Assembly (NCBI RefSeq): GCF_036885605.1
Contig: NZ_CP142523.1
Location: 4,526,001 to 4,590,000, forward strand
Reading direction: 5' to 3'
Source: Janthinobacterium sp. TB1-E2
GTDB lineage: Bacteria > Pseudomonadota > Gammaproteobacteria > Burkholderiales > Burkholderiaceae_D
Length of the DNA stretch: 64,000 nt
The notes beneath the pieces were generated by a model. It was not told the origin of the DNA. It saw only the letters and a list, made by a program, of their open reading frames with translations, and made no database searches. The position numbers and the translations under genes are program-made. Below are positions 1-64,000 of this stretch, piece by piece. How positions within the stretch are numbered: position 1 is the first letter of the stretch; each line of letters begins with the position of its first letter.

Positions 1-95
1 ATGGAGCCTCAGTTGTGGGCTCTGCGCCCTGGAATTTGCGTGAAATTCCACTGACATCGACCAGCGCGGCCATGCCGGCCGCCATCCACTACCGA
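1..95. other. Left edge, upstream of maf
   Basis: This stretch precedes maf and may be a divergent promoter region. On the minus strand an ATG at 85 (and one at 73) opens a frame that runs off the left edge, so a divergent gene could start here. I cannot identify it from fewer than 30 codons and do not call a gene. Confidence 0.3.
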
Positions 96-704
96 ATGAT
101 ACCAACTTCCGCCCCATCGCGCTTGATTCTTGCATCGAGTTCGACCTACCGCAAGGAATTGCTGCAACGCCTGCGCCTGCCTTTCGAGGTGGCCGTGCCC
201 GATCTCGACGAAAGTCCCCTGCCAGGCGAAAGCCCCAGCGCCACGGCCCTGCGCCTGGCCCAGGCCAAGGCGCAAGCCGTGCTCGACCACTATCCTGGCA
301 GCCTCGTCATCGGCTCCGACCAGGTCGCCACACTCGATGGCGCCCAGATCGGCAAGCCCGGCAACCATGCGAATGCCCTGCTGCAACTGCAAACCATGCG
401 CGGGCGCCAGACCGTGTTCCACACGGCACTGTGCCTGCTCGACGGCCGCCAGAGTCCGCCTGTAGCGCAAGTGGAAGACGTCCAGACCCTTGTCACCGTA
501 CGCGACTTGCCCGATGCCGAGCTGGACGCCTACCTGCGCATCGAGCAGCCATATGACTGCGCCGGCAGCGCCAAGAACGAAGGCCTGGGCATCGCCCTGC
601 TCGAACGCATAGCCACCACCGACCCGACCGCCCTGACCGGCTTGCCGCTGATCGCCCTCACGGGCATGCTGCGCAAGGCGGGTGTGGCGTTTTTCACATT
701 TTAA
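96..704 (+). CDS. maf: Maf-family nucleotide pyrophosphatase
   Basis: Cytosolic house-cleaning pyrophosphatase of the Maf family, which hydrolyses non-canonical or modified NTPs (the YceF-type branch acts on m7GTP in E. coli). The start ATG at 96 is followed by the family signature: a run LILASSSTYRKELL near residues 9-22, the SDQV segment near 72 with the general-base Asp, and a QLQTMRGR stretch near 95. At 202 aa it has normal family length. An upstream in-frame ATG at 15 would add 27 residues with no family similarity, so the shorter start is chosen. The next gene downstream is a methyltransferase, separated by a 66-bp palindromic repeat. Family assignment is firm; substrate is inferred. 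Confidence 0.93.
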   Translation: MIPTSAPSRLILASSSTYRKELLQRLRLPFEVAVPDLDESPLPGESPSATALRLAQAKAQAVLDHYPGSLVIGSDQVATLDGAQIGKPGNHANALLQLQTMRGRQTVFHTALCLLDGRQSPPVAQVEDVQTLVTVRDLPDAELDAYLRIEQPYDCAGSAKNEGLGIALLERIATTDPTALTGLPLIALTGMLRKAGVAFFTF

Positions 705-711
705 TCACCCT

Positions 712-777
712 GGGGTCAGACCCGACGGGGGAGTGCGTTCCAGTGGAGCGCACTCCGATCCCGAAGGGACTGACCCC
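712..777 (-). repeat. 66-bp palindromic repeat, copy 1
   Basis: An interspersed hairpin element whose ends are ggggtcag and ctgacccc. Read on the minus strand it aligns end to end with the copy at 9560-9625. Substitutions fall symmetrically, so both copies keep a hairpin (inner arms gagtgcg/cgcactc here, gaatgct/agcattc in copy 2). It lies between the maf stop and the next start, in non-coding DNA. It resembles REP-type or miniature mobile palindromes, but no associated RAYT transposase is seen in this window. Confidence 0.85.
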
Positions 778-798
778 GGCCAATACAAAGCTAACAAT

Positions 799-1548
799 AT
801 GACCGGCACCCTGTACCTGATTCCCAACCACCTCGGCCTGTCCGACGGCGCAAGCGACCCGCTGGGCCACATCATTCCAGAGCAAGTGCGGCAGATCACG
901 TCGCAGCTCGATTATTTCGTTGCGGAAAACGCCAAGACGGCGCGCGCCTTTTTGAAATTGATCGGCAACCAGCATCCGCTGGCCAAGCCGCTGCAGGAAA
1001 TCACGATTTCCGAACTGAACGTCAATACCCCGGCGCAAGCGCTGGCCGGCTTGCTGGCGCCGCTGCTGGCGGGACGCGACGCGGGCCTCGTGTCGGAAGC
1101 AGGCGTGCCCGCCGTGGCCGACCCGGGTGCCGACCTCGTGCGCCTGGCGCATCAGCACGGCATTAAAGTGCGCCCGCTGGTGGGCCCGTCGTCGATCCTG
1201 CTGGCCGTGATGGCCAGCGGCTTGAACGGCCAGAGCTTCGCCTTCAACGGCTATCTGCCCACGGACGCCGCCCTGCGCGCCAAGCGCATCAAGGAACTGG
1301 AAAGCCGCTCGCGCAATGAAAAGCAGACCCAGCTGTTCATCGAAACGCCGTACCGCAACGCCGCCATGCTGGAAGCGCTCGTGGCGCAATGCGCGCCATC
1401 GACGCTGATCTGCGTCGCCACCGACCTGAGCCTGGACACGGAAAGCGTGCAGACATGGAATGGCGGCCAGTGGAAAAAACAATTAGCCGCCGGCAAGGCG
1501 CCTGACTTCCACAAGAAACCGACCGTGTTCCTGTTGCTGGGACAGTAA
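799..1548 (+). CDS. SAM-dependent methyltransferase, tetrapyrrole methylase superfamily
   Basis: A 249-aa member of the tetrapyrrole (corrin/porphyrin) methylase superfamily, related to the 16S rRNA methyltransferase RsmI but shorter and lacking its C-terminal part. Visible marks are the N-terminal GTLYLIPNHLG strand, a ligand loop around residues 85-105 (SEAGVPAVADPGADLV, typical of RsmI-like proteins), and the GPSSILLAVMASGL segment. The start at 799 follows the 66-bp repeat; the open frame extends upstream through the repeat, but no family similarity exists there. A strong hairpin terminator follows. The substrate is unknown; an rRNA target is only an analogy with RsmI. Confidence 0.85.
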   Translation: MTGTLYLIPNHLGLSDGASDPLGHIIPEQVRQITSQLDYFVAENAKTARAFLKLIGNQHPLAKPLQEITISELNVNTPAQALAGLLAPLLAGRDAGLVSEAGVPAVADPGADLVRLAHQHGIKVRPLVGPSSILLAVMASGLNGQSFAFNGYLPTDAALRAKRIKELESRSRNEKQTQLFIETPYRNAAMLEALVAQCAPSTLICVATDLSLDTESVQTWNGGQWKKQLAAGKAPDFHKKPTVFLLLGQ

Positions 1549-1552
1549 ACGA

Positions 1553-1585
1553 CAAACGCCACGGAAATATTTACCGTGGCGTTTG
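1553..1585 (+). terminator. Hairpin after the methyltransferase gene
   Basis: A 12-bp perfect stem (caaacgccacgg paired with ccgtggcgtttg) with a 9-nt AT-rich loop begins 4 nt after the methyltransferase stop. The T-rich tail is weak (gctttgctttgcc), so termination efficiency is uncertain. It lies between a plus-strand gene and the 3' end of minus-strand rlmJ. Confidence 0.7.
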
Positions 1586-1734
1586 CTTTGCTTTGCCTCA
1601 CTACGATAGTCACGACAACTGACAAAACCGTAGCGAGCGGAAGGGAGAGGTGGCTAAGAAGCGCAACCGTACTCTAGTACGGTGAGCATCGCAGGCCGCC
1701 TATACCGACGCGCAGTAGGTTTGGTCAGGTGTCT

Positions 1735-2652
1735 TCAGACGCGACGGGTGCCCGTGTTCTTCTGTCCGCCCTTGCCCGTTTCCAATACAAACTTCGCGCC
1801 ATCGTCGCGGCCCAGCACCTTGACCAGGTACGGCATGACTTCGCGCAACATCGGCTCCAGGGTGTACGGCGGGTTCAAGATGAACATGCCGCTGCTGTGC
1901 AAGCCGAAGCCGTCCGGCGACGGGGTGTTGACCGTCAGGGTCACGTGCAGCCAGTCCGAGCTGGGCAGTTGCTTGAGCTTGTCGGCGAACTGGCGCGATT
2001 CCATGCGCTGCAGCACCGGGTACCAGACGGCATACATGCCGGACGGGAAGCGCACGAGGGCGTCGGCCAGGGTATCCTTGACCTTGCGGTAATCCATCTT
2101 GTCTTCATACGGCGGGTCGATCAGCACGAGCGCGCGGCGCGATGGCGGCGGCAGCAGGGCTTTCAGGCTCTGGAAGCCGTCGGCCTTGGTGATGAGCACG
2201 CGCTTGCCGCGCACGGTCGGACGCTCGCCCTGGGCCAGCGCATGCGCCTCGACCTTGCGGAAGTTGTCGGCCAGAATCTTTGCATCGGCTGGATGCAGCT
2301 CGAACAGGCGCAGACGGTCTTGCTCGCGGCTGACCTTGTCAGCGCAGTACGGCGAACCCGGGTAGTAGCGCATCTTGCCGCTCGGATTCATTTCCTTGAT
2401 CAGCTTCATGTACTCGGCCAGCGAGGCCGGCAGGTCCGTGCGGTCCCACAGGGGCGCGATGCCCGTTTCGTACTCGGCATTTTTCGAGGCATAACCGCCG
2501 TCGAGCGCATACACGCCTGCGCCGGAGTGGGTATCGATATAACTATAGGCGGTATCTTTTTGATTCAGATATTGCAACAACTGAATCTGCACATAATGCT
2601 TCAACACATCGGCGTGATTACCCGCGTGAAAGGCGTGGCGGTAACTCAACAT
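1735..2652 (-). CDS. rlmJ: 23S rRNA (adenine(2030)-N6)-methyltransferase RlmJ
   Basis: Methylates N6 of A2030 in 23S rRNA using SAM. The protein starts MLSYRHAFHAGNHADVLKH, the highly conserved RlmJ N-terminus, and carries the class I amino-methyltransferase motif IV as DPPY (LVLIDPPYEDK) near residue 220. At 305 aa it is somewhat longer than the E. coli enzyme (280 aa), with extra basic C-terminal residues. The open frame extends 56 codons further upstream, but that segment has no similarity to the family, so the ATG at 2652 is chosen. The gene stands alone on its strand. Function is firm by family. Confidence 0.94.
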   Translation of the reverse strand: MLSYRHAFHAGNHADVLKHYVQIQLLQYLNQKDTAYSYIDTHSGAGVYALDGGYASKNAEYETGIAPLWDRTDLPASLAEYMKLIKEMNPSGKMRYYPGSPYCADKVSREQDRLRLFELHPADAKILADNFRKVEAHALAQGERPTVRGKRVLITKADGFQSLKALLPPPSRRALVLIDPPYEDKMDYRKVKDTLADALVRFPSGMYAVWYPVLQRMESRQFADKLKQLPSSDWLHVTLTVNTPSPDGFGLHSSGMFILNPPYTLEPMLREVMPYLVKVLGRDDGAKFVLETGKGGQKNTGTRRV

Positions 2653-2927
2653 AAGCTGGCTAATTCCATAATAAAAATAAATAAAGGCGGGAGCGCTGAC
2701 ACCGGGCAGGGCATGAAAACAGACTGGAGGGGTCAGGCTGCGGGGCCAGGAAACAGCATGGACCAGCGTAATCAGCGCGCAATTACCAGCATTATCCACC
2801 AGAAAGGTGGATTGCATCAAAAAACACGGCTAAACAAGCCCATGCATTCCCGGGACTGGCATCGCCGGGCGCGGTAGAATACGCGCATCGGGCGCCCGCG
2901 CCCATCCGCCTACTAATAGAAACGACC

Positions 2928-3356
2928 ATGCACAGCCTGACCCTCACGACCGATAACCGCGCCGACGTCGCGGCAACCCTGGCCGGCCCGCGCTGGACGG
3001 TGGCCTGCCTGTGCGCGCTGTGGTGCGGCACTTGCGGCAGCTACCGCGCCACGTTCGAGGAACTGGCCGCGCGCCACCCGGACACCGTCTTCGTCTGGAT
3101 CGATATCGAGGACCAGGCCGACGTGGTGGGCGACCTCGACATCGACAACTTCCCCACCCTGCTGATCCAGCGCGAAGACAACGTGGCCTTCTTCGGCACC
3201 GTGCTGCCCGACGGCGGCCTGGCGCACCGCATGGTGCAGGCGCAGCAGGCGCTCAGCGCCGAGGAACTGGCCGCGCTGGCCGGCAGCACGCAGGAACGGC
3301 GCGACTGGCAGCGCGACTGCAATCTGCGCCAGATGCTGGCCGCCACCCTGGCCTGA
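2928..3356 (+). CDS. Thioredoxin-fold protein
   Basis: A 142-aa cytosolic thioredoxin-like protein. The active site is WCGTC (Cys33 and Cys36) after a hydrophobic beta strand, and the cis-proline is in NFPTLL at Pro76, so the redox site is intact. There is no signal peptide. The last 35 residues extend past the usual thioredoxin fold and may form an added helix. It converges on the molybdenum hydroxylase gene with 6 bp between stops. A general thiol-disulfide exchange role is likely; the partner is unknown. Confidence 0.86.
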   Translation: MHSLTLTTDNRADVAATLAGPRWTVACLCALWCGTCGSYRATFEELAARHPDTVFVWIDIEDQADVVGDLDIDNFPTLLIQREDNVAFFGTVLPDGGLAHRMVQAQQALSAEELAALAGSTQERRDWQRDCNLRQMLAATLA

Positions 3357-3362
3357 TCCACA

Positions 3363-5636
3363 TCAAGCCAGGCGCAGCGGCAGGCTGCGCAGCCTTTTCC
3401 CCGTCAGACTGAACACGGCGTTGGCCACGGCCGGCGCAATCGGCGGCGTGCCCGGTTCGCCCACGCCTTCCGGATGCTCGGCGCTGGCGATGATGATGGT
3501 TTCCACCTCGGGCGTCTGCCCCATGCGCAGCACGGGATAGTCGTGGAAGTTGCCCTGCTCGACCCTCCCCTCCTTGAACGTGATCTCGCCGCCCAGCGCC
3601 GCCGACAGGCCGAACAGCACGGCCGACTCCATCTGCTGGGCGATGATGTTCGGATTGACGGCAATGCCACAATCGATGGCGCACACAACGCGCTGCACGC
3701 GGATTTCGCCGTTTTCCACCGATACCTGCGCCACTTGCGCGACGATGCTGCCAAACGACTGGTGCAAGGCCACGCCATGCGCATGGCCGGGCGGAGGACT
3801 GCCCGCCCTGGCGACGGCCGCATCGAGTACGGCCAAATGGCGCGGATGCCGCACCAGCATGGCGCGGCGGAAGGCGATACCATCCTGCCCCGCCGCATGC
3901 GCCAGTTCGTCGATAAAGCTTTCCTTGAAGAACGCGTTGTGCGAATGCCCGACCGAGCGCCAGTAGCCGACCGGCACGGCACTGTCGGCGATCACGTGGG
4001 CGATGCGCTGGTTGGCGATTTCATACGGCATGTCGAATTCGCCTTCGGCCGTCGTCTTGTCCGGCCCCGCGCCGGGCAAGCCGAAATTGCGCTGCAGGTA
4101 TTGATGCGTGATGGAGCCGCTGACGGATTTATTGTCCCAGGAAGCGATGCGGCCATGCTCGTCGAGGCGGGCCGCAAAGCGGGCCAGCGCGGCGGGACGG
4201 TACATATCGTGCTTTGTGTCCTGTTCGCGCGTCCACACCAGCTGCACGGGCGCGCCATCGCACTGCAGCGCGATGGCCACGGCTTGCGCGACCATATCCA
4301 CTTCCAGGCGGCGGCCGAAACCGCCACCGAGCAGCAGCACCTCGATGCTGACATCCTTCGCATCGACGCCGGCCACTTTCGCCGCCACGCCGACAGCGAT
4401 GCCGGGTGCCTGCGTCGAGGCCCACAGCATCACCTTGCCATTTTTCACCTGCGCGGTGCAGTTGACGGGCTCCATGGCGGCATGCGCGAGGAACGGTGCG
4501 CGGTACTCGGCGCTGACCTGCCGCATGCCCTGCACGGCTTTACTTTCCACCTCGCCGCTGGCGTGATAGGCATAACCGGCTTCGGTGTCCAACAGGCGGG
4601 CAAACTCCGCGTAGACGTCGGCGCTGGACAAGTTCGCTTGCGGGCCAGCCTTCCACTGCGTCGGCAAGGCGGCCGCCGCCTGCTTCGCGCGCCACCAGGT
4701 GTCGGCCACCACGGCCGCGCACGAAATGCTGCGCTGCGCCAGCTGCGGCGTCAGGTCCAGCACTTTTTTCACGCCGGGCATGGCGAGTATGGGCGCCGCG
4801 TCGAACGCGGACAAGCTATCACCCAGGCGCGGCGGCAGATGCAGGGCCGCGTACAGCATGCCGGGCGGACGCGCATCGATGCCGAAACGCGCGCTGCCAT
4901 TGACTTTCGATGGCGTATCGCGGCGCGGCGCCGGCTGGCCGATCAGTTTGAAATCCTTGGGCAGTTTCAGCACGGGCGTACCCGGATCGATAACGGCGGC
5001 GCGCTGCGCCAGGCTGGCGTAGCTGGCGCGCCGGCCGTCCGGATGCAGCACTTCACCGTCCTGCGTGCGGCACTGCGCGGCCGGCACCTGCCACAACGCG
5101 GCGGCGGCGCCTACCAGCATGGCGCGCGCCGACGCCCCCGCCTCGCGCATGGGACCCCAGCCATCTTTCACGCTCGACGAGCCGCCCGTGACGATCACGC
5201 CCAGTTCGCGCGCCGCCTTGGCCACCGTCCACTGCGCCAGCGCCTTCAAGCGTCCCTGGTCGTCCGGATGGAAAGGCAGGCTGTCCTTGAGCATGGCGAC
5301 ATTGCCGAAGATTTTATCGTTCGGCGCCTGTATCAGTTTGACGCTGGCCAGCGGCACGTCGAGTTCCTCGGCCACCAGCATCGGCAAGGCCGTGTGCACG
5401 CCCTGCCCCATCTCGCTGCGCGGCATGGCCAGGGTCACCGTGCCATCCGTGCCGATGGCCAACCAGCCGTTGAGGGCCACGGCGCCATCCTGAAGCGGCA
5501 GCGGCGCGCTGCCATGCAGGCGCTGGCGCGGCGGCAGCACGCCCCAGCCCAGCACCAGGGCGCCCACGCCGGCCACGCCGAGGCCAAGGCCGCCGAGCAG
5601 GAAACGACGGCGCGACGGGGAGGAGTGTGCGGCCAT
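3363..5636 (-). CDS. Molybdopterin-dependent aldehyde/isoquinoline oxidoreductase large subunit (IorB-like), Tat-exported
   Basis: Large Mo-cofactor subunit of the xanthine oxidase family, closest in style to isoquinoline 1-oxidoreductase beta (IorB) and related membrane aldehyde dehydrogenases. The 757-aa protein begins with a Tat signal (SRRRFLLGGLGLG, residues 8-20). It has GGGFGRR for the molybdopterin and, near the C-terminus, GVGEPGTPP carrying the presumed catalytic Glu. These enzymes normally pair with a 2Fe-2S small subunit and a cytochrome c; neither is next to it. The start codon lies 10 bp past the stop of the GGDEF/EAL gene, and a Shine-Dalgarno AAAGGAC overlaps that stop, suggesting translational coupling. 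The upstream open frame (to 5786) lies inside the GGDEF/EAL gene and is ignored. Substrate unknown. Confidence 0.88.
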   Translation of the reverse strand: MAAHSSPSRRRFLLGGLGLGVAGVGALVLGWGVLPPRQRLHGSAPLPLQDGAVALNGWLAIGTDGTVTLAMPRSEMGQGVHTALPMLVAEELDVPLASVKLIQAPNDKIFGNVAMLKDSLPFHPDDQGRLKALAQWTVAKAARELGVIVTGGSSSVKDGWGPMREAGASARAMLVGAAAALWQVPAAQCRTQDGEVLHPDGRRASYASLAQRAAVIDPGTPVLKLPKDFKLIGQPAPRRDTPSKVNGSARFGIDARPPGMLYAALHLPPRLGDSLSAFDAAPILAMPGVKKVLDLTPQLAQRSISCAAVVADTWWRAKQAAAALPTQWKAGPQANLSSADVYAEFARLLDTEAGYAYHASGEVESKAVQGMRQVSAEYRAPFLAHAAMEPVNCTAQVKNGKVMLWASTQAPGIAVGVAAKVAGVDAKDVSIEVLLLGGGFGRRLEVDMVAQAVAIALQCDGAPVQLVWTREQDTKHDMYRPAALARFAARLDEHGRIASWDNKSVSGSITHQYLQRNFGLPGAGPDKTTAEGEFDMPYEIANQRIAHVIADSAVPVGYWRSVGHSHNAFFKESFIDELAHAAGQDGIAFRRAMLVRHPRHLAVLDAAVARAGSPPPGHAHGVALHQSFGSIVAQVAQVSVENGEIRVQRVVCAIDCGIAVNPNIIAQQMESAVLFGLSAALGGEITFKEGRVEQGNFHDYPVLRMGQTPEVETIIIASAEHPEGVGEPGTPPIAPAVANAVFSLTGKRLRSLPLRLA

Positions 5637-5646
5637 GGGCTGTCCT

Positions 5647-8600
5647 TTATAGTAGTGAGTGATCGATCCAGCGCTCCAGCATATCCTGTGCCAGCACCGG
5701 ACGGCTATAAAAATAACCTTGCGCCAGCTTGCAGCCATGGCGCAGCAGGAAAGCGGCCTGCTCTTCCGTCTCCACGCCTTCGGCAATCACGGACAAATGC
5801 ATGCTCTTGCCCAGCTGGATGATGGCAATCGCAATCGCCTCGTCGTTGACGTCCGTCGAGATATCCTTGATGAAGGAGCGGTCGATCTTCAAGGTCTGCA
5901 CGGGCAGCTGTTTCAGATACGCGAGCGAGGAATAGCCGGTGCCGAAATCGTCGATGGCCAGGCCCACGCCGATGGCGTGCAAGTCGTTGATGAAACCGAG
6001 GGCGTCGCCCGTGTTCATGATGACGGATTCCGTCACTTCCAGCTGCAGGCGCTGCGGCTCGAGGCCCGTTTCCTTCAATATCGCCGCCACCATGCCGGCG
6101 ATGCTGCCCCGCTCGAACTGTTTTACGGACAGGTTGACGGCCATCTTCGGCACGTGCAAGCCCTGCGCCTGCCAGCGCATCATCTGGCGGCACGCTTCGT
6201 CGAGCACCCATTTGCCCAGCTGGTTGATGAAACCGCTGTCCTCGGCCAGCGGGATGAAGCGCGCCGGCGGCACCAGGCCCAGTTCCGGATGGTTCCAGCG
6301 CACCAGCGCCTCGACGCCGACCAGGCGGCCCGTGTCGATTTCCACCTGCGGCTGGTAATTGAGGAACATCTCGTTCTTTTCGATCGAGCGGCGCAAAAAG
6401 GTTTCCAGGCGCAGCCGCTCGACACCCTCGCCCGTCATCGACGGCGCATAGAAGCGGTAGCCATTGCGCCCGCGCGCCTTGGCCTGGTACATGGCCACGT
6501 CGGCATTGCGGATCAACATGTTCAAATCCAGCGCATCGTCCGGATACAGGCTGATGCCCACGCTGCAGGTGACGAACAGTTCGTGGCCGGCCACCGTGAA
6601 CGGCTGGTCGAACATGGTCATCAGTTTTTCCGCCACCTGCGTGGCGCCATACTCGCCGTCGATGCGTTCGAGCAGGACGATGAATTCGTCGCCACCCAGG
6701 CGCGCCAAGGTATCGCCTTCGCGCAGGCGGGCCGCCAGCTGGCCGGCCACCTTTTGCAGCAATTCGTCGCCCACATGGTGGCCCAGGGTGTCGTTGACGT
6801 TCTTGAAGCGGTCCAGGTCGATGAACAGCACGGCCAGCTGCTCCTGGTCGCGCGCGGCGCGCAGCAGCGCGTGCTGCAGGCGGTCATGGAACAGCAGCCG
6901 GTTCGGCAGCGCCGTCAGCGGATCGTGGTGGGCCATGTGATCGAGCTTTTCCTGCGATTCCTTGATCAGGGTGATGTCGCTGAACACGCCCACGTAATGG
7001 GTGGTGACGGCACGCGTGTCGCGCACGGCGCTGATGGTCAGCCATTCCAGGTACACCTCGCCGTTCTTGCGCCGGTTCCAGATCTCGCCGCGCCAGAAGC
7101 CCGAGACGGCCAGTTCATCCCACAAGGACTGGTAAAACGCGGCGTCGTGCCGCTCGGAACGCGTCAGCGACGCATGCTGCCCCAGCGCCTCGGCTTCGGC
7201 GTAACCGGTGATCTGCGTGAAGGCGGGATTGACGGTGACGATGATGCCATCGGCGTCGACCACCATCACGCCATCGGCGATGTGTTCGAGCACGGTGGCC
7301 GACAAACGCAATTTCTCCTCGGCTTCCTTGCGCGCCGTGATATCGGCATACACCCAGATACTGCCTTCGTTGGGGCGCAGCGGATCGAGCGCGCAGCCGC
7401 TCACCAGCGCCCAGAACAGGCTGCCGTCGCGGCGTTTGTACTGGCGCTCCTCGCTGAAATCGCCACCCGCGGCCAGGGCCGGATACTGGCGCTCGCCCGC
7501 CTCTTCGAAGTCATACGAACTCGTAAACACGATGGCGGTGGAACTGCCCGTCATTTCGGCATGGCCGTAGCCGAACAGTTCCTCACAGCGGCGGTTGACG
7601 GAAATGATGCGGCGGTGGCGCACGAACATCACGCCGAACATGACGTTGTCGAGGATGGCGCTCTGCTCCGTCAGCAGCGCTTCGATGCGCATCTCGTGGT
7701 GCTTGCGCTGGCTGATGTCGGCGATGATGCCGTCGATCCAGATGACGCCCTGCTCGCCCACCTGCGGCTGGCCATTCTCGGCCACCCAGCGCTCGATGCC
7801 GAAAGCGTCGACGATGCGGTATTCCAGCGCATACGGCCGTTCGTCGAGCACGGCCTGGCCGACGGCGCGGCGGTGCTCGCGGCGGTCTTCCGGGCAGATC
7901 AGGTCGGCCCAGGCATGCGTGGTGCCGCGCATGAACTGGCGCGCCGAATAGCCGGAAATGTCTTCGATGGCATCGCTGACGAAATCGATGGGCCCATCGG
8001 GCCGGTAGCGGAAGACGGCGCCCGGCACCTGCGTGACGATGGTGCGGAAACGCTCTTCGCGCTGGCCCACATCCTCGAACAGCTGGCCGATGGCCGCGCG
8101 CATTTGCTCGAGCTGGGCCGTCAGGCGACCCAGTTCGTCATTGCTGTGCGAAGCCAGCGGCGTGTCGAAATCGCCGTGCGACAGACGGTCGGAAAAACGC
8201 GTCAGGCGGCGCAGGGGCTTCAACAGGCGGCGGTTCAGGAACAGCACGATCAGTGCCATCGACACGGCCAGCTGCGCGCCCAGCACGAAAATATACGACA
8301 TCTGCTTTTCGCGCAGCTCCTGCTGGCTGCGCGCGTCGTCCATCTCGACGACGACGTGGCCGATGCGTTCGCCGCGCACGAGGATGTCGCGCTCGGCGCG
8401 GTACAGATTGCCCACGGGCCGCTGCGGCGCCTGCAGGCTGATGAATTCCGTGTCGCCCTGCCCCAGCACCTTCACCAGCAGCACGGAACGGTCGCGCATC
8501 ACCGACTCGACCAGCGAGTGGGCCGATTCCGCATTCATGTTCCACAGCGACTCCTGCATGCCCAGCGCCAGGATATCGACATTGCGCTGCAAGGCTTCGT

Positions 8601-8772
8601 TCAGGCTGGTGCGCGCCGACTGGCGCTCATGCACGCCGACGAGCACATAGCTGCCGAAGATGGCGGGCACGACAAGGCCGCCAAATACCACCAGCAGCAG
8701 GGCGCCATAGATCGACGAACCGTACAGCACACGCAGGCTGGCGCGCAGGCGCTGGTAAGGTGAATTAAACAT
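5647..8772 (-). CDS. Membrane PAS-GGDEF-EAL cyclic-di-GMP protein
   Basis: A 1041-aa inner-membrane c-di-GMP enzyme. The order is: TM segment (about residues 20-45), periplasmic sensor region to about 150, second TM (about 150-170), HAMP linker (about 170-230), at least three PAS/PAC units (about 240-620), GGDEF and then EAL. The GGDEF motif is intact (ARLGGDEFIVLLE), as is the EAL signature (VGVEALVRWNHPE), and downstream EAL-domain residues such as the IDDFGTGYSSL loop are present. Both synthase and phosphodiesterase activity are therefore possible. The ATG at 8772 is preferred to an upstream in-frame TTG at 8787. It is followed by, and apparently coupled to, the molybdenum hydroxylase gene. 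Confidence 0.92.
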   Translation of the reverse strand: MFNSPYQRLRASLRVLYGSSIYGALLLVVFGGLVVPAIFGSYVLVGVHERQSARTSLNEALQRNVDILALGMQESLWNMNAESAHSLVESVMRDRSVLLVKVLGQGDTEFISLQAPQRPVGNLYRAERDILVRGERIGHVVVEMDDARSQQELREKQMSYIFVLGAQLAVSMALIVLFLNRRLLKPLRRLTRFSDRLSHGDFDTPLASHSNDELGRLTAQLEQMRAAIGQLFEDVGQREERFRTIVTQVPGAVFRYRPDGPIDFVSDAIEDISGYSARQFMRGTTHAWADLICPEDRREHRRAVGQAVLDERPYALEYRIVDAFGIERWVAENGQPQVGEQGVIWIDGIIADISQRKHHEMRIEALLTEQSAILDNVMFGVMFVRHRRIISVNRRCEELFGYGHAEMTGSSTAIVFTSSYDFEEAGERQYPALAAGGDFSEERQYKRRDGSLFWALVSGCALDPLRPNEGSIWVYADITARKEAEEKLRLSATVLEHIADGVMVVDADGIIVTVNPAFTQITGYAEAEALGQHASLTRSERHDAAFYQSLWDELAVSGFWRGEIWNRRKNGEVYLEWLTISAVRDTRAVTTHYVGVFSDITLIKESQEKLDHMAHHDPLTALPNRLLFHDRLQHALLRAARDQEQLAVLFIDLDRFKNVNDTLGHHVGDELLQKVAGQLAARLREGDTLARLGGDEFIVLLERIDGEYGATQVAEKLMTMFDQPFTVAGHELFVTCSVGISLYPDDALDLNMLIRNADVAMYQAKARGRNGYRFYAPSMTGEGVERLRLETFLRRSIEKNEMFLNYQPQVEIDTGRLVGVEALVRWNHPELGLVPPARFIPLAEDSGFINQLGKWVLDEACRQMMRWQAQGLHVPKMAVNLSVKQFERGSIAGMVAAILKETGLEPQRLQLEVTESVIMNTGDALGFINDLHAIGVGLAIDDFGTGYSSLAYLKQLPVQTLKIDRSFIKDISTDVNDEAIAIAIIQLGKSMHLSVIAEGVETEEQAAFLLRHGCKLAQGYFYSRPVLAQDMLERWIDHSLL

Positions 8773-9035
8773 GCGGCAACAGGGCAACAGGGATCAGGCG
8801 GGCGATCATTGAACTTTACAGGGGAATTCGGGTGGTCAGGCGGGAAGAAACTTTTTTCAGGAGCAATTATGCATGGAAAAAGCGGGGTAAGTCACCAATA
8901 AACACGCGCCAGCGGCAACCTCATGTCATATAAACAGGGTTGAAAAACCACACGCTGACCGGCGCGCCCGGCCGGCGCCAGCAGAAAAACGCTTAGCTTG
9001 CTATCATCGCGCCACTTTACCCTAGAGGAACCACC

Positions 9036-9542
9036 ATGACCTTCTCCATCTACTCCGCTTCGATCCCCGTCTTCAAACAGATCCTGGGCAGCCTGGCCGC
9101 TATCCTGGACAAGGCGGAAACGCACGCGCAAGACAAGAAAATCGACCCGAACGCCCTGCTGCAATTCCGCTTGTTCCCGGACATGCTGCCGTTCGTGCGC
9201 CAGATCCAGATCGCCACCGACTTCGCCAAGGGTTGCGGCGCGCGCCTGGCCGGCGTGGCCGTGCCACCGTATGAAGACAGCGAACAGAGCTTTGCCGAAC
9301 TGAAAGCGCGCATCGTCAAAACCATCGCCTTCCTGGAAAGCCTGCCGCAAGCGGACATCGACGGCAGCGAAACGCGCGCCATCACCACCGGCAGCGGCGA
9401 AAAGACCAAGCACTTCACGGGCCAGACCTATCTGTTCCACTACGCGCTGCCGCACTTCTTCTTCCACGCGACGACGGCATACGACATCCTGCGCCATAAC
9501 GGTATTGAAGTCGGCAAGAAAGACTTCATCGGCAGCTATTGA
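9036..9542 (+). CDS. DUF1993 domain protein
   Basis: A 168-aa soluble protein of the DUF1993 family, recognised from the YSASIPVFKQIL start, the FPDMLPFVRQIQ block and the C-terminal HYALPHFFFHATTAYDILR segment. The histidines of that last block resemble the metal-binding positions of the DinB/YfiT-like four-helix fold to which DUF1993 belongs, so a small-molecule or thiol-transferase role is possible but unproven. A Shine-Dalgarno agagga precedes the ATG at 9036. A 66-bp palindromic repeat follows the stop. Confidence 0.86.
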   Translation: MTFSIYSASIPVFKQILGSLAAILDKAETHAQDKKIDPNALLQFRLFPDMLPFVRQIQIATDFAKGCGARLAGVAVPPYEDSEQSFAELKARIVKTIAFLESLPQADIDGSETRAITTGSGEKTKHFTGQTYLFHYALPHFFFHATTAYDILRHNGIEVGKKDFIGSY

Positions 9543-9559
9543 TCCTTAGCTGTGAAAAT

Positions 9560-9625
9560 GGGGTCAGTTCCTTCGGAATCGGAATGCTTCCCATTGGGAA
9601 GCATTCCCCCGCCGGGTCTGACCCC
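9560..9625 (+). repeat. 66-bp palindromic repeat, copy 2
   Basis: The second copy of the element at 712-777, here in the opposite orientation. It starts ggggtcag and ends tctgacccc with the same 66-bp length. Relative to copy 1 the central arms differ on both sides in a compensating way, which keeps the hairpin. It lies between the convergent DUF1993 and DUF1289 genes and may also serve as a transcription stop between them. Confidence 0.85.
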
Positions 9626-9646
9626 AGCAGTTGCCGTTGGGTTAAA

Positions 9647-9841
9647 TCAGGTATTCCGGCGCGGATACCCTTGCGCCAGTATCCTCACCCACACCACTTC
9701 CTTCTCTTCATCCGTCATCGACACCCAGTGGGCCACTTCCACCACGGTGCGGCCGCAGCCGCGGCAGATTTCATCGAAAGTCGTCGAGCACACGGCCACG
9801 CAGGGCGTGTCTGGACGCGGCGGCAATTCCTTGTCAGCCAT
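9647..9841 (-). CDS. DUF1289 protein
   Basis: A 64-aa protein with the DUF1289 cysteine pattern: C-x3-C then C-x2-C (PCVAVCS and ICRGCGRT), likely a small zinc- or iron-binding fold, followed by the W-x-R end motif. Its ATG overlaps the TGA of the upstream DUF1415 gene by one base (TGATG), implying translational coupling. The larger open frame in which it sits (to 10480) is a shadow of the DUF1415 gene. The biochemical role is unknown. Confidence 0.85.
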   Translation of the reverse strand: MADKELPPRPDTPCVAVCSTTFDEICRGCGRTVVEVAHWVSMTDEEKEVVWVRILAQGYPRRNT

Positions 9842-10413
9842 CAGGATACCTTCGGCAGGCCGAGCTTTTCCCAGCCTTCGGTGCCCAGCGCTTCCAGGGT
9901 GGCGATATTCTTGTCGAAGATGTCCGACGCTTCCGGGAACGCCTCGACGGCGCGCTCGATGCTGTCTTCGCGCAGCAGGTGCAGGGTCGGGTACGGCGAG
10001 CGGTTCGTGTAGTTGCTGATATCGTCCTCGAACGTTTCGGCAAACTGGTAGCTCGGGTGGAAGCTGGCCACTTGCAGCTCGCCGGCCAGGTGCATGTCTT
10101 CCACGGCCGCATCGGCCACGTCGAGAAACTCGTTGTAGTCGAGGAAATCGTTCAGAGTGTACGGGTGGATCAGCAGGGTCGTGTCGATCTGCTCGGGATC
10201 CGTGTCGGCCAGGGTTTGCAGCTCGTCCATCAGCATCGCCAGCAAATCTTCGGGATTGCTCGATTCGCACACCACATAGCGGATCTGCTTCTTGACGTGC
10301 ACGGCCTTGGCAAACGGGCACAGGTTCAGGCCGATCACGGCCTTTTCCAACCAGGCAACAGTATTGGCGATGATGACGGCGTTGTCGTCGTCGTGGCGCG
10401 GCGGGGTGTTCAT
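9841..10413 (-). CDS. DUF1415 protein
   Basis: A 190-aa soluble protein of the DUF1415 family, recognised by the early AVIGLNLCPFAK segment with its conserved Cys-Pro, the HPYTLNDFLDYNEFLD block and the PYPTLHLLRE block. No catalytic role is established. It is the first gene of a two-gene operon with the DUF1289 protein, joined by a TGATG overlap. Its start lies at the edge of a 327-bp divergent intergenic region shared with mltD. Confidence 0.87.
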   Translation of the reverse strand: MNTPPRHDDDNAVIIANTVAWLEKAVIGLNLCPFAKAVHVKKQIRYVVCESSNPEDLLAMLMDELQTLADTDPEQIDTTLLIHPYTLNDFLDYNEFLDVADAAVEDMHLAGELQVASFHPSYQFAETFEDDISNYTNRSPYPTLHLLREDSIERAVEAFPEASDIFDKNIATLEALGTEGWEKLGLPKVS

Positions 10414-10740
10414 ATACTTGACTCTCTATCAATAAAGCGGCCGGCGGCTGAATGGTCGGCCAAAGCCAAATTGTACGCACTTTTGCGCAGCCTCATACCG
10501 GACGGCCGCCAGGCTTGCGCCATGACCGTGGCCATATATGCTATAACAGCGGCCGAATCGCACATCTGGCAAATTAAATTTGTAATAATTACATTATTAG
10601 CGACTGGAAACATCGCTATTGACGCCTATGTGCTGTCATCATGCTGACATAATTCTTGACTCCGGCATGTGGATATACGTACACTCGCAGCTTAATCATG
10701 GGTCTGTCCGATGTTTCTCCGACGACAACAATGGAACACT
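10414..10740. promoter_or_regulatory. Divergent promoter region between the DUF1415 gene and mltD
   Basis: No credible gene lies here. The middle is strikingly AT-rich for this genome and holds a perfect inverted repeat, taataat-tac-attatta, at 10583-10599, which looks like a protein-binding site. A plausible sigma-70 promoter toward mltD is TTGACT at 10656-10661 and TACACT at 10680-10685 with an 18-bp spacer, giving a leader of roughly 50 nt. Promoter calls are by eye. Confidence 0.45.
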
Positions 10741-12153
10741 ATGCACGAAAACTCCTTTAAATCTACCGTCCTGGCGGCGTTGGCCCTGGCGCTTGCGCCC
10801 GCCCTCAGCCAGGCGTACGAAGCCGGTGTTGAGAGCGATAACGCGCCAGTCGCCGCCACCACGCCCGCCCTGATCCCGATGACCGCCCAGGTCACGGCGA
10901 AACTCCCCACCCTCGACAACCGCCTGCAAAAGACCGATCGTCTGCTGAAAAACCTCAGTGACAATTCCGATCCGCTGCGCGAAGCCGACGTCTGGGGCCG
11001 CATCCGCAGCGGCTATGCGATTCCCGACATCAACAACCAGCTGGTAGCGAATCACGTCAACTGGTACGCCACCCGCCCCGACTACATCGCCCGCACGACG
11101 GCACGCGCCTCGCGCTACATTTTCCACGTGGTGCAGGAACTGGAAAAACGCGGCATGCCGACGGAACTGGCATTACTGCCGTTCATCGAGTCCGCCTTCA
11201 ACCCGCAAGCGTTCTCGAGCGCCAATGCCGCCGGCATGTGGCAATTCGTGCCCGCCACGGGACGCGATTTCAACCTCAAGCAAAACATGTTCAAGGACGA
11301 GCGCCGCGGCGTGCTGGCCTCGACCGATGCGGCCCTCACGTACCTGCAGCGCCTGTATGACATGTTTGGCGATTGGCAACTGGCCCTGGCCGCCTACAAC
11401 TGGGGCGAAGGCTCGGTGCAGCGCGCCATCAAGAAAAACCAGGCGCTGGGCAAGCCAACCGACTTCGAAAGCCTGGCCGACCTGATGCCGGCCGAAACGC
11501 GCAACTACGTGCCGAAATTGCAAGCGGTGAAAAACATCATCGCCAATCCGGCCCAGTTCGGCCTGACCCTGCCCGTGGTTGACAACCAGCCCTACTTCAC
11601 GGCCATCGACAAGACCAGCGACATCGACATCACCGTCGCCGCCCAGCTCGCCGAACTGTCGATGGATGAATTCAAGGCCTTGAATCCGCAATTTAACCGC
11701 CCCGTCATCATCGGTGGCGAAAAGACGAAAATTCTGCTGCCGCAGGAAAACGCCGCCAAGTTCACCACCAACCTGGCGCAATGGGGCCATGCCTTGTCGA
11801 GCTGGACCACGCACAAGATCACCAATGCGCGCGAACGCATCGAAACGCTGGCGTCGAAATTCGGCACCACGGCCGACGTGCTGCGCCAGGCCAACAATAT
11901 TCCCCAGCGCACGCGTTTGCGCGCCGGCTCCACCATCCTCGTGCCGAAAACCTCGGCCACGATGAACAGCGACATCACCCAGGAAATCGCCGACAGCGCC
12001 ACCATGCTGCTGGAAGCGGACCGTCCTGAACGGGTCGCCAAGGCCGTGCGCCGCGTCACCAAGGGCGGCAAGGTGCAAGCGGCGCCAATTTCCCTGGTGA
12101 AACCACGCATCCAGCGCGGCGGCGGTAACAGCCGAGCCAAGGCCCGTCACTGA
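10741..12153 (+). CDS. mltD: Membrane-bound lytic murein transglycosylase D
   Basis: Cleaves peptidoglycan glycan strands in the periplasm by 1,6-anhydro formation. The 470-aa protein starts with a signal peptide (residues 1 to about 25, ending ALSQA). The SLT domain carries the catalytic Glu150 in PFIESAFNP and the GMWQF and AAYNWGEG motifs. A LysM-type segment lies near the C-terminus (about 370-415), followed by a basic tail. There is no lipobox cysteine, so despite the name it may be soluble or peripherally bound. An in-frame ATG at 10711 would push the signal peptide inward, so 10741 is chosen. Confidence 0.9.
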   Translation: MHENSFKSTVLAALALALAPALSQAYEAGVESDNAPVAATTPALIPMTAQVTAKLPTLDNRLQKTDRLLKNLSDNSDPLREADVWGRIRSGYAIPDINNQLVANHVNWYATRPDYIARTTARASRYIFHVVQELEKRGMPTELALLPFIESAFNPQAFSSANAAGMWQFVPATGRDFNLKQNMFKDERRGVLASTDAALTYLQRLYDMFGDWQLALAAYNWGEGSVQRAIKKNQALGKPTDFESLADLMPAETRNYVPKLQAVKNIIANPAQFGLTLPVVDNQPYFTAIDKTSDIDITVAAQLAELSMDEFKALNPQFNRPVIIGGEKTKILLPQENAAKFTTNLAQWGHALSSWTTHKITNARERIETLASKFGTTADVLRQANNIPQRTRLRAGSTILVPKTSATMNSDITQEIADSATMLLEADRPERVAKAVRRVTKGGKVQAAPISLVKPRIQRGGGNSRAKARH

Positions 12154-12179
12154 TCGCCTGATCCGTATAGATCCACCTC

Positions 12180-12211
12180 ACCGGCCGCCACAGCTTTGCT
12201 GTCGCGGCCGG
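12180..12211 (+). terminator. Imperfect hairpin between mltD and fabI
   Basis: ccggccg pairs with cggccgg around an inner acagc/gctgt stem with a small internal mismatch. No T-tract follows, so this may be a weak or Rho-assisted stop for mltD, or part of the fabI leader. Confidence 0.35.
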
Positions 12212-12255
12212 TTGCACATCCGCTTACCCGCCCACCTACCCAGACAGGAGTCGTC

Positions 12256-13044
12256 ATGGCTTTCTTGCAAGGCAAAAAAATCCTCATCACGGGCTTGCTG
12301 TCGAACCGCTCCATCGCCTATGGCATTGCCAAGGCTTGCCACCGCGAAGGCGCCGCCCTCGCCTTCACGTATGTGGGCGAACGCTTCAAGGAGCGCATCA
12401 CGGAATTTGCGGCGGAATTCGGCAGCGAACTGGTGTTCGACTGCGACGTGTCCAGCGATGAACAGATCAGCACCGTCTTCAGCGACCTGGCGCGCCACTG
12501 GGATCAGTTGGACGGCCTGGTGCACGCCATCGGCTTCGCGCCGCGCGAGGCGATCGCCGGCGACTTCCTCGACGGCCTGTCGCGCGACAGCTTCCGCATC
12601 GCGCACGACATTTCCGCCTACAGCTTCCCCGCCATGGCCAAGGCCGCCCTGCCCCTGCTGCATCCGGGCGCGTCGGTCCTGACCCTGACCTACCTGGGCG
12701 CCGTGCGCGCCGTGCCCTACTACAACACCATGGGCCTGGCCAAGGCGTCGCTGGAAGCATCCGTGCGCTACCTGGCCGAATCGCTGGGTCCGCGCGGCAT
12801 CCGCGCCAACGGCATTTCCGCCGGCCCCATCAAGACCCTGGCCGCTTCCGGCATCAAGGATTTCAGTAAATTGCTGGGATTTGTGGCCGAACACGCCCCG
12901 CTGCGCCGCAATGTCACCATCGAAGAGGTCGGCAACACGGCCGCCTTTCTGCTGTCCGACCTGGCCTCGGGCATCACGGGCGAGATTACCTACGTCGATG
13001 GCGGCTTTTCGCAAGTAATGGCCGTCAATCCCGAAATAGAGTGA
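12256..13044 (+). CDS. fabI: Enoyl-[acyl-carrier-protein] reductase (NADH), FabI
   Basis: Catalyses the last reduction of each fatty-acid elongation cycle in the cytosol. At 262 aa it matches the usual FabI length. The Rossmann start is [18 protein letters not shown], and the catalytic pair Tyr156 and Lys163 (YYNTMGLAK) stands at the same numbering as in E. coli. The C-terminal GGFSQVMA strand is present. The ATG at 12256 follows a clear acaggag. The stop is immediately followed by the promoter-palindrome of the toxin-antitoxin-like pair. Confidence 0.95.
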
Positions 13045-13053
13045 TGCGGTGAT

Positions 13054-13099
13054 GGTCGATATTTTTCGGTTGTCACTTGACAACCTCGAAATATCGACC
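13054..13099 (+). promoter_or_regulatory. 46-bp near-perfect palindrome overlapping a sigma-70 promoter
   Basis: Twenty of 23 base pairs are complementary between the halves (ggtcgatattt... paired with ...aaatatcgacc, and ggttgtca paired with tgacaacc). The right half contains TTGACA (13077-13082), and TACATT at 13100-13105 follows after exactly 17 bp. The promoter is thus inside or beside the dyad, as expected for an autoregulated toxin-antitoxin operator. The palindrome lies 9 bp after the fabI stop and 17 bp before the next start. Confidence 0.75.
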
Positions 13100-13116
13100 T
13101 ACATTGGAGCCATCGC

Positions 13117-13393
13117 ATGGCGCGCTCCTCGCATCCCAAGAAAGAAATCGAAGCGGCGCTGCGCCACGCGGAAAGCCAGGGCTGGCGAGTGGAAGTGGGC
13201 GGCAGCCATGCCTGGGGCAAGATCTCGCCCCTACAATGACGACGGCTGCCGCTGTGGCGAATTCTGTATCGCCTGCATCTGGAGCACGCCGAAAAACCCG
13301 GGCAACCACGCGCGGGCGATCCGCCGGGTGGTCGATAATTGCACTTTCAACAAACTGATGCACGACTGCATGCAACGCAAATCCAGAAGATAG
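13117..13393 (+). pseudogene. Toxin-like small protein gene, frameshifted
   Basis: From the ATG at 13117 (RBS ggag 7 nt before) the frame reads MARSSHPKKEIEAALRHAE and continues to HAWGKI, then hits a stop at 13237. A second frame picks up exactly there with PYNDDGCRCGEFCIACIW and continues through STPKNPGNHARAIRRVVDN to a stop at 13391. From memory both halves belong to one uncharacterised family of about 90 aa, HicA/YcfA-like in its N-terminal style, that pairs with the downstream DNA-binding protein. The junction is near 13222-13230 (aagatctcgcccc); a 2-nt loss or 1-nt gain explains it. A sequencing error or recoding cannot be excluded. The annotated span covers both halves. Confidence 0.65.
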
Positions 13394-13398
13394 CCATC

Positions 13399-13920
13399 AT
13401 GGATTACATCTTTACTCTCAAGTACCGCCTGCCCGACCACGAACACGACCTCGACGCGCTGGCCGAGCGCCTGGGCAGCGGCGGTTGCGACGACGCCCTG
13501 GTCGGCATCGGGCAAGCGGGACGCCTGGCGCTGGAATTCATGCGCGAGGCCAGCAATGCCAACGCAGCCTTGCTCAGCGCCCTGGCCGACGTCAAGGCCA
13601 TCGTGCCCGATGCCGTGCTGGTCGAGGCTTCGCCCGACTTCGTGGGCCTGACCGACGTGGCGCAGGTGCTGGGCCTGTCCCGGCAAAACCTGCACAAGCT
13701 GATGAGCAAATACCGCCACAGCTTCCCCGTGCCCGTGCATGAAGGCAGCGCCACCATCTGGCACCTGGACGACGTACTGGCGTGGCTGCACGCAAAGGGA
13801 ACGTATCAGCTGGAACGCAGCCTGGTCGAACTGGCGCAGGTCACCCGGCAAATCAATCTGGCCAGGGAAACGCGACAGGCGCCGCCGCTGCCCGCCGACA
13901 TCGTGGCCATGCTCAACTGA
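13399..13920 (+). CDS. Helix-turn-helix DNA-binding protein, putative antitoxin/partner
   Basis: A 173-aa protein starting MDYIFTLKYRLPDHEHD. The N-terminal half resembles a small alpha/beta domain common to two-gene toxin-antitoxin-like modules, with GGCDDALVGIGQ and a following alpha region. The centre holds an HTH of the excisionase/MerR-like style: VGLTDVAQVLGLSRQNLHKLM, then a wing and WHLDDVLAWL. Its ATG follows the first gene's stop by 5 bp. With the upstream palindrome it forms a coherent autoregulated two-gene module. The antitoxin label is an inference from layout; no tested relative is known to me. Confidence 0.7.
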   Translation: MDYIFTLKYRLPDHEHDLDALAERLGSGGCDDALVGIGQAGRLALEFMREASNANAALLSALADVKAIVPDAVLVEASPDFVGLTDVAQVLGLSRQNLHKLMSKYRHSFPVPVHEGSATIWHLDDVLAWLHAKGTYQLERSLVELAQVTRQINLARETRQAPPLPADIVAMLN

Positions 13921-14030
13921 ACGGGCGAAAACTACGTATTCCTACTGATTTCACATAGGAAACATGCGCAAAACGTGGTAGGACTTTCGTTTCTTCCCAT
14001 TTAGCCCGTGCAAAACGGCGTCAAATACGG

Positions 14031-14299
14031 TATAGTGTCGTTGTGCGCTGCAATATGTTCCCTTGAAGCGATGGCAACACCGCAGTCATGCACTACAAAC
14101 TTAGCAGCTTCGCAAGCCTTAGCGCATCCACAGGATGCCGCTTATAAAGCCCTCCCGCCTTGTGTGTCGCACCTGACACCGTCCCGGCGCAAAGCTTTTG
14201 TGCCGAAATTTCTTTCTAGTTGAGTCATTTCGTTTTGGTTGGCGTTGCTATTTTGCGTTCTGCTTTTTGCAAGAACGCTGATTTTTACGAAAGAAAAGA
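14031..14299 (+). promoter_or_regulatory. Promoter and long structured leader of the DEAD-box helicase gene
   Basis: A good -10 (TATAGT, 14031-14036) with a weak -35 (gtgcaa) 17 bp before implies a leader of about 255 nt. The leader holds a hairpin at 14186-14204 (ggcgcaaa/tttgtgcc) and, just before the start codon, a terminator-like hairpin 14255-14278 (gcgttct/agaacgc) followed by tgattttta. Long leaders are typical of cold-shock DEAD-box helicase genes. A 71-codon open frame at 14008-14223 has no recognisable product. Bases 13921-14030 show nothing else. Confidence 0.55.
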
Positions 14300-15706
14300 A
14301 TGACATTTGAATCCTTAGGCCTGCATCCGTCCATCATCGCCGCTCTGACCGAATCGGGCTACACCGCGCCAACCGCGGTACAGTCGCAAGCGATTCCAGC
14401 CGCGATCGAAGGCCGTGACCTGCTGGTCTCGTCGCAGACCGGTTCGGGCAAGACCGCAGCTTTCATGCTGCCGTCGCTGCACAAACTGGCCAGCGCCGAA
14501 CAAAGCGCCGCCGGCAAGACGCCGAATCAGGAAATGCAAGCATCGCGCGCCCGCGGCGAGCGTCCACGTTTCAAGGCTGCCCAGCCAAAAATGCTGGTGC
14601 TGACGCCAACGCGCGAACTGGCCCTGCAAGTGACCACCAACACCGACAAGTACAGCACCGGCATCCGCCGCATCAAGGCTGTGTCGATTCTGGGCGGCAT
14701 GCCTTACCCTAAACAGATGCAATTGCTGGCCAAGAATCCTGAGATTCTGGTCGCCACCCCTGGCCGTCTGATCGACCACATGGACTCGGGCAAGATCGAC
14801 TTCTCGCAACTGGAAATCCTGGTGCTGGACGAAGCCGACCGCATGCTGGACATGGGTTTCATCGACGACATCGAAAAAATCGTGGAAGCGACACCAGAAG
14901 GCCGTCAAACCATGCTGTTCTCGGCAACCTTGGACGGCGTCGTGGGTAACATGGCCCGCCGCATCACGAAGAACCCACTGGTCATCCAAGTGGCAAGCTC
15001 GAGCAACAAGCATGAAAACATCACCCAGCGCGTCCACTTCGTCGACGACCTGTCGCACAAGAATCGCCTGCTGGACCACCTGCTGCGCGACGAATCGCTG
15101 GACCAGGCTGTTGTATTCACCGCCACCAAGCGTGACGCCGACACCATCGCCGACCGTCTGAACATCGCCGGCTTCTCGGCTGCCGCCTTGCACGGCGACA
15201 TGCATCAGGGCGCGCGTAACCGCACCCTGGACGGCATGCGCCGCGGCCAGGTCAAAGTGCTGGTTGCCACCGACGTTGCCGCCCGCGGTATCGACGTGCC
15301 AACGATCACCCACGTGTTCAACTACGACCTGCCGAAGTTCCCGGAAGACTACGTCCACCGCATCGGCCGTACCGGCCGCGCTGGCCGCAATGGCCTGGCC
15401 ATCTCGCTGGTGAACCACGCTGAAGGCATGAACGTCAAGCGCATCGAACGCTTCACCAAGCAATTGATCCCGGTCAATGTCATCGAAGGTTTCGAGCCGA
15501 AGAAAACGGCGTCGGCACCACGTTCGAGCGCCCGTCCAGGCGGCTGGAAACCAGGCGACAACCGTGGCGGCGCGAAGCCAGGCCAACGCACGTTCAGCAA
15601 GCCAGGCGCACCACGCAAAGACGGCGCACCGAGCACCGGCGGCGGCTACAAGGGTTCCAACCCGCGCAGCACCGACGGCGCACGCCGCAGCTACGGCGAC
15701 CGTTAA
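14300..15706 (+). CDS. DEAD-box ATP-dependent RNA helicase (RhlE/DeaD type)
   Basis: A 468-aa cytosolic RNA helicase that unwinds RNA duplexes during ribosome assembly or RNA decay. The Q motif (FESLGLHPSIIAAL ... TAVQSQAIP), motif I (SQTGSGKT, about 45-52), motif II (DEAD, 177-180), motif III (SAT) and motif VI (HRIGRTGRAGR) are all present. The last 80 residues are a low-complexity, Gly/Pro/Lys/Arg-rich tail likely to bind RNA. A short insert (about 65-92) between motifs I and Ia is larger than in RhlE. It is preceded by a long leader and followed by a strong terminator. A second helicase of the family lies at 40970-42223. Confidence 0.94.
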   Translation: MTFESLGLHPSIIAALTESGYTAPTAVQSQAIPAAIEGRDLLVSSQTGSGKTAAFMLPSLHKLASAEQSAAGKTPNQEMQASRARGERPRFKAAQPKMLVLTPTRELALQVTTNTDKYSTGIRRIKAVSILGGMPYPKQMQLLAKNPEILVATPGRLIDHMDSGKIDFSQLEILVLDEADRMLDMGFIDDIEKIVEATPEGRQTMLFSATLDGVVGNMARRITKNPLVIQVASSSNKHENITQRVHFVDDLSHKNRLLDHLLRDESLDQAVVFTATKRDADTIADRLNIAGFSAAALHGDMHQGARNRTLDGMRRGQVKVLVATDVAARGIDVPTITHVFNYDLPKFPEDYVHRIGRTGRAGRNGLAISLVNHAEGMNVKRIERFTKQLIPVNVIEGFEPKKTASAPRSSARPGGWKPGDNRGGAKPGQRTFSKPGAPRKDGAPSTGGGYKGSNPRSTDGARRSYGDR

Positions 15707-15741
15707 TCACGGCGCCATGCCGCCCACAGGCGGCAGGCAAT

Positions 15742-15779
15742 AAAAAACGGCCACCAGATCACTCTGGTGGCCGTTTTTT
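15742..15779. terminator. Bidirectional terminator
   Basis: aaaaaacggccaccaga, a 4-nt loop, then tctggtggccgtttttt: a perfect 17-bp symmetric hairpin with T-tracts on either strand. It closes the plus-strand helicase gene and the minus-strand thioesterase gene. Confidence 0.92.
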
Positions 15780-15793
15780 CATGTCCGCCGCAT

Positions 15794-16252
15794 TTATTTT
15801 TTCGACACTTTCTGGCGCGACAGCTTGCGCAGCTTGGCCTGCTCGAAGCGCGCGTGCTGTTCCGGCGTCTCGAGCACCAGCGGCGGCACGGCCACCGGCT
15901 TGCGGTTGGCATCCACCGCCACCATCGTGAAATAGCAGCTGTTGGCATGGCGCACCAGACGCTGCTGGATGTTTTCCGTCACCACGCGGATGCCCACTTC
16001 CATCGATGTCGTACCCGTGTAATTGATCGACGCGAGGAACGTCACCAGTTCGCCCACGTGGATAGGCTGCAGGAACATCACCTGGTCCACCGACAGGGTC
16101 ACCACATAGCTGCCCGAATAGCGGCTGGCGCAGGCGTAGGCGACGCTGTCGAGGTATTTGAGGATGGTGCCGCCGTGCACGTTGCCGGAAAAGTTGGCCA
16201 TATCGGGCGTCATCAAGACCGTCATCGTCAGTTCGTGGGCCGACCAGTTCAT
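15794..16252 (-). CDS. Acyl-CoA thioesterase, YciA-type hot-dog fold
   Basis: Hydrolyses acyl-CoA in the cytosol. The 152-aa protein begins MNWSAHELTMTVLMTPDMAN, followed by the hot-dog signature NVHGGTILKYLDSVAYACA with the active-site Asp in the same helix, and the CoA-side stretch VDQVMFLQPIHVGELV. A C-terminal basic tail is present. In-frame TTG codons 12 and 24 nt upstream could serve as alternative starts; the ATG at 16252 is chosen because family similarity begins there. Family assignment is firm, and chain-length preference is unknown. Confidence 0.9.
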   Translation of the reverse strand: MNWSAHELTMTVLMTPDMANFSGNVHGGTILKYLDSVAYACASRYSGSYVVTLSVDQVMFLQPIHVGELVTFLASINYTGTTSMEVGIRVVTENIQQRLVRHANSCYFTMVAVDANRKPVAVPPLVLETPEQHARFEQAKLRKLSRQKVSKK

Positions 16253-16335
16253 CGCGCTGTCCAAAGTGTTCTCCAAGGGGGAAATTAAAAGTGAGGGAAG
16301 ATGTGAAAACCGGCCCCAGGGGCCGGTTGTGAGCC

Positions 16336-16704
16336 TTACAGGCCCAGGGTGTCGATGTCGGCCAGCGATTCGCGGCCCTTGTCGGAAATGTCGTGGCCTT
16401 CGCCTTCGGCGCGCGCCACGATGTGGGCTTTCTTGCCCAGGAAATACGCCACGTCCGTATCGAGCTTGGTCAGCGGATCGGTGGCGACGGCGCGCAAACC
16501 CATGATGCAGCGGCGCAGGAACAGCAGTTGTTGTGCTTTCTCGGTGATGGACAGACGGCCGTCGCGTGCATAGCTGAGCAGCTTCAGACCCGACAGGCGC
16601 TTGGCATTGCGGGCAACGCAAGCACTGGGGCGCTCGGTCTTGATGCCGCGTGCAACTTGCTCCAGCGCGTCATATTCATCGGTTGTTAATTTCTCGTTCT
16701 TCAT
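16336..16704 (-). CDS. Conserved hypothetical protein
   Basis: I recognise no named family. The 122-aa protein is soluble, mixed charge, with two Cys residues and a run of helix-favouring residues; the block GLKLLSYARDGRLSITEKAQQ looks like a winged-helix tail (a small DNA-binding or phage-style regulator). The ATG at 16704 has ggaaaa 8 nt before it; an in-frame ATG at 16767 is possible but lacks a ribosome site. It is transcribed in the same direction as the thioesterase, 83 bp upstream of it. Confidence 0.6.
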   Translation of the reverse strand: MKNEKLTTDEYDALEQVARGIKTERPSACVARNAKRLSGLKLLSYARDGRLSITEKAQQLLFLRRCIMGLRAVATDPLTKLDTDVAYFLGKKAHIVARAEGEGHDISDKGRESLADIDTLGL

Positions 16705-16833
16705 TACTTTTCCATAAAAGGCCAGGTGTTCGGCCCCCATGGTACGCGCCCCGCTGCGCATCGGCAACAGGCAACGTGAATCTACCGCCGCCCGCCATGC
16801 GGCCAGGCGGCGGAAACACGGGCGTGACGACCG

Positions 16834-16971
16834 TTATTTGTAGCTGCGCAGCAGCAGCCAGGCCAGGCCGCAACCAGCCACGGCGCCCGCCAGGGCCAGC
16901 GCCACGAGGTGTTTGCTGGTGATCACAGGCCGCCGGCCCAGGTAGATTTTGTTATGCAAGGAATTGCCCAC
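16834..16971 (-). CDS. Small membrane protein, GTG start
   Basis: A 45-aa reading frame with a GTG start at 16971 and a good caggag 6 nt before it. The first 20 residues are polar (GNSLHNKIYLGRRPVITSK), then a single hydrophobic helix (HLVALALAGAVAGCGLAWLLL) and a short basic tail. The layout fits a one-pass inner-membrane peptide with the N-terminus inside. No homologue is recognised. The ribosome site and the amphipathic layout are the only support. Confidence 0.5.
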   Translation of the reverse strand: MGNSLHNKIYLGRRPVITSKHLVALALAGAVAGCGLAWLLLRSYK

Positions 16972-17211
16972 GATGGTCTCCTGTACAAGAATTTTTATGA
17001 TGTCTCATTATAAGAACAGAATCGTGACGGCCGCATGACACTCAGCAGTTGGAGCTTGATTTGTATCCGCTCGGCAACATTTATGCGCATTTTTGTTGTT
17101 TAATTGGCGTGCCTCTGGCGAGGCCCGCACCTTCCATTTCCGATTGGAAATAAACATCGCGCGCGCCTGCCCGCCGCCACCCATGGCGCGGCGCCACGGT
17201 CCGAGAACCGT

Positions 17212-17385
17212 TCAATGCATTTTCACGGGCGGTGGTGGCGGCGTTGGTTCCTCGACCGGCACGGGGTCGATGTGCGGCGGCGGTTCCGGCGGCGGCTTGA
17301 GGGGATCGCCTTCGGGCGGTGGCGGCATATCGGGTTCGGGCGTGCTGTGCGCACGCAGCGGGGCAAAGCGGAATTGTGGCTGCAT
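17212..17385 (-). CDS. Small proline-rich protein
   Basis: A 57-aa protein whose ATG at 17385 is preceded by an exact AAAGGAGG Shine-Dalgarno 5 nt away, strong evidence of translation. The N-terminus is MQPQFRFAPLRAH; residues 17-54 are mostly Pro with regularly spaced acidic residues (PPPPEGDPLKPPPEPPPHID style), likely extended polyproline-II. There is no signal peptide or membrane helix. It lies divergent to the glycosyltransferase gene. Function unknown; a scaffold or binding role is a guess. Larger frames in this region on either strand are shadows. Confidence 0.7.
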   Translation of the reverse strand: MQPQFRFAPLRAHSTPEPDMPPPPEGDPLKPPPEPPPHIDPVPVEEPTPPPPPVKMH

Positions 17386-17523
17386 GGTGGCCTCCTTTGC
17401 TCCACTGTAGCCGATACGGCCAAATCCTGGCGCCCGCCATTGGCCCGCTGCAGGGGAACTAAACGGCGTGGCGCCACTCCAACTTCGCAGGCATCCCTTC
17501 CAGCACGAGTGCAAGCGACCCCT

Positions 17524-18756
17524 ATGGCGCGCAAGAAAATCCTCTTTATGGCCGAGGCAGTGACCCTGGCCCATGTTGGCCGTCCCCTGAGCCTGGCCCA
17601 GGAGCTGGACGAGGCAAAATACGCGGTGCATTTTGCCTGCGCCGATGGGTATGACTTTTGTTTCAAGCAAGCCCCCTTCCGCCGCTGGCGCATCGACAGT
17701 ATTTCATCGCTGCAATTTCTGCAGGCGCTGGCGCACGGCAAGCCCGTGTATACGGAAAGCACCTTGCACGCGTATGTGGAAGACGACTTGCGCCTGCTCA
17801 ATGCCGTCCAGCCCGACCTCGTGATCGGCGACTTCCGCCTGTCGCTGTCGGTCAGCGCGCGCCTGCAGCGCATTCCCTACATTACCGTCAGCAACGCCTA
17901 CTGGAGTCCCTGGGTGCGCCAGCACTACACGGTGCCCAACCTGCCCCTGACGGGCGTGCTGCCCATCTGGCTGGCCGATCCCCTGTTCCGCCTGATCCGC
18001 CCGCTGGCCTTCGCCTCGCACGCCGTGCCCCTGAACCGCGTGCGCCGCCGCCATGGCTTGCCATCGCTGGGCAGCGACCTGCGGCGCATCTATACGGATG
18101 CCGACCGCACCTTGTACGCGGATATTCCGCAACTGTTCCCGCCGCACGGCATGCCGTCCACGCACGACTACCTGGGTCCCATCATCTGGGCGCCGCCGCT
18201 CGACTTGCCGGACTGGTGGCAGCGCCCGGAACTGAGCAGCGGACGGCCCATCATCTATGTCACCCTGGGCAGTTCAGGCCAGGGGCAATTGCTGCCGCGC
18301 GTGCTGCGCGCGCTGGCGCCCCTGCCCGTCACCGTATTGGCGGCCACGGCCGGCACCATCCGCGTCGATGCCGTGCCGCCAAATGCCTATGTCGCGCCTT
18401 TTTTACCAGGTGACGCGGCCGCCCGGCGCGCCAGCCTGGTGATCTGCAACGGCGGCAGCCCCACCAGCCAGCAAGCGCTGACGGCAGGCGTGCCTGTCAT
18501 CGGCATCGCCAACAACCTCGACCAATTTCTCAACATGCACGGCATCGTGGGCGCCGGCGCCGGCCTGCTGCTGCGCGCCGACCGCTTCCAGGAAACCGCT
18601 CTGCGCCATGCCGCCACGCGCATGCTCGACGATGGCCGGGCCAAGCTGGCGGCGCGCCAGCTGGCCACGGCCATGCGCGACTATGTGCCCGCGCATCGCT
18701 TGCTGCCCCATATGCACGCCCTGCTGGGCTCGTTGCCACAAGGCGGACAACCTTGA
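17524..18756 (+). CDS. GT1-family glycosyltransferase (nucleotide-sugar dependent)
   Basis: A 410-aa GT-B glycosyltransferase of the MGT/UGT type that transfers a sugar from a UDP- or NDP-sugar to a lipid or small acceptor. The N-terminal Rossmann half begins KKILFMAEAVTLAHVGRPLSLAQ; the C-terminal donor-binding half has IIYVTLGSSGQ and the donor motif NGGSPTSQQALTAGVPVIGI with the DQ pair following, as in macrolide glycosyltransferases. The ATG at 17524 is the first with family similarity; the 140 codons before it in frame overlap the proline-rich gene on the other strand. Next to PEP-CTERM genes, so a role in envelope glycans is possible. Confidence 0.85.
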   Translation: MARKKILFMAEAVTLAHVGRPLSLAQELDEAKYAVHFACADGYDFCFKQAPFRRWRIDSISSLQFLQALAHGKPVYTESTLHAYVEDDLRLLNAVQPDLVIGDFRLSLSVSARLQRIPYITVSNAYWSPWVRQHYTVPNLPLTGVLPIWLADPLFRLIRPLAFASHAVPLNRVRRRHGLPSLGSDLRRIYTDADRTLYADIPQLFPPHGMPSTHDYLGPIIWAPPLDLPDWWQRPELSSGRPIIYVTLGSSGQGQLLPRVLRALAPLPVTVLAATAGTIRVDAVPPNAYVAPFLPGDAAARRASLVICNGGSPTSQQALTAGVPVIGIANNLDQFLNMHGIVGAGAGLLLRADRFQETALRHAATRMLDDGRAKLAARQLATAMRDYVPAHRLLPHMHALLGSLPQGGQP

Positions 18757-18765
18757 AAGGCTGGC

Positions 18766-18786
18766 GTCGGTTTTTCTTACAGCGCA
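18766..18786 (+). repeat. 21-bp motif upstream of PEP-CTERM gene 1
   Basis: gtcggtttttcttacagcgca matches the sequence at 19995-20015 upstream of the second PEP-CTERM gene at 19 of 21 positions. It lies about 70 bp before a sigma-54-like promoter and could be an enhancer-binding site or a relic of duplication. Confidence 0.5.
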
Positions 18787-18854
18787 TCGGGCAAAGCTTG
18801 CAACGCGTCAACAAAAGCACGCCAAGTCATTGATTTCAAAAGAACCTCATGCGT

Positions 18855-18870
18855 TGGCATGGAAGTCGCT
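18855..18870 (+). promoter_or_regulatory. Sigma-54-type promoter upstream of PEP-CTERM gene 1
   Basis: tggcatggaagtcgct carries GG and GC exactly 10 bp apart and differs at only one strongly conserved position from the TGGCAY-R-N4-TTGCW consensus. It would give a leader of about 65 nt. PEP-CTERM genes in some genomes are under a sigma-54/PrsR regulator, which this would fit. Confidence 0.55.
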
Positions 18871-18945
18871 AGGTACTGGCCATGAGCACCTGCCGACAGG
18901 TCTCAGGCAAGACTTCCAGACTCACTCAACCATGAGGTGAATACA

Positions 18946-19929
18946 ATGAAACTCTCGAAACTGAAACTGCTCCCGGCCGCAGCGGCATTGGCCATGCTGT
19001 GCGCCGCCGGTAGCGCACAGGCGGGCGCCTACGGCTATTCGTACAACAACATCTTCGGCCTGGTGATCGCCGTGCCGACGGGCCAGATCACGGTGGCCAA
19101 CAGCACCACGATCTCGCGCAGCACGGCCACCCTGAATGGCGTGAGCGTCATCAATGGCGGCGCCGGTTCGCTCGATGCCCCACGCGCCAACGTCGGCCCC
19201 GTCATCAAGGGCGAAAACGACTTCACGCAACAAGGCCCGGCAGGCAACTATTCACGCGGCGATGCGCAAATCGTCAGCACGCAGTTCCCTTCGTTCCCGC
19301 CAGGCTCCACCTCCACCCAGGCCGTCAACGTGGCCGAAGCCCACCTTGACGGGCCTGCCGGCACGGCCGATGCGTCCGGGCGCAACGGCTCGACCACGGG
19401 TTTCTCGGTCGATTTCGTCGTCGGCTCGCCCACGGCAACCCTGAGCTTCGACTTCCTGGCGTCGCCCTTCATGCAGGTCTTCCTGCAAAGCACGGTCGGG
19501 CAGCTGTCCACAGCCACGGCCAACCTGGTCGTCACCTTCACCATCACGGACGCGGCCGGCGCGACGGTATTCAACTGGACGCCGGACGGCGTGATCGGCT
19601 CGGGCATCTTCGGCGGCACGGAAAACGCCGATGGCGCCAACCTGAACACCAGCCTGGCGACCAATTTCCTCACGCGCGGCAATTTGTTCACCTACGACCC
19701 TTCCGGCTGCGGCACGCCCACGGGCACCGGTGTGGGTACAGCGTGCGGCAGCAACTTCAGCTCCGTCAGCAATGCTTTGACGGCCGGCAACTACACCTTG
19801 ACCTTGAATGCGGTAGAAAGCGTGGACTTGGTGAAACAGGCGGCGACACCCGAACCGGGCACCTTGGCCTTGCTGGGCCTGGGCCTGGCCGGCCTGGGCT
19901 ACGCCCGCCGCCGCAAAGTTGCCGCCTGA
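18946..19929 (+). CDS. PEP-CTERM secreted protein 1
   Basis: A 327-aa exported protein with a Sec signal peptide (residues 1 to about 26, ending SAQA) and a C-terminal PEP-CTERM sorting tail (TPEPGTLALLGLGLAGLGYARRR): PEP motif, membrane helix, basic cluster. An exosortase would cleave it and release it to the surface or matrix. The mature body is rich in Gly, Ser, Thr and Asn and has few charges, as in other members. Cys residues (two, in DPSGCGTPTGTGVGTACGS) suggest one disulfide. It belongs with the paralogue immediately downstream. A ribosome site (gaggtg) precedes the ATG at 18946. Function of the body unknown. Confidence 0.9.
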   Translation: MKLSKLKLLPAAAALAMLCAAGSAQAGAYGYSYNNIFGLVIAVPTGQITVANSTTISRSTATLNGVSVINGGAGSLDAPRANVGPVIKGENDFTQQGPAGNYSRGDAQIVSTQFPSFPPGSTSTQAVNVAEAHLDGPAGTADASGRNGSTTGFSVDFVVGSPTATLSFDFLASPFMQVFLQSTVGQLSTATANLVVTFTITDAAGATVFNWTPDGVIGSGIFGGTENADGANLNTSLATNFLTRGNLFTYDPSGCGTPTGTGVGTACGSNFSSVSNALTAGNYTLTLNAVESVDLVKQAATPEPGTLALLGLGLAGLGYARRRKVAA

Positions 19930-19952
19930 ACCAGGCAACAGGGGGGATTCAC

Positions 19953-19980
19953 AGGCGAGGGAGTCTCCTCGCCTTTTTTT
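19953..19980 (+). terminator. Terminator after PEP-CTERM gene 1
   Basis: aggcgagg and cctcgcct form an 8-bp stem with a short loop, followed by a run of seven T. It separates the two tandem genes, so the second must have its own promoter or depend on readthrough. Confidence 0.85.
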
Positions 19981-19994
19981 TATGCGGCAAGCCT

Positions 19995-20015
19995 GTCGGT
20001 TTTCCTTACAACGCA
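19995..20015 (+). repeat. 21-bp motif upstream of PEP-CTERM gene 2
   Basis: gtcggttttccttacaacgca differs from the copy at 18766-18786 at two positions. Here it is only 25 bp before the start codon and after the terminator of gene 1, and I see no sigma-54 -24/-12 element between. Confidence 0.5.
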
Positions 20016-20039
20016 GCCGACCAGGAGATGAGGATTTTC

Positions 20040-21038
20040 ATGACTACATTTTTATGCACCCGACTTTCAACGGCCCTGCTGGCCTTGCTGTTGCTGGCCG
20101 GCAGCGGCACTGCCAGCGCCGCCGCCTACGGCTATTCCTACACCAGCGTCTTTGGCCTGGTCATCAGCAATCCCACCGGTTCCACCACCTTGATCAGCAA
20201 TATCGACCTGTCGCGCACCACCGCCACGCTCAACGGCAGCAGCGTCATCAACGGTGGCAGCAATGAGATCGACGCGCCGCAAGCGACACGCGGCGCCGTC
20301 ACCAAAGGGCAAAACGATTTTACCCAGCAAGGCATGGGCAACGCCGCGTATGCGCGCGGCGAGGCGCAAATCATCACTTCGCAAATTCCCCCGTTCCCGC
20401 CGGGCTCGACCAGTACGCATACGGTGAATGCGGCGGAAACCTTCCTGACGGGCGGCGGCAGCGCCGACGCCTCGGGACGCAACGGTTCCAGCACGGCCCT
20501 GGCCATCAATTTCATCGTCGGCCAGCCGGGCGCAACCCTGGCCTTCGACTTCCAGGCCCTGCCCTTCATGCAGCTGTACCTGGACGCGCTGGCCGGCACG
20601 GGCTCGGCGGCCACGACGAATATGGCGATGACGTTCAGCATCATCGATGACAATGGCAAGATCGTCTTCAACTGGGCGCCCGACGGCAGCCTGGGCTCCG
20701 GCATCCTGGGCGGCACCGAACTGGCCGACGCCGCCAACCTCAATACGGGCTACGCGCAAACGCCGCTCACCAGCGGCAGCGTATTCACGTACGACCCCAG
20801 CGGCTGCGGCGCGCCCACGGGCACGGGCACCGGCAAAACGTGCGGCGGGCAATATGGCGCCGTCACGGACAACCTGGTGGCGGGCAACTACACCCTCGTG
20901 CTGAACATGCTGAACAGTTCCGAACTGGCCTACGTGCCAGGCGTCACCCCGGTGGCGCTGCCCGGCACCTTGCCGCTGCTGGCGGCGGGTCTGGCAGCGC
21001 TGGCGTGCCTGGCGCCACAGCGCCGGCACCGGCGCTGA
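20040..21038 (+). CDS. PEP-CTERM-like secreted protein 2
   Basis: A 332-aa paralogue of the preceding protein, aligning along almost its whole length (shared blocks include YGYSY, the FGLVI strand, SVINGGS, NDFTQQG, FPPGSTST and the DPSGCG...TG cysteine loop). It has a signal peptide (about residues 1-22, ending SASA). The C-terminal tail reads VALPGTLPLLAAGLAALACL and then a basic cluster: the Glu of PEP is replaced, resembling the VPxPG or VPLPA variants of the sorting signal. The start at 20040 is chosen over an in-frame ATG at 20028, since a GAGG box sits 6 nt before the former and overlaps the latter. Probably arose by tandem duplication. Confidence 0.85.
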   Translation: MTTFLCTRLSTALLALLLLAGSGTASAAAYGYSYTSVFGLVISNPTGSTTLISNIDLSRTTATLNGSSVINGGSNEIDAPQATRGAVTKGQNDFTQQGMGNAAYARGEAQIITSQIPPFPPGSTSTHTVNAAETFLTGGGSADASGRNGSSTALAINFIVGQPGATLAFDFQALPFMQLYLDALAGTGSAATTNMAMTFSIIDDNGKIVFNWAPDGSLGSGILGGTELADAANLNTGYAQTPLTSGSVFTYDPSGCGAPTGTGTGKTCGGQYGAVTDNLVAGNYTLVLNMLNSSELAYVPGVTPVALPGTLPLLAAGLAALACLAPQRRHRR

Positions 21039-21078
21039 TGCTGATGCTGACGCCGTGGCGCGCACGGCGTCACGCGCG

Positions 21079-22179
21079 CTACTGCCCCGTTGTGGGGGCC
21101 ACCAGCAAGTCTTGCAGCGGACGGCGCAAGGAGCGTGCACTGGCCGCCGGCCCCGCACCGATGCGTCCGAGGAACACGGCCCGTTCGACCGCCGCCGCCC
21201 CCAGCACGCCCTGGCATTGTACGGCCAGTTCCTGCGCCATTTCCTGCATGCCATCGGTGCGCGAAAAGGTGCGCCGCTCGCGCACATAGCGGGCAAAGAT
21301 CAGCGGCGTCAGTTCCGGCTGCAATTGCAGTCCCAGCTGCGTGGCCGTCAGCCAGAAGCGCTGCATGGCACGGCCGGCCGCCACGTAATCGTCGATATGG
21401 CGCGGCGGCGCATCGGCCAGCAGCGCGAAATGCGCGGCGCAATACAGGCCCGGCAGCAAGTCCATCTGCAGCCGCGGGGCAATGGTGCCGCCCAGCCAGG
21501 TATTGAAAAAATCCACGCGGCGCCAGCTGTGCATGACCCAGCGCATCAGGCGCGCCGTCATCGCATCGACGCCGAGCGCCTGCTCCGGGATGCGGTCGCT
21601 GCTGAAGCGCGCGCCCCATTCGATCACGTCGCGGTGCACCTTGTGCGCTTCGGGCATGGTCAGGCGCAGCTTTGCATTGTCGAACATCAGCCGCGCGCAG
21701 GCCAGCCGCGCGCGCCCGCCTTCGAACCATTGCACGCCATAGCCGGACGGCAAGCTGGCCGCCAGCGCCGCCTTTTCGCTGGCGCGCAGGCTGCGCGTGC
21801 TGAGCCGCCGCCGCTGCACGCTGCGCTGCGGCAGGAAGGCCGCCAGCGGATCGGGCAGCATGCCGGGGCTGTCGATCAGGTGCACATCGAAGGTGGGCAG
21901 GGTATCGGGCATGGACAGGCGCCGGCGCGCTTCCATGCGCAAGCCGTGACAGCTGGCCGCCAGCGCCATACTTTCAAGCAAGGCGCCCAGCGATAGCTGG
22001 CTGGGATGGCCGTCGAGGTCGTACACGCAGTGGCTGCGCGTATCGAAGCCATGCACGACCACGTGGCGCGGGTCCACGACTTCAAAGCGCCACGGCTGCG
22101 TGTTGTCGCCGCTGGGCGCCCAGCGCGCCTGGTCGAGGATGCTTTCCAGCACGGGATCGTTCAACAGTGCTTGCGCCAT
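21079..22179 (-). CDS. Nitroreductase-like protein paired with ThiF
   Basis: A 366-aa protein of the nitroreductase/FMN-binding superfamily in the branch found next to or fused with ThiF proteins. The N-terminal block DQARWAPSGDNTQPWRFEVVD is a classic nitroreductase FMN-phosphate region. The rest is divergent, with no full set of FMN residues that I can verify. Its ATG directly follows the ThiF stop (TAAATG), so the two are one operon. A dehydrogenase partner to an E1-like adenylating protein, as in azole peptide biosynthesis, is one possibility; no YcaO or precursor gene is nearby. Confidence 0.8.
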   Translation of the reverse strand: MAQALLNDPVLESILDQARWAPSGDNTQPWRFEVVDPRHVVVHGFDTRSHCVYDLDGHPSQLSLGALLESMALAASCHGLRMEARRRLSMPDTLPTFDVHLIDSPGMLPDPLAAFLPQRSVQRRRLSTRSLRASEKAALAASLPSGYGVQWFEGGRARLACARLMFDNAKLRLTMPEAHKVHRDVIEWGARFSSDRIPEQALGVDAMTARLMRWVMHSWRRVDFFNTWLGGTIAPRLQMDLLPGLYCAAHFALLADAPPRHIDDYVAAGRAMQRFWLTATQLGLQLQPELTPLIFARYVRERRTFSRTDGMQEMAQELAVQCQGVLGAAAVERAVFLGRIGAGPAASARSLRRPLQDLLVAPTTGQ

Positions 22180-23049
22180 TTATGCCCCCTGCGCGGCGCG
22201 ACGCCGCTTGATGATGGCCATCGTCAGGCGCTGCAGCGGATGACGGTTGCCGCCGGGACGCCAGGTATGCACGAGCTTGTTGCGGTAGGCGTCGAAATGC
22301 ACACCGTGCGGCGCCGCCATCACCTTGCCTCGTTTCAACAGAATTTTCAAGGCTTCCGTGGCGGCCGCGCCCGCGCACAGCTGGCAGCCCATGATGGTCG
22401 ACGGCCCGCGCCGCTCCTTCAGGTTGATGGCGGACGGGTCGACCAGGTAGGGGCCGTGCAAGCCGGCCGGCGCCAGCCCGACGAGAAAGCGCAGCGCTTT
22501 TTCTTCTTCGGGCAAGTCGCCCCAGCCAAAATACTCTTCGAACGTCATGCCGCCCGGCATGAAGCTGAGCACGGCCGTACCCATGCCCAGCGGCGCGGCC
22601 GTGATGGCGGGAATGCCCAGGCGGGCGCACGTGGCGAAAGTGGCCTGGCGTGCGGGAAAAGCGAAGAAATCCAGGCCGTCCACATACAGGTCGACACCGG
22701 CAAAGAACTCGGCCAGGTTGCTGTCGTGTATGCCGTCGGGAAACTGCTTGATGTCGAGTTCGGGATTGATGTCGCGCGCCATCTGCGCCAGCACGGCCAC
22801 CTTGGGCTGGCCCAGGGTGGAGACCATGGCGCCGGCCTGGCGGTTGAAGTTGGCGATATCGAAGGTATCGAAATCGGCGATGTGGAAAGCGCCGATGCCC
22901 AGCCGCGCCAGGGTCAGCAAGTGCACGCCGCCGACACCACCCATGCCGGCAATGGCCACGCGCTTGCCGCGCAAGCTGTTTTGCTCCGCCTGCGTGACCC
23001 AGCCCAGGTTGCGGGCAAATGCCGCGTGATAGGAAAAACCATCTGTCAT
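22180..23049 (-). CDS. ThiF/E1-like adenylyltransferase
   Basis: A 289-aa ThiF-family protein that would adenylate a C-terminal carboxylate or a small-molecule acid with ATP. The Rossmann loop is VAIAGMGGVGGVH (residues 31-43), and IADFDTFDIANFNRQAGA carries the acidic residue and the Arg of the E1 active site. A CQLCAG pair near the middle is not the usual double CxxC zinc site. The start ATG at 23049 has a gaggtg box. It is the first gene of a two-gene operon with the nitroreductase-like gene. Its substrate is unknown. Confidence 0.86.
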   Translation of the reverse strand: MTDGFSYHAAFARNLGWVTQAEQNSLRGKRVAIAGMGGVGGVHLLTLARLGIGAFHIADFDTFDIANFNRQAGAMVSTLGQPKVAVLAQMARDINPELDIKQFPDGIHDSNLAEFFAGVDLYVDGLDFFAFPARQATFATCARLGIPAITAAPLGMGTAVLSFMPGGMTFEEYFGWGDLPEEEKALRFLVGLAPAGLHGPYLVDPSAINLKERRGPSTIMGCQLCAGAAATEALKILLKRGKVMAAPHGVHFDAYRNKLVHTWRPGGNRHPLQRLTMAIIKRRRAAQGA

Positions 23050-23131
23050 GCTCACCTCTACTATGCGTCCGCTAAGGACCAAGAAGAATTTGACAGATGG
23101 TCAGGCGATAAGTTCCCGTTCTGACGAAAAC

Positions 23132-24706
23132 TTAGCGGGCCAGCCGGCGCTGGGCCGCCGGCGCCGGGCGCGGTGCCCCTGCCACTGCGCCCACCTTGAA
23201 CACGCTGACGATCTGCGCCAGCCCGGCCGCCTGCTCGTTCATCGCCTGCGCCGCCGCCGACGCCTGCTCGACGAGGGCCGAGTTTTGCTGCGTCATGTTA
23301 TCCATCTCGACGATGGCCTGGTTGATCTGCTCGATGCCGGCACTTTGCTCGGCGCTGGCCGAGGAAATCTCGGCCACGATATCGGTCACGTGCTGCACAC
23401 TGGAAACGACTTTTTCCATCGTCTCGCCGGCCAGCGCCACCAGTTTTTCACCGGCACCCACTTGCTCGGCAGAACTGTCGATCAATTGCTTGATCTCCTT
23501 GGCGGCTGCGGCCGAACGCTGCGCCAGGTTGCGCACCTCGCTGGCCACGACGGCGAAGCCACGGCCCTGCTCGCCCGCGCGCGCCGCTTCCACGGCTGCG
23601 TTCAGGGCCAGGATGTTCGTCTGGAAGGCGATGCCGTCAATGACGGCGATGATGTCGCCGATCTTTTTCGACGAGGCATTGATGGCGCCCATGGTGTCGA
23701 CCACCTGGCTCACCACGCCGCCCGCCTGGCTCGCCACTTGCGAGGCGGAAATGGCCAGCTGGTTCGCCTGGCGCGCATTGTCCGCATTCTGGCGCACGGT
23801 CGAGGTCATTTCTTCCATGGTCGACGCCGTTTCTTCCAGCGATCCCGCCTGCTGCTCCGTGCGCGCCGACAAGTCGTGGTTGCCCGAGGCGATCTCGCCC
23901 GACGCCGTAGAAATGGATTCCGCATCGGTGCGCACCTGGCTCACCAGATGGGCCAGGTTGTCGCGCATGGCCTTGATCGCCATCAGCAAACTCGATGTAT
24001 CGCCGGGGCGCGTATCGATGTGCGTGGTCAGGTCGCCCTGGGCGATTTGCGCCACGATGGCCGCTGCATAGTCGGGTTCGCCGCCGAGCTGGGCCAGGAT
24101 GCGGCGCAGCATCAGGGCCGCCAGGGCGCCCACCACCAGCATCAGCGCCCCGCCGATGGCCAGCAGCACGCCCGCCTGGGCCCAGAATTTGTGGTTGATG
24201 TCATCGATATACGTACCCGTGCCGATCAGCCAGTCCCACGGCGCAAATTTCACCACGGCATACATCTTCGCCACAGGGTCGGGCACGCCGGGACGCGTGC
24301 CGTCCGCCTGCACGAGGCCGATGCGGCTGGTGGCCAGGGCCACGCGGTAACGGTCGCCCGACTGCTTCATGTTCTTTTGCGGCACGCCGATGCGCGACGC
24401 ATTCGGATGCACGTACAGCAAGTCGGTGCTGAAATCGCGTACGAAATAATACATCTCGTCCTTGGCGAAGCTGCCGATGGCCAGCTTGGCCTGCTGCTGG
24501 GCCTGCTCACGCGTGAGCTTGCCCGACTGTTCCAGCGCATAGGCCTTTTCCACGGACGCGTTGGCCAGCTCCACCAGCACCGTCAATTGCTCGACCCTTT
24601 CCGCCATCATGGTCTGGCGCAGGGAATACAGGGAGAATGAAGCGATGAGGACGATGCCCAGCAAGGTGCTGAAACACAGGAGGAGAATGCGCGAACGGAG
24701 TGTCAT
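23132..24706 (-). CDS. Methyl-accepting chemotaxis protein with Cache sensor
   Basis: A 524-aa chemoreceptor. It has TM1 (about residues 7-29), a single-Cache periplasmic domain to about 185, TM2 (about 185-215), a HAMP region, then the signalling helix bundle. The hairpin tip is intact ([25 protein letters not shown]), and methylation-region sequences ([19 protein letters not shown]) are present. The periplasmic domain contains the [14 protein letters not shown] end typical of sCache_2. No CheA/CheW genes are nearby. The ligand is unknown; small organic acids are common for this sensor type. Confidence 0.93.
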
Positions 24707-24756
24707 GGGTGCCTGGAAATAAATAGGAGAATTAATTGCCCAATGGAAATCTTTTC

Positions 24757-24808
24757 AGAAAAGCAAAACGGGCGGCGCTACCGGGCTGTGCCCGGCAGGC
24801 ACCGCCCG
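24757..24808 (-). terminator. Terminator of the 65-aa gene
   Basis: On the minus strand cgggcgg ... ccgcccg forms a strong stem with an inner ccggg/cccgg branch, followed by ttttgctttt. It closes the 24829-25026 gene and insulates the chemoreceptor gene downstream. Confidence 0.8.
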
Positions 24809-24828
24809 CTGTAAGTTACTGTTGAAGG

Positions 24829-25026
24829 TCAGGCCAAGGCTTCCTTGGCCGCCTCTTCCGGCGTCAAACCGTCGTAGAACTGGTCGGTAAACCACTCGAC
24901 CTGCTCTTCGATGTGGTCCTGCGCCTGCGCCACGGTGGCGCCGCCAGCCACGAGGAAGCCTTCGACCTCGATACACCAGTTGATCAACTCCAGGGTTTCC
25001 GGATCGAGCTCTTCTTTCTTAGCCAT
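24829..25026 (-). CDS. Small hypothetical protein
   Basis: A 65-aa acidic protein (MAKKEELDPETLELINWC..., ending EEAAKEALA) with no signal or membrane segment. Predominantly helical by composition. It has a good aaggaa 6 nt before the ATG at 25026; the longer in-frame start at 25116 would overlap the M16 peptidase 3' end region. A terminator follows. No family recognised. Confidence 0.7.
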   Translation of the reverse strand: MAKKEELDPETLELINWCIEVEGFLVAGGATVAQAQDHIEEQVEWFTDQFYDGLTPEEAAKEALA

Positions 25027-25121
25027 CGTATTTCCTTGCTTGTTAAATTGCGATATCACATCAATAAGCGGCAGTTTAACAGCTTCGCCACGCTGCCGCC
25101 CATGCAGATCAAACACGAGGG

Positions 25122-27956
25122 TTACTTGGCTGCAACGTTTTTGCGTTCCGGATACAGCACCACCTGCACATAATTGTGCATGTCCAGGTAGCGTTGCGCC
25201 GCCAGCTTGACGGCTTGCGGCGTGATGGCGCGCACGCGCTGCTCGTAGCGCAGGATGTGCGCGGGGTCGCGTCCCTGCGTCACGGAACCCATCAACTGAC
25301 TCATCCAGTAGCGGTTTTCGCGCAGCGACTTTTGCTGGCGCGTGATCCAGTTCAGCTTGACCTTTTCCAGGTCGGCCGCCGATGGCCCGTCCGTCTTCAT
25401 CTTGTTGATTTCGGCAAAGGCGGCGGCGATCACCTTGTCCACGTTTTCGGGTCCCGTCGGCAAGTTCAAGGCCACCGAATAATGGCCATACGGATGCTGG
25501 CCCATCGAGGTTTCAAAACCGCCGCCATAGATCATGCTCATCTTTTCGCGCAGCACTTCGATGACTTTCAGGTTCAGCACTTCGCCCAGCGCTTGCAAGG
25601 TCAGCTTTTGCTCGTCCGAATACGCCACGTCGCCATTGAAGGTGATGGAAATCGTGCTCTTGGGCTCGCTGCCCATGTAGATGTCCTTCTTGACGACCCC
25701 GGTCACCGGGCGCATGCCCACGTCGCGGTAGGCATGCGGCACGTCGCCCACGGGCAAGGTGCCCAGGTAACTGGCGATCAGCGGCTTGATCTTGTCGAGC
25801 TCGAAGCTGCCCGCGAAGATGAAGGTCATGCCGCGTGCGCTGGAAAAACGCTGGCGGAAGATGTCCAGCGAACGGTCCAGGCCCACCTTGTCGAAGTCGG
25901 CCGCGCGCGGCACGCCGTCGACGCGCGGATTGTCGCCAAACATGGCGTGCTGGATGGCGTCGTAAAACACGGCTTCCGGCTGCGCCATGCTGTTTTTCGC
26001 CAGGTCCTGCTGCTTGCCGATGAAAGACTGGTACAGGCCAGCATCCTTGCGTACGTCATTGAAATACAAATACACCAGTTGCAGCATGGCTTCCACGTCG
26101 GCGCTGCTGGCCGAGCCGCCAAAACCTTCGCTCAGCTCGCCCAGCGACGCGCCTACATTGACCGTTTTTCCGGCCAACACTTTTTGCAAGTCCAGCGGCG
26201 CCATGTCTTTCAAGCCCATGCTGCCGACCACGGCGCTGGCATAGCGGGCGTTGTAGATGTCGGCGTCGCCGAACAGCGACTGGCCGCCGAAGCGCGTCGA
26301 GCCCATCAGCACTTGGTCATTCTTGAAGTCCGTCGGTTTGAGCAGCACGCGCACGCCATTGCCTAGGGTCAGTTCCGTCACGCCGATGGCGCTGTTCAAC
26401 TTTTCCGAGACGATGCTGCCGCCGGCCGGCGGGCCATCCATCAGCTTGCTGGCCAGGACTTTTTCCGTGCGCGGCTCGACCTTTTGCTGCTCGGCCTTCG
26501 CCACGGCGTCGAGCAATTGCTGCTGCGTCGGCACGCTGGCACCCGGTTTCGGCTCGGCGCCCATGAAGACCACCAGTTTCTTTTGCTGGTCGGGAATCAC
26601 CTTGGCCACCGTCTCGTTGATTTCCTGCAAGGTTACCTGTGGCAAGAGCTCCTGCGCGTACAGCAATTCATTGGCGATGCCGGGGATGGCTTCCTGTTCC
26701 AGGAAGTTGCGCGAATACTCGGCGACGAAACCGGCCGAATCGGATTTATCGCGTTCGCTGTATGCGCGCTCGTAATTGCGCAGCATGTCCTTGCGCGCGC
26801 GGTCCAGTTCATCCTGGCTGAAACCGAAGCGGCGCGCCCGCTCATCTTCCTGCACCAGCGCATCGACGGCCGGCTGCACGCCGCCCTTGCCCAGCAAGGC
26901 ATAGGCGCTGAACGATTCATAGCCGCGCACCAGCTTGCCCATGCTGCTGCCGCCCTGGATGAACGGGGGATTGGCTTGCTGCGTCAATTCCTGCATGCGT
27001 GCGCTGAGCATTTGCCCGTACAGGTTCTCGATCATCTGGCGGCGGTAGTCGGCGATGGTGACGGGCTCCTGCGCGGCGCGGATCGGGTAGCGGATGAAAA
27101 CACTGTCGTCCGGCGCTTCCTTGTCCGTGATCACCAGCGCTTCCGTCTGCGAGCGTTGCGGCACTTCCGCATACAGGCGCAGACGCGGTTTTGCGGGGTT
27201 TTTCAGCTTGCCGAAATGCTGGCGGATCAGCTTTTCAGCCTGTTTCGGCTCCACATCACCGACCACCATCACGGCCATCAGGTCGGGACGGTACCAGTCT
27301 TTATAGAAACGCTTGATGGCTTCCGGCTTGAACGTTTTCAGCACGGATTCCTTGCCGATCGGCATGCGTTCCGCGTAGCGCGAACCGTTCAGCAGCTTCG
27401 GATACAGCACCTTGTTCATGCGGTCGCTGGCGCCCTTGCCCAGGCGCGCCTCTTCCAGCACGATGCCGCGCTCGCTGTTGATGTCGGCCGGGTTGAATTT
27501 CAAGCCATGCGCCCAGTCTTCCAGCACGAGAAAACCCTTTTCCAGGTTTTCCTTCTTGTTCGTGGGAATCGGCAGCACGTACACGGTTTCATCAAAGCTC
27601 GTGTAGGCGTTCAGGTCGGCACCGAACTTCACGCCGATCGATTGCAGATATGAAATCAGCTCATTGCGCTTGAAATGCGTGGAACCATTGAAGGCCATGT
27701 GTTCCGTGAAGTGGGCCAGGCCTTGCTGGTCGTCATCTTCCAGGATGGAACCGGCTTTCACCACCAGGCGCAATTCCACTTTCTGCGCGGGACGGGCATT
27801 TTTCTTGATGTAATAGGTCAAGCCGTTCGGCAGTTTTCCAACGGTAACTTCTGGTGCCAGCGGCAGGGGATCGCTCAAACGGATTTCCGCCTGGGCCATG
27901 CAGGCGCACGCCAGCAAGACGGCGCCCGAGATCAGGCGTAATTTACTCAGCTTCAT
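25122..27956 (-). CDS. M16 family zinc metallopeptidase, secreted
   Basis: A 944-aa periplasmic or secreted M16 peptidase (PqqL/insulinase type), degrading peptides or small proteins inside a clamshell. A signal peptide ends at AQA (about residue 23). The inverted zinc motif HxxEH is GLAHFTEH (His82, Glu85, His86). A second M16 half (about 500-944) is present without the zinc motif, as usual for fused two-half members. Transcribed upstream of the FMN-riboswitch gene in the opposite direction. Substrate unknown. Confidence 0.93.
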   Translation of the reverse strand: MKLSKLRLISGAVLLACACMAQAEIRLSDPLPLAPEVTVGKLPNGLTYYIKKNARPAQKVELRLVVKAGSILEDDDQQGLAHFTEHMAFNGSTHFKRNELISYLQSIGVKFGADLNAYTSFDETVYVLPIPTNKKENLEKGFLVLEDWAHGLKFNPADINSERGIVLEEARLGKGASDRMNKVLYPKLLNGSRYAERMPIGKESVLKTFKPEAIKRFYKDWYRPDLMAVMVVGDVEPKQAEKLIRQHFGKLKNPAKPRLRLYAEVPQRSQTEALVITDKEAPDDSVFIRYPIRAAQEPVTIADYRRQMIENLYGQMLSARMQELTQQANPPFIQGGSSMGKLVRGYESFSAYALLGKGGVQPAVDALVQEDERARRFGFSQDELDRARKDMLRNYERAYSERDKSDSAGFVAEYSRNFLEQEAIPGIANELLYAQELLPQVTLQEINETVAKVIPDQQKKLVVFMGAEPKPGASVPTQQQLLDAVAKAEQQKVEPRTEKVLASKLMDGPPAGGSIVSEKLNSAIGVTELTLGNGVRVLLKPTDFKNDQVLMGSTRFGGQSLFGDADIYNARYASAVVGSMGLKDMAPLDLQKVLAGKTVNVGASLGELSEGFGGSASSADVEAMLQLVYLYFNDVRKDAGLYQSFIGKQQDLAKNSMAQPEAVFYDAIQHAMFGDNPRVDGVPRAADFDKVGLDRSLDIFRQRFSSARGMTFIFAGSFELDKIKPLIASYLGTLPVGDVPHAYRDVGMRPVTGVVKKDIYMGSEPKSTISITFNGDVAYSDEQKLTLQALGEVLNLKVIEVLREKMSMIYGGGFETSMGQHPYGHYSVALNLPTGPENVDKVIAAAFAEINKMKTDGPSAADLEKVKLNWITRQQKSLRENRYWMSQLMGSVTQGRDPAHILRYEQRVRAITPQAVKLAAQRYLDMHNYVQVVLYPERKNVAAK

Positions 27957-28097
27957 GTATTCTCAACGGTAAGATTCAGTAAGCGTACCTTACACTGAAA
28001 TCCTGTTTCCGCCATTAAAAACAGCTTAGGAAAAACTGCTTTCCCCAGGCAACTTTGCCGAATAACAAACTCAGCAGTACCCTGCCCCTTTTTTTCA

Positions 28098-28117
28098 ATT
28101 GTGCTAAAGTATTGCCG
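28098..28117 (+). promoter_or_regulatory. Extended -10 promoter for ribB
   Basis: tgtgctaaagt carries TG-n-TAAAGT (-10 at 28105-28110), a good extended -10 element, placing the transcript start about 30 nt before the FMN riboswitch. The -35 region is a T-rich stretch without a clear box. Confidence 0.45.
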
Positions 28118-28144
28118 CCGGTCATGTGGACCGGCACAACAATA

Positions 28145-28293
28145 CGTCTTCGGGGCGGGGTGCGATTCCCCACCGGCGGTAAGACCGGCAACGGTCAAGC
28201 CCGCGAGCGCCTGTCAAACTTCGTTTGGCAGGGTCAGCAGATCTGGTGCGACTCCAGAGCCGACGGTATAGTCCGGATGAAAGAAGATGTGCA
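28145..28293 (+). promoter_or_regulatory. FMN riboswitch (RFN element)
   Basis: Shows the conserved order of RFN blocks: cgtcttcggggcgggg tgcgattccc, caccggcggta, agcccgcgagcg, then gtcagcagatctggtgcgactccagagccgacggtatagtccggatgaaagaagatg, closing the P1 stem. Binds FMN and lowers expression of the downstream ribB. The start of ribB lies about 95 nt after the element, leaving room for an expression platform (a terminator is not obvious, so control may be at translation). Confidence 0.95.
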
Positions 28294-28387
28294 GTAAACG
28301 CGATGTCCGCTCGACCTGTCGATGCGGCCGGCTGCGTCTATTCGCTTGCCCTGCAGCGTTTTTCGCCTATGCGAGGAGCGTTTCACC

Positions 28388-29035
28388 ATGTTAGTCAACA
28401 GCTATACCCTGCTTTCCAACGACCTCGAAGGTCGCATCCAATCCGCCCTGGCCGCCATGCGCGCCGGCATCCCCGTCATCCTGCTCGACGATTTCGACCG
28501 TGAAAACGAAGCCGACCTGATCCTGTCTGCCGAAAAACTCACGCACGAAACCATGGCACTCTTGATCCGCGAATGCAGCGGCATCGTCTGCCTGTGCCTG
28601 CCGACGGACGTCGTCAGCGCGCTGGAATTGCCGCCCATGTCGTCCGACAACGGCAGCCGCTACGGTACGCCGTTTACCGTCTCCATCGAGGCGCGCGACG
28701 GCGTCACGACGGGCGTGTCGGCCGCCGACAGGGTTGCCACCATCCGCGCCGCCATCGCGCCGAACGCCAAGCCCGCCGACCTGGTGCGCCCCGGCCACGT
28801 CTTCCCCTTGCGCGCCGCTCCCGGTGGCGTGCTCGAGCGCCGTGGCCACACGGAAGGCTCCGTCGACCTGTCGCGCATGGCGGGCCTGAACCCGGCCGCC
28901 GTGCTGTGCGAGCTGATGAATCCGGACGGCACCATGATGCGCGGCGACGATATCGAACGCTTCGCCGAACTGCATGGCATGCCGATACTCACCATCGAAG
29001 AACTGGTGGAATGGCGCAGCACGCGCGAGCAATAA
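28388..29035 (+). CDS. ribB: 3,4-dihydroxy-2-butanone 4-phosphate synthase
   Basis: Makes the four-carbon precursor of riboflavin from ribulose 5-phosphate. At 215 aa it is the stand-alone RibB form without a GTP cyclohydrolase II domain. Key signatures are [14 protein letters not shown] near residue 37 (metal and substrate Asp/Glu), the [11 protein letters not shown] loop, and [11 protein letters not shown] with the catalytic His. The ATG at 28388 has a gaggag box about 10 nt before; an upstream in-frame ATG at 28322 falls between the riboswitch and that box. The MFS gene converges, with 4 bp between stops. Regulation by the FMN riboswitch is nearly certain. Confidence 0.95.
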
Positions 29036-29039
29036 ACTG

Positions 29040-30392
29040 TCAGGCGGCGACGGTCTTCGGCAGATGTACGTGCCGGTAGACCAGGCCCGCCGCCAGGCCA
29101 TACGCGACGGCAATCGTCGCGTAGGCCAGCGGCAAGCGCAGCGACCAGTCCTGCACCATGTGCAGGATGCTGCCGATCAAGGCCACGCCCACGAGCGCGC
29201 CGATTTGCCGGTTCGCATTCAGGGCGGCCGCCGCGCTGTTCGCATGCTGCTTGCCGGCCACCCGCATCACGGTGGCCGTCATGGCGGGAATGGCGATGCC
29301 GATAGCCACGTTCATGATGGCCGTGCCCAGCGCCAGCAGCGCAAACGGCGTACCCGGACGCAAGCCCATCAGCAACAGCGCCATGACGGCGCCCACCAGC
29401 AAGCCAGCCAGCATCGGCAGACGCGTACCATGGCGGGCCGCAATACTTCCCGCCATGAAATTGCCTACCGTATAGGCCGCCATCATGGGCAGCAGGCGCA
29501 AGCCCGACTGCAAGGCGTCGGCGCCGCCCGACTGCTGCAGGAACAGGCTCAATAGGAACAGCTGGCCGAAGACGCAAAAATTGATCAAGAAACCCACGCC
29601 ATTGGCCGCGCCGAAGCTGCTGCTGTGAAACAGTGCGCGCGGCAACAGAGGATGGCTGCCGCTGCGCTCGCGCCGCAGCAACTGTCCGGCCGACAGCACC
29701 GTCAGCGCCACCGCCGCCAGCACACCGGGCGACAGCCAGCCCAGCACGGGCCCTTCGATCAGCACGAAACTGAGGCCCGCCAGCGCCGCCACGCCCAGCG
29801 CATGGCTGAACAGTGACAGATCGCGCGGCTGGCGTGCCGGCGCGGCCAGCAGCAATTGCGCCATGACGATAGCCAGCACGCCCAACGGCACGTTGACCCA
29901 GAACACGCTGCGCCAGCCGAACTGGTGCACGAGGATGCCGCCGATCAATGGGCCGGACGCGCCAGCCACGCCCACCAGCGCCGACCACGCGCCCAGCATG
30001 CGCGTGCGCTCGCGCTCGTCGTCAAAGCTGTGCGTCAGCAGGCTGAGCGAACTGGGCATGAACAGGGCCGCGCCCGCGCCCTGCAGCAGGCGCGCCGCCG
30101 TCAAGAAATGCCCGTCGGGCGCGGCGCCGCACAAAATCGAGCCGAGCAGGAAAACGCCCAGGCCGCCCTGGTACACGGCTTTCGGCCCGTAGCGGTCGGC
30201 CAGCGCACCGCCGGCCAGCAGCAGCGCGGCAAACGTCAGGGTGTAGCCGTCGACCACCCAGACCAGGCCCGTCAACGGTATGGCCAGGTCCAGCGCAATA
30301 TCGGACAGCGCCACATTGACGGCCGTGACATCGATCATCGCCATGACGAAGCCGAAGGCCAGGGTCAGCAGGCGCGGTGTAGGGGCAGACAT
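29040..30392 (-). CDS. MFS transporter, DHA2-like multidrug exporter
   Basis: A 450-aa inner-membrane exporter with many hydrophobic segments. It shows the MFS motif GALADRYGPK after TM2, and the DHA2-type motif VDVTAVNVALS / WVVDGYTL near the start. TM7-8 contain the FGAANGVGFLINF region. The start at 30392 has an aaggaa box. Its gene lies divergent to the LysR regulator at 30508, which probably controls it. The substrate is not evident; drug or toxic-compound efflux is the usual role. Confidence 0.88.
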   Translation of the reverse strand: MSAPTPRLLTLAFGFVMAMIDVTAVNVALSDIALDLAIPLTGLVWVVDGYTLTFAALLLAGGALADRYGPKAVYQGGLGVFLLGSILCGAAPDGHFLTAARLLQGAGAALFMPSSLSLLTHSFDDERERTRMLGAWSALVGVAGASGPLIGGILVHQFGWRSVFWVNVPLGVLAIVMAQLLLAAPARQPRDLSLFSHALGVAALAGLSFVLIEGPVLGWLSPGVLAAVALTVLSAGQLLRRERSGSHPLLPRALFHSSSFGAANGVGFLINFCVFGQLFLLSLFLQQSGGADALQSGLRLLPMMAAYTVGNFMAGSIAARHGTRLPMLAGLLVGAVMALLLMGLRPGTPFALLALGTAIMNVAIGIAIPAMTATVMRVAGKQHANSAAAALNANRQIGALVGVALIGSILHMVQDWSLRLPLAYATIAVAYGLAAGLVYRHVHLPKTVAA

Positions 30393-30435
30393 GGTATTCC
30401 TTGCAGAGACAGCGGGGCAGCCATTATGCGAGCGT

Positions 30436-30489
30436 TGCATGATGCAGTAAACAGGCATAAAATCGGCACCTTGATGCAGAAACGCATCA
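30436..30489. promoter_or_regulatory. Candidate LysR-type operators between exporter and regulator genes
   Basis: Two dyads lie in the 115-bp divergent gap: tgcat-g-atgca at 30436-30446 and tgatgc-agaaac-gcatca at 30472-30489. They share the half-site tgatgc/gcatca, as expected for two sites of one regulator. Confidence 0.5.
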
Positions 30490-30507
30490 CCAATCACAAG
30501 GAAACGG

Positions 30508-31383
30508 ATGGACTGGGATAACGCACGCATCTTTCTCGCCATCGGCCGGGCCGGCACCTTGCGCGGCGCCGCCGCCCTGCTGCGCATCGACCAGGCCACG
30601 TGCGGGCGCCGCCTGGCCGCGCTGGAAAGCTCGCTGGGCGCCACCCTGTTCCTGCGCACGCCGTCGGGCTACGTGCCCACGCCGGCCGGCGAGCTGGCGC
30701 TCACGGCCGCCGAAGCGATGGAGCGGGCGGCCGACAAGCTGCAGCGCGAGATGCAGGGCGTCGACAACCGTTTAAGCGGCCTGGTGCGCGTGGCCACCAC
30801 GGACACCATGGCCAGCCATTTCGTCATCCGCGCCATGCAGCAGCTGCACGCGGCCCACCCGGACATCCGCATCGTGCTCAACGTGGCGCCCGCGCTGGCC
30901 AGCCTGACGCGGCGCGAAGCGGACCTGGCCGTACGCGGCGTGCGCCCCACCGATCCGGACCTGATCTCGCGCCACCTCGTCAAGCGCAGCCTGGGCCTGT
31001 ATGCGTCGAAAAGCTACCTGGCCGAACGGGGCGAGCCCGTGCGCGGCACGGCACTGGCCGGCCACGACATCGTCATCTACCACCATTCCGTGACGCCGCG
31101 CCATGGCGAGAAAATCGCCGGCGAATCCGTCGCCAACGCCCGGGTCGCCATGGAAGTGAACTCGGCGGCGATGCTGCAGGAAGCCACGCGCGCGGGCCTG
31201 GGCGTGGCCGAGCTGGCCACCCACCTGGGCGACATCGACCCGCAGCTCGTGCGCATCTGGCCCGAGCGGACGGAAGCGTATGACGTGTGGCTGGTCATGC
31301 ATGCGGACCTGAACCGTTCTGCCCGCGTGCGGGCGGCGGCCGACGCGATTATCCACAGCGTCGCCAGCGTGGCCGGTCAATAA
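30508..31383 (+). CDS. LysR-family transcriptional regulator
   Basis: A 291-aa LTTR. The N-terminal winged HTH starts MDWDNARIFLAIGRAGTLRGAAALL and contains the turn RIDQATCGRRLAALES. A periplasmic-binding-like effector domain spans about residues 90-290. The style (DWDNARIFLAIGRAGT) matches the group that controls divergent membrane or efflux genes. It faces the DHA2 exporter, and the shared gap contains two dyads. Effector unknown. Confidence 0.9.
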   Translation: MDWDNARIFLAIGRAGTLRGAAALLRIDQATCGRRLAALESSLGATLFLRTPSGYVPTPAGELALTAAEAMERAADKLQREMQGVDNRLSGLVRVATTDTMASHFVIRAMQQLHAAHPDIRIVLNVAPALASLTRREADLAVRGVRPTDPDLISRHLVKRSLGLYASKSYLAERGEPVRGTALAGHDIVIYHHSVTPRHGEKIAGESVANARVAMEVNSAAMLQEATRAGLGVAELATHLGDIDPQLVRIWPERTEAYDVWLVMHADLNRSARVRAAADAIIHSVASVAGQ

Positions 31384-31444
31384 AGGGCCTGCCGTGCACG
31401 GCTGCACAATCGCTTGTATCGAACGCATCCAATGTTAAGATGCC

Positions 31445-32263
31445 ATGATGACCCTATCCGTCTCCCTCATCATCAGCCTGCGCCGCCTGCACCGGGCCAC
31501 CATGGCCTGGCTGGTCAGCTGGTGGCGCATGCTGCATTTCGCCATCCTCGTGTTTTCGCTGGCCCTGTCGCCATCGAGCTATAACCGCGACAACCGCCCC
31601 ATCCTCGCGCACCGCCTGGTGACGAACACGGCGCCCAATCTCGTGTGGTTCAGCGTCGCCTGCGCGCTCGTCAGCCTGGTGCTGATACGCATCGTCGTCG
31701 TCAGCGCGCAAAGCTACGGCCTGTCGCGCTATGCGCTGGAAATGGTGGTGCGCGTGCTGGTGCTGGAACTGATCCCCCTGACGGCCGCCCTGTTCGTCGC
31801 GCTGCGCCTGACCCTGCCCGACGGCATTGCGTTTGCGCAAATGCGCTCGTCCGGCATGCTCGACAAGATGCAGCGACAGGGCGTCGACCTGCTGCGCCGC
31901 GAATACTTTCCGCGCGTCATGTCCGGCATCTTCGCCGTGTGGATGCTGGCCATCGTCAGCTGCGTCACCTCGCTGATCCTCGCCTACATCACCATCTACG
32001 GTTTTACGCCGTGGGCGCTGCAGGGCTACACGCGCGTCGTGGGACAGATCTTCAATCCGGCCGTGGCGCTGATCCTGATGCTCAAAGTCATCTTCTTCAG
32101 CTTTGCCGTCGCCCTGATCCCGCTGGCCTCGTCGTACTATCCGGAAGAACCGCACGGCCGGCGCAACCGCCTGTGGGCCGCGCACGGGCTGTCCGAAATG
32201 CTGCGCCTGTTTTCCGTCATCCTGCTGGTCGAAGTGGCTTCGCTGATGGGCAATTACTACTGA
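31445..32263 (+). CDS. MlaE-like ABC transporter permease
   Basis: A 272-aa inner-membrane permease of the MlaE/DUF140 family, part of an MCE-type lipid transport system. It has about five hydrophobic segments, including one around residues 85-115 and a conserved central helix bundle (GIFAVWMLAIVSC). The start may be either of two adjacent ATGs (31445 or 31448). It is the first gene of a tight cluster with the MCE protein (52 bp gap) and a lipoprotein (ATGA overlap). The usual ATPase gene is absent here. Assignment rests on length, TM layout and neighbours. Confidence 0.8.
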   Translation: MMTLSVSLIISLRRLHRATMAWLVSWWRMLHFAILVFSLALSPSSYNRDNRPILAHRLVTNTAPNLVWFSVACALVSLVLIRIVVVSAQSYGLSRYALEMVVRVLVLELIPLTAALFVALRLTLPDGIAFAQMRSSGMLDKMQRQGVDLLRREYFPRVMSGIFAVWMLAIVSCVTSLILAYITIYGFTPWALQGYTRVVGQIFNPAVALILMLKVIFFSFAVALIPLASSYYPEEPHGRRNRLWAAHGLSEMLRLFSVILLVEVASLMGNYY

Positions 32264-32315
32264 TGCCCGCCACCGCCCAGCTAACCTTGAACCACCCATA
32301 CCAGAGCCAGAAGCC

Positions 32316-33326
32316 ATGAGCCAACCTCAAAATCCCGACCAGACCGACGTCACGGCGCCCGACGCTGTGCTGCCCGCCCCGCCGCCCGTGCGCCACGCCG
32401 AACTGAAGGCGGCCATCCTGCTCGTCTTCATGTTCGTGCTGGTGGTCGGCTCCGTCGTCTACCTGATGTATGCGCGCGGCGCCTTCGAAGCCACGCAGAC
32501 CCTGGTGCTGACGGCCGACGATTCCGACGGCGTCGGCGTGGGCGCCGACCTGACCTTTTCCGGCTTTCCCATCGGCCGCGTGCAGCGCATCGAGCTGGCG
32601 CCGGACGGCCGCGCGCGCGTCATCATCGACGTGCCGCGCAAAGACGCGCACTGGCTGCGCACCAGCTCCATCTTCACCCTGGAACGGGGCATCGTCGGCG
32701 GCGCCAAACTGCGCGCCTACAGCGGCATCCTGACGGACCCGCCGCTGCCCGACGACGCCACGCGCGACTTGCTGGTGGGCGACATGGCGGCGGAAATCCC
32801 CCGCCTGCTGGCCGCCGCCAAGGACTTGCTGAACAACCTGGGCAACCTGACGGGCACCGATTCCGCGCTCGACGGCACCATGCGCAACGTGCAGGCCGTC
32901 ACCGGCAAGCTCAGCGGTCCGGGCGGCGCCATGGGCTTGCTGACGGGCGACGACAAGCAGTCGCGCCTGCTGATCGAACGGGCCAATGCCCTGCTGATCA
33001 CGGCGGACCAGCTGGCGCGCCGCACGGATGGCCTGGTGGCCAATGCCGACACGCGCGTCTTCGGCGACAAGGGCGTGATGACGGATGCGCAGGCGACCAT
33101 CGTGCAGCTGAACGCCCTGCTGGCCGACACGCGCAACAGCCTGAAAAAAGTCGACGCCGTGCTGGTCGAAGCGCAAGCCGTGGGCGCCAACGCCAAGGCG
33201 GCCACCGCCGACCTGGGCCCGCTGCGCGCCGACGTGGAAAGCAATCTGCGCAAGGTCGAGCAGCTGGTCAATGAAATCAACCGCAAATGGCCGTTCAAGC
33301 GCAATCCGGAGATCAAACTGCCATGA
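32316..33326 (+). CDS. MlaD/MCE domain protein
   Basis: A 336-aa protein with one N-terminal membrane anchor (about residues 25-50) and one MCE domain (about 60-160; GVGVGADLTFSGFPIGRVQRIEL is the MCE start). A long helical region follows (about 170-310), rich in Ala, Leu and Asp, that would form the periplasmic barrel or needle. The C-terminus is basic. It carries phospholipids between membranes as part of an MCE transporter. Coupled to the lipoprotein gene by an ATGA overlap at 33323-33326. Confidence 0.9.
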   Translation: MSQPQNPDQTDVTAPDAVLPAPPPVRHAELKAAILLVFMFVLVVGSVVYLMYARGAFEATQTLVLTADDSDGVGVGADLTFSGFPIGRVQRIELAPDGRARVIIDVPRKDAHWLRTSSIFTLERGIVGGAKLRAYSGILTDPPLPDDATRDLLVGDMAAEIPRLLAAAKDLLNNLGNLTGTDSALDGTMRNVQAVTGKLSGPGGAMGLLTGDDKQSRLLIERANALLITADQLARRTDGLVANADTRVFGDKGVMTDAQATIVQLNALLADTRNSLKKVDAVLVEAQAVGANAKAATADLGPLRADVESNLRKVEQLVNEINRKWPFKRNPEIKLP

Positions 33327-33994
33327 GAAAACTCAACGCCACCTTGTCCGCACTGGCCCTGACCACGCTCGCCGCCTGCTCCAGCGGCCCGCCCGTGCCG
33401 GACTGGAAAATGAATGCGCAAAGTTCCGTCGAACGGTTTCAAGCCGCATATTTGAATGGCAACGCCCTGGTCGAGCAGACGGAATTCCGGCGCGCCCGCA
33501 GCCAGGTCGCCGGCACGGGCAAGCTCGAACTCGTGGCGCGCATCGAACTGCTGCGCTGCGCCGCGCGCGTGGCCAGCCTGGCCTTCGAGGACTGCGCCGG
33601 CTTTGACGCCCTGCAGGCCGACGCGACAGACGCCGACCGCGCGTATGCGGCCTACCTCGCAGGCAAGGCGCAGGCGGCCGACGCCGCCCTGCTGCCGGAA
33701 GCGCAGCGGGCGGCCGCCAGCGCCAGCTCGGATACGGCCGCCGCCAGCGCCGTGGCCGCCATCAAGGACCCGCTGTCGCAGCTGGTGGCGGCCGGCGTGC
33801 TGCTGCGCTCGGGCCGCGCCACGCCGGAGCTGCTCGATACGGCCGTGGCCACCGCCTCGGACCAGGGCTGGCGCCGTCCGCTGCTGGCCTGGCTGGGCGT
33901 GCAGCGCCTGCGCGCCGAACAGGCGGGCGATACGCAAGCGGCGCAGCAGATCGCGCGGCGCATGGCGATCGTCGAGCAGCCGCTGGCCCCTTGA
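33323..33994 (+). CDS. Lipoprotein of the MCE operon
   Basis: A 223-aa protein with a lipoprotein signal: a hydrophobic stretch ending LTTLAACSSG with the lipobox Cys at about residue 19. The mature part is Ala-rich and helical. It overlaps the MCE gene by ATGA, so it is made with it. Not similar to the usual PqiC-type auxiliary lipoprotein (ABC-type transport auxiliary) that I would expect, so its role is uncertain; periplasmic support of the MCE barrel is likely by position. Confidence 0.75.
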   Translation: MRKLNATLSALALTTLAACSSGPPVPDWKMNAQSSVERFQAAYLNGNALVEQTEFRRARSQVAGTGKLELVARIELLRCAARVASLAFEDCAGFDALQADATDADRAYAAYLAGKAQAADAALLPEAQRAAASASSDTAAASAVAAIKDPLSQLVAAGVLLRSGRATPELLDTAVATASDQGWRRPLLAWLGVQRLRAEQAGDTQAAQQIARRMAIVEQPLAP

Positions 33995-34081
33995 GCGCGC
34001 CGATGACGGCCCAAGGCAGGCAGAATCAGGCATAATCGAGCCAGGATGACATCAATGCCGTGCAGGCCGCGAGGTGTGACA

Positions 34082-35410
34082 ATGCAGTTCGAGGATTTCG
34101 ACCTTTCCACTCCCGATACCGGGCGGCATGCCGGGGCGGCGCCTGACGCCGACACGCCGGCCGCCACGGCCGTGCGCCTGCAATACCTGCTCGACAATAC
34201 ACCCTCCATCATCTATTGCACCGTGCCCAGCGGCGACTTCAAGATGACGTTCGTCAGCAACAATGCCCTCAATGTCCTGGGCTACCAGCCCGAGGAGATG
34301 GTGGCCGACCCCAACTTCTGGTTCGACCACATCCACCCCGACGATGCGCCCGGCATTTTTTCCAGCCTGGCGCAGATCTTCGTCGAAGGCGCGCGCGCCT
34401 ATGAATACCGCTTCCGCGTGCACGACGGCAGCTACCTGTGGATGCACGACAGCCTGCGCCTCGTGCGCGACGAACACGGCGTGCCGTTCGAGGTGATCGG
34501 CTCGCTGACCGATATCACGGAACGCAAGCGCATGGAAGCGATGCTGCAGGCGCGCGGCGAAGAGCAGCAACTACTGATCAGCAAGTTGCAGGAAGCGCAC
34601 GACCAGCTGCTGCAATCGGAAAAGATGGCGTCCATCGGCCAGCTGGCGGCCGGCATCGCGCATGAAATCAATAACCCGATCGGCTTCGTCAACTCCAACA
34701 TGAGTTCGCTGCAAGGCTATGTCGGCACCCTGTTCGGCGTGATCGGCCAGTACGAGGAGGCGATGCGCGAAACGCCCGATGGCCCGGCCCTGGCCGCGCG
34801 CGTGGCCCAGGTGCGCGACCAGGCCGACCTCGCCTTCCTGCAGGACGACATGGTGGACCTGGTGCGCGAATCGATGGATGGCCTCAAACGCGTGCGCGAC
34901 ATCGTGCAGGCGCTGAAGGATTTTTCCCATGTGGGCGAGACGGACTGGCAAGTGGCCAGCCTGCACGCGGGCCTGGACAGCACCCTGAATATCGTCGCCA
35001 ACGAATTGAAATACAAGGCGCGCATCGAGAAACACTACGGCGAGCTGCCGCAGATACTGTGCCTGGCCTCGCAGCTGAACCAGGTGTTCATGAACCTGCT
35101 TGTCAACGCGGGCCAGGCCATCAGCAGCGATGGCGTGATCAGCATCCGCACCGGCCACGCCGGCGACTGGGTGTGGGTGGAGATCGGTGACACGGGCGCC
35201 GGCATCGCGCCCGAGCACCTGAACCGCATCTTCGAACCGTTCTTCACCACCAAGGCCGTGGGCAGCGGCACGGGCCTGGGCCTGTCGCTGTCGTACGGCA
35301 TCGTCAACAAGCACGGCGGACGTATCGAGGTAGCCTCGGAAGTGGGCCGTGGCACGCGCTTTACCGTGCACCTGCCCGTCACGCCGCCGGCGGCCCCGCC
35401 AGCGCCCTAG
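34082..35410 (+). CDS. PAS-domain sensor histidine kinase
   Basis: A 442-aa cytosolic histidine kinase. A PAS domain with PAC (about residues 30-150) is followed by a short coiled coil, the HisKA H-box with phospho-His194 ([11 protein letters not shown]), and an ATPase domain (about 320-430) with N, G1 (GDTGAGI) and G2 ([14 protein letters not shown]) boxes. The H-box wording is shared with the kinase at 36767. The ATG at 34082 is preferred for its gaggt box over an in-frame ATG at 34046. It faces the five-gene signalling operon with 10 bp between stops. No membrane segment. Input signal unknown. Confidence 0.9.
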   Translation: MQFEDFDLSTPDTGRHAGAAPDADTPAATAVRLQYLLDNTPSIIYCTVPSGDFKMTFVSNNALNVLGYQPEEMVADPNFWFDHIHPDDAPGIFSSLAQIFVEGARAYEYRFRVHDGSYLWMHDSLRLVRDEHGVPFEVIGSLTDITERKRMEAMLQARGEEQQLLISKLQEAHDQLLQSEKMASIGQLAAGIAHEINNPIGFVNSNMSSLQGYVGTLFGVIGQYEEAMRETPDGPALAARVAQVRDQADLAFLQDDMVDLVRESMDGLKRVRDIVQALKDFSHVGETDWQVASLHAGLDSTLNIVANELKYKARIEKHYGELPQILCLASQLNQVFMNLLVNAGQAISSDGVISIRTGHAGDWVWVEIGDTGAGIAPEHLNRIFEPFFTTKAVGSGTGLGLSLSYGIVNKHGGRIEVASEVGRGTRFTVHLPVTPPAAPPAP

Positions 35411-35420
35411 CCTTCCCGCC

Positions 35421-36770
35421 CTAGCCTTCCTTGACGGGCGCGTACACGCGGATGCTCAGACGCCCGCCATTCTTGCCTTCGAAATCGAGCAGCTGGGAAA
35501 TCACGCGGGCCGTCAGCACGTGTTCGGCCGCCAGCAGCATCAGGCCATCGCGGCTGATCAGGTCGCGCGACAGCACCATGCCCGGCTCCAGCTGGCCCGA
35601 CAGCACGGTCAGGTCGCGCGCCGGCGGCTCCGTTTCATCCATGATGCTGCGGAAAGCGGCCACGACGGCCGGGTCGTAGCGCTTGCCGACGCTGTCGTAG
35701 ATCAGGGTCCGCGCTTCCTCGGCGCGCAGGCTGCGCTGCACCATGGCGCCGATCTGCAAGCCATCGTAGTCCGACGCCAGCGCCAGGATGCGCGCGCCCA
35801 TCGGAATGGCCAGGCCCACCAGGCCATCGGGGAAGCCGCCGCCGTCGAAGCGCTCGAGCTGCGAGCGCAGGATCACGGAAACGGCGCGCAGCTCGTCGAG
35901 CGCCATCAGCAATTGCTCGGCGCGCAGCGGATGCTTGCGGAAGGCGGCCAGCTGCTCGCCCGTCCAGGCGCTGGCCGGCAGTTCCAGCACGTCGTCGCTC
36001 AAGCTGAGCTTGCCGATATCCTTGAGCAGGGCCGCGATGAACACGTCGCGCGCCTCCTGCCCTTCCAGACCCAGCGCCAGCGCCAGCTTGCGCGACAGCT
36101 CGGCCACCCGCCGCGCATGGCCGGCCAGCTTGCCGCCGCGCATTTCGATCAGGTTGGAAAACACCTTGATGGTCGTCACGAACGTCGCCTTCAGGCGTTC
36201 ATTGGCCGCCTGCACCTCGTCGTGCGACTGTTTCAGCTGCTGCGTGCGCGTGGCCACCTTCGCTTCCAGGCTGGCGTTGAGCGCCTGCAGCTCCACGTTC
36301 TGGCTGGCCGTCAGCGCTTCGAGGCGCAGTTTTTCCTGCTCCAGCGCGCGCCGTTCCAGCGCGTGGCGCACCACCAGCACGATATCGTTCTCGTCCCAGG
36401 GCTTGGTCACGTAGCGGTAGATCTCGCCCTGGTTGATGGCGTCGAGGATGGACTGGATGTCGGCATAGCCGGTCAGCAGCAAGCGTATGGTGCCGGGCCA
36501 GCGCTGGCGCACCTGGGCCAGGAATTGCGCGCCATCCATGTGCGGCATGCGCATGTCGGAGATGACCAGGTCCACCGTCTCGCTCTCGAGCAGGGCCAGG
36601 CCGGCCGCGCCGCCATCGGCCGTCAGCACGCGGTAGCCGTGCGGACGGAACAGCCGCCGCAGCGACGACAGGATATTCGGTTCGTCGTCGACGCACAGGA
36701 TGGTGGGCGGCGTGGCCGCGGTGCTGGCGCTGGTACTGATGCTCATGCTCATGCTGTCCTGTTCGGTCAT
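35421..36770 (-). CDS. Response regulator with degenerate HD-GYP output
   Basis: A 449-aa response regulator. The receiver (residues 23-140) is intact (Asp28/Asp29, phospho-Asp72, Lys123). A coiled region leads into an HD-GYP-like domain (about 195-375), followed by a small module (395-440). Several HD-GYP metal ligands are replaced: the HD pair reads LLKDIGK (His to Lys250), the HH pair reads SQ before LERFDGGGFP (GYP to GFP), and the later Asp is Ser333. His218, Asp251 and His280 remain. It is probably not an active c-di-GMP phosphodiesterase and may be a binding scaffold. Last gene of the operon, overlapping the kinase gene by ATGA. Confidence 0.88.
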   Translation of the reverse strand: MTEQDSMSMSISTSASTAATPPTILCVDDEPNILSSLRRLFRPHGYRVLTADGGAAGLALLESETVDLVISDMRMPHMDGAQFLAQVRQRWPGTIRLLLTGYADIQSILDAINQGEIYRYVTKPWDENDIVLVVRHALERRALEQEKLRLEALTASQNVELQALNASLEAKVATRTQQLKQSHDEVQAANERLKATFVTTIKVFSNLIEMRGGKLAGHARRVAELSRKLALALGLEGQEARDVFIAALLKDIGKLSLSDDVLELPASAWTGEQLAAFRKHPLRAEQLLMALDELRAVSVILRSQLERFDGGGFPDGLVGLAIPMGARILALASDYDGLQIGAMVQRSLRAEEARTLIYDSVGKRYDPAVVAAFRSIMDETEPPARDLTVLSGQLEPGMVLSRDLISRDGLMLLAAEHVLTARVISQLLDFEGKNGGRLSIRVYAPVKEG

Positions 36771-38248
36771 GGTGCGACGGCCTGCGCCTGGCGCACGGGC
36801 AAAGTGATGCGGAAGGTGGTGCCGCTGCCGATGATGCTGCGCACGTCGATGCGGCCGTGATGCTTTTGTACCGTCGTGTAGGCCAGCGACAGGCCCAGCC
36901 CCGTGCCCTTGCCGACGGCCTTGGTGGTAAAGAACGGATCGAAGATGCGCGACAGGTGTTCGGGCGCGATGCCGCCGCCCGTGTCCTCGACCTCGATCCA
37001 CACTTCCGTCGCGTTGTCGCTGCCCGTGCGCAGGGTGATGCGTCCGCGCTCCTCGTTCATGGCGTGAGCGGCGTTGACGACCAGGTTCATGATCACCTGG
37101 TTCAGCTCGGAAGGCTGGCATTCGATGTCAGGAATGTCGCCATACTCGCGCACCACGTCGGCCTTGTACTTGACCTCGTTATTCACGATATTGAGCGTGG
37201 TATCGATGCCCTGGCGCAGGTCGGCCCAGACCCACTCCTGGTGCGCATCCGTGCGCGAAAAATCCTTCAGGTCCTGCACGATGCGGCGCACGCGCGAAAT
37301 GCCTTCCTTCGACTCGCCCATCAGCATGGGAATGTCGGTACGCAGGAAGTCCAGGTCGATCTGTTCGCGCAGCGCCCGCAGGCGCGCCGCCACCACGGCG
37401 TCGGCGACGGCCGGCTCGGCTTCCTCATAGGCGTCGAGCATGCTGAACAGGTCATCCAGATAGCCTTCCAGGGTGCCGACATTGGAAAACACATAGCCAA
37501 TGGGATTGTTGATCTCGTGCGCCACGCCGGCGGCCAGCTGGCCGATCGAAGCCAGTTTTTCCGACTGCAGCAGCTTTTGCTGGGCCAGCGACAGCTTGCT
37601 GTTCAATTCCGTCAGGGCCAGGTTACGCTCGCGCAATTCCAGGTCGGCGATCTGGCGCTGGCGGATATCGTCGGCCAGGCGTTCGTTCATTTCGGCCAGC
37701 TGGGCAGTGCGCTCGGCCACCAGGTGTTCCAGGTTGTCGTGCGCCTTGCGCAGCGCCAGTTCCGCCAGGCGCCGCTCGCTCACGTCGCGCAGGGTTTCGA
37801 TGGCGCCCACCAGCCGGCCCTGGCGGTCGCGCAGGGGCGCCGCCGTGAAATGCAGCCAGTGGCCGTCAGGGCCGATATCGGGAAAGAAATCCTCGGCCTC
37901 AAAGGCGCCTGGGATCACGGAAGAGCGCTTCAGCTTGCCAAGGTAGCGGTCATTTTCACCGAGCGCGATGTCGTCGGCCACCAGCAGGTCGGCCAGGCAG
38001 GCGCGCGGCTGCCGATAAAACGCCTTCCAGTGGTCGCGCGTGCCGACCATCTCGGCGGCCGTAAAGCCCAGCAGCTGTTCGCAGGCGCTGTTCCAGTGCG
38101 TCACCACGTGCTCCGTGTCGATGGCGAAAGTGGCCACGGGATGGCCGTCGAAAAAGGCCGATAGCGCGATGGTGTCGCCCTGGCGGCGTTCCGGCGTGGC
38201 GGGCAGCGCCTGCCCTGCGTCTGTTTCCATGGCCTCTTTCTTGTTCAT
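36767..38248 (-). CDS. PAS-domain sensor histidine kinase
   Basis: A 493-aa soluble histidine kinase. PAS/PAC (about residues 28-160), a long coiled coil (about 165-225), the HisKA box with His244 ([11 protein letters not shown]), then an ATPase domain with DTGGGI and [13 protein letters not shown] boxes. Its H-box is nearly identical to that of the plus-strand kinase at 34082, so both may feed the same response regulators. Both ends overlap neighbours by ATGA: upstream with the HDOD gene, downstream with the degenerate HD-GYP regulator. Confidence 0.9.
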
Positions 38249-39084
38249 GCCAGCATGATCCGCGACATTTCATCGAAGGTGTGTTCCGTTTGCCCCAGCA
38301 GCGCCAGCCAGGCCTGCTCGTCCAGCGCGACGCTGCGCCAGCCCGCCGGCGACAGGGGCGGCACCAGCGCATCGTCGACGCCGGCCAAGTCGAGCGCCAG
38401 GGCGACGGCATTGGCCAGGTGCACGGCCAGCGGCAAGCCGCCCGCTTCCAGCCGGTCGATGCTGTGGTGGTCGGCCACCGCCTGCTGTATCGCCTCGGGA
38501 AACTTCCAGTAGGCGGCCAGGGCGCTGCCCACCTGCGCGTGATCGATGCCGATGACGGCCAGTTCCGCATCGGCCATCTGGCAGTCATGCGCCTGGCGGT
38601 AGCTGCGCACAAGCGCATGCTCGGCCGGGAAGCGCGTCACCAGCACCAGGGTGCCCAGGTCGTGCAGCAGGCCTGCCGTGAACGCCGTTTCGGGATTGAC
38701 GCGCAAGTGCGGCGCCAGCAGGCGCGCGGCGATCGCCGTGGCCAGCGAGTGGCGCCAGAACGCCTGGAAATCGAAGCCGCCGCTGACGGGCGCGAAGCTG
38801 CCCGTCAGGGCGCAGGCCGTGACGACGGTGCGGATGCTGTGAAAGCCCAGCACGGAAACGGCTTGCGGGATGCTGGTGACCTTCGATTGCATGCCGTAGA
38901 ACGAGGAATTGGCGATGCGCAGGGTCTTTGCCGCCAGGCCCTGGTCCAGCTCGATCTTTTGTGCCAGCACGTGCACGTCCGTGTCGTCCTGGTCCATGCT
39001 CGACAGCAGCTCCAGCACCACCACGGGCAGCGAAGGCAGTTCCTGTATCTGGCGGATGATATGTTCAAAACTGAGCCGTGTCAT
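38245..39084 (-). CDS. HDOD domain protein
   Basis: A 279-aa protein made almost wholly of an HDOD domain (about residues 5-215), recognised by LPSLPVVVLELLSSMDQDDTD, the LAAKTLRIANSSFYG block and GFHSIRTVVTACALTG. HDOD domains are HD-like folds usually without catalytic activity, common in signal transduction with histidine kinases and diguanylate cyclases. A C-terminal tail of about 60 residues follows. Third gene in the signalling operon, with ATGA overlaps at both ends. Confidence 0.9.
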   Translation of the reverse strand: MTRLSFEHIIRQIQELPSLPVVVLELLSSMDQDDTDVHVLAQKIELDQGLAAKTLRIANSSFYGMQSKVTSIPQAVSVLGFHSIRTVVTACALTGSFAPVSGGFDFQAFWRHSLATAIAARLLAPHLRVNPETAFTAGLLHDLGTLVLVTRFPAEHALVRSYRQAHDCQMADAELAVIGIDHAQVGSALAAYWKFPEAIQQAVADHHSIDRLEAGGLPLAVHLANAVALALDLAGVDDALVPPLSPAGWRSVALDEQAWLALLGQTEHTFDEMSRIMLA

Positions 39085-39413
39085 GTGGCGCCCCCTTGCC
39101 GGTAGCGCTGCAGCAGTGCCAGCAGTTCGGCCCCGGCGGAATCGGGCGGCGTGGCGCGGAACAGCACGGCCAGCCGTTCCAGGCGGCGCAAGCGTTCCTG
39201 CTCGGCATGCGCCTGCGCGGCGGGGTCAAGCACCTCGTCCATGACGACGCGGCAGCTCTCCACATTGCGCCTGCGCAAGGCCGTCAGGTTCGCCGCCGTC
39301 AGGGTGGCCCCCTGTGCCAGCAGCACGGTGCCGCTGGCATCGCTCAGCGCCTGCGCCAGCACCATGCCTTCCTGCGCCTGTTCCATGGAAATCTCGCGTC
39401 CGCCTTCACTCAT
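39081..39413 (-). CDS. Small protein with GMVL module
   Basis: A 110-aa soluble protein. Residues 16-57 (starting GMVLAQALSDASGTVLLAQG) resemble the repeated accessory module found in HD-GYP proteins, and the same module is seen at the end of the degenerate HD-GYP protein of this operon (396-440). The rest is Arg/Leu/Ala-rich helix. ATGA overlaps link it to the response-regulator gene before and the HDOD gene after. A partner or adaptor role in the phosphorelay is likely by position; no named family is assigned. Confidence 0.7.
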   Translation of the reverse strand: MSEGGREISMEQAQEGMVLAQALSDASGTVLLAQGATLTAANLTALRRRNVESCRVVMDEVLDPAAQAHAEQERLRRLERLAVLFRATPPDSAGAELLALLQRYRQGGAT

Positions 39414-40276
39414 GTGCCCTCCCCATGGCGGCTCAAGGTGACGAGGCTGCCGCGCGAGCGCGAATGCAGGCCCATCGGATGGACGGCCACGGCATACGGC
39501 TGGCCATCGATGGCGGCCAGGCGGGGCGCGCCCTGCCCGTCGAACAGCTGCGGCAAGACGATCGCCGCCTCGTTGCCCAGCAGGGCCGCGCCCCGTTCGA
39601 ACAGGTTGGCCGCCGCCGCGTTGATGAAGGCGATCATGCCGTCTTCATCGAGCCCGATCACGGGCAGCGGCAAAAATTGCAGCAATTCGCGCGCGATGCC
39701 CAGGCTGACTTCGTCGCGGCTGATCTGGTGCTGCTGCTGGCGCACCAGCGCCTGCATGGCCGCATTCGCCGCCGCCAGCGCCTGGTTGGCCTCGCGCAGC
39801 TGCGCATTGAGGCGCACATTGTCGTCGTCGATACCCTTCAGGCGGAAGGCTTCGGCGATATGCTCGCGCAGCTGATGGTCTTCCCAGGGTTTGGTGAGGA
39901 ATTTGAAAATGGCGCCCTCGTTGACGGCGTCCGTGACGGCTTGCAATTCCGTATAGCCCGACAGCATGATGCGTATGGTTTGCGGACACAGCAGCTTGGC
40001 CTTGCGCAGGAAGTCGGCGCCCAGCATGCCGGGCATGCGCTGATCCGACACGATCACGTCGACCGTATGGCTGGCCAATACGTCCAGCCCTTCCTGGCCG
40101 CCGTTGGCCGTCAGGATATGGTAGCCATCGCGCCGCAGCAGCCGCTTGAGGGAAGCGAGGATATTCGGCTCGTCATCGACCAGCAGCAAGGTGCGCGGCG
40201 GGGCCACGGCCTGCTGCCCGGCATCCACCGCCAGCGCCGCAGTACCCGGCATGCCATGCTCGTCGTGCACATCCAT
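39410..40276 (-). CDS. Response regulator with PAS-like output
   Basis: A 288-aa regulator, first gene of the operon. The receiver (about residues 28-145) is intact: Asp34/Asp35, phospho-Asp78, Lys129. A coiled linker (about 150-190) leads into a PAS-like domain (about 200-285), recognised from LPLPVIGLDEDGMIAFINAAA. There is no DNA-binding or enzymatic output. The start ATG at 40276 has a gaggat box. Gene order and overlaps suggest it acts with the downstream kinase and the HDOD protein. Confidence 0.88.
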   Translation of the reverse strand: MDVHDEHGMPGTAALAVDAGQQAVAPPRTLLLVDDEPNILASLKRLLRRDGYHILTANGGQEGLDVLASHTVDVIVSDQRMPGMLGADFLRKAKLLCPQTIRIMLSGYTELQAVTDAVNEGAIFKFLTKPWEDHQLREHIAEAFRLKGIDDDNVRLNAQLREANQALAAANAAMQALVRQQQHQISRDEVSLGIARELLQFLPLPVIGLDEDGMIAFINAAAANLFERGAALLGNEAAIVLPQLFDGQGAPRLAAIDGQPYAVAVHPMGLHSRSRGSLVTLSRHGEGT

Positions 40277-40423
40277 CGGACCATCCTCTCATCGCCATGG
40301 CGAAATCGGAGCTTGCCTGGAGGGGGAATCTGCCGCACGTGACAGTCTTGCGAGTCTTGCGCGGCAGCCAGCTTGCGTTGAAATTATACGACTAAATATT
40401 CCCGTATGACACTAATCCGGCAC

Positions 40424-40888
40424 TTATCCGCGCCGCGCCGGACAAGGCGTGTCGCGGTAAAACACAAAGCCGCCCAGGCCGATGGCCTTGGTATCGGCGT
40501 TCACGCCATACACCAGCGTGCTCTTGTCCGCCTCAATGCGCAACAGGTTCATATGTTGGACGATTTGCGCGTGCGACAGTTCCAGCGATGGCGTCGGCGC
40601 CAGTTGCAAACGCAGTTCGGACGCGGCGCCATCGTACGCCCAGCGGCCCGGGTTGAAAAAGGCGAAACCGCCATCGAAACGCAGGCTGCCATCCTTGAAC
40701 TGGGTCAGGCAAATGCCGGGAAATTCGCTGGGCGGGTTGTACCAGGTGGCGGCCACGGCGGCATCGGCAGGCGTCTTGCCCGGCATCTGCATGCTGGCTG
40801 TGCCATTGTTTCCGCCCAAGCCGGCGCAACCGGCCAGCGCCAGCGCGCAAGCCAGAGCGCCCGCGCGCGTGATGAATATCATGTGCAT
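40424..40888 (-). CDS. Lipoprotein of unknown function
   Basis: A 154-aa protein with a lipoprotein signal (lipobox LAGC, Cys about residue 21). The mature part is about 130 residues with two further Cys (PGICLTQF and DTPCPA) that may form a disulfide and a beta-rich pattern (GSLRFDGGFAFFNPGRWAYDG). The ATG at 40888 has an aaggggac box; an in-frame ATG at 40882 is less favoured. Stands alone, between the signalling operon and rhlE. Family not recognised. Confidence 0.75.
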   Translation of the reverse strand: MHMIFITRAGALACALALAGCAGLGGNNGTASMQMPGKTPADAAVAATWYNPPSEFPGICLTQFKDGSLRFDGGFAFFNPGRWAYDGAASELRLQLAPTPSLELSHAQIVQHMNLLRIEADKSTLVYGVNADTKAIGLGGFVFYRDTPCPARRG

Positions 40889-40969
40889 TGCCGTCCCCTT
40901 GCTTTATAGAAACATCATCTTAAAGCGGGACGGCCAGCCGTTCAAGCGGCTAGCGCACATAAGGGGAAT

Positions 40970-42223
40970 TTAGTTGCCCTCGGCCGCCTTGGCAGCCGCT
41001 TCGCGCAATTTGTCCTTCTTGCTCTTGCGCGCGCCCTTCACGCCGCCGTTCACCGTGTCCGTAACGGGATTCACGGGCGCGGGCAATTCCGTCGGCTCGA
41101 AACCGGCCACCACTTCGCGCACGATGCGCAAGTCGTTGCGGTTTTCGATCAGGCGGAAATGCGCTTCCGTGTCGGCCGTCACGAAGCTGATGGCCGTGCC
41201 GCTTTCGCCGGCGCGGCCCGTGCGGCCGATGCGGTGCGTGTAGTCGACGGCCGAACGGGGCAAGTCATAGTTGACGACGGCCGGCAAGCCGGCGATGTCG
41301 ATGCCGCGCGCCGCCACGTCGGTGGCCACCAGCACCTGCAAACGGCAGGCCTTGAAGTCGGCCAGCAGCTGGCTGCGCGTGCCCTGGCTGAATTCACCGT
41401 GGAAAGCGCCCACGTGCAGGCCCGCGCGCTGCAGCTTGTCGGCCACGTGCTCGGCCGCGTACTTGGTGGCGACGAACACCAGCACGCGCTCCCACTGCTG
41501 CTGCAGGATCAGGTAGCGCAGCAGCTGCGTGCGGCGTGGCACGTCGACCGTGATGGCGCGCTGCACGATGTCGGGCTTGTCCTGCGGTTCGGACGCCACC
41601 TCGATGCGCACGGGCTCCTTGAGCAGGCTGTCGGCCAGCGCCTGCACGCTGTCGGGGAAGGTGGCCGAGAAGAACAGGTTTTGCCGCTGCTTGGGCAGCA
41701 GCGCGAGGATGGCGTTGATCTCCTCGCTGAAACCCATGTCGAGCAGGCGGTCGGCCTCGTCGAGCACGCACAGCGACACGCCGCCGAGTTTCACGGCATT
41801 CTGGCGCACCAGATCGAGCAAACGGCCCGGCGTGGCGACGACGATATCGGCGCCGCCACGCAAGTCCATCATCTGCGGATTGATCGACACGCCGCCGAAC
41901 AGCACGGAAATCTTCAGTTTGATCGGCAGCGGCTTGGCCAGCGCGTGCACGGTCTGCCCCACCTGCGCCGCCAGCTCGCGCGTGGGCACGAGGATCAGCG
42001 CGCGCACCTGGCGCGGACCGGAAACGGGCGCCATCAGCGCCTGCAGCAGCGGCAGCGCGTAGGCGGCCGTCTTGCCGGAACCCGTCTGGGCCGCGCCCAG
42101 CACGTCGCTGCCGCGCAGGATGGCGGGAATGGCGGCCGCCTGGATGGCCGTCGGCGCGGCATAGCCGGCCTTGTCAACGGCGCGGACCAGGGCGGGAATC
42201 AGACCCAGTGAGGAAAATGGCAT
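40970..42223 (-). CDS. rhlE: ATP-dependent RNA helicase RhlE
   Basis: A 417-aa DEAD-box RNA helicase of the RhlE type. The Q motif (FSSLGLIPALVRAV ... TAIQAAAIP), motif I (AQTGSGKT), DEAD (VLDEADRLLDMGF), SAT and HRIGRTGRAGE motifs are present. The C-terminal tail (about 375-417) is short and Lys/Ala-rich, unlike the long Gly-rich tail of the helicase at 14300. It has an aagaagg box before the ATG at 42223 and a strong hairpin in its leader. Confidence 0.92.
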   Translation of the reverse strand: MPFSSLGLIPALVRAVDKAGYAAPTAIQAAAIPAILRGSDVLGAAQTGSGKTAAYALPLLQALMAPVSGPRQVRALILVPTRELAAQVGQTVHALAKPLPIKLKISVLFGGVSINPQMMDLRGGADIVVATPGRLLDLVRQNAVKLGGVSLCVLDEADRLLDMGFSEEINAILALLPKQRQNLFFSATFPDSVQALADSLLKEPVRIEVASEPQDKPDIVQRAITVDVPRRTQLLRYLILQQQWERVLVFVATKYAAEHVADKLQRAGLHVGAFHGEFSQGTRSQLLADFKACRLQVLVATDVAARGIDIAGLPAVVNYDLPRSAVDYTHRIGRTGRAGESGTAISFVTADTEAHFRLIENRNDLRIVREVVAGFEPTELPAPVNPVTDTVNGGVKGARKSKKDKLREAAAKAAEGN

Positions 42224-42250
42224 AGCGGGCCTTCTTTATTCGTAAAGTGA

Positions 42251-42275
42251 GACCGGCCGCGAAAGGCGGCCGGTC
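42251..42275 (-). other. Perfect 10-bp hairpin upstream of rhlE
   Basis: gaccggccgc-gaaag-gcggccggtc forms a perfect 10-bp stem with a 5-nt loop, 28 nt before the rhlE start on the minus strand. Without a T-tract it does not look like a simple terminator for the preceding DUF4105 gene; it may be a leader structure. A -10-like TATACT at about 42290 (minus strand) could place it in the rhlE transcript. Confidence 0.5.
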
Positions 42276-42303
42276 GGATATGGCGACAGTATAAGGCAGA
42301 CAG

Positions 42304-43362
42304 CTATTGCTTGGGCATTTGCAGCTTCGGATAACCCGCTTCATCGTAGCCCGGCATGCCGCGGCGGATCGTGTGCGAAAAATCCGCATCGTCGTTGGCC
42401 GCCCGCGCGCGCGCCGTGACGTGGCCCCCATCGCGCAGCTGCTGGAAACTCAGGCCGGGCACCAGGCCCTGCACGTCGAACAAGTAGCGGTCCAGGTAGC
42501 CCGAGGCCATCAGCCGGTAGTCGAGCGGCAGGCCCGGCACGATGCGGCGCACCATCTCGAAGACGATGGTGGTGCAGTTGGCCGTCAGGGTATTGTAGAA
42601 CTGCGGCTTGGCCTTCAGCGATTGCGCCTCGTCCAGGTAGGCGAGGAACAGCGAGCGCATGGCCGTTTTGGGCATCATGACGCGGTACAGATGCATGTCC
42701 TCGCCGCGCGCATTCGTGCGCACGCGCAGGATGTCGCGCTCGTCGGCGGCGATCAGGCTCATCTCGAAATGCTTGAAGAAGCCGCCGATGGCGGAAAAGC
42801 TCTCGCCCTTCTCCTTGCGGATCTCGATGGAGAACGTCAAAAAGCGCCCGTCCGCAAAGCCGAACGAGATCAGCGTATGCGCGATGTAGGGTCCCGTCCA
42901 GTACGACAGCGCCGTATCCACCGTGCGCAGTTCGTCGAGGTCGTAGCTGCGCTGCTCCCACTTGACCGTGTAGTCGTCATCGCTGCGCCAGTCGAAATTG
43001 CGCACATTGTCCAGGGTGACGAGATTGCCCTTGACCGTACCCGTGACGTTGCGCGCCACGTCGTCGGCCCACACCCTTTCCTGCTTCGGCGTGATGAAAC
43101 TCCACCACACGAGCAGCAGGATAAAACCGGCCGCATACGGCAGCAGCACGCGCATGTCGCCGCGCATCCACCACAGCGCGATGCTGGCCACGCCCAGCGC
43201 AACCCACAGCAAGGCGCCGATGCCTTGCGCCGCCGTGCCGCCGGATAGCTGGTACCACAGCGCCAGCGCGCCCCACAATGCAGTCAACAGGATAATCAGG
43301 GAAACGGCCATTTTGCCGAGGGTGGCCAGCACGGAGCGGGCACGCAGTGATAAGAAAGTCAT
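42304..43362 (-). CDS. DUF4105 membrane protein
   Basis: A 352-aa inner-membrane protein with three hydrophobic helices in the first 90 residues (about 18-40, 48-66, 70-88) and a periplasmic C-terminal domain of the DUF4105 type. That domain contains NCTTIVFEMVRR, whose Cys is a likely nucleophile of the papain-like fold attributed to this family, plus HTLISFGF with a candidate His. A role in envelope or lipoprotein processing is suggested by the family; no substrate known. Transcribed toward rhlE. Confidence 0.82.
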   Translation of the reverse strand: MTFLSLRARSVLATLGKMAVSLIILLTALWGALALWYQLSGGTAAQGIGALLWVALGVASIALWWMRGDMRVLLPYAAGFILLLVWWSFITPKQERVWADDVARNVTGTVKGNLVTLDNVRNFDWRSDDDYTVKWEQRSYDLDELRTVDTALSYWTGPYIAHTLISFGFADGRFLTFSIEIRKEKGESFSAIGGFFKHFEMSLIAADERDILRVRTNARGEDMHLYRVMMPKTAMRSLFLAYLDEAQSLKAKPQFYNTLTANCTTIVFEMVRRIVPGLPLDYRLMASGYLDRYLFDVQGLVPGLSFQQLRDGGHVTARARAANDDADFSHTIRRGMPGYDEAGYPKLQMPKQ

Positions 43363-43543
43363 GCCCCGATTATAAGGGCAAGCTCAGGAACAGGTGAGTT
43401 CAGGCAAGTTTCGCTGCAACAGGAGGCTGCAGTAAAAGCATTGCTTGCCTGCCAATTTATTTCATGAGAGCATGTTGCCAAATAAAATGTATAGACAAGG
43501 CTGCCTGTCACGGCAGCGATACCTTGCCATCCCAGGAGACACC

Positions 43544-44227
43544 TTGCAGCCCCCTTCCCTCTACGCCCTCGCCGGCAGCCTCAATTCCCTTTTCATCGTC
43601 GTCAGCCTGTTTGGCTTGTGGTCGCAGCTGCAAAAAATCTGGCAGCGCAAGCGCGATGCCGGCATCGGCGCCGGCAAGACGACGGACATCCTGTCCATCA
43701 ACCAGTTCACCGTCAGCTTCCTCGCGTATTGCGCCTTCTTCGTGTACGGCTATTCGATCACGCCATTCAACCACTACATCGTCTGGCCCCGTTTGATCGC
43801 CTCGCTGATCGCATTGGGCATCCTGTATGAAATCGACCGCGACCGCCGCAGCCGGGCATCGCGCAATGCGCTGCTGGCCTGCGCGCTGCTACTGGGCGCG
43901 GGTGTGGCGGGATTGCTATTCGGCCCCACCTTCACCGATGAAAAGCGCGTGATCTCGCAAAGCCTGATCGTCGCCGTCACCGTGCTGCTGGCGCAGGGCT
44001 ATGCGCACCAGATCGGCCTGATCTGGCGCTCGGGCAGGACGGGCGCCGTGTCCCTGAAAATGAGCCAGTTCATCCTGGCGATGGATGCCAGCACCATCTT
44101 CTTTGCCTGCGTCATGGGCCTGTCGACGGGCTGGCCCTTGCTGCTGCTGGCCAGCGTGAGCGCCACGACCAAGCTTGCCATCATGTGGCTGTTCCGCTGG
44201 GGAAGACCAGTTCCGCCGCACACATGA
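43544..44227 (+). CDS. Multi-pass membrane protein, PQ-loop-like
   Basis: A 227-aa protein with about seven hydrophobic helices and two repeated segments of similar style (TTDILSINQFTVSFLAYCAFFVYGY and TGAVSLKMSQFILAMDASTIFF) reminiscent of PQ-loop/SWEET-like carriers. The TTG at 43544 is chosen as start because aggag lies 6 nt before it; the open frame extends to 43445 with ATGs but no ribosome site or membrane character. The transport substrate is unknown and the family call is tentative. Confidence 0.7.
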   Translation: MQPPSLYALAGSLNSLFIVVSLFGLWSQLQKIWQRKRDAGIGAGKTTDILSINQFTVSFLAYCAFFVYGYSITPFNHYIVWPRLIASLIALGILYEIDRDRRSRASRNALLACALLLGAGVAGLLFGPTFTDEKRVISQSLIVAVTVLLAQGYAHQIGLIWRSGRTGAVSLKMSQFILAMDASTIFFACVMGLSTGWPLLLLASVSATTKLAIMWLFRWGRPVPPHT

Positions 44228-44249
44228 AACGGCAGGCGCCGGCCTGAGC

Positions 44250-45419
44250 CTACTGCCCGCTCAGCGCACGCATTTCCGCATACAGGTTCGCCTTGCCCTC
44301 GAAGCCGATGCCGACCAGGTCCGGCATGGTGATGTGGCCGTTTTCGACCTTGACGCCATCGGGAAAACCGCCGAAGGGCTGGAACAGATCGGGATACGAT
44401 TCATTGCCGCCCAGACCCAGGCCGGCCGCGATATTCAGGGACATCTGGTGGCCGCCGTGCGGGATGCAGCGGCTGCGCGACCAGCCGTGCTGGTGCAGCA
44501 TGTCCAGCGTGCGCAGGTATTCCACCAGGCCGTAGCTGAGGGCGCAATCGAACTGCAGCCAGTCGCGGTCGGCGCGCATGCCGCCATAGCGGATCAGGTT
44601 ACGCGCATCCTGCATGGAAAACAGGTTTTCGCCCGTCGCCATCGGCTTGTCGTAATAGCTGCGCAGGGTCGATTGCAGCTCGAAGTCGAGCGGGTCGCCC
44701 GCCTCTTCATACCAGAACAGATCGTACTGGCGCAGCGCCTTGGCGTAGGCGATCGACGTATCGAGGTCGAAGCGGCCGTTCGCATCTACGCACAGCTTTT
44801 GCCCGTCCTGCAGCACCTCCATGATGGCGTCGATGCGGCGCAAGTCCTCGTCGAGCGAAGCGCCGCCGATCTTCTTCTTGACCACCGTGTAGCCGCGGTC
44901 GATATAGCTGCGCATCTCGTCCTGCAGGGCGGACAGGCTCTGGCCCGGGTAGTAATAACCGCCCGCCGCATACACGAAGACTTTTTTATCGGGCACGCCC
45001 GTGCCGTGGCGCTCGGCCAGCAGCTGGAACAAGGGCTTGTTCTCGATCTTCGCCACGGCGTCCCAGATGGCCATGTCGATGGTGCCGATGGCCACCGAAC
45101 GCTCGCCATGGCCGCCCGGCTTTTCATTTGTATACATGCAATCCCACACCTTGTGCGGATCAAGGTTGCTGCCGTCATCCGTGACGAGCGAGGCAGGATC
45201 GGCGTCGAGGATGCGGGGAATGAAGCGCTCGCGCATCAGCATGCCCTGGCCGTAGCGGCCGTTCGAATTGAAGCCGTAGCCGACGACGGGCTTGCCGTCG
45301 CGTATCACGTCCGTGACGACGGCTACCAGGCTCAGGGTCATCTTGCTGAAATCGATGTAGGCGTTGCGGATGGGGGAAGAGATGGGAATGGTCTTTTCGC
45401 GGATTTCAACGATTTTCAT
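44250..45419 (-). CDS. tarD: D(-)-tartrate dehydratase
   Basis: Enolase-superfamily dehydratase that converts D-tartrate to oxaloacetate. The 389-aa protein follows the TarD sequence as I remember it almost throughout (start VEIREKTIPISSPIRNAYIDF, then VGYGFNSNGRYGQG, CIPHGGHQMSLN). The active site shows the Lys triplet 181-183 (KKKIGG), the metal ligands Asp212, Glu238 or Glu239, and Glu264, and His321. These match the mandelate racemase subgroup of Mg-dependent acid-sugar dehydratases. An aggag box precedes the ATG at 45419. Divergent LysR gene at 45519 likely controls it in response to tartrate. Confidence 0.92.
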   Translation of the reverse strand: MKIVEIREKTIPISSPIRNAYIDFSKMTLSLVAVVTDVIRDGKPVVGYGFNSNGRYGQGMLMRERFIPRILDADPASLVTDDGSNLDPHKVWDCMYTNEKPGGHGERSVAIGTIDMAIWDAVAKIENKPLFQLLAERHGTGVPDKKVFVYAAGGYYYPGQSLSALQDEMRSYIDRGYTVVKKKIGGASLDEDLRRIDAIMEVLQDGQKLCVDANGRFDLDTSIAYAKALRQYDLFWYEEAGDPLDFELQSTLRSYYDKPMATGENLFSMQDARNLIRYGGMRADRDWLQFDCALSYGLVEYLRTLDMLHQHGWSRSRCIPHGGHQMSLNIAAGLGLGGNESYPDLFQPFGGFPDGVKVENGHITMPDLVGIGFEGKANLYAEMRALSGQ

Positions 45420-45518
45420 GCGGGTCTCCTGTGGGTGAAAACAATGACGCCAGCTTAACCGCGATAGTCAGTCGTATAATCGATATTAATTTAAACCATT
45501 CTTCACTTGAAGTTAATA
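45420..45518. promoter_or_regulatory. tarD-LysR divergent promoter region
   Basis: The 99-bp gap is AT-rich toward the regulator (cgtataatcgatattaatttaaacc), with a good -10-like TATAAT at about 45475 and the partial dyad atcgatattaat. A LysR-type T-N11-A site is plausible here. No precise operator can be fixed by eye. Confidence 0.45.
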
Positions 45519-46433
45519 ATGAAAAGCGACGCCACGACGGAAATGGCCTTCTTTGTACTGCTGGCCAAGCTGGGCAGCCTGTCGGCCACGGCGCGCGAGC
45601 TGGGCATCACGCCACCCGCCGTCAGCAAGCGATTGGCGCTGATGGAACAGCGCCTGGGCGTGCGGCTGCTAAACCGCAGCACGCGGCGCATCAGCCTGAC
45701 GGGCGATGGCGAAAGCTATCTGCAACAGGCGCGGCAGATTCTCGACGATATCCGCGCCATGGAAGAGTCCCTGGCCAGCGGCAGCGCGGAACCGAAAGGC
45801 TTGTTGCGCGTAAATGCCACCCTGGGTTTCGGCCGCACGGTGATCGCGCCATTGCTGTCGCAATTCGCGCTGCGCCACCCGCAGCTGGAAGTGCAGCTGC
45901 AACTGACGGACAGCCCCATCAACCTGGTCGAGCAGGCCTACGACCTGGGCATCCGCTTCGGCGACTTGCCCGACACGCGTTTGTCGGCACGGCGCATCAT
46001 GTCGAACCGGCGCTTCCTGTGCGCTTCGCCCGCCTACCTGCAGGCGCACGGCACGCCGCAAACGCCGGACGACCTGGCGCGGCACCGCTGCATCGTGCAC
46101 CGGCAAAACGACGACGCCTACGGCATCTGGCGCTTGAGCCGTGGCCGCGCCACCCACACGGTCAAGGTGCGCGGCACGGTGGCCAGCAACGATGGCGACG
46201 TGGTGCTCGGCTGGGCGCTGGACGGCCACGGCATCCTGCTGCGCTCGGAATGGGACCTGGCCCGCTACCTCGACAGCGGCCGCCTGCGCGTGGTGCTGGA
46301 AGACTATGCGCTGGCGCCGGCCGACCTGTACGCCTACTACCCGAGCCGCCACCAGCTGCCCGCCAAAGTGCGCGCTTTTATCAATTTTCTCATCGAGCAG
46401 TTGCAGCCGGACTCGGCCAATACGGGGAAATAG
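45519..46433 (+). CDS. LysR-family regulator, probable tartrate regulator
   Basis: A 304-aa LTTR. The N-terminal HTH (MKSDATTEMAFFVLLAKLGSL...SATARELGITPPAVSKRLALMEQ) is canonical, and the effector domain runs to about residue 295. Divergent from tarD with a 99-bp gap, so it is likely to respond to tartrate or a related acid. An upstream in-frame TTG at 45507 is possible. Confident as LysR; the tartrate link is by position only. Confidence 0.88.
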   Translation: MKSDATTEMAFFVLLAKLGSLSATARELGITPPAVSKRLALMEQRLGVRLLNRSTRRISLTGDGESYLQQARQILDDIRAMEESLASGSAEPKGLLRVNATLGFGRTVIAPLLSQFALRHPQLEVQLQLTDSPINLVEQAYDLGIRFGDLPDTRLSARRIMSNRRFLCASPAYLQAHGTPQTPDDLARHRCIVHRQNDDAYGIWRLSRGRATHTVKVRGTVASNDGDVVLGWALDGHGILLRSEWDLARYLDSGRLRVVLEDYALAPADLYAYYPSRHQLPAKVRAFINFLIEQLQPDSANTGK

Positions 46434-46481
46434 GGTTACACTACAATATTGCGATATGGCAATAATATGAAGGAGTAGGTT

Positions 46482-47345
46482 TTGCTAGTCATACTCGGAT
46501 TTCTCGTCGTGCTGTTTTCCGTCTTCGGCGGTTTCGCCATGCAGGGCGGTCACCTGGGCGCCCTGTTCCAGCCGCTGGAACTGCTGATGATCGGCGGCGC
46601 CGCGCTGGGCACCTTCTTTGTCGGCAATGACGCCAAGGCCATCCGCGCCACGTTCGCCGCCCTGCCCACCCTGTTCCACGGCTCGCAATACACGAAGGCG
46701 CGCTATATGGAACTGATGGGGCTGATGTATGAAATCCTCAGCAAGATCCGCAAGGAAGGCTTGATGTCGGTCGAGGACGATATCGACGACCCGTACCGCA
46801 GTCCCATTTTCATCAAATACCCGTACACGCTCGGCGACGAGCACATCCTGGAATTCATCACCGATTATTTGCGCCTGATGGTGTCGGGCAATATGGATGC
46901 TTACCAGATCGAAAACCTGATGGATAACGAGATCGAAACGCACCATGAAGATGCAGAAATGCCGATCCAGACGATTTCGCAGCTGGCCGACGCCATGCCC
47001 GCCTTCGGCATCGTGGCCGCCGTCATGGGCGTCGTGCACACAATGGCGTCCGTCGGCCTGCCGCCGGCCGAGCTGGGCGTGCTGATCGCGCAGGCGCTCG
47101 TCGGCACCTTCATCGGCATCTTGCTGGCCTACGGTTTTATCGCGCCCCTGGCCAGCTTGCTGCGCCGCAAGCACCATGAAACGGCGAAGATGTACCAGTG
47201 CGTGAAAGTGACCCTGCTGGCCAGCCTGAACGGCTATGCGCCGGCGCTGGCCGTGGAATTCGGCCGCAAGGTCATTTCCGCCACGGAACGCCCGTCGTTC
47301 AGCGAACTGGAAAACCACGTGCGTCAGGTGCGCACGAAGAACTGA
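46482..47345 (+). CDS. motA: Flagellar motor stator protein MotA
   Basis: A 287-aa inner-membrane protein of the MotA family, forming the proton-channel stator with MotB. Four membrane helices are visible (about residues 1-20, 34-50, 168-190, 200-220); the proline-bearing PAFGIVAAVMGVVHTMASVG loop and GFIAPLASLLRRK are typical. The gene uses a TTG start at 46482 with a clear aaggag 7 nt before it. No motB follows: the next gene is a VOC protein on the opposite strand. MotB may be encoded elsewhere. Family call is firm. Confidence 0.92.
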   Translation: MLVILGFLVVLFSVFGGFAMQGGHLGALFQPLELLMIGGAALGTFFVGNDAKAIRATFAALPTLFHGSQYTKARYMELMGLMYEILSKIRKEGLMSVEDDIDDPYRSPIFIKYPYTLGDEHILEFITDYLRLMVSGNMDAYQIENLMDNEIETHHEDAEMPIQTISQLADAMPAFGIVAAVMGVVHTMASVGLPPAELGVLIAQALVGTFIGILLAYGFIAPLASLLRRKHHETAKMYQCVKVTLLASLNGYAPALAVEFGRKVISATERPSFSELENHVRQVRTKN

Positions 47346-47360
47346 TTCCAGCGGTTCGCA

Positions 47361-47759
47361 TCAGGCTTCCGGCGCCGTCCAGACCAGGTTCCACAGGTGG
47401 CCATCGATATCCTCGAAGCCCTGGTCATACATGAAGCCATGGTCCTCGGGCGGATGCGGTATGCGGCCACCGGCGGCCTGGGCCTTGGCGATCAGGCTAT
47501 CCACCTCTTCCCGGCTTTCGCAACTGAGGCAAATGACGACTTCATTGGTTTCCCTGGCATTCGCCAGCGGCTTGTCAATCAGCGACTGGAAGAACGGTTC
47601 CGTCGTCAGCATGGCCTGGATGCTGCCTTCGACGATATTCATGAATGCCGCGTTCTCGCCGCTGAAGCGGGGATCGAAGGTAAAGCCGAGGGCGGAAAAG
47701 AAGGCCTTGGACTTATCCAGGTCCTTCACGGGCAGGTTGAGAATGATCTGTTTGTGCAT
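47361..47759 (-). CDS. VOC/glyoxalase-bleomycin resistance family protein
   Basis: A 132-aa protein of the vicinal-oxygen-chelate fold. It starts MHKQIILNLPVKDLDKSKAFF and ends DIDGHLWNLVW, a VOC signature in the group often annotated as lactoylglutathione lyase-like or extradiol dioxygenase. A ggaag box precedes the ATG at 47759; the longer frame to 47879 is rejected. The reaction is unknown. The gene is downstream of the MocR gene on the same strand. Confidence 0.85.
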   Translation of the reverse strand: MHKQIILNLPVKDLDKSKAFFSALGFTFDPRFSGENAAFMNIVEGSIQAMLTTEPFFQSLIDKPLANARETNEVVICLSCESREEVDSLIAKAQAAGGRIPHPPEDHGFMYDQGFEDIDGHLWNLVWTAPEA

Positions 47760-47817
47760 GGCGCTTCCTTGCTCACACGTTGACGAAAAAATCATCCCTC
47801 CAGAATACCAATAAAAA

Positions 47818-49260
47818 CTAAAGGAAGGCGCGGGCAAGGCTGGAGCGCGCGCCTGCCACCGCGCGCAGGCGTTCTTCAAGGTAGGCGCTCACGCGCGGAT
47901 GCTGACTGAAGGCGACGTTGAAGCGGATATGCTGGTCGGGCGTGTCATTGGCCGAGAACGCGGCGCCGCGCATCAGCAGGATCTTGTTGCGGTAGGCGTC
48001 CTGCACCAGCAAGTCCACGTCTAGCCCTTCGGGCATGCTGCCCCACAGGAAAATGCCTGCGTCGCCGGGCTGCTCGAACAGCACTCCGGCCGCGCTCAGC
48101 TGCCGCGTGCTGGCGTTGCGCGCCACCATGATCTTGCGTTGCAGCCGCTCCAGGTGCTTGCGCAGATTGCCGGCCTTGAGCACTTCCAGCAGCACGTATT
48201 CGTTCAGCGCAGGCAAGGTCATGATGGCGTGGATCTTGGTGCGCATCAGCAGCTTGAGCAGCGCCGGCGCCGCAGCCAGATAGCCCATGCGCAGGGCCGG
48301 GCTCAGCGCCTTGCACAGGCTCGAATAGTAGATCACGCCGTCCAGTCCGGACAGCGATGCCAGCCGCGTGCTGTGCCCCTGCTGGAAATGGCCGTGCACG
48401 TCGTCTTCGGCGATCAGGCAGCCGTACTGCTGCGCCATGATCAGCACCTTGTGCAGGTTGGCGGCGCTGCTGCTCCAGCCGGTGGGGTTGTGCAAAGCCG
48501 TCTGCATGAACAGCAGGCGCGGACGGTGCGCGCGGCAGGCCGCGTCCAGTTCGTCCAGGTCGAGGCCATCGGGGCGGCGCTTGATGGGCACCAGGCGCAC
48601 GCCGTCCTGGCGCAGCCTGCCGAACATCAGGAAGTATCCGGGGTCTTCCACCAGCACCGTATCGCCGGGCTGCAGAAACGTGCGGCAGATCAGATCGATG
48701 GCATGGGTGCCGCCGAAAGTGGTGAGGATGTGGCTGGCGTCCGCGGCGATGCCGATGCCGCGCAACAGCAGCGCGATCTGCTCGCGCAGTTCGGCCAGCC
48801 CCTGCGGCGGACAGCGCGAAGCCATGCCGGCCGCGCTGCGCGCCAGGCCACGCTGCACGGCGGCGGCCGGCAGCGCATCCTGCAGCCAGGTGGGCGGCAA
48901 GGCGCCGCTGCTGGCCAGCAGCACGCCCGGCCGCTGGTCGTTCACTTGCTGGCTCAGCCAGACTGGCTCTTGCTCCTGGCCCGCTTCCAGCGCCACCTCG
49001 TCGGGAACGGCGCGGCCGGCGTCAGCGGGTGCGCAGACGAAAAAACCCGTCGTGCCGTGCGTATCGATGACGCCTGCGGCCACCAGCCTGTCATACGCCA
49101 CCACCACGGTGTTGGTGCTCACCGCGAGCTGCGTGGCAAGCTGGCGGATCGACGGCAGCCTCGTCCCGCCAGGCAGGACGCGTTGCGCGATCTGCTGGCG
49201 CAATGCGGCCTCGATCTGCTTGAACAGGGCGATGGGCGAGGAGCGGTCGATGGCGAACAT
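47818..49260 (-). CDS. MocR-type GntR/aminotransferase regulator
   Basis: A 480-aa transcription factor: an N-terminal GntR winged HTH (about residues 5-75; LFKQIEAALRQQIAQRVLPGGTRLPSIRQLATQLA) fused to a fold-type I aminotransferase-like domain (about 100-470). The PLP-Lys region (SSLCKALSPALRMGY) contains the Schiff-base Lys. MocR proteins typically use PLP-bound amino compounds as signals. It lies directly downstream of a LysE exporter gene (9-bp gap), so it may regulate that exporter. Confidence 0.9.
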   Translation of the reverse strand: MFAIDRSSPIALFKQIEAALRQQIAQRVLPGGTRLPSIRQLATQLAVSTNTVVVAYDRLVAAGVIDTHGTTGFFVCAPADAGRAVPDEVALEAGQEQEPVWLSQQVNDQRPGVLLASSGALPPTWLQDALPAAAVQRGLARSAAGMASRCPPQGLAELREQIALLLRGIGIAADASHILTTFGGTHAIDLICRTFLQPGDTVLVEDPGYFLMFGRLRQDGVRLVPIKRRPDGLDLDELDAACRAHRPRLLFMQTALHNPTGWSSSAANLHKVLIMAQQYGCLIAEDDVHGHFQQGHSTRLASLSGLDGVIYYSSLCKALSPALRMGYLAAAPALLKLLMRTKIHAIMTLPALNEYVLLEVLKAGNLRKHLERLQRKIMVARNASTRQLSAAGVLFEQPGDAGIFLWGSMPEGLDVDLLVQDAYRNKILLMRGAAFSANDTPDQHIRFNVAFSQHPRVSAYLEERLRAVAGARSSLARAFL

Positions 49261-49269
49261 GGTGGCAGT

Positions 49270-49854
49270 CTAGCGTAAAAACGTCAGGGCGAGGACCAGC
49301 AGGATGGCGCCCATCGCCAGATTGAATATGCGCTGGTTGCGGGGCGCTTTCAGCACGCTGCGGATCGAGACGCCGAACAGCGCCCACATGGCGTTGCACG
49401 GCATGCCCACCACGGTGCCGATCACGGACACGAGCAGCGCGCTGGCGAGCATATTGCCCTGCGCAGGCATGAAGACGGACGCCATGGTGATCGCCTTGAG
49501 CCAGCTCTTCGGGTTCAGCGCCTGAAACAGCGCCGCCTGCGCAAACGACACGGCCTTCGGTGCGCCGGCCCCCGCCACCGAGGCGCCGGCAAGCTTCCAG
49601 GCCAAAAACATCAAGTACAGCGCGCCCGCGATCCGCAACACCTGCTGCGCCATCGGATACGCGACGAACACGCTGCCCAGCCCAACGCACATGAGCATGG
49701 TCTGCACGAAGATGCCGGCCTGGATGCCGAGGATCACCGGCAGCGCACCGCGATAGCCGAAATTGGCGCCGGTGGTGGCCAGCATGACGTTGTTCGGTCC
49801 GGGCGTGGCGGACATCACAAAGCAATAGCTCATCAGGGGCAGCAGTTCGGTCAT
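49270..49854 (-). CDS. LysE-family amino-acid exporter
   Basis: A 194-aa inner-membrane exporter of the LysE/RhtB family with about six hydrophobic segments. The family motif SATPGPNNVMLATTGANFGYR is intact near the N-terminus, and NPKSWLKAITM marks the second half. The operon with the MocR regulator (9-bp gap) fits export of an amino acid under PLP-linked control. Substrate unknown. Confidence 0.92.
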   Translation of the reverse strand: MTELLPLMSYCFVMSATPGPNNVMLATTGANFGYRGALPVILGIQAGIFVQTMLMCVGLGSVFVAYPMAQQVLRIAGALYLMFLAWKLAGASVAGAGAPKAVSFAQAALFQALNPKSWLKAITMASVFMPAQGNMLASALLVSVIGTVVGMPCNAMWALFGVSIRSVLKAPRNQRIFNLAMGAILLVLALTFLR

Positions 49855-50395
49855 GGCAGGCAGTCGCAGCGTGGAGAAGGCCCCAGTCTAGAATCCCAGC
49901 ACGGCGGGGACAAGGCACAAGGCGCCGCATACAAGCACATGCTGTATCAGTCGAACGACTGCTACAGCGGACAGGCCGCTCCGCACGGATCAACTACAGA
50001 AACGTCGTTTCATCTGTTACCGCTGCAAGCTGTTCGTGCATGTCACCCCTCTCCGCCCGTACGGCGGGGGATGACCAGCTCTTGCTTGAGCGCGGCAAGA
50101 GTCTCTGTTGGGCAGGAGATAAACAGGCCAGACCCGATCTCGTCGTTGGACCAAGCAGCAACGAGATCGCACACCAGGAATCTGGCAAGCCTCATAGGCC
50201 CTGCCATGCCCAATCGCGTTCTCATCTGCCAAGCACTATGGATCAGCACTTAGCTACCGGTGGCGCTTTGCCCCAATGGCACCGTCCGATTCCGCCCCGT
50301 TGCTGCCATTCACGTTGTCTAAAGTTTTAGATCAGCGCCATATTGAAACCTTGGAATGATGGGCAGGTTAATCGCGCCCAAAGCGCAACACTCGC
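49855..50395. other. 541-bp region without a clear gene between lysE and the IS
   Basis: The 5' part presumably holds the promoter of the LysE-MocR operon. The rest has only short frames of 65-100 codons on both strands, with no recognisable domains and no ribosome sites I trust. One minus-strand frame (50043-50249) is the best candidate for a decayed gene. Composition is mixed, and I see no structured RNA. Confidence 0.4.
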
Positions 50396-50403
50396 TGTAG
50401 TGG

Positions 50404-51566
<1,163 letters not shown>

Positions 51567-51617
51567 CAAACACCTCTCCATGGCGAGCATTCTCGCCTAA
51601 ATTAGTGTCCGGGTACA

Positions 51618-52052
51618 TTAAACCACTACAAAGTCTTTGGAATTTAGCAGGATCGGCTTAAGCGTCACTCGACTCTCAAGGATGTCAATGCTTGCCGCCA
51701 AGTTTTCCGGATCAACATCTGTGATTACGGCAGAAAGTATCTTTGATGTTATGCCCGTACTGAGCGACAGCGGGCGTTCGTAGTCCGTGGTCGAAACTGG
51801 CACATTGCCAGAGTTAACGAACTTGACGATCAGCAGGCAAATGTCTCGCGCTGGATGACCGTCATAGAGAACTTGCAATCGACCTTCAAGCTCTTCCCTA
51901 ACTGTCAACAATTGGTTCTTTGAGATTACTTCGTAGGAAAGAGTCTTCCGTTGACGTTGCAGCCAAAAGACGAGGAATGTAGCGGCCAAGGCGGCTACCG
52001 CAAGCACGACACCTACGAACTGCCAAGCTGGGTCGCGGAAAAATTCTAGCAT
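51618..52052 (-). pseudogene. Membrane-anchored hypothetical protein truncated by the IS3 element
   Basis: The 144-aa frame begins MLEFFRDPAWQFVGVVLAVAA (one TM helix about residues 10-30), then a cytosolic beta-rich region (YEVISKNQLLTVREELEGRLQVLYDG). From memory, related proteins with this start run on for several tens of residues past the point where this frame ends. The last residues, VVV-stop, are encoded by the IS end (gtagtggtttaa), so the true 3' end has been cut off. I see no remainder on the far side of the IS. Function unknown; start codon has a ggga box. Confidence 0.7.
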
Positions 52053-52151
52053 CTTGATCCCAAGTGATTAATTATGTTGCCGTTTAGATTGGTTCAAATC
52101 CAAAGGAATGAAACCAGCTGCATGGCCGCTTCTGGCCGATACTGGTAACTG

Positions 52152-52745
52152 TCATGAAGCCTTACCTTCCTTGTCTTGTTCTTCTTCTACTTCCATTAAC
52201 GCTTTCTTAGCATTCTCACGTGCCTTCACCTTCTCCTCCTCTGTTGGCCGATCATCAGGTTTAACCGTTGGAGCGACCGATTTAAGTGCTGTCATATGCA
52301 GACGGCCCAAGATTCCACTACAGGCCGCAGTGAAGTGGGACCGTGGCCGCGACTCTTTGGACTGATAAGAGAACCCCAAGTTACGGCAACGATCAGCAAT
52401 TGACTGTGTGTCAAAGGAAATTAAGTTCGCATCATGCGCGAATTCATTTCGAATCTTCCTGATAGTTTCGAGATCCCCCCGACATTCGGCTGAAATTTTT
52501 CCTAAGTAAAACGCCATTTTGATGCGTGACGAAAACGTCGCAAGGGGAGAATTGCCTTCGAAGAGTTCACTGTCGATTTTCTTGCTGTTAACTAAAGAGA
52601 GGAACAGTAGATCGGATAGCGCTTTGTCCAGATAGGCAGACGCAAAAAGAGCACATCCACGATCCGACTCGTTCGTCAAAGCACGCCTGAACGCGGCAAA
52701 TTCAGCAAACTGCCTCATGAGAAATTCTTTGGTAGCTTCTGACAT
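52152..52745 (-). CDS. MtlR-like protein
   Basis: A 197-aa protein of the MtlR (mannitol operon repressor) family: ESDRGCALFASAYLDKALSDLL, LATFSSRIKMAFYLGKIS and IRKIRNEFAHD are the family blocks. The last 45 residues are charged, an added tail. Standard MtlR members are not DNA-binding in sequence and act as partners; here there are no mannitol genes nearby, so a generic role is likely. The ATG at 52745 has an aggag box. It lies in the AT-richer accessory block. Confidence 0.75.
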   Translation of the reverse strand: MSEATKEFLMRQFAEFAAFRRALTNESDRGCALFASAYLDKALSDLLFLSLVNSKKIDSELFEGNSPLATFSSRIKMAFYLGKISAECRGDLETIRKIRNEFAHDANLISFDTQSIADRCRNLGFSYQSKESRPRSHFTAACSGILGRLHMTALKSVAPTVKPDDRPTEEEKVKARENAKKALMEVEEEQDKEGKAS

Positions 52746-52986
52746 GTGACTCCTGACGTAAAATGCTAAATATCGCAAATTGGCAATATATTTTGAACAA
52801 TCTCGGCGAAATATACTTCGTGATTAGGGGACAGTTTGGACCGCGAACAGCTCATTGTTCGGACAAACGCCACGCGGGCCACGTTCGGCAGCTATTGGCC
52901 GATTGTACTCGTTCACTAAGCATCCGCCGCGTAGCTGAAATCGGGTTGGCCATTGATAACATGGTCGCGCCAGCCGTGGTCCCAGT
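52746..52986. other. Intergenic region in the accessory block
   Basis: About 240 bp without a convincing gene. Part of it (52850-52960) is a mosaic of GC-rich words and short frames that look like fragments of decayed sequence. No terminator or operator is clear. The next gene starts on the minus strand at 53664. Confidence 0.35.
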
Positions 52987-53664
52987 TCACTTCGCCGCGC
53001 AGCGCCTAACAAGTTCATCTCGATGCTCGAAGAAACGCATGTTTTTCATCGCAAAGGTAGTTCCACACTTTGTACACAAACAAGCCTTTGCCTCGGTAAA
53101 GGTACTCTCCTCGCCAACCGCACCGCATTCCTGACATAGCCAAACCCATGGGAATTTCTCGGAAAGAGGTAACGTGCAAAGGGCGATGAACTGCTGCGCG
53201 ACCATGCGTATGCAGTCATCGGATTTCTTAAGGTCCAATGCGCCATTGAAGCAAATGTAATCTGATCTTCTTCTTTCTATCGGCTCAAGGTCACGTGAAA
53301 GGTCTATCCAAATCCAATGAATATACGGTTCATTGTGATCGTCTGCGAGAGTCAGCATTTCAATCAAGCAGTCCCACGGTTGCGTAATACCACGCAACAT
53401 TCGCTCGCATAAGCTGCTTGAATATGCGCAAAGAGCGACGTACCATTCACTCTGCAATTCGAGCCCCAAGTCGCCTACGCATGACAGAAATAACCGTTCA
53501 ACTTGATCAGGATCGATATAGGCATCCCAGCGGTAGGCCACCAACTCCCAAATACTGGGGACATCACAACCTCCTTCAAGCAATTCATTTGCCCAATCAA
53601 CATAGGCGTCAGCTTTTAGCTGCCGATCATCAATTCTTCTAAAAGCTAGTTCCGCGAAATCCAC
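52987..53664 (-). CDS. Hypothetical protein with C-terminal zinc ribbon
   Basis: A 225-aa protein with a GTG start at 53664 preceded by caaggag 6 nt away. The first 150 residues are helical, acidic and Trp/Tyr-rich. The C-terminus has two CxxC knuckles (LCQECGAVGEE and LCTKCGTTFAM), separated by about 18 residues, i.e. a zinc ribbon. No family recognised. Placed in an AT-richer segment near two other unknown genes. A nucleic-acid or protein-binding role is possible. Confidence 0.7.
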   Translation of the reverse strand: MDFAELAFRRIDDRQLKADAYVDWANELLEGGCDVPSIWELVAYRWDAYIDPDQVERLFLSCVGDLGLELQSEWYVALCAYSSSLCERMLRGITQPWDCLIEMLTLADDHNEPYIHWIWIDLSRDLEPIERRRSDYICFNGALDLKKSDDCIRMVAQQFIALCTLPLSEKFPWVWLCQECGAVGEESTFTEAKACLCTKCGTTFAMKNMRFFEHRDELVRRCAAK

Positions 53665-53776
53665 TTATGCTCCTTGCAGGGTTTCGGTCTCCGTGGCTAG
53701 GTGCTCGGGTCAGCTAACCACTGTCTGCAACTGGCCGAAAACGGCACTTCAATAATAATCATGCAAGTAATTCCGT

Positions 53777-54214
53777 TCAGAACTCATTTGCTACGCACAA
53801 GTCTGCAGGTAACGAACTAGGCGAAAGCTCAAGCAGTGCCGGTGGGATAAATTCAATATTGCTCGCCGTATCTTGGTCTAGGCAAGAGTAATCAACCAGA
53901 AAATGAGCAACGTGGCTAAGATAATGGATGACGAGATTCCGGTATGGCTCACTTACTCGAGCATGAGTGACTGCCAAAAGCGCATCGTATGACCTCTTCA
54001 GAAAGATTGGAATCACGGAGTAGTTCTTGCTCAAGAATAGAGCCGTAACTTGGTTCACATAGCACACTAACCCATAAGTCGGACTAGCCATGCGGTAGCA
54101 TTGGTCTGGCACCAAACTCGGCGCATTGATGTATTCCTGGAAGCGTTTGATCTCACTGCGTGCTTCCTTGGCACCTTCATTCAAATTACCCACGTCATAT
54201 CCCTTTAAGCGCAT
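53777..54214 (-). CDS. Hypothetical protein of the accessory block
   Basis: A 145-aa protein with no signal peptide. Helical, with two Cys, many Tyr and His, and hydrophobic stretches around YGLVCYVNQVTALFL and YLSHVAHFLVDYS that look buried rather than membrane-spanning. The ATG at 54214 is chosen; a TTG at 54223 is in frame. No similarity recognised. The third gene of the AT-rich block, with codon use unlike the core genes. Confidence 0.6.
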   Translation of the reverse strand: MRLKGYDVGNLNEGAKEARSEIKRFQEYINAPSLVPDQCYRMASPTYGLVCYVNQVTALFLSKNYSVIPIFLKRSYDALLAVTHARVSEPYRNLVIHYLSHVAHFLVDYSCLDQDTASNIEFIPPALLELSPSSLPADLCVANEF

Positions 54215-54330
54215 ATGCGTCAATGTCTGCTGCTGCCCGATAACGGACGGAGTCGCTCAGCCCACGAAGTGATTGCTTTCATGGCAAGCAATCGGTTTTG
54301 TTCAGCGCGGCAAATCCTTTCTTCTGCCAT

Positions 54331-56175
54331 TTACGGCGTCGGCTCCGCCTCATCCGGGCAGGCGACCTCATCCTCTGGCGTATATAAGGTCATCGGCACG
54401 CGCTGGCCGTCGATTTCCAGTTCGCGCACTTTCGGCGGCACCAGCTGGAATTCGCCCGCCTGCAATTTCTCGCGCAGGGGTTTGCAGCGCAGGGCATCGG
54501 TGGGGATTTGTCCGCGCGCGGTCCAGCTGCCGTCTTCCTTTTCCGCCAGCAGCACCGACGAGGCCCGCGGGTCGTTGCTGATCAGCAGCACGTCCTGCTT
54601 GCCATCGCCATCGAAATCGAGCAGATACGCGTCGCACTGCGGCCCTGCCCGCTTCAAACAGGCGGGCAGGCGCCAGGCCGGGCCGACCTGCGTCCAGTCC
54701 TGACGCAGGAAACTCTCCGGCAACTTCGCCGTGGCCGGGCGCAGGGTCAGGTTGATCGACACGTCGCTGAGAGCGCCCGTCTCGTCGAGGCGGTTCTGGC
54801 GCTTGAGCATGGCGTCGGCGCGGGCCCGCACGATGGCCGCGTCCGGGCCCGCCGTGCGCGTCTTGAGTTCCTGCAAGGCCGCCTGGCCATAGCGGGCGCC
54901 CTGGAAGCGCAGGTATTCGAAATCGAACTTGTCCACGTCTATCTTACCGCTGTTCAGGCGCGCCATCTGGCTGGCCACGGAAATGCGCGCCGGGTCGGCC
55001 AGCGGCGAGAACAGCGCGAACAGCGCCAGCAGGGTAACAAAGGCGGTGGCCACGTTGACGTTGGCGATCAGGTGCAGCCAGTCGCCATACTTGCTGGCCG
55101 CCCAGGCGTAACCGGCGGCGTAGCAGGTGGCGATCAAGAGGCAGGCGGCAGCGATCAGGCGGTCGGAAGTCCAGCCATGCGACATCACGCGCAAGGTCAG
55201 CGCATAGATGGCGATGCCCACCACCCACGGCAACAGCAGACAGGCCAGACGTGTGCCCAGGCGGATGCCGCGCGCCACGCCATGGCCCACTTCGCCATTC
55301 TGGAAGGCGGCATTGATCAGCACCACCAGCACGCCGGCCATGCCCAGCAGCACGGACGCCGCATGGCGCGTGGCCCACAGGCGCTCGAAGCCGATGAAAG
55401 GCAAGGTCAGCAGGAAACCGGAGACGAGCACGGCGGCGATAGGCATCAGCCACGACAGCAGCACCAGCAGCAAGGTGCGGATGCCGCGCACGATGGAGGG
55501 GCGCACGTCCGTGATGTGGATGGCGAACGAAAACGCGAAGCAGATGACGGGAATCACGAACCAGGCCTGGCCCAGCAGTTTTTTCAGGAAACTCAGCTTG
55601 ATCAGCAGGAACAGCTGCCCGCCCAGCCACAGCACCAGCCACAGGCCCAGCACGAACAGCAGGGAAAACAGCAGCTGGATGCCGAGCTTCCAGGCGATTT
55701 CAAAGTAGGTGGGATAGCGGGCGATGCGCTGGCCATCCTGGGCGCTGGCCAGCACCAGCGCGTGGGCGATATAAAAACCGACGACACAGAAACCGAACAG
55801 CTGCGCGGAAATGACGCGCAGCGGTGCGCCCGGCTTATAGTTGCCCCAGATCACATGCTCGGCGCCGCGCGCCACGTCATGCCAGGCCAGCACGGCCATC
55901 ACGACGGCGGCGCCCGCCATCCACAGGCCGATGCGCTTGACCGACATATGGCCGAGGCTGGAAACCAGCAGGATGGGCAGCAGCAGGCTGATCAGCATCA
56001 GCGGCGCCAGCAGATAGGCTTCCGTGGCGGGCCACACTTTGTCTTGCGCCGTGCTGTACAGCCAGTACAGCAGCAAGCCTTGCAGCAGGCCCGCCACCAG
56101 GCGCGTCACCGCGATGCGCGGCGCCACCACCGGATCGAGCAACGCCATGTTTTTTCCAGCGGCATCCTGCTGCAT
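54331..56175 (-). CDS. DUF4153 membrane protein
   Basis: A 614-aa polytopic membrane protein of the DUF4153 family, with about ten hydrophobic helices in residues 20-390 and a soluble C-terminal part. The latter includes LDFDGDGKQDVLLI, an FG-GAP-like calcium-binding motif, unusual for this family. No transport or enzyme residues are recognisable. The gene is the first core-like gene after the accessory block. Function unknown; two-domain layout is clear. Confidence 0.82.
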   Translation of the reverse strand: MQQDAAGKNMALLDPVVAPRIAVTRLVAGLLQGLLLYWLYSTAQDKVWPATEAYLLAPLMLISLLLPILLVSSLGHMSVKRIGLWMAGAAVVMAVLAWHDVARGAEHVIWGNYKPGAPLRVISAQLFGFCVVGFYIAHALVLASAQDGQRIARYPTYFEIAWKLGIQLLFSLLFVLGLWLVLWLGGQLFLLIKLSFLKKLLGQAWFVIPVICFAFSFAIHITDVRPSIVRGIRTLLLVLLSWLMPIAAVLVSGFLLTLPFIGFERLWATRHAASVLLGMAGVLVVLINAAFQNGEVGHGVARGIRLGTRLACLLLPWVVGIAIYALTLRVMSHGWTSDRLIAAACLLIATCYAAGYAWAASKYGDWLHLIANVNVATAFVTLLALFALFSPLADPARISVASQMARLNSGKIDVDKFDFEYLRFQGARYGQAALQELKTRTAGPDAAIVRARADAMLKRQNRLDETGALSDVSINLTLRPATAKLPESFLRQDWTQVGPAWRLPACLKRAGPQCDAYLLDFDGDGKQDVLLISNDPRASSVLLAEKEDGSWTARGQIPTDALRCKPLREKLQAGEFQLVPPKVRELEIDGQRVPMTLYTPEDEVACPDEAEPTP

Positions 56176-56231
56176 AATTATTTCCTTAATAGTCGTTTAT
56201 TGCTGTAAAGCACGGCCATTATTGCATTTCG

Positions 56232-56675
56232 TTATCGCCATCTCAACAACGATTCGTGCGCGCACCCTGCCGGCGCGCCCTCGCTGCGGCGCAATGGCAA
56301 GCTTTGCGCGAGGCCCCAGGCCAGTTCAGGCACGAAGAACAGCCACAGCAGGGGCTGGCCCGTCGTGAACAGCGCCCACGCCATCCAGGTGGAAAACAGG
56401 TAGCGCGCTGCCGCGTCATAGCGGCCGAAGCGCGGCTGCGGGTCCAGCATGCGCAGCACGGACCAGACCATCACCACGCTGCCAAACAAGCTGCTGATGA
56501 GCAGATGAAACGGTCCGAAGACGGGCAGCGGCAGGCCGCCCAGGCTCACGTTGATGGCGCTCAAGTGCTCGTGCAGCAGCAAAAACGTCCACGGCGTGGC
56601 AAACGGGGCCGTCATGAGCACATCATAAATGGCGCTGGCGCGCACCACGCGGCGGAAAGCGGAAACGGACAACAT
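56232..56675 (-). CDS. Small multi-pass membrane protein under MerR control
   Basis: A 147-aa protein with about four hydrophobic helices (HLSAINVSLGGLPLPVFGPFHLL to VVMVWSVLRML, and WMAWALFTTG onwards). The ATG at 56675 has a caggag box. It is divergent from a MerR-family gene, and the shared region has a MerR-type promoter facing this gene (-35 and -10 separated by 20 bp around a dyad). No family recognised; likely part of a stress or drug response. Confidence 0.65.
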   Translation of the reverse strand: MLSVSAFRRVVRASAIYDVLMTAPFATPWTFLLLHEHLSAINVSLGGLPLPVFGPFHLLISSLFGSVVMVWSVLRMLDPQPRFGRYDAAARYLFSTWMAWALFTTGQPLLWLFFVPELAWGLAQSLPLRRSEGAPAGCAHESLLRWR

Positions 56676-56702
56676 GGGAACTCCTGTGTATGGAAAGCGC
56701 CC

Positions 56703-56734
56703 ATGATCAGGGTTGGAGTACACTCCATGGTCAA
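56703..56734 (-). promoter_or_regulatory. MerR-type promoter
   Basis: On the minus strand TTGACC (-35, 56729-56734) and GATCAT (-10, 56703-56708) are separated by 20 bp, longer than the usual 17, with the dyad ggagt-ac-actcc at 56715-56726 in the spacer. That is the classical MerR promoter layout and drives the membrane protein gene. Confidence 0.7.
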
Positions 56735-56758
56735 GCATTTTATGAAAGAAAAATCACC

Positions 56759-57142
56759 ATGCAGATCGGCGAGATGGCGCAGGCGACGGGCTTGAGCCGC
56801 GATACCCTGCGCTTTTATGAAAAGCGGGGCTTGCTGCGCGCACGGCGCGGCGCGAATGGCTACCGCGACTACCCGCCCGAGGCGGCCGACTGGCTGCGCT
56901 ACCTGCGCACGGCGCAGCAGCTGGGCTTTACCCTGGCCGAAATCGAGGCCGACATGCCGCTGCTGGCGGCCGCCGGCGATCCCGCCACGGCGGACCTGCT
57001 GCGCGCGGCGCTGGCGCGCAAGCTGGGTGAAATCGATGCGCGCATCGCCGGATTGACGCAGTTGCGCGGCGAACTGGTGCTGCGTATGGGGCCGGCAGCG
57101 GCAGCGTGTCCGTTGCGGGGAGATGCCGATGCCAGTCACTAA
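56759..57142 (+). CDS. MerR-family transcriptional regulator
   Basis: A 127-aa MerR regulator: winged HTH (QIGEMAQATGLSRDTLRFYEKRGLL), NGYRDY wing and a coiled coil (about 75-115). The C-terminus is short with a single Cys in AAACPLRG; no metal-binding cluster of the CueR type is present, so metal sensing is doubtful. It probably controls the divergent membrane protein through the spacer dyad. It overlaps the next gene by a few codons. Confidence 0.88.
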   Translation: MQIGEMAQATGLSRDTLRFYEKRGLLRARRGANGYRDYPPEAADWLRYLRTAQQLGFTLAEIEADMPLLAAAGDPATADLLRAALARKLGEIDARIAGLTQLRGELVLRMGPAAAACPLRGDADASH

Positions 57143-57557
57143 ACTCGCTACACTGCTGCCGTGGCTATTCCTGCTGGGCGCTGGCGGCGCGCAGGGTGCC
57201 GGGCTGGCCTGTGGCGACTTCCTGTCCCAGCTGGGCCAGAAACCCGCCTACATCGTCTACCTGGGTTGCCAGCAAAACACGGAACGCCAGGACCAGCCGT
57301 TCGAAGCCCGCTACGCAGTGGACGGCAAGCATGCCCGGCAGGCGGAAGCATATCTGCGGCGCGCGTATGGCTTGGCCAAGCTCAAGCGCTATTGCTGCGC
57401 CTGGGACAGCACGCCCCACTCCTGGCGCGACCGCCGCACCGGCTACGGCTATGTGCTGCTGATGGCCACGGGCGAAACGCTGGTCAGGACGCGCGCAGAC
57501 TGGCCGCGGATCGAGCGCTTTGTCGTGCAGGTGGACGGCTACGCACAAGACCCTTGA
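57129..57557 (+). CDS. DUF4952-like exported protein
   Basis: A 142-aa protein (from the ATG at 57129) with a Sec signal peptide (about residues 1-24, ending GAQGAG) and a mature part with four Cys residues (ACGDFLSQLG, GCQQN, RYCCAWDS) fitting disulfides, in the style of DUF4952. The choice of 57129 over 57123 comes from a ggggag box 6 nt before it. The gene starts 14 bp before the MerR stop, in another frame. Function unknown. Confidence 0.7.
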   Translation: MPVTKLATLLPWLFLLGAGGAQGAGLACGDFLSQLGQKPAYIVYLGCQQNTERQDQPFEARYAVDGKHARQAEAYLRRAYGLAKLKRYCCAWDSTPHSWRDRRTGYGYVLLMATGETLVRTRADWPRIERFVVQVDGYAQDP

Positions 57558-57560
57558 CGT

Positions 57561-57594
57561 AAAAAAACCGCCTGTGCATGGCAGCAGGCGGTTT
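57561..57594 (-). terminator. Terminator of PEP-CTERM gene 3
   Basis: aaaccgcctg and caggcggttt form a 10-bp stem around a 10-nt loop, with a run of seven A on the plus strand at 57561-57567, i.e. a T-tract for minus-strand transcripts. Probably stops the PEP-CTERM gene at 57615. Confidence 0.85.
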
Positions 57595-57614
57595 GATCTC
57601 GGACAAAATCAGAC

Positions 57615-58256
57615 TTACTTGGCGGCCTTGCGGCGGCGCAGGAAACCCATCAGGCCCAGGCCCGCCAGCAGCATGGCGTAGGTTTCCGGTTCCGGTACGG
57701 CGGCCATCACGGCCACGTTGTCGATCACGGCGCCCGAGTAATTGTCGAACGGCGTGCCGGCCTGGGCGGCGCTGGCAAACGACAGGGTCGCCAGGCCGCT
57801 GGAAGCAGCCGTGAAGCTCAAGGTGTTGCTGTACAAGGTGTTCGAGGCGGCAGCCGTCGAGTAGAAATTACCTGCCACGCCACCAAAATTGACGGCCACG
57901 CCCTGGCCGGCAGGGCCGCCGGAATTGCGCGCCATGTCAAAGCTCAGGTTGTACGTCTGGCCGGCAACGACGTTGAAACTTTGCGACAGGAAACCAGGAC
58001 CAGGCGTGCCCAGCATGTCGATGCTGTAGCCGTCGATAGCGTTATAGGCATTGCGGATCAGGTCGACCGAGGAAGCGCCCACCGTCCAGCCGCCGATGGC
58101 CGAGGAACCGCCATTGACAACATGATAGCCACTGGAAAAGGTATAGCCGGGCGCGACCGATTCAAAATCGCCATTCGTGATCAGGTTGACGGGGCTGGCG
58201 CTGGCGGTGCCGGCGGCGAACAGGGCAACAACTGCTGCGATGGTGGCGATTTTCAT
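57615..58256 (-). CDS. PEP-CTERM protein with choice-of-anchor C-like domain
   Basis: A 213-aa secreted protein. Signal peptide about residues 1-21 (ending ASAS), a mature domain beginning NLITNGDFESVAPGYTF, the hallmark of DUF642/choice-of-anchor C-type carbohydrate-binding-like domains, and a C-terminal AVPEPETYAMLLAGLGLMGFLRRR sorting signal. The ATG at 58256 is preferred over an upstream in-frame one at 58307. It is unrelated in sequence body to the tandem pair at 18946 and 20040. No exosortase gene is in this window. Confidence 0.88.
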   Translation of the reverse strand: MKIATIAAVVALFAAGTASASPVNLITNGDFESVAPGYTFSSGYHVVNGGSSAIGGWTVGASSVDLIRNAYNAIDGYSIDMLGTPGPGFLSQSFNVVAGQTYNLSFDMARNSGGPAGQGVAVNFGGVAGNFYSTAAASNTLYSNTLSFTAASSGLATLSFASAAQAGTPFDNYSGAVIDNVAVMAAVPEPETYAMLLAGLGLMGFLRRRKAAK

Positions 58257-58392
58257 GATCTGATTTCCTTGCCTTATAGGCATTAAAGTTTCCTTAAGTG
58301 AAATCATATCTCAGCCATGATAAAAATCAAAGAACTTTGCAAAAATATATTTAATGTAGATAATTTGCAACGTCTTCAGGTGCACTGCGCCG

Positions 58393-58887
58393 TCAATCGA
58401 GTTCCTGCCGCGCCACCAGGATGCCGTCCGCATCGGCGTAGATCCAGTCACCCGGATGCACGGCCACGCCGCTGACCTGCACGCGCACATCGCGCTGGCC
58501 GGCGCCCGTCTTGTTGCTCTTGCGCGGATGCGTGGCCAGGGCGCGCACGCCGATCTGGCAGACATTGATTTCCTCGCTGTCGCGGATACAGCCATCGACG
58601 ACGATGCCGGCCCAGCCGTTGCTTTCGGCCAGCACTCCCAGCTGGCCACCCACCAGCGCGCGGCGCAGGCTGCCGCCGCCATCGATCACCAGCACGTGAC
58701 CCTGGCCCGGTGTTTCCAGGGTGCTGCGCACGAGCGCGTTGTCCTCGAACACTTGCAAGGTGGTGGCGGGGCCGCTGAAACGCACGCGCTGGCCGAAAGC
58801 GCGGTACACGGGCGGCAGCACGGCCAGGGTGCCGTCGTCGAGCATGGCCGCATAGTCGTCGCACAGGTCGGTGGTGGCAAAGGTCAT
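58393..58887 (-). CDS. RraA-family protein
   Basis: A 164-aa protein of the RraA/menG/HMG-aldolase family. It begins [12 protein letters not shown] and contains the [14 protein letters not shown] segment with the Arg-Asp pair characteristic of the fold, plus [14 protein letters not shown]. Members either inhibit RNase E (E. coli RraA) or cleave 4-hydroxy-4-methyl-2-oxoglutarate; the metal-binding Asp and Arg being present, catalysis is possible. The start at 58887 has an aaggaat box. Adjacent to an MFS gene on the same strand (32-bp gap). Confidence 0.85.
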
Positions 58888-58919
58888 GGGGATTCCTTTC
58901 GTGGCTGATGGCAACGATT

Positions 58920-60155
58920 CTATGCCTTTTGCAACGCCGCGGCACGTGTTTTGCCGCCCACCCCCACGGCAGTGGCAATCGCCAGCGCCTGGAACAGGCC
59001 GATGAACACGAACAGCAGGGCCGGATGGTCGCCATCCATCAGCGCGCCAAAGAACAGCGGACCGACGGCCAGGCCGCTGTCGAGGCCCGAATACACGACG
59101 CCATACACGCGCCCGGTGGCATTCTTCGGCGCCGCCGCGCGTATCATCAGGTCGCGCGACGGCCCCGCCACGCCCGACGTCAGGCCGATGGCGCCCATCA
59201 GCACCACCGCGCCCCAGGCCGGCACGGCGGCCATGGACAGCAGCACGGCCAGCAGCGCGGCAGCGGAAAAGGCGATCGCCACGTTGCGGTCCGGCTGCTT
59301 GCTGCGCGCACCCACCACGCCGCCGGCCAGCATGCCCACGGCCGAGGCCAGCATATAGGCCGTGTAGGCGCTGGTCGCCAGCGCCAGGCTCATGCCGTAC
59401 AGCTTGACAAGGGCCACGCTGGCAAAGCTCTGGATGCCGCCCAGGGCGATGGCGGTAATGAAGAAGAAGGCAAAGCACATCCACACGGCCGGCAAACGCA
59501 GAAAGTCCAAGGTGCCCTCGCCGCCCGCCGCCTGGCCCGGTGCGGCCTTTTTCACGGGCTCGGGGCGGATGGCGTGGCGGTTCAGGAACAGGATCAACAG
59601 CACGCCGAACGGCAGCACGGCCGCGCACTGCAGCGCCACTCGCCAGTCATAATGGGTGGCAACGTACGTCATGAACAGCGGTGCCAGGGCCCAGCCGATG
59701 TTGCCGCTGATGCCATGCACGGAAAAGCCGTAGGCCACGCGGGCCGCCGACACGCGCTGGTTGAGGATGGTGTAGTCGGCCGGATGGAACACGCTGTTGC
59801 CCATGCCGGCCAGCATGGCGCCCAGCATCAGCGCCGCATAGCTGTGCGCGGTGGACAGGGCCAGCGCCGACACGCCCAGCAGGAAAATGCCGGAAAACAG
59901 CACGGCGCGGGCGCCGAAGCGGTCGACGACAAAGCCGGCCAGCGCCTGCCCCACGCCCGAGATGATGAAGAACACCGTCATCAGCAGGCCCAGCTCCGCA
60001 TACGACAGGTCGAAGGCCGGTTTCAGCCAGACGAACAGGGCCGCAAGGATCAGATGGTAGAAGTGCGACACGCCATGCGCCAGCCCCACGAGGGCGATGA
60101 CGCGCGCATCGCTGCGCAAGGTGGGAAGTTCGGATGCCGAGTTAGTTGTTATCAT
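58920..60155 (-). CDS. MFS transporter, Fsr-like
   Basis: A 411-aa inner-membrane MFS protein with about twelve hydrophobic helices. The N-terminal [21 protein letters not shown] block and [17 protein letters not shown] in TM4-5 resemble the fosmidomycin-resistance (Fsr) type of exporters. The start at 60155 has an aggg box; the upstream frame to 60230 is not coding-like. It is divergent from an AraC regulator that probably controls it. Substrate unknown. Confidence 0.86.
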
Positions 60156-60255
60156 GTCATACCCTGTCTTATACTGGTGAAGCTCAAGTGTATGCAAAAT
60201 ACCATCGTCTGTTTTCCGACAGAACGACATAATTTATCGAATTAAGGCCAAGCTG
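60156..60255. promoter_or_regulatory. MFS-AraC divergent promoter region
   Basis: A 100-bp gap between the MFS and AraC starts. It includes cttatactggtgaagctc (TATACT at about 60170, a good -10 toward the regulator) and an AT-rich stretch (gacataatttatcgaattaag). No sharp AraC half-site repeat is evident. Confidence 0.4.
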
Positions 60256-61056
60256 ATGGGTGTACCTATCCTCCACCATACGCGCATGTGTCCGCCACGG
60301 GAAGCGCCCAGCGCGACCATCCCCGTGACCATGGTCGCGCGCGACCTGCAACCCGATGAATTTCTCTTGCCGCACAGCCATCCATGGGGTCAGGTGACCA
60401 TGGCGCTCGAAGGCGTGCTGCGCATTACCGCCAACAACAGCAGCTGGGTGCTGCCGCCCATGCGCGCCATCTGGATCGCGCCCAACGTGGAGCATGCCGT
60501 CACGATCCTGGAAAAAACCCGCTTGCGCCCCCTGTGCATCCATGCCGCGCGCGCGCCGTTCGCGGGCCGCGACTGCAAGGTGCTCGAAGTGTCGAACCTG
60601 CTGCGCCAGCTGATCATGGCGCTGGAGCAATTGGACCCGGGCGAGGAACCGGCGCGCGAAGCGCTGCTGGCCGAACTGATCCTCGATGAATTGAAACGCT
60701 CGGACACGCGCCCCATCCGCGTCCCCTTGCCCAGCGACAAGCGCCTGAAAACCCTGTGCGACAGCCTGATCGAAAAACCGGGCTTGAACCAGACCCTGGA
60801 ACACTGGGCGCAGCTGGTCGGCGCCTCGGAGCGGACCCTGGCGCGGCTGTTCGAACGGGAATTGGGCATGAGTTTTGGCCAGTGGCGCCAGCAAGTGCGC
60901 CTGGCGCACGCGGCGCCCCTTATCGCGCGCGGCGTTCCGTTGTCGCAAGTGGCCGAAGAACTGGGCTACGCCAGCCAGTCGGCCTTTTCCGCCATGTTCA
61001 AGAAGACTTTCGGCAGTTCGCCGTCAGCCTTCTTTGCCCAGGGCGAGCGCTCTTAA
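60256..61056 (+). CDS. AraC-family transcriptional regulator
   Basis: A 266-aa regulator: N-terminal cupin-type sensor (FLLPHSHPWGQVTMALEGVLRI and the WVLPPMRAIWIAPNVEH block) and a C-terminal double HTH (about 160-260; LEHWAQLVGASERTLARLFERE and LSQVAEELGYASQSAFSAMFKKTFG). Probably controls the divergent MFS gene. Its TAA stop overlaps the TAA of the convergent fliD gene by two bases. Effector unknown. Confidence 0.9.
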   Translation: MGVPILHHTRMCPPREAPSATIPVTMVARDLQPDEFLLPHSHPWGQVTMALEGVLRITANNSSWVLPPMRAIWIAPNVEHAVTILEKTRLRPLCIHAARAPFAGRDCKVLEVSNLLRQLIMALEQLDPGEEPAREALLAELILDELKRSDTRPIRVPLPSDKRLKTLCDSLIEKPGLNQTLEHWAQLVGASERTLARLFERELGMSFGQWRQQVRLAHAAPLIARGVPLSQVAEELGYASQSAFSAMFKKTFGSSPSAFFAQGERS

Positions 61057-62438
61057 GCCATGAAGTCGAATAAAGAATTCTTGCCGGTATAACCCGGCAA
61101 GGCCGAGTTCGTACCCATCTGTTCCTGCGCCGAATAGGCTTTGATCAGCGCCTGCGCCTGGGCCGTCAGGGCCTTGGCCAGCACGGCTTTCTTGTTGGTC
61201 AGGGTGGTGATGTCCTTGCCCACTGTCTGCACTTCCTTGCGGATGATGCTCGTTTCGCCCGTCAGCTCGCCGATCTTGCTGGAGAACTGGTCGGCCACGC
61301 CCTTGCCGTTATTCGTAAACAGCTTGCTGACGGCATCCGGATCGGCAGCGATGGCGGCCTTGAGTTTTTTATCGTCGAGCACCAGCTCGCCGCTTTTGCC
61401 CAAGGTCACGCCGGCGCTGCTCAGGATGGAAGCGGGCACGCCCGTGCTGGCCGTGCGCAGCACTTGCTCCATCTGCGAACGCACCTGGCCCAGGGCCGTG
61501 TCGGACTTCAAGTCGCCCTGCTGCAGGCTTTGCAGTTTGCTGTTGAGTTCATTGTAGGCCGTGACGAAGCTGGCCACGTTGGTCGCGATCTGGCTGCTGT
61601 CCTTGGCGATGACGAGGTCGGTCACACCCTTTTTCTTCAATTCGATGGTGGCGCCCTCGACAGCCGTCGTCAAGGTATTCGTGGCGCTCTTGATGTCCTT
61701 GCCATCGACGGTCAGCAACGCATCCTGCGCGGCGGCCGTCTGCTGCAGGCCCTTGCCGGCGCCGGGCGCATAGCTGAGAAAATTGCTGACGGCCGCGTCG
61801 CCGGACACGCTGATGCGCATGCTGCTGTCGGCGCCGCTCTTGCCATTGATGGCCAGCGAGTAGCCATCGGGGCCTTTGACGACGCTGGCGTCGACGCCCT
61901 GCTGTTTCAGGGCGGCGGCGATGCCGTCGAGGCTATTGTTGCTGCTGTCTATCGTCAGCGAAATGACCTTGCCGCTGCCGGGCGTAAATTGCTTGCCATC
62001 GGCCGTGCCCACTTCGATCTTGACCAGCGCGGGCGCGCCCGTGCCGATCGCCGCGCTCGACGATTTCTGCGCGCCGCTGAGCAGGGTCTGCCCCTGCGCC
62101 AGCTGCTTGACGTTCAGCTCATGGCTGCCGCTGGCGGCCTTGTCCGTGGTGGTGGCGCTCAGCACATCCTTGGCGCTCGACGTGGCCGACGTGGCCAGGC
62201 CGCTGCCGGCCATGTTCTTGGCCACGGTCTGGAATTTCGCCAGCGCCGATTGCAGCTGGCCCAGGCCCGAAAACTTGGCCTGGTCGCGCGCCAGGCTGGC
62301 GTTGAGCTTGACGACGCCCGTGTTCTGCGACTGCATCTGGCGCTCCACCTTCGCATACACATCGGCCGAGATATTGCCCTGCGTCGTCTGCTGCGTGTTG
62401 TTGGTGTAAGCCCTGCTGTTGATGGTCGAATTAAACAT
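61053..62438 (-). CDS. fliD: Flagellar cap protein FliD
   Basis: A 461-aa flagellar filament cap (hook-associated protein 2), exported through the flagellar apparatus. The N-terminal coiled part includes VERQMQSQNTGVVKLNASLARDQAKFSGLGQLQSALAKFQ, and the C-terminal part has AYNELNSKLQSLQ and the GVTLGKSGELVLDDKKLKAAI repeat typical of FliD. The start MFNSTINSR at 62438 has a ggaacg box; an in-frame ATG at 62468 is possible. No fliS, fliT or fliC is adjacent, so this is a separated copy. The family call is good; a role in a second flagellar set is possible. Confidence 0.85.
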   Translation of the reverse strand: MFNSTINSRAYTNNTQQTTQGNISADVYAKVERQMQSQNTGVVKLNASLARDQAKFSGLGQLQSALAKFQTVAKNMAGSGLATSATSSAKDVLSATTTDKAASGSHELNVKQLAQGQTLLSGAQKSSSAAIGTGAPALVKIEVGTADGKQFTPGSGKVISLTIDSSNNSLDGIAAALKQQGVDASVVKGPDGYSLAINGKSGADSSMRISVSGDAAVSNFLSYAPGAGKGLQQTAAAQDALLTVDGKDIKSATNTLTTAVEGATIELKKKGVTDLVIAKDSSQIATNVASFVTAYNELNSKLQSLQQGDLKSDTALGQVRSQMEQVLRTASTGVPASILSSAGVTLGKSGELVLDDKKLKAAIAADPDAVSKLFTNNGKGVADQFSSKIGELTGETSIIRKEVQTVGKDITTLTNKKAVLAKALTAQAQALIKAYSAQEQMGTNSALPGYTGKNSLFDFMA

Positions 62439-62669
62439 GGTAGGCGTTCCCGTCGGGTGTAAGGTCATGACACGCGGTTCAGGTCTTGACCGCGTGCTGC
62501 GCTAGAAACGGACGGCAGGCGCGCGTGGCGCGGCGGCATCCCTCTTCTGGTTGATAATTATGCAGTATTACCGGAATATCAAAACAGTGAACAGAACAAG
62601 TTTTTCCTGACTGCAAACCCATATGCACCATTCTAGCGCATTTCACTTGCCGCTTATCTCGTGCGCGCC

Positions 62670-63044
62670 TCAGCGCATGAACTTCGAGATGGCGCTGCTG
62701 ACAGCCATGTCCAGCTGCAGGAAAGTGAGTCCCACCTTGAAACCGGCACTGCTGAAAATGCAGTGCGAGACGGACACCCGCGCCTCGATGATGTGCGCCG
62801 CGCCATCGTAAAACAGCTCGAACAGCACCTTGCCCTGCTTGCCTGTCGGCACCGGCTCAGCGATGACGGCCGCCATGCCACCGGGCCCCACATCAAGGGT
62901 GCGCGCCGCCACGGGACCCGCGCCATCGATGACCAACATTGCCTTGGCACGCAAAATCTTGCGTGCGCCCTGCCTTTGCTCTACTGACACTGTATTCCGC
63001 TTCTCTCTATGCATTGTCGATACGAATTCGCCATGCGAACTCAT
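62670..63044 (-). CDS. PilZ-domain protein
   Basis: A 124-aa c-di-GMP-binding-type protein. It has an RxxxR-like start (REKRN...VEQRQGARK) and the later TLDVGPGGMAAV beta segment, in the style of the D/NxSxxG part of PilZ with Ser replaced. Members affect flagellar motility, fitting the neighbouring fliD. Binding is not certain because of the changed motif. The ATG at 63044 lacks a good ribosome site; 63014 is an alternative. Confidence 0.65.
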   Translation of the reverse strand: MSSHGEFVSTMHREKRNTVSVEQRQGARKILRAKAMLVIDGAGPVAARTLDVGPGGMAAVIAEPVPTGKQGKVLFELFYDGAAHIIEARVSVSHCIFSSAGFKVGLTFLQLDMAVSSAISKFMR

Positions 63045-63119
63045 CGGACAAATATTATAGTTCCAAACGGAAATTATGTTTGACTTGTCTCAAGCTTGGC
63101 ATTTAAGCCATACCAACTT

Positions 63120-64000
63120 TTACTCCAAGTCGCGGAGTTTATTGAACGCTTCGTCGATGCGCTCGACGCCGATGACCTTGAGGCCTTCGATGAGCTGTTT
63201 CGGCAAATTGGACTTGGGCACCACGGCCAAGGTAAAGCCCAGCTTGGCCGCTTCGCGCAAGCGCTCCTGGCCCCGTGGCGCGGGGCGAATTTCACCAGCC
63301 AGCCCCACCTCGCCAAACACGACCAATCCCCGTGGCAGGGGTTTGTTGCGCATCGACGAGTTAATTGCCAGCAAGACAGCCAGGTCGGCCGCCGGTTCCG
63401 TGATCTTCACGCCGCCGACGGCATTGATGAACACATCCTGGTCGAACGCGGCGATGCCCGCATGACGGTGCGCCACGGCCAGCAGCATGGCCAGGCGGTT
63501 CTGCTCCAGGCCGACAGACAAGCGGCGCGCATTGGGCAAGTGGCTGGTGTCGACGAGGGCCTGGATTTCCACCAGCAAGGGACGCGTGCCTTCCTGCGTC
63601 ACCATCACGCAGGAACCGGGCACCTGGTTGTCGTGCTGCGACAGGAACAGGGCGGACGGATTCGACACGCCTTTCAAGCCCTTTTCCGTCATGGCGAACA
63701 CGCCCAGTTCGTTGACGGCGCCGAAACGGTTCTTGATGGCGCGCACGAGGCGGAAGCTGGAATGGGCGTCGCCCTCGAAATACAGCACCGTATCGACAAT
63801 GTGCTCGAGCACGCGGGGACCGGCCAGCGCGCCCTCTTTCGTCACGTGGCCGACCAGAATGATGGTCACGCCCGTCTGCTTGGCCGCCCGCGTCAATTGC
63901 GCCGCGCATTCGCGCACTTGCGCCACGGAACCAGGAGCCGAGCTGAGGGCATCCGAATACACGGTCTGGATCGAATCGATCACCACCACTTCCGGCTTCA
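63120..64000 (-). CDS. radA: DNA repair protein RadA (C-terminal part; continues beyond the window)
   Basis: The gene enters from the right edge; only its 3' part is present (about 293 codons). Visible are the Walker B-like KPEVVVIDSIQTVYSD strand at the edge, the RadA motif KNRFG in AIKNRFGAVNELGVF, and the C-terminal Lon protease-like domain (about the last 170 residues; PRGLVVFGEVGLAGEIRPA). RadA drives branch migration in homologous recombination. The N-terminal zinc finger and Walker A lie outside the window. The frame is open to the edge, and the stop is at 63120. Confidence 0.95.
   Translation of the reverse strand, partial: KPEVVVIDSIQTVYSDALSSAPGSVAQVRECAAQLTRAAKQTGVTIILVGHVTKEGALAGPRVLEHIVDTVLYFEGDAHSSFRLVRAIKNRFGAVNELGVFAMTEKGLKGVSNPSALFLSQHDNQVPGSCVMVTQEGTRPLLVEIQALVDTSHLPNARRLSVGLEQNRLAMLLAVAHRHAGIAAFDQDVFINAVGGVKITEPAADLAVLLAINSSMRNKPLPRGLVVFGEVGLAGEIRPAPRGQERLREAAKLGFTLAVVPKSNLPKQLIEGLKVIGVERIDEAFNKLRDLE

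Follow-up and report, generated by a model that had tools for sequence, protein, structure and literature searches.

The window, a stretch of 64,000 nucleotides from a Janthinobacterium-type host, a bacterium of soil and water, contains a five-gene signalling operon on the minus strand and, converging on its end, a separately transcribed histidine kinase gene. The genes and features are as follows.

34082-35410, plus strand: second PAS-HisKA-HATPase kinase, 442 amino acids from the preferred start, converging on the operon end
35421-40276, minus strand: five-gene operon
40383-40412, minus strand: sigma-70-like promoter candidate, GTGTCA-18-TATAAT, in the gap 5′ of the operon (10/12 consensus matches)
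39410-40276, minus strand: REC-coiled coil-PAS response regulator (REC-PAS), 288 amino acids; Response_reg 2.8e-22
39081-39413, minus strand: GMVL protein, 110 amino acids; barrel-like module (residues about 3-59), then C-terminal helices with an LFR...YR motif
38245-39084, minus strand: HDOD protein, 279 amino acids; PF08668 3.9e-58, PDB 3m1t 8.5e-34
36767-38248, minus strand: PAS histidine kinase (PAS-HisKA-HATPase), 493 amino acids, AHEINN H-box
35421-36770, minus strand: REC-coiled coil-degenerate HD-GYP-GMVL response regulator (REC-HD), 449 amino acids, NosR family; Pfam REC and HD_5, NF053512
36018-36023, minus strand: K250-D251 of REC-HD (H-D in active HD-GYP), from alignment, shared by the 10 rows of the genus (8 genomes)
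35856-35861, minus strand: Q304-L305 of REC-HD (H-H in active HD-GYP), from alignment, likewise shared by the 10 rows of the genus (8 genomes)
35442-35591, minus strand: GMVL module forming the REC-HD tail (residues about 394-443), by a model of the small proteins only

An earlier, sequence-only reading had given the coordinates and reading frames of the six genes correctly, and Pfam domains bear out its gene content of two receivers, an HDOD protein, a PAS kinase and a GMVL protein, the last being without a Pfam family. The HDOD protein is a member of PF08668 (196.6 bits versus a gathering score of 22.9). In REC-PAS the receiver retains the aspartate motif VSDQRMP; its PAS domain is weak (0.0012, below the Pfam cut-off). 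No membrane-spanning stretch is apparent from hydropathy in the operon kinase. Two sigma-70-like sites, judged by consensus match only, lie in 35300-40500 (mean of 0.6 in shuffles), the second of them inside the operon. All six genes are under purifying selection within the genus (omega 0.11-0.44, three same-genus pairs), the GMVL gene being the least constrained.

For the second kinase, start 34082 is preferred to that of the longest ORF (34046), because the MQFEDF start is kept in all seven same-genus relatives examined, of which one has an in-frame stop 5′ of it and another lacks an ATG at the 34046 position. While this kinase does converge from the plus strand, as had been noted, the description of the two H-box kinases as near-identical was overstated: 29/40 residues are identical in the H-box, 58/106 in the DHp region and 195/431 (45.2%) overall.

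Conservation of gene order and overlaps

Relatives were sampled as 100 family loci, drawn from 107 places of an HDOD search with the own-genome paralogue included and the window's own operon excluded (six same-genus paralogue places, G123, G072, G092, G109, G005 and G048, were left out), and as 80 named loci; not all are independent, the same-genus species being close and several named loci duplicating unnamed ones (for example L234 = L043 and L236 = L039). The order REC-PAS...HDOD...REC-HD is present in 33 of the 100 family loci, corresponding to 32 genomes and 13 genera, and is also seen in several named genera. It extends to other families of the class (L166, L168, L169, L178) and is found in L164 and L179 with no GMVL gene detected. 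Across the class, 26 genomes have a NosR-family match at E <= 1e-100; loci were taken from all of these but the own genome and G255, G372, G365, G146 and G377. Conservation of the order had been set beforehand as a point on which the proposal of a signalling unit could fail; it held, and comparison of these loci supports the cluster being one conserved unit.

ATGA overlaps are indeed present at all four junctions (plus-strand tcat at 39410-39413, 39081-39084, 38245-38248 and 36767-36770). In the 33 full family clusters, the 4-nt overlap is kept between REC-PAS and GMVL in 18/24, between GMVL and HDOD in 21/24, between HDOD and the kinase in 11/31 and between the kinase and REC-HD in 26/31, n being below 33 where a gene gave no tblastn match, and start codons of relatives being picked by rule. 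From these counts, the overlaps are not due to chance. Their conservation, which the sequence-only reading had wished to see checked, is common at three junctions and less so at the HDOD-kinase junction. The equal stoichiometry it had derived from them is not supported, since the overlaps suggest translational coupling rather than equal yield and that one junction keeps its overlap in so few clusters.

The GMVL protein and its pairing with HDOD

The GMVL protein matches no Pfam family at E <= 0.1, RIX1 (E 0.15) being a match at chance level. DUF3391 (PF11871) is matched by 3/51 GMVL members (best E 0.0066), the window protein giving no match to it at E <= 0.1. A structure model with pLDDT 78 and pTM 0.43 gives the first 59 residues or so a predicted fold resembling that of small domains in RNA polymerase (RNAP) β′ and in MoeA, known as the sandwich-barrel hybrid motif. 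The matches to RNAP β′ (Z 8.7, 1.8 Å over 59 residues) and MoeA (Z 9.6) exceed the Z of 7-8 that unmatched models typically reach according to the fold-comparison tool, and they cover residues 1-59 or so, not helices 64-105; Foldseek with the same model gave no match at E <= 0.001. Sequence similarity to RNAP β′ (whole-sequence E 6.6e-5 and 3.6e-5) and β (0.0076 and 4.8e-5) was obtained with two overlapping alignments, A1 and A3, which share species, so that the two results are not independent. Profile similarity and predicted fold together place GMVL residues about 7-58 with the RNAP β′/MoeA-type modules, from which the protein differs in being small, free-standing, provided with a helical tail and paired with HDOD. 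As MoeA matches the fold as well as or better than RNAP β′, no function can be read from the fold by itself.

The GMVL gene lies directly 5′ of HDOD at no fewer than 83 of the 100 family loci, with the 4-nt overlap in 72/83, and at no fewer than 57 of the 80 named loci, with the overlap in 41/57. These are lower bounds, because the short module model misses some GMVL genes (those of L224, L241 and L276 are detected by the full model), and the HDOD-based sampling of both sets favours this HDOD subfamily. To counter that sampling, a phylum-wide search was run from GMVL alone (E <= 1e-8), with a profile itself built from HDOD-adjacent GMVL proteins; it returned 14 places, of which 12 belong to other genomes, and HDOD is directly 3′ in 14/14. 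The own genome holds two small GMVL proteins, each preceding an HDOD, and the REC-HD tail (E 9.6e-5), GMVL being absent at the six other HDOD loci examined there. A GMVL partner was not detected at 17/100 family HDOD loci with the module model and in 9/33 full clusters with tblastn; in L112 the gene is about 1.9 kb upstream of HDOD rather than directly before it. GMVL and HDOD are a pair that occurs without the remaining cluster genes.

The REC-HD tail matches the model from small GMVL proteins only with 26.4 bits (i-E 5.2e-6). A natural HDOD-GMVL fusion, sought as proof of contact, is not among the 278 GMVL frames read stop-to-stop in six frames of the fetched loci: 99 contain the REC-HD protein and 179 neither HDOD nor REC-HD, and of these 179 the 19 longer than 260 amino acids were read as frames open further upstream.

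The degenerate HD-GYP regulator and related systems

REC-HD matches NF053512, named 'response regulator c-di-GMP phosphodiesterase, NosR family', over positions 1-422 of 422 with 571.7 bits (curated cut-off 400) and thus belongs to this family. The receiver aspartate D72 is present in 36/36 sequences. Foldseek matches the REC-HD model best to HD-GYP domains, that of PA4781 among them, and the top structural matches include 4r8z, 9rbz and 4mcw. The ligand pattern reads H-K-D-H-Q-L-D, so that the HD dyad and double histidine of a catalytic HD-GYP phosphodiesterase are not intact; REC-HD has the HD-GYP fold of a degenerate regulator. A complete ligand set is found in 7/62 aligned REC-HD rows, which contain duplicate loci, with ligand positions assigned in part by aligning PDB chains; a relative with the full set is that of Sulfuricella (L202). 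Because of these ligand changes, K250-D251 and Q304-L305, an active phosphodiesterase was rejected as the default for the window protein.

The closest comparison is the NosP-NosK-NosR system of Burkholderia (PMC12570481). As reported there, NosK phosphorylates a degenerate NosR, and the B. pseudomallei NosK shares the H-E-I-N-N motif; common to both systems are the HEINN kinase and a REC-HD-GYP regulator with degenerate site, of the NCBIfam NosR family. NosK is described there as NosP-controlled and without a recognised sensor domain, whereas both window kinases carry PAS and the cluster adds REC-PAS, GMVL, HDOD and a second kinase. None of the six cluster proteins matches FIST, and no NosP gene is encoded alongside. 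At E <= 0.001 the genome yields a single FIST match, at 3.157 Mb, in an operon of its own with a hybrid kinase and an HD-GYP regulator whose motifs appear intact by eye. As this operon is 1.4 Mb away, membership in a NosP system was rejected.

In the Hno network of Shewanella oneidensis (PMC6335343), two kinases likewise address several receivers, and the degenerate HD-GYP regulator HnoD acts by protein contact, restraining HnoB. Unlike that network, for which nitric oxide sensing is described, the window cluster encodes no EAL phosphodiesterase regulator in its six proteins and no helix-turn-helix regulator, the HDOD-GMVL pair being there instead. DvhD (PMC13090378; PDB 9rbz) is a non-catalytic HD-GYP receptor of c-di-GMP; these ligands are missing from it, and it did not hydrolyse the nucleotide. 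It resembles REC-HD in its replaced HD dyad and double histidine, in the long helical stalk before the HD domain and as a structural match; DvhD is a membrane receptor, while REC-HD is of the response regulator type and ends in a GMVL tail. VC1087 of V. cholerae, an inactive REC-HD-GYP protein without the HD dyad, left motility and biofilm unaffected upon overexpression (PMC4212101). For HDOD, PMC6543031 describes SadB, GsmR and HdpA, HDOD proteins that resemble the window one and act in motility or attachment with no role as phosphodiesterases. SadB binds c-di-GMP, but the site may be outside HDOD, since the protein contains a YbaK-like domain as well; the window HDOD, by contrast, stands alone, coupled to GMVL and two-component genes.

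Proposed mode of action and alternatives

We favour, with a probability of about 0.55, a self-contained two-kinase, multi-receiver phosphorelay that would act via non-catalytic HD-superfamily hubs, probably in a c-di-GMP network. Two soluble PAS kinases of one family, with a shared ten-residue box as in NosK, would respond to a cue in the cytoplasm and pass phosphate to both receivers of the operon. The output would proceed through HD-superfamily proteins that have lost enzymatic activity or can do without it. It had been proposed that this output is not DNA binding; as Pfam assigns no DNA-binding or sigma-like family to any of the six proteins, a protein- or nucleotide-based output is a fair reading. 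One hub would be HDOD with its translationally coupled GMVL partner, the other the degenerate HD-GYP of REC-HD with its own GMVL tail. Phosphorylation would alter dimerisation of REC-HD through the long coiled coil and thereby change the partners bound by the HD/HDOD-GMVL hubs. The probable effect would be on c-di-GMP-controlled surface attachment or motility, via c-di-GMP binding or restraint of an unlinked active enzyme; since the six proteins contain no GGDEF or EAL domain (Pfam), the c-di-GMP link rests on family resemblance. The sequence-only reading thus stands for the conserved unit, its content and the output other than DNA binding, and falls on stoichiometry and near-identity; it had missed the HD-GYP degeneracy, the REC-HD GMVL tail and the GMVL-HDOD pair.

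That two unrelated systems merely abut, the five-gene operon being served by its own kinase and the plus-strand kinase acting independently of it, is unlikely. The second kinase is transcribed separately, and no homologue was detected near 13 of the 33 full clusters, some of which are cut by contig ends. Against this, a homologue adjoins the cluster in the other 20, in both orientations (convergent 16, co-directional 4), and the converging kinase therefore belongs to the neighbourhood; moreover, L135 and L164 have a kinase that resembles the second one most, the operon kinase being absent or replaced by it. By contrast, the neighbouring RhlE, MlaD and lipoprotein genes are found, within the 100 loci, only at the seven same-genus loci, an RhlE-like gene (49-51% identity) being near five named loci (L207, L216, L232, L268, L277). 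Slightly less probable is a nitric oxide system in which a distantly encoded NosP, or haem in a PAS domain, feeds a NosK/NosR-like pair: the NosR-family match, the single FIST protein and the H-E-I-N-N motif speak for it, the remote FIST operon and the PAS domains of both kinases against it.

The reading of REC-HD as an active, phosphorylation-controlled c-di-GMP phosphodiesterase, with the remaining genes as accessories, agrees with the family name and score, the seven rows with every ligand position and the HD-GYP structural matches, but is made improbable by the lysine that replaces histidine of the HD dyad and the QL that replaces HH, both common to all same-genus rows, and by the inactivity of DvhD and VC1087. 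It is very improbable that GMVL and HDOD act via transcription, with the module letting HDOD engage a polymerase-binding factor or decoy it; the similarity to RNAP subunits and the β′ fold match would fit, while the MoeA match is equal or better and the six proteins lack DNA-binding or sigma-like families.

Within the favoured phosphorelay, we tentatively suggest, as an idea with the odds against it, that GMVL and HDOD are an undescribed two-protein effector. GMVL would dock on HDOD as the related module would dock in cis on the pseudo-HD-GYP of REC-HD, and phosphorylation of REC-HD would make both hubs trade a single partner or vie for it, so that a kinase would control a swap of adaptors involving neither an enzyme nor DNA binding. 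In the titles and abstract openings searched, a coverage outside which most subscription journals lie, neither the operon nor HDOD with two-component genes is described. The operon exposes an overlooked small barrel-like protein as a close companion of HDOD, which thereby gains a handle: a partner encoded directly 5′ in many species, whose module recurs at the REC-HD end in the same operon. The REC-HD relatives form a natural series from the full ligand set to heavily degenerate, with gene order largely unchanged, in which it could be tested whether an ancestral enzyme turned into a receptor or scaffold.

Layout and conservation of the operon

Five genes on the minus strand are converged upon by a second kinase gene on the plus strand, in the following arrangement.

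40412-40383, upstream of REC-PAS: sigma-70-like candidate promoter GTGTCA-18-TATAAT (consensus match only)
39410-40276, minus: REC-PAS, a response regulator
39081-39413, minus: GMVL, a small protein of 110 amino acids
38245-39084, minus: HDOD protein
36767-38248, minus: PAS kinase (the operon kinase)
35421-36770, minus: REC-HD, a response regulator of 449 amino acids
34082-35410, plus: second PAS kinase, converging on the five minus-strand genes

The ATGA overlaps that the sequence-only reading had placed at every junction of the five genes are read directly in the sequence, and 10 bases lie between the stop codons of REC-HD and the second kinase. A 12-base direct repeat, CCCTAGCCTTCC, occupies positions 35405-35416 and 35419-35430 (period 14), across both convergent stop codons. 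Upstream of the operon, a small lipoprotein-like gene (40424-40888, minus) has a signal-peptide-like start by eye, and its homologues were detected in same-genus loci only.

An HDOD search of 145 genomes of the family (E <= 1e-60) gave 107 places in 75 genomes, 100 of which were fetched, the paralogue of the own genome among them. The gene order is kept as one unit: REC-PAS and REC-HD both lie around HDOD in 33 of the 100 loci (32 genomes, 13 genera). In these full clusters, GMVL was found by tblastn in 24 and the operon kinase in 31, with four-base overlaps at REC-PAS/GMVL (18/24), GMVL/HDOD (21/24), HDOD/kinase (11/31) and kinase/REC-HD (26/31). A homologue of the second kinase adjoins 20 of the 33, convergently in 16 and co-directionally in 4. 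Of the 26 full clusters from other genera, 23 have an extra receiver gene just after REC-HD, which is absent from the window. Loci with such a gene include L045, L046, L062, L069 and L166, in the last of which it encodes 176 amino acids. In the loci L086, L101 and L102, an additional kinase and receiver are inserted between REC-PAS and GMVL, as though another two-component pair had been taken into the operon.

In a wider search, a regulator above the curated cut-off of the NCBIfam "NosR family" model NF053512 is encoded in 25 of 274 genomes of the class, the own included, and in none of 14 control genomes. Stretches around the match were taken from 20 of the 25 other genomes matching at E <= 1e-100. 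The full order including GMVL is present in L166 and, with inserted genes, in L168; L169 and L178 contain REC-PAS, GMVL, HDOD and REC-HD with no kinase detected between, the order is kept with GMVL undetected in L164 and L179, and the remaining 14 carry the order in fragments or REC-HD alone. The order also turns up in a set of 80 named loci, with examples in Undibacterium, Duganella, Rugamonas, Rhodoferax, Polaromonas and Sulfuricella and, with an insertion, in Noviherbaspirillum. Within the genus, all six genes evolve under purifying selection: omega ranges from 0.11 to 0.44 over three pairs, GMVL being highest in each; against L047, a locus from another genus, the range is 0.32-0.66.

REC-HD as a degenerate HD-GYP regulator

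REC-HD scores 571.7 bits against NF053512 (cut-off 400); a search of the genome with HD_5 gave 12 matches. Its predicted model (mean pLDDT 84, pTM 0.51) finds its best structural matches in HD-GYP domains, including that of DvhD. Alignment with PDB HD-GYP chains puts K250-D251 at the HD dyad and Q304-L305 at the double His, so that REC-HD is a degenerate HD-GYP regulator. All seven ligand positions are intact in 7 of 62 aligned rows, a set that includes the window sequence and duplicates; the window's pattern is common to all 10 rows from Janthinobacterium (8 genomes). The receiver Asp shows no variation (36/36). DvhD, in which the HD dyad and double His are likewise replaced, is described as a non-catalytic c-di-GMP receptor (PMC13090378).

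The FIST (NosP-type) gene of the genome, a single contig of 6.31 Mb, is located at 3.157 Mb (about 3156480-3158695; L197:6480-8695), in one operon with a flanking large hybrid kinase and REC-HD-GYP regulator. The motifs of this regulator look intact by eye, and it reaches only 142.7 bits against NF053512. Since the FIST gene lies elsewhere with its own HD-GYP regulator and the ligands of REC-HD are replaced, the name "NosR family" is no evidence here of nitric-oxide sensing or phosphodiesterase activity.

A predicted phosphorelay

A phosphorelay with pseudoenzyme hubs is favoured, at a probability of roughly 0.55. The two soluble PAS kinases would phosphorylate the receivers encoded alongside, and the outputs would be HD-superfamily proteins devoid of recognised DNA-binding parts. 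Within this reading, kinase-receiver pairing, physical contact, a link to c-di-GMP and a phenotype are inferences. The analogy draws on precedents for each step, namely a NosK-type kinase, HnoD, DvhD and SadB. The substrate of a HEINN kinase can be a degenerate NosR (PMC12570481); in the Shewanella network, two kinases act on one group of proteins, among which degenerate HnoD holds the EAL enzyme HnoB in check through contact (PMC6335343); and c-di-GMP is bound by SadB, an HDOD protein (PMC6543031). Overexpression of VC1087, an inactive REC-HD-GYP protein, reportedly had no visible effect (PMC4212101), which by analogy would count against a strong phenotype for the window operon. Multi-component two-component networks that include a degenerate HD-GYP regulator are known, and the wiring here is a variant of them. 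For the GMVL-HDOD pair and the module that GMVL has in common with the REC-HD tail, no description was found in targeted literature searches.

The GMVL module and its HDOD partner

An alignment scan of GMVL against Pfam gave nothing at E <= 0.1, and another scan a single chance-level match at 0.15; in NCBIfam, only the NosR tail was matched (4.1e-5). A model built from the small GMVL proteins alone recovers the C-terminal tail of REC-HD in the window at 26.4 bits (i-E 5.2e-6); in total it matches 99 REC-HD frames, many redundant, among the fetched loci. The predicted structure (mean pLDDT 78, pTM 0.43) comprises N-terminal short strands with one helix, then two helices. In two profile searches of PDB sequences, RNA polymerase beta' ranked first (E 6.6e-5 and 3.6e-5), accompanied by the beta subunit (0.0076 and 4.8e-5) and, in the first search only, MoeA (0.21). 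VIA-align superposes 56 residues of the model on MoeA at 1.3-1.4 A (Z 9.6) and 59 residues on beta' at 1.8 A (Z 8.7); by the tool's own note, unmatched models typically reach a best Z of 7 to 8. Foldseek returned nothing at E <= 0.001, although nearly all of the matches listed are RNA polymerase and MoeA chains. The predicted fold is, by itself, silent on function.

At E <= 0.1, the GMVL profile hits three places in the own genome, the REC-HD tail and two small proteins, both of which directly precede an HDOD gene of the same subfamily, one in this operon and one at 5.662 Mb. The latter, a paralogous pair (5661967-5663141; L057:7968-9148), has a 4-base overlap. The genome has 11 HDOD matches in all, and no GMVL was found within the 1.5 kb flanks of six other HDOD loci. 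The position directly 5' of HDOD is taken by GMVL in no fewer than 83 of the 100 family loci, 72 of which have the 4-base overlap, and in no fewer than 57 of the 80 named loci, where 41 have it. In a redundant set of fetched loci, mostly chosen by HDOD, 181 out of 182 small GMVL frames have HDOD next; in the sole exception (L112:3932-4246), the HDOD gene lies some 1.9 kb further downstream. A reverse search with GMVL alone in 299 genomes of the phylum (E <= 1e-8) gave 14 places in 11 genomes. As HDOD is next on the same strand in all 14, and the 4-base overlap occurs in 5, the pair is likely older than the operon, the exact overlap varying at distance.

Directly upstream of the paralogous pair, a divergent kinase has a hydrophobic N-terminus and the H-box HEINTPVG (by eye); a divergent kinase adjoins the GMVL-HDOD pair in many family loci. 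GMVL-HDOD neighbours also occur in contigs labelled Planctomycetota (L219, L235, L249 and L257), so the pair may extend beyond one phylum, or these bins may be impure.
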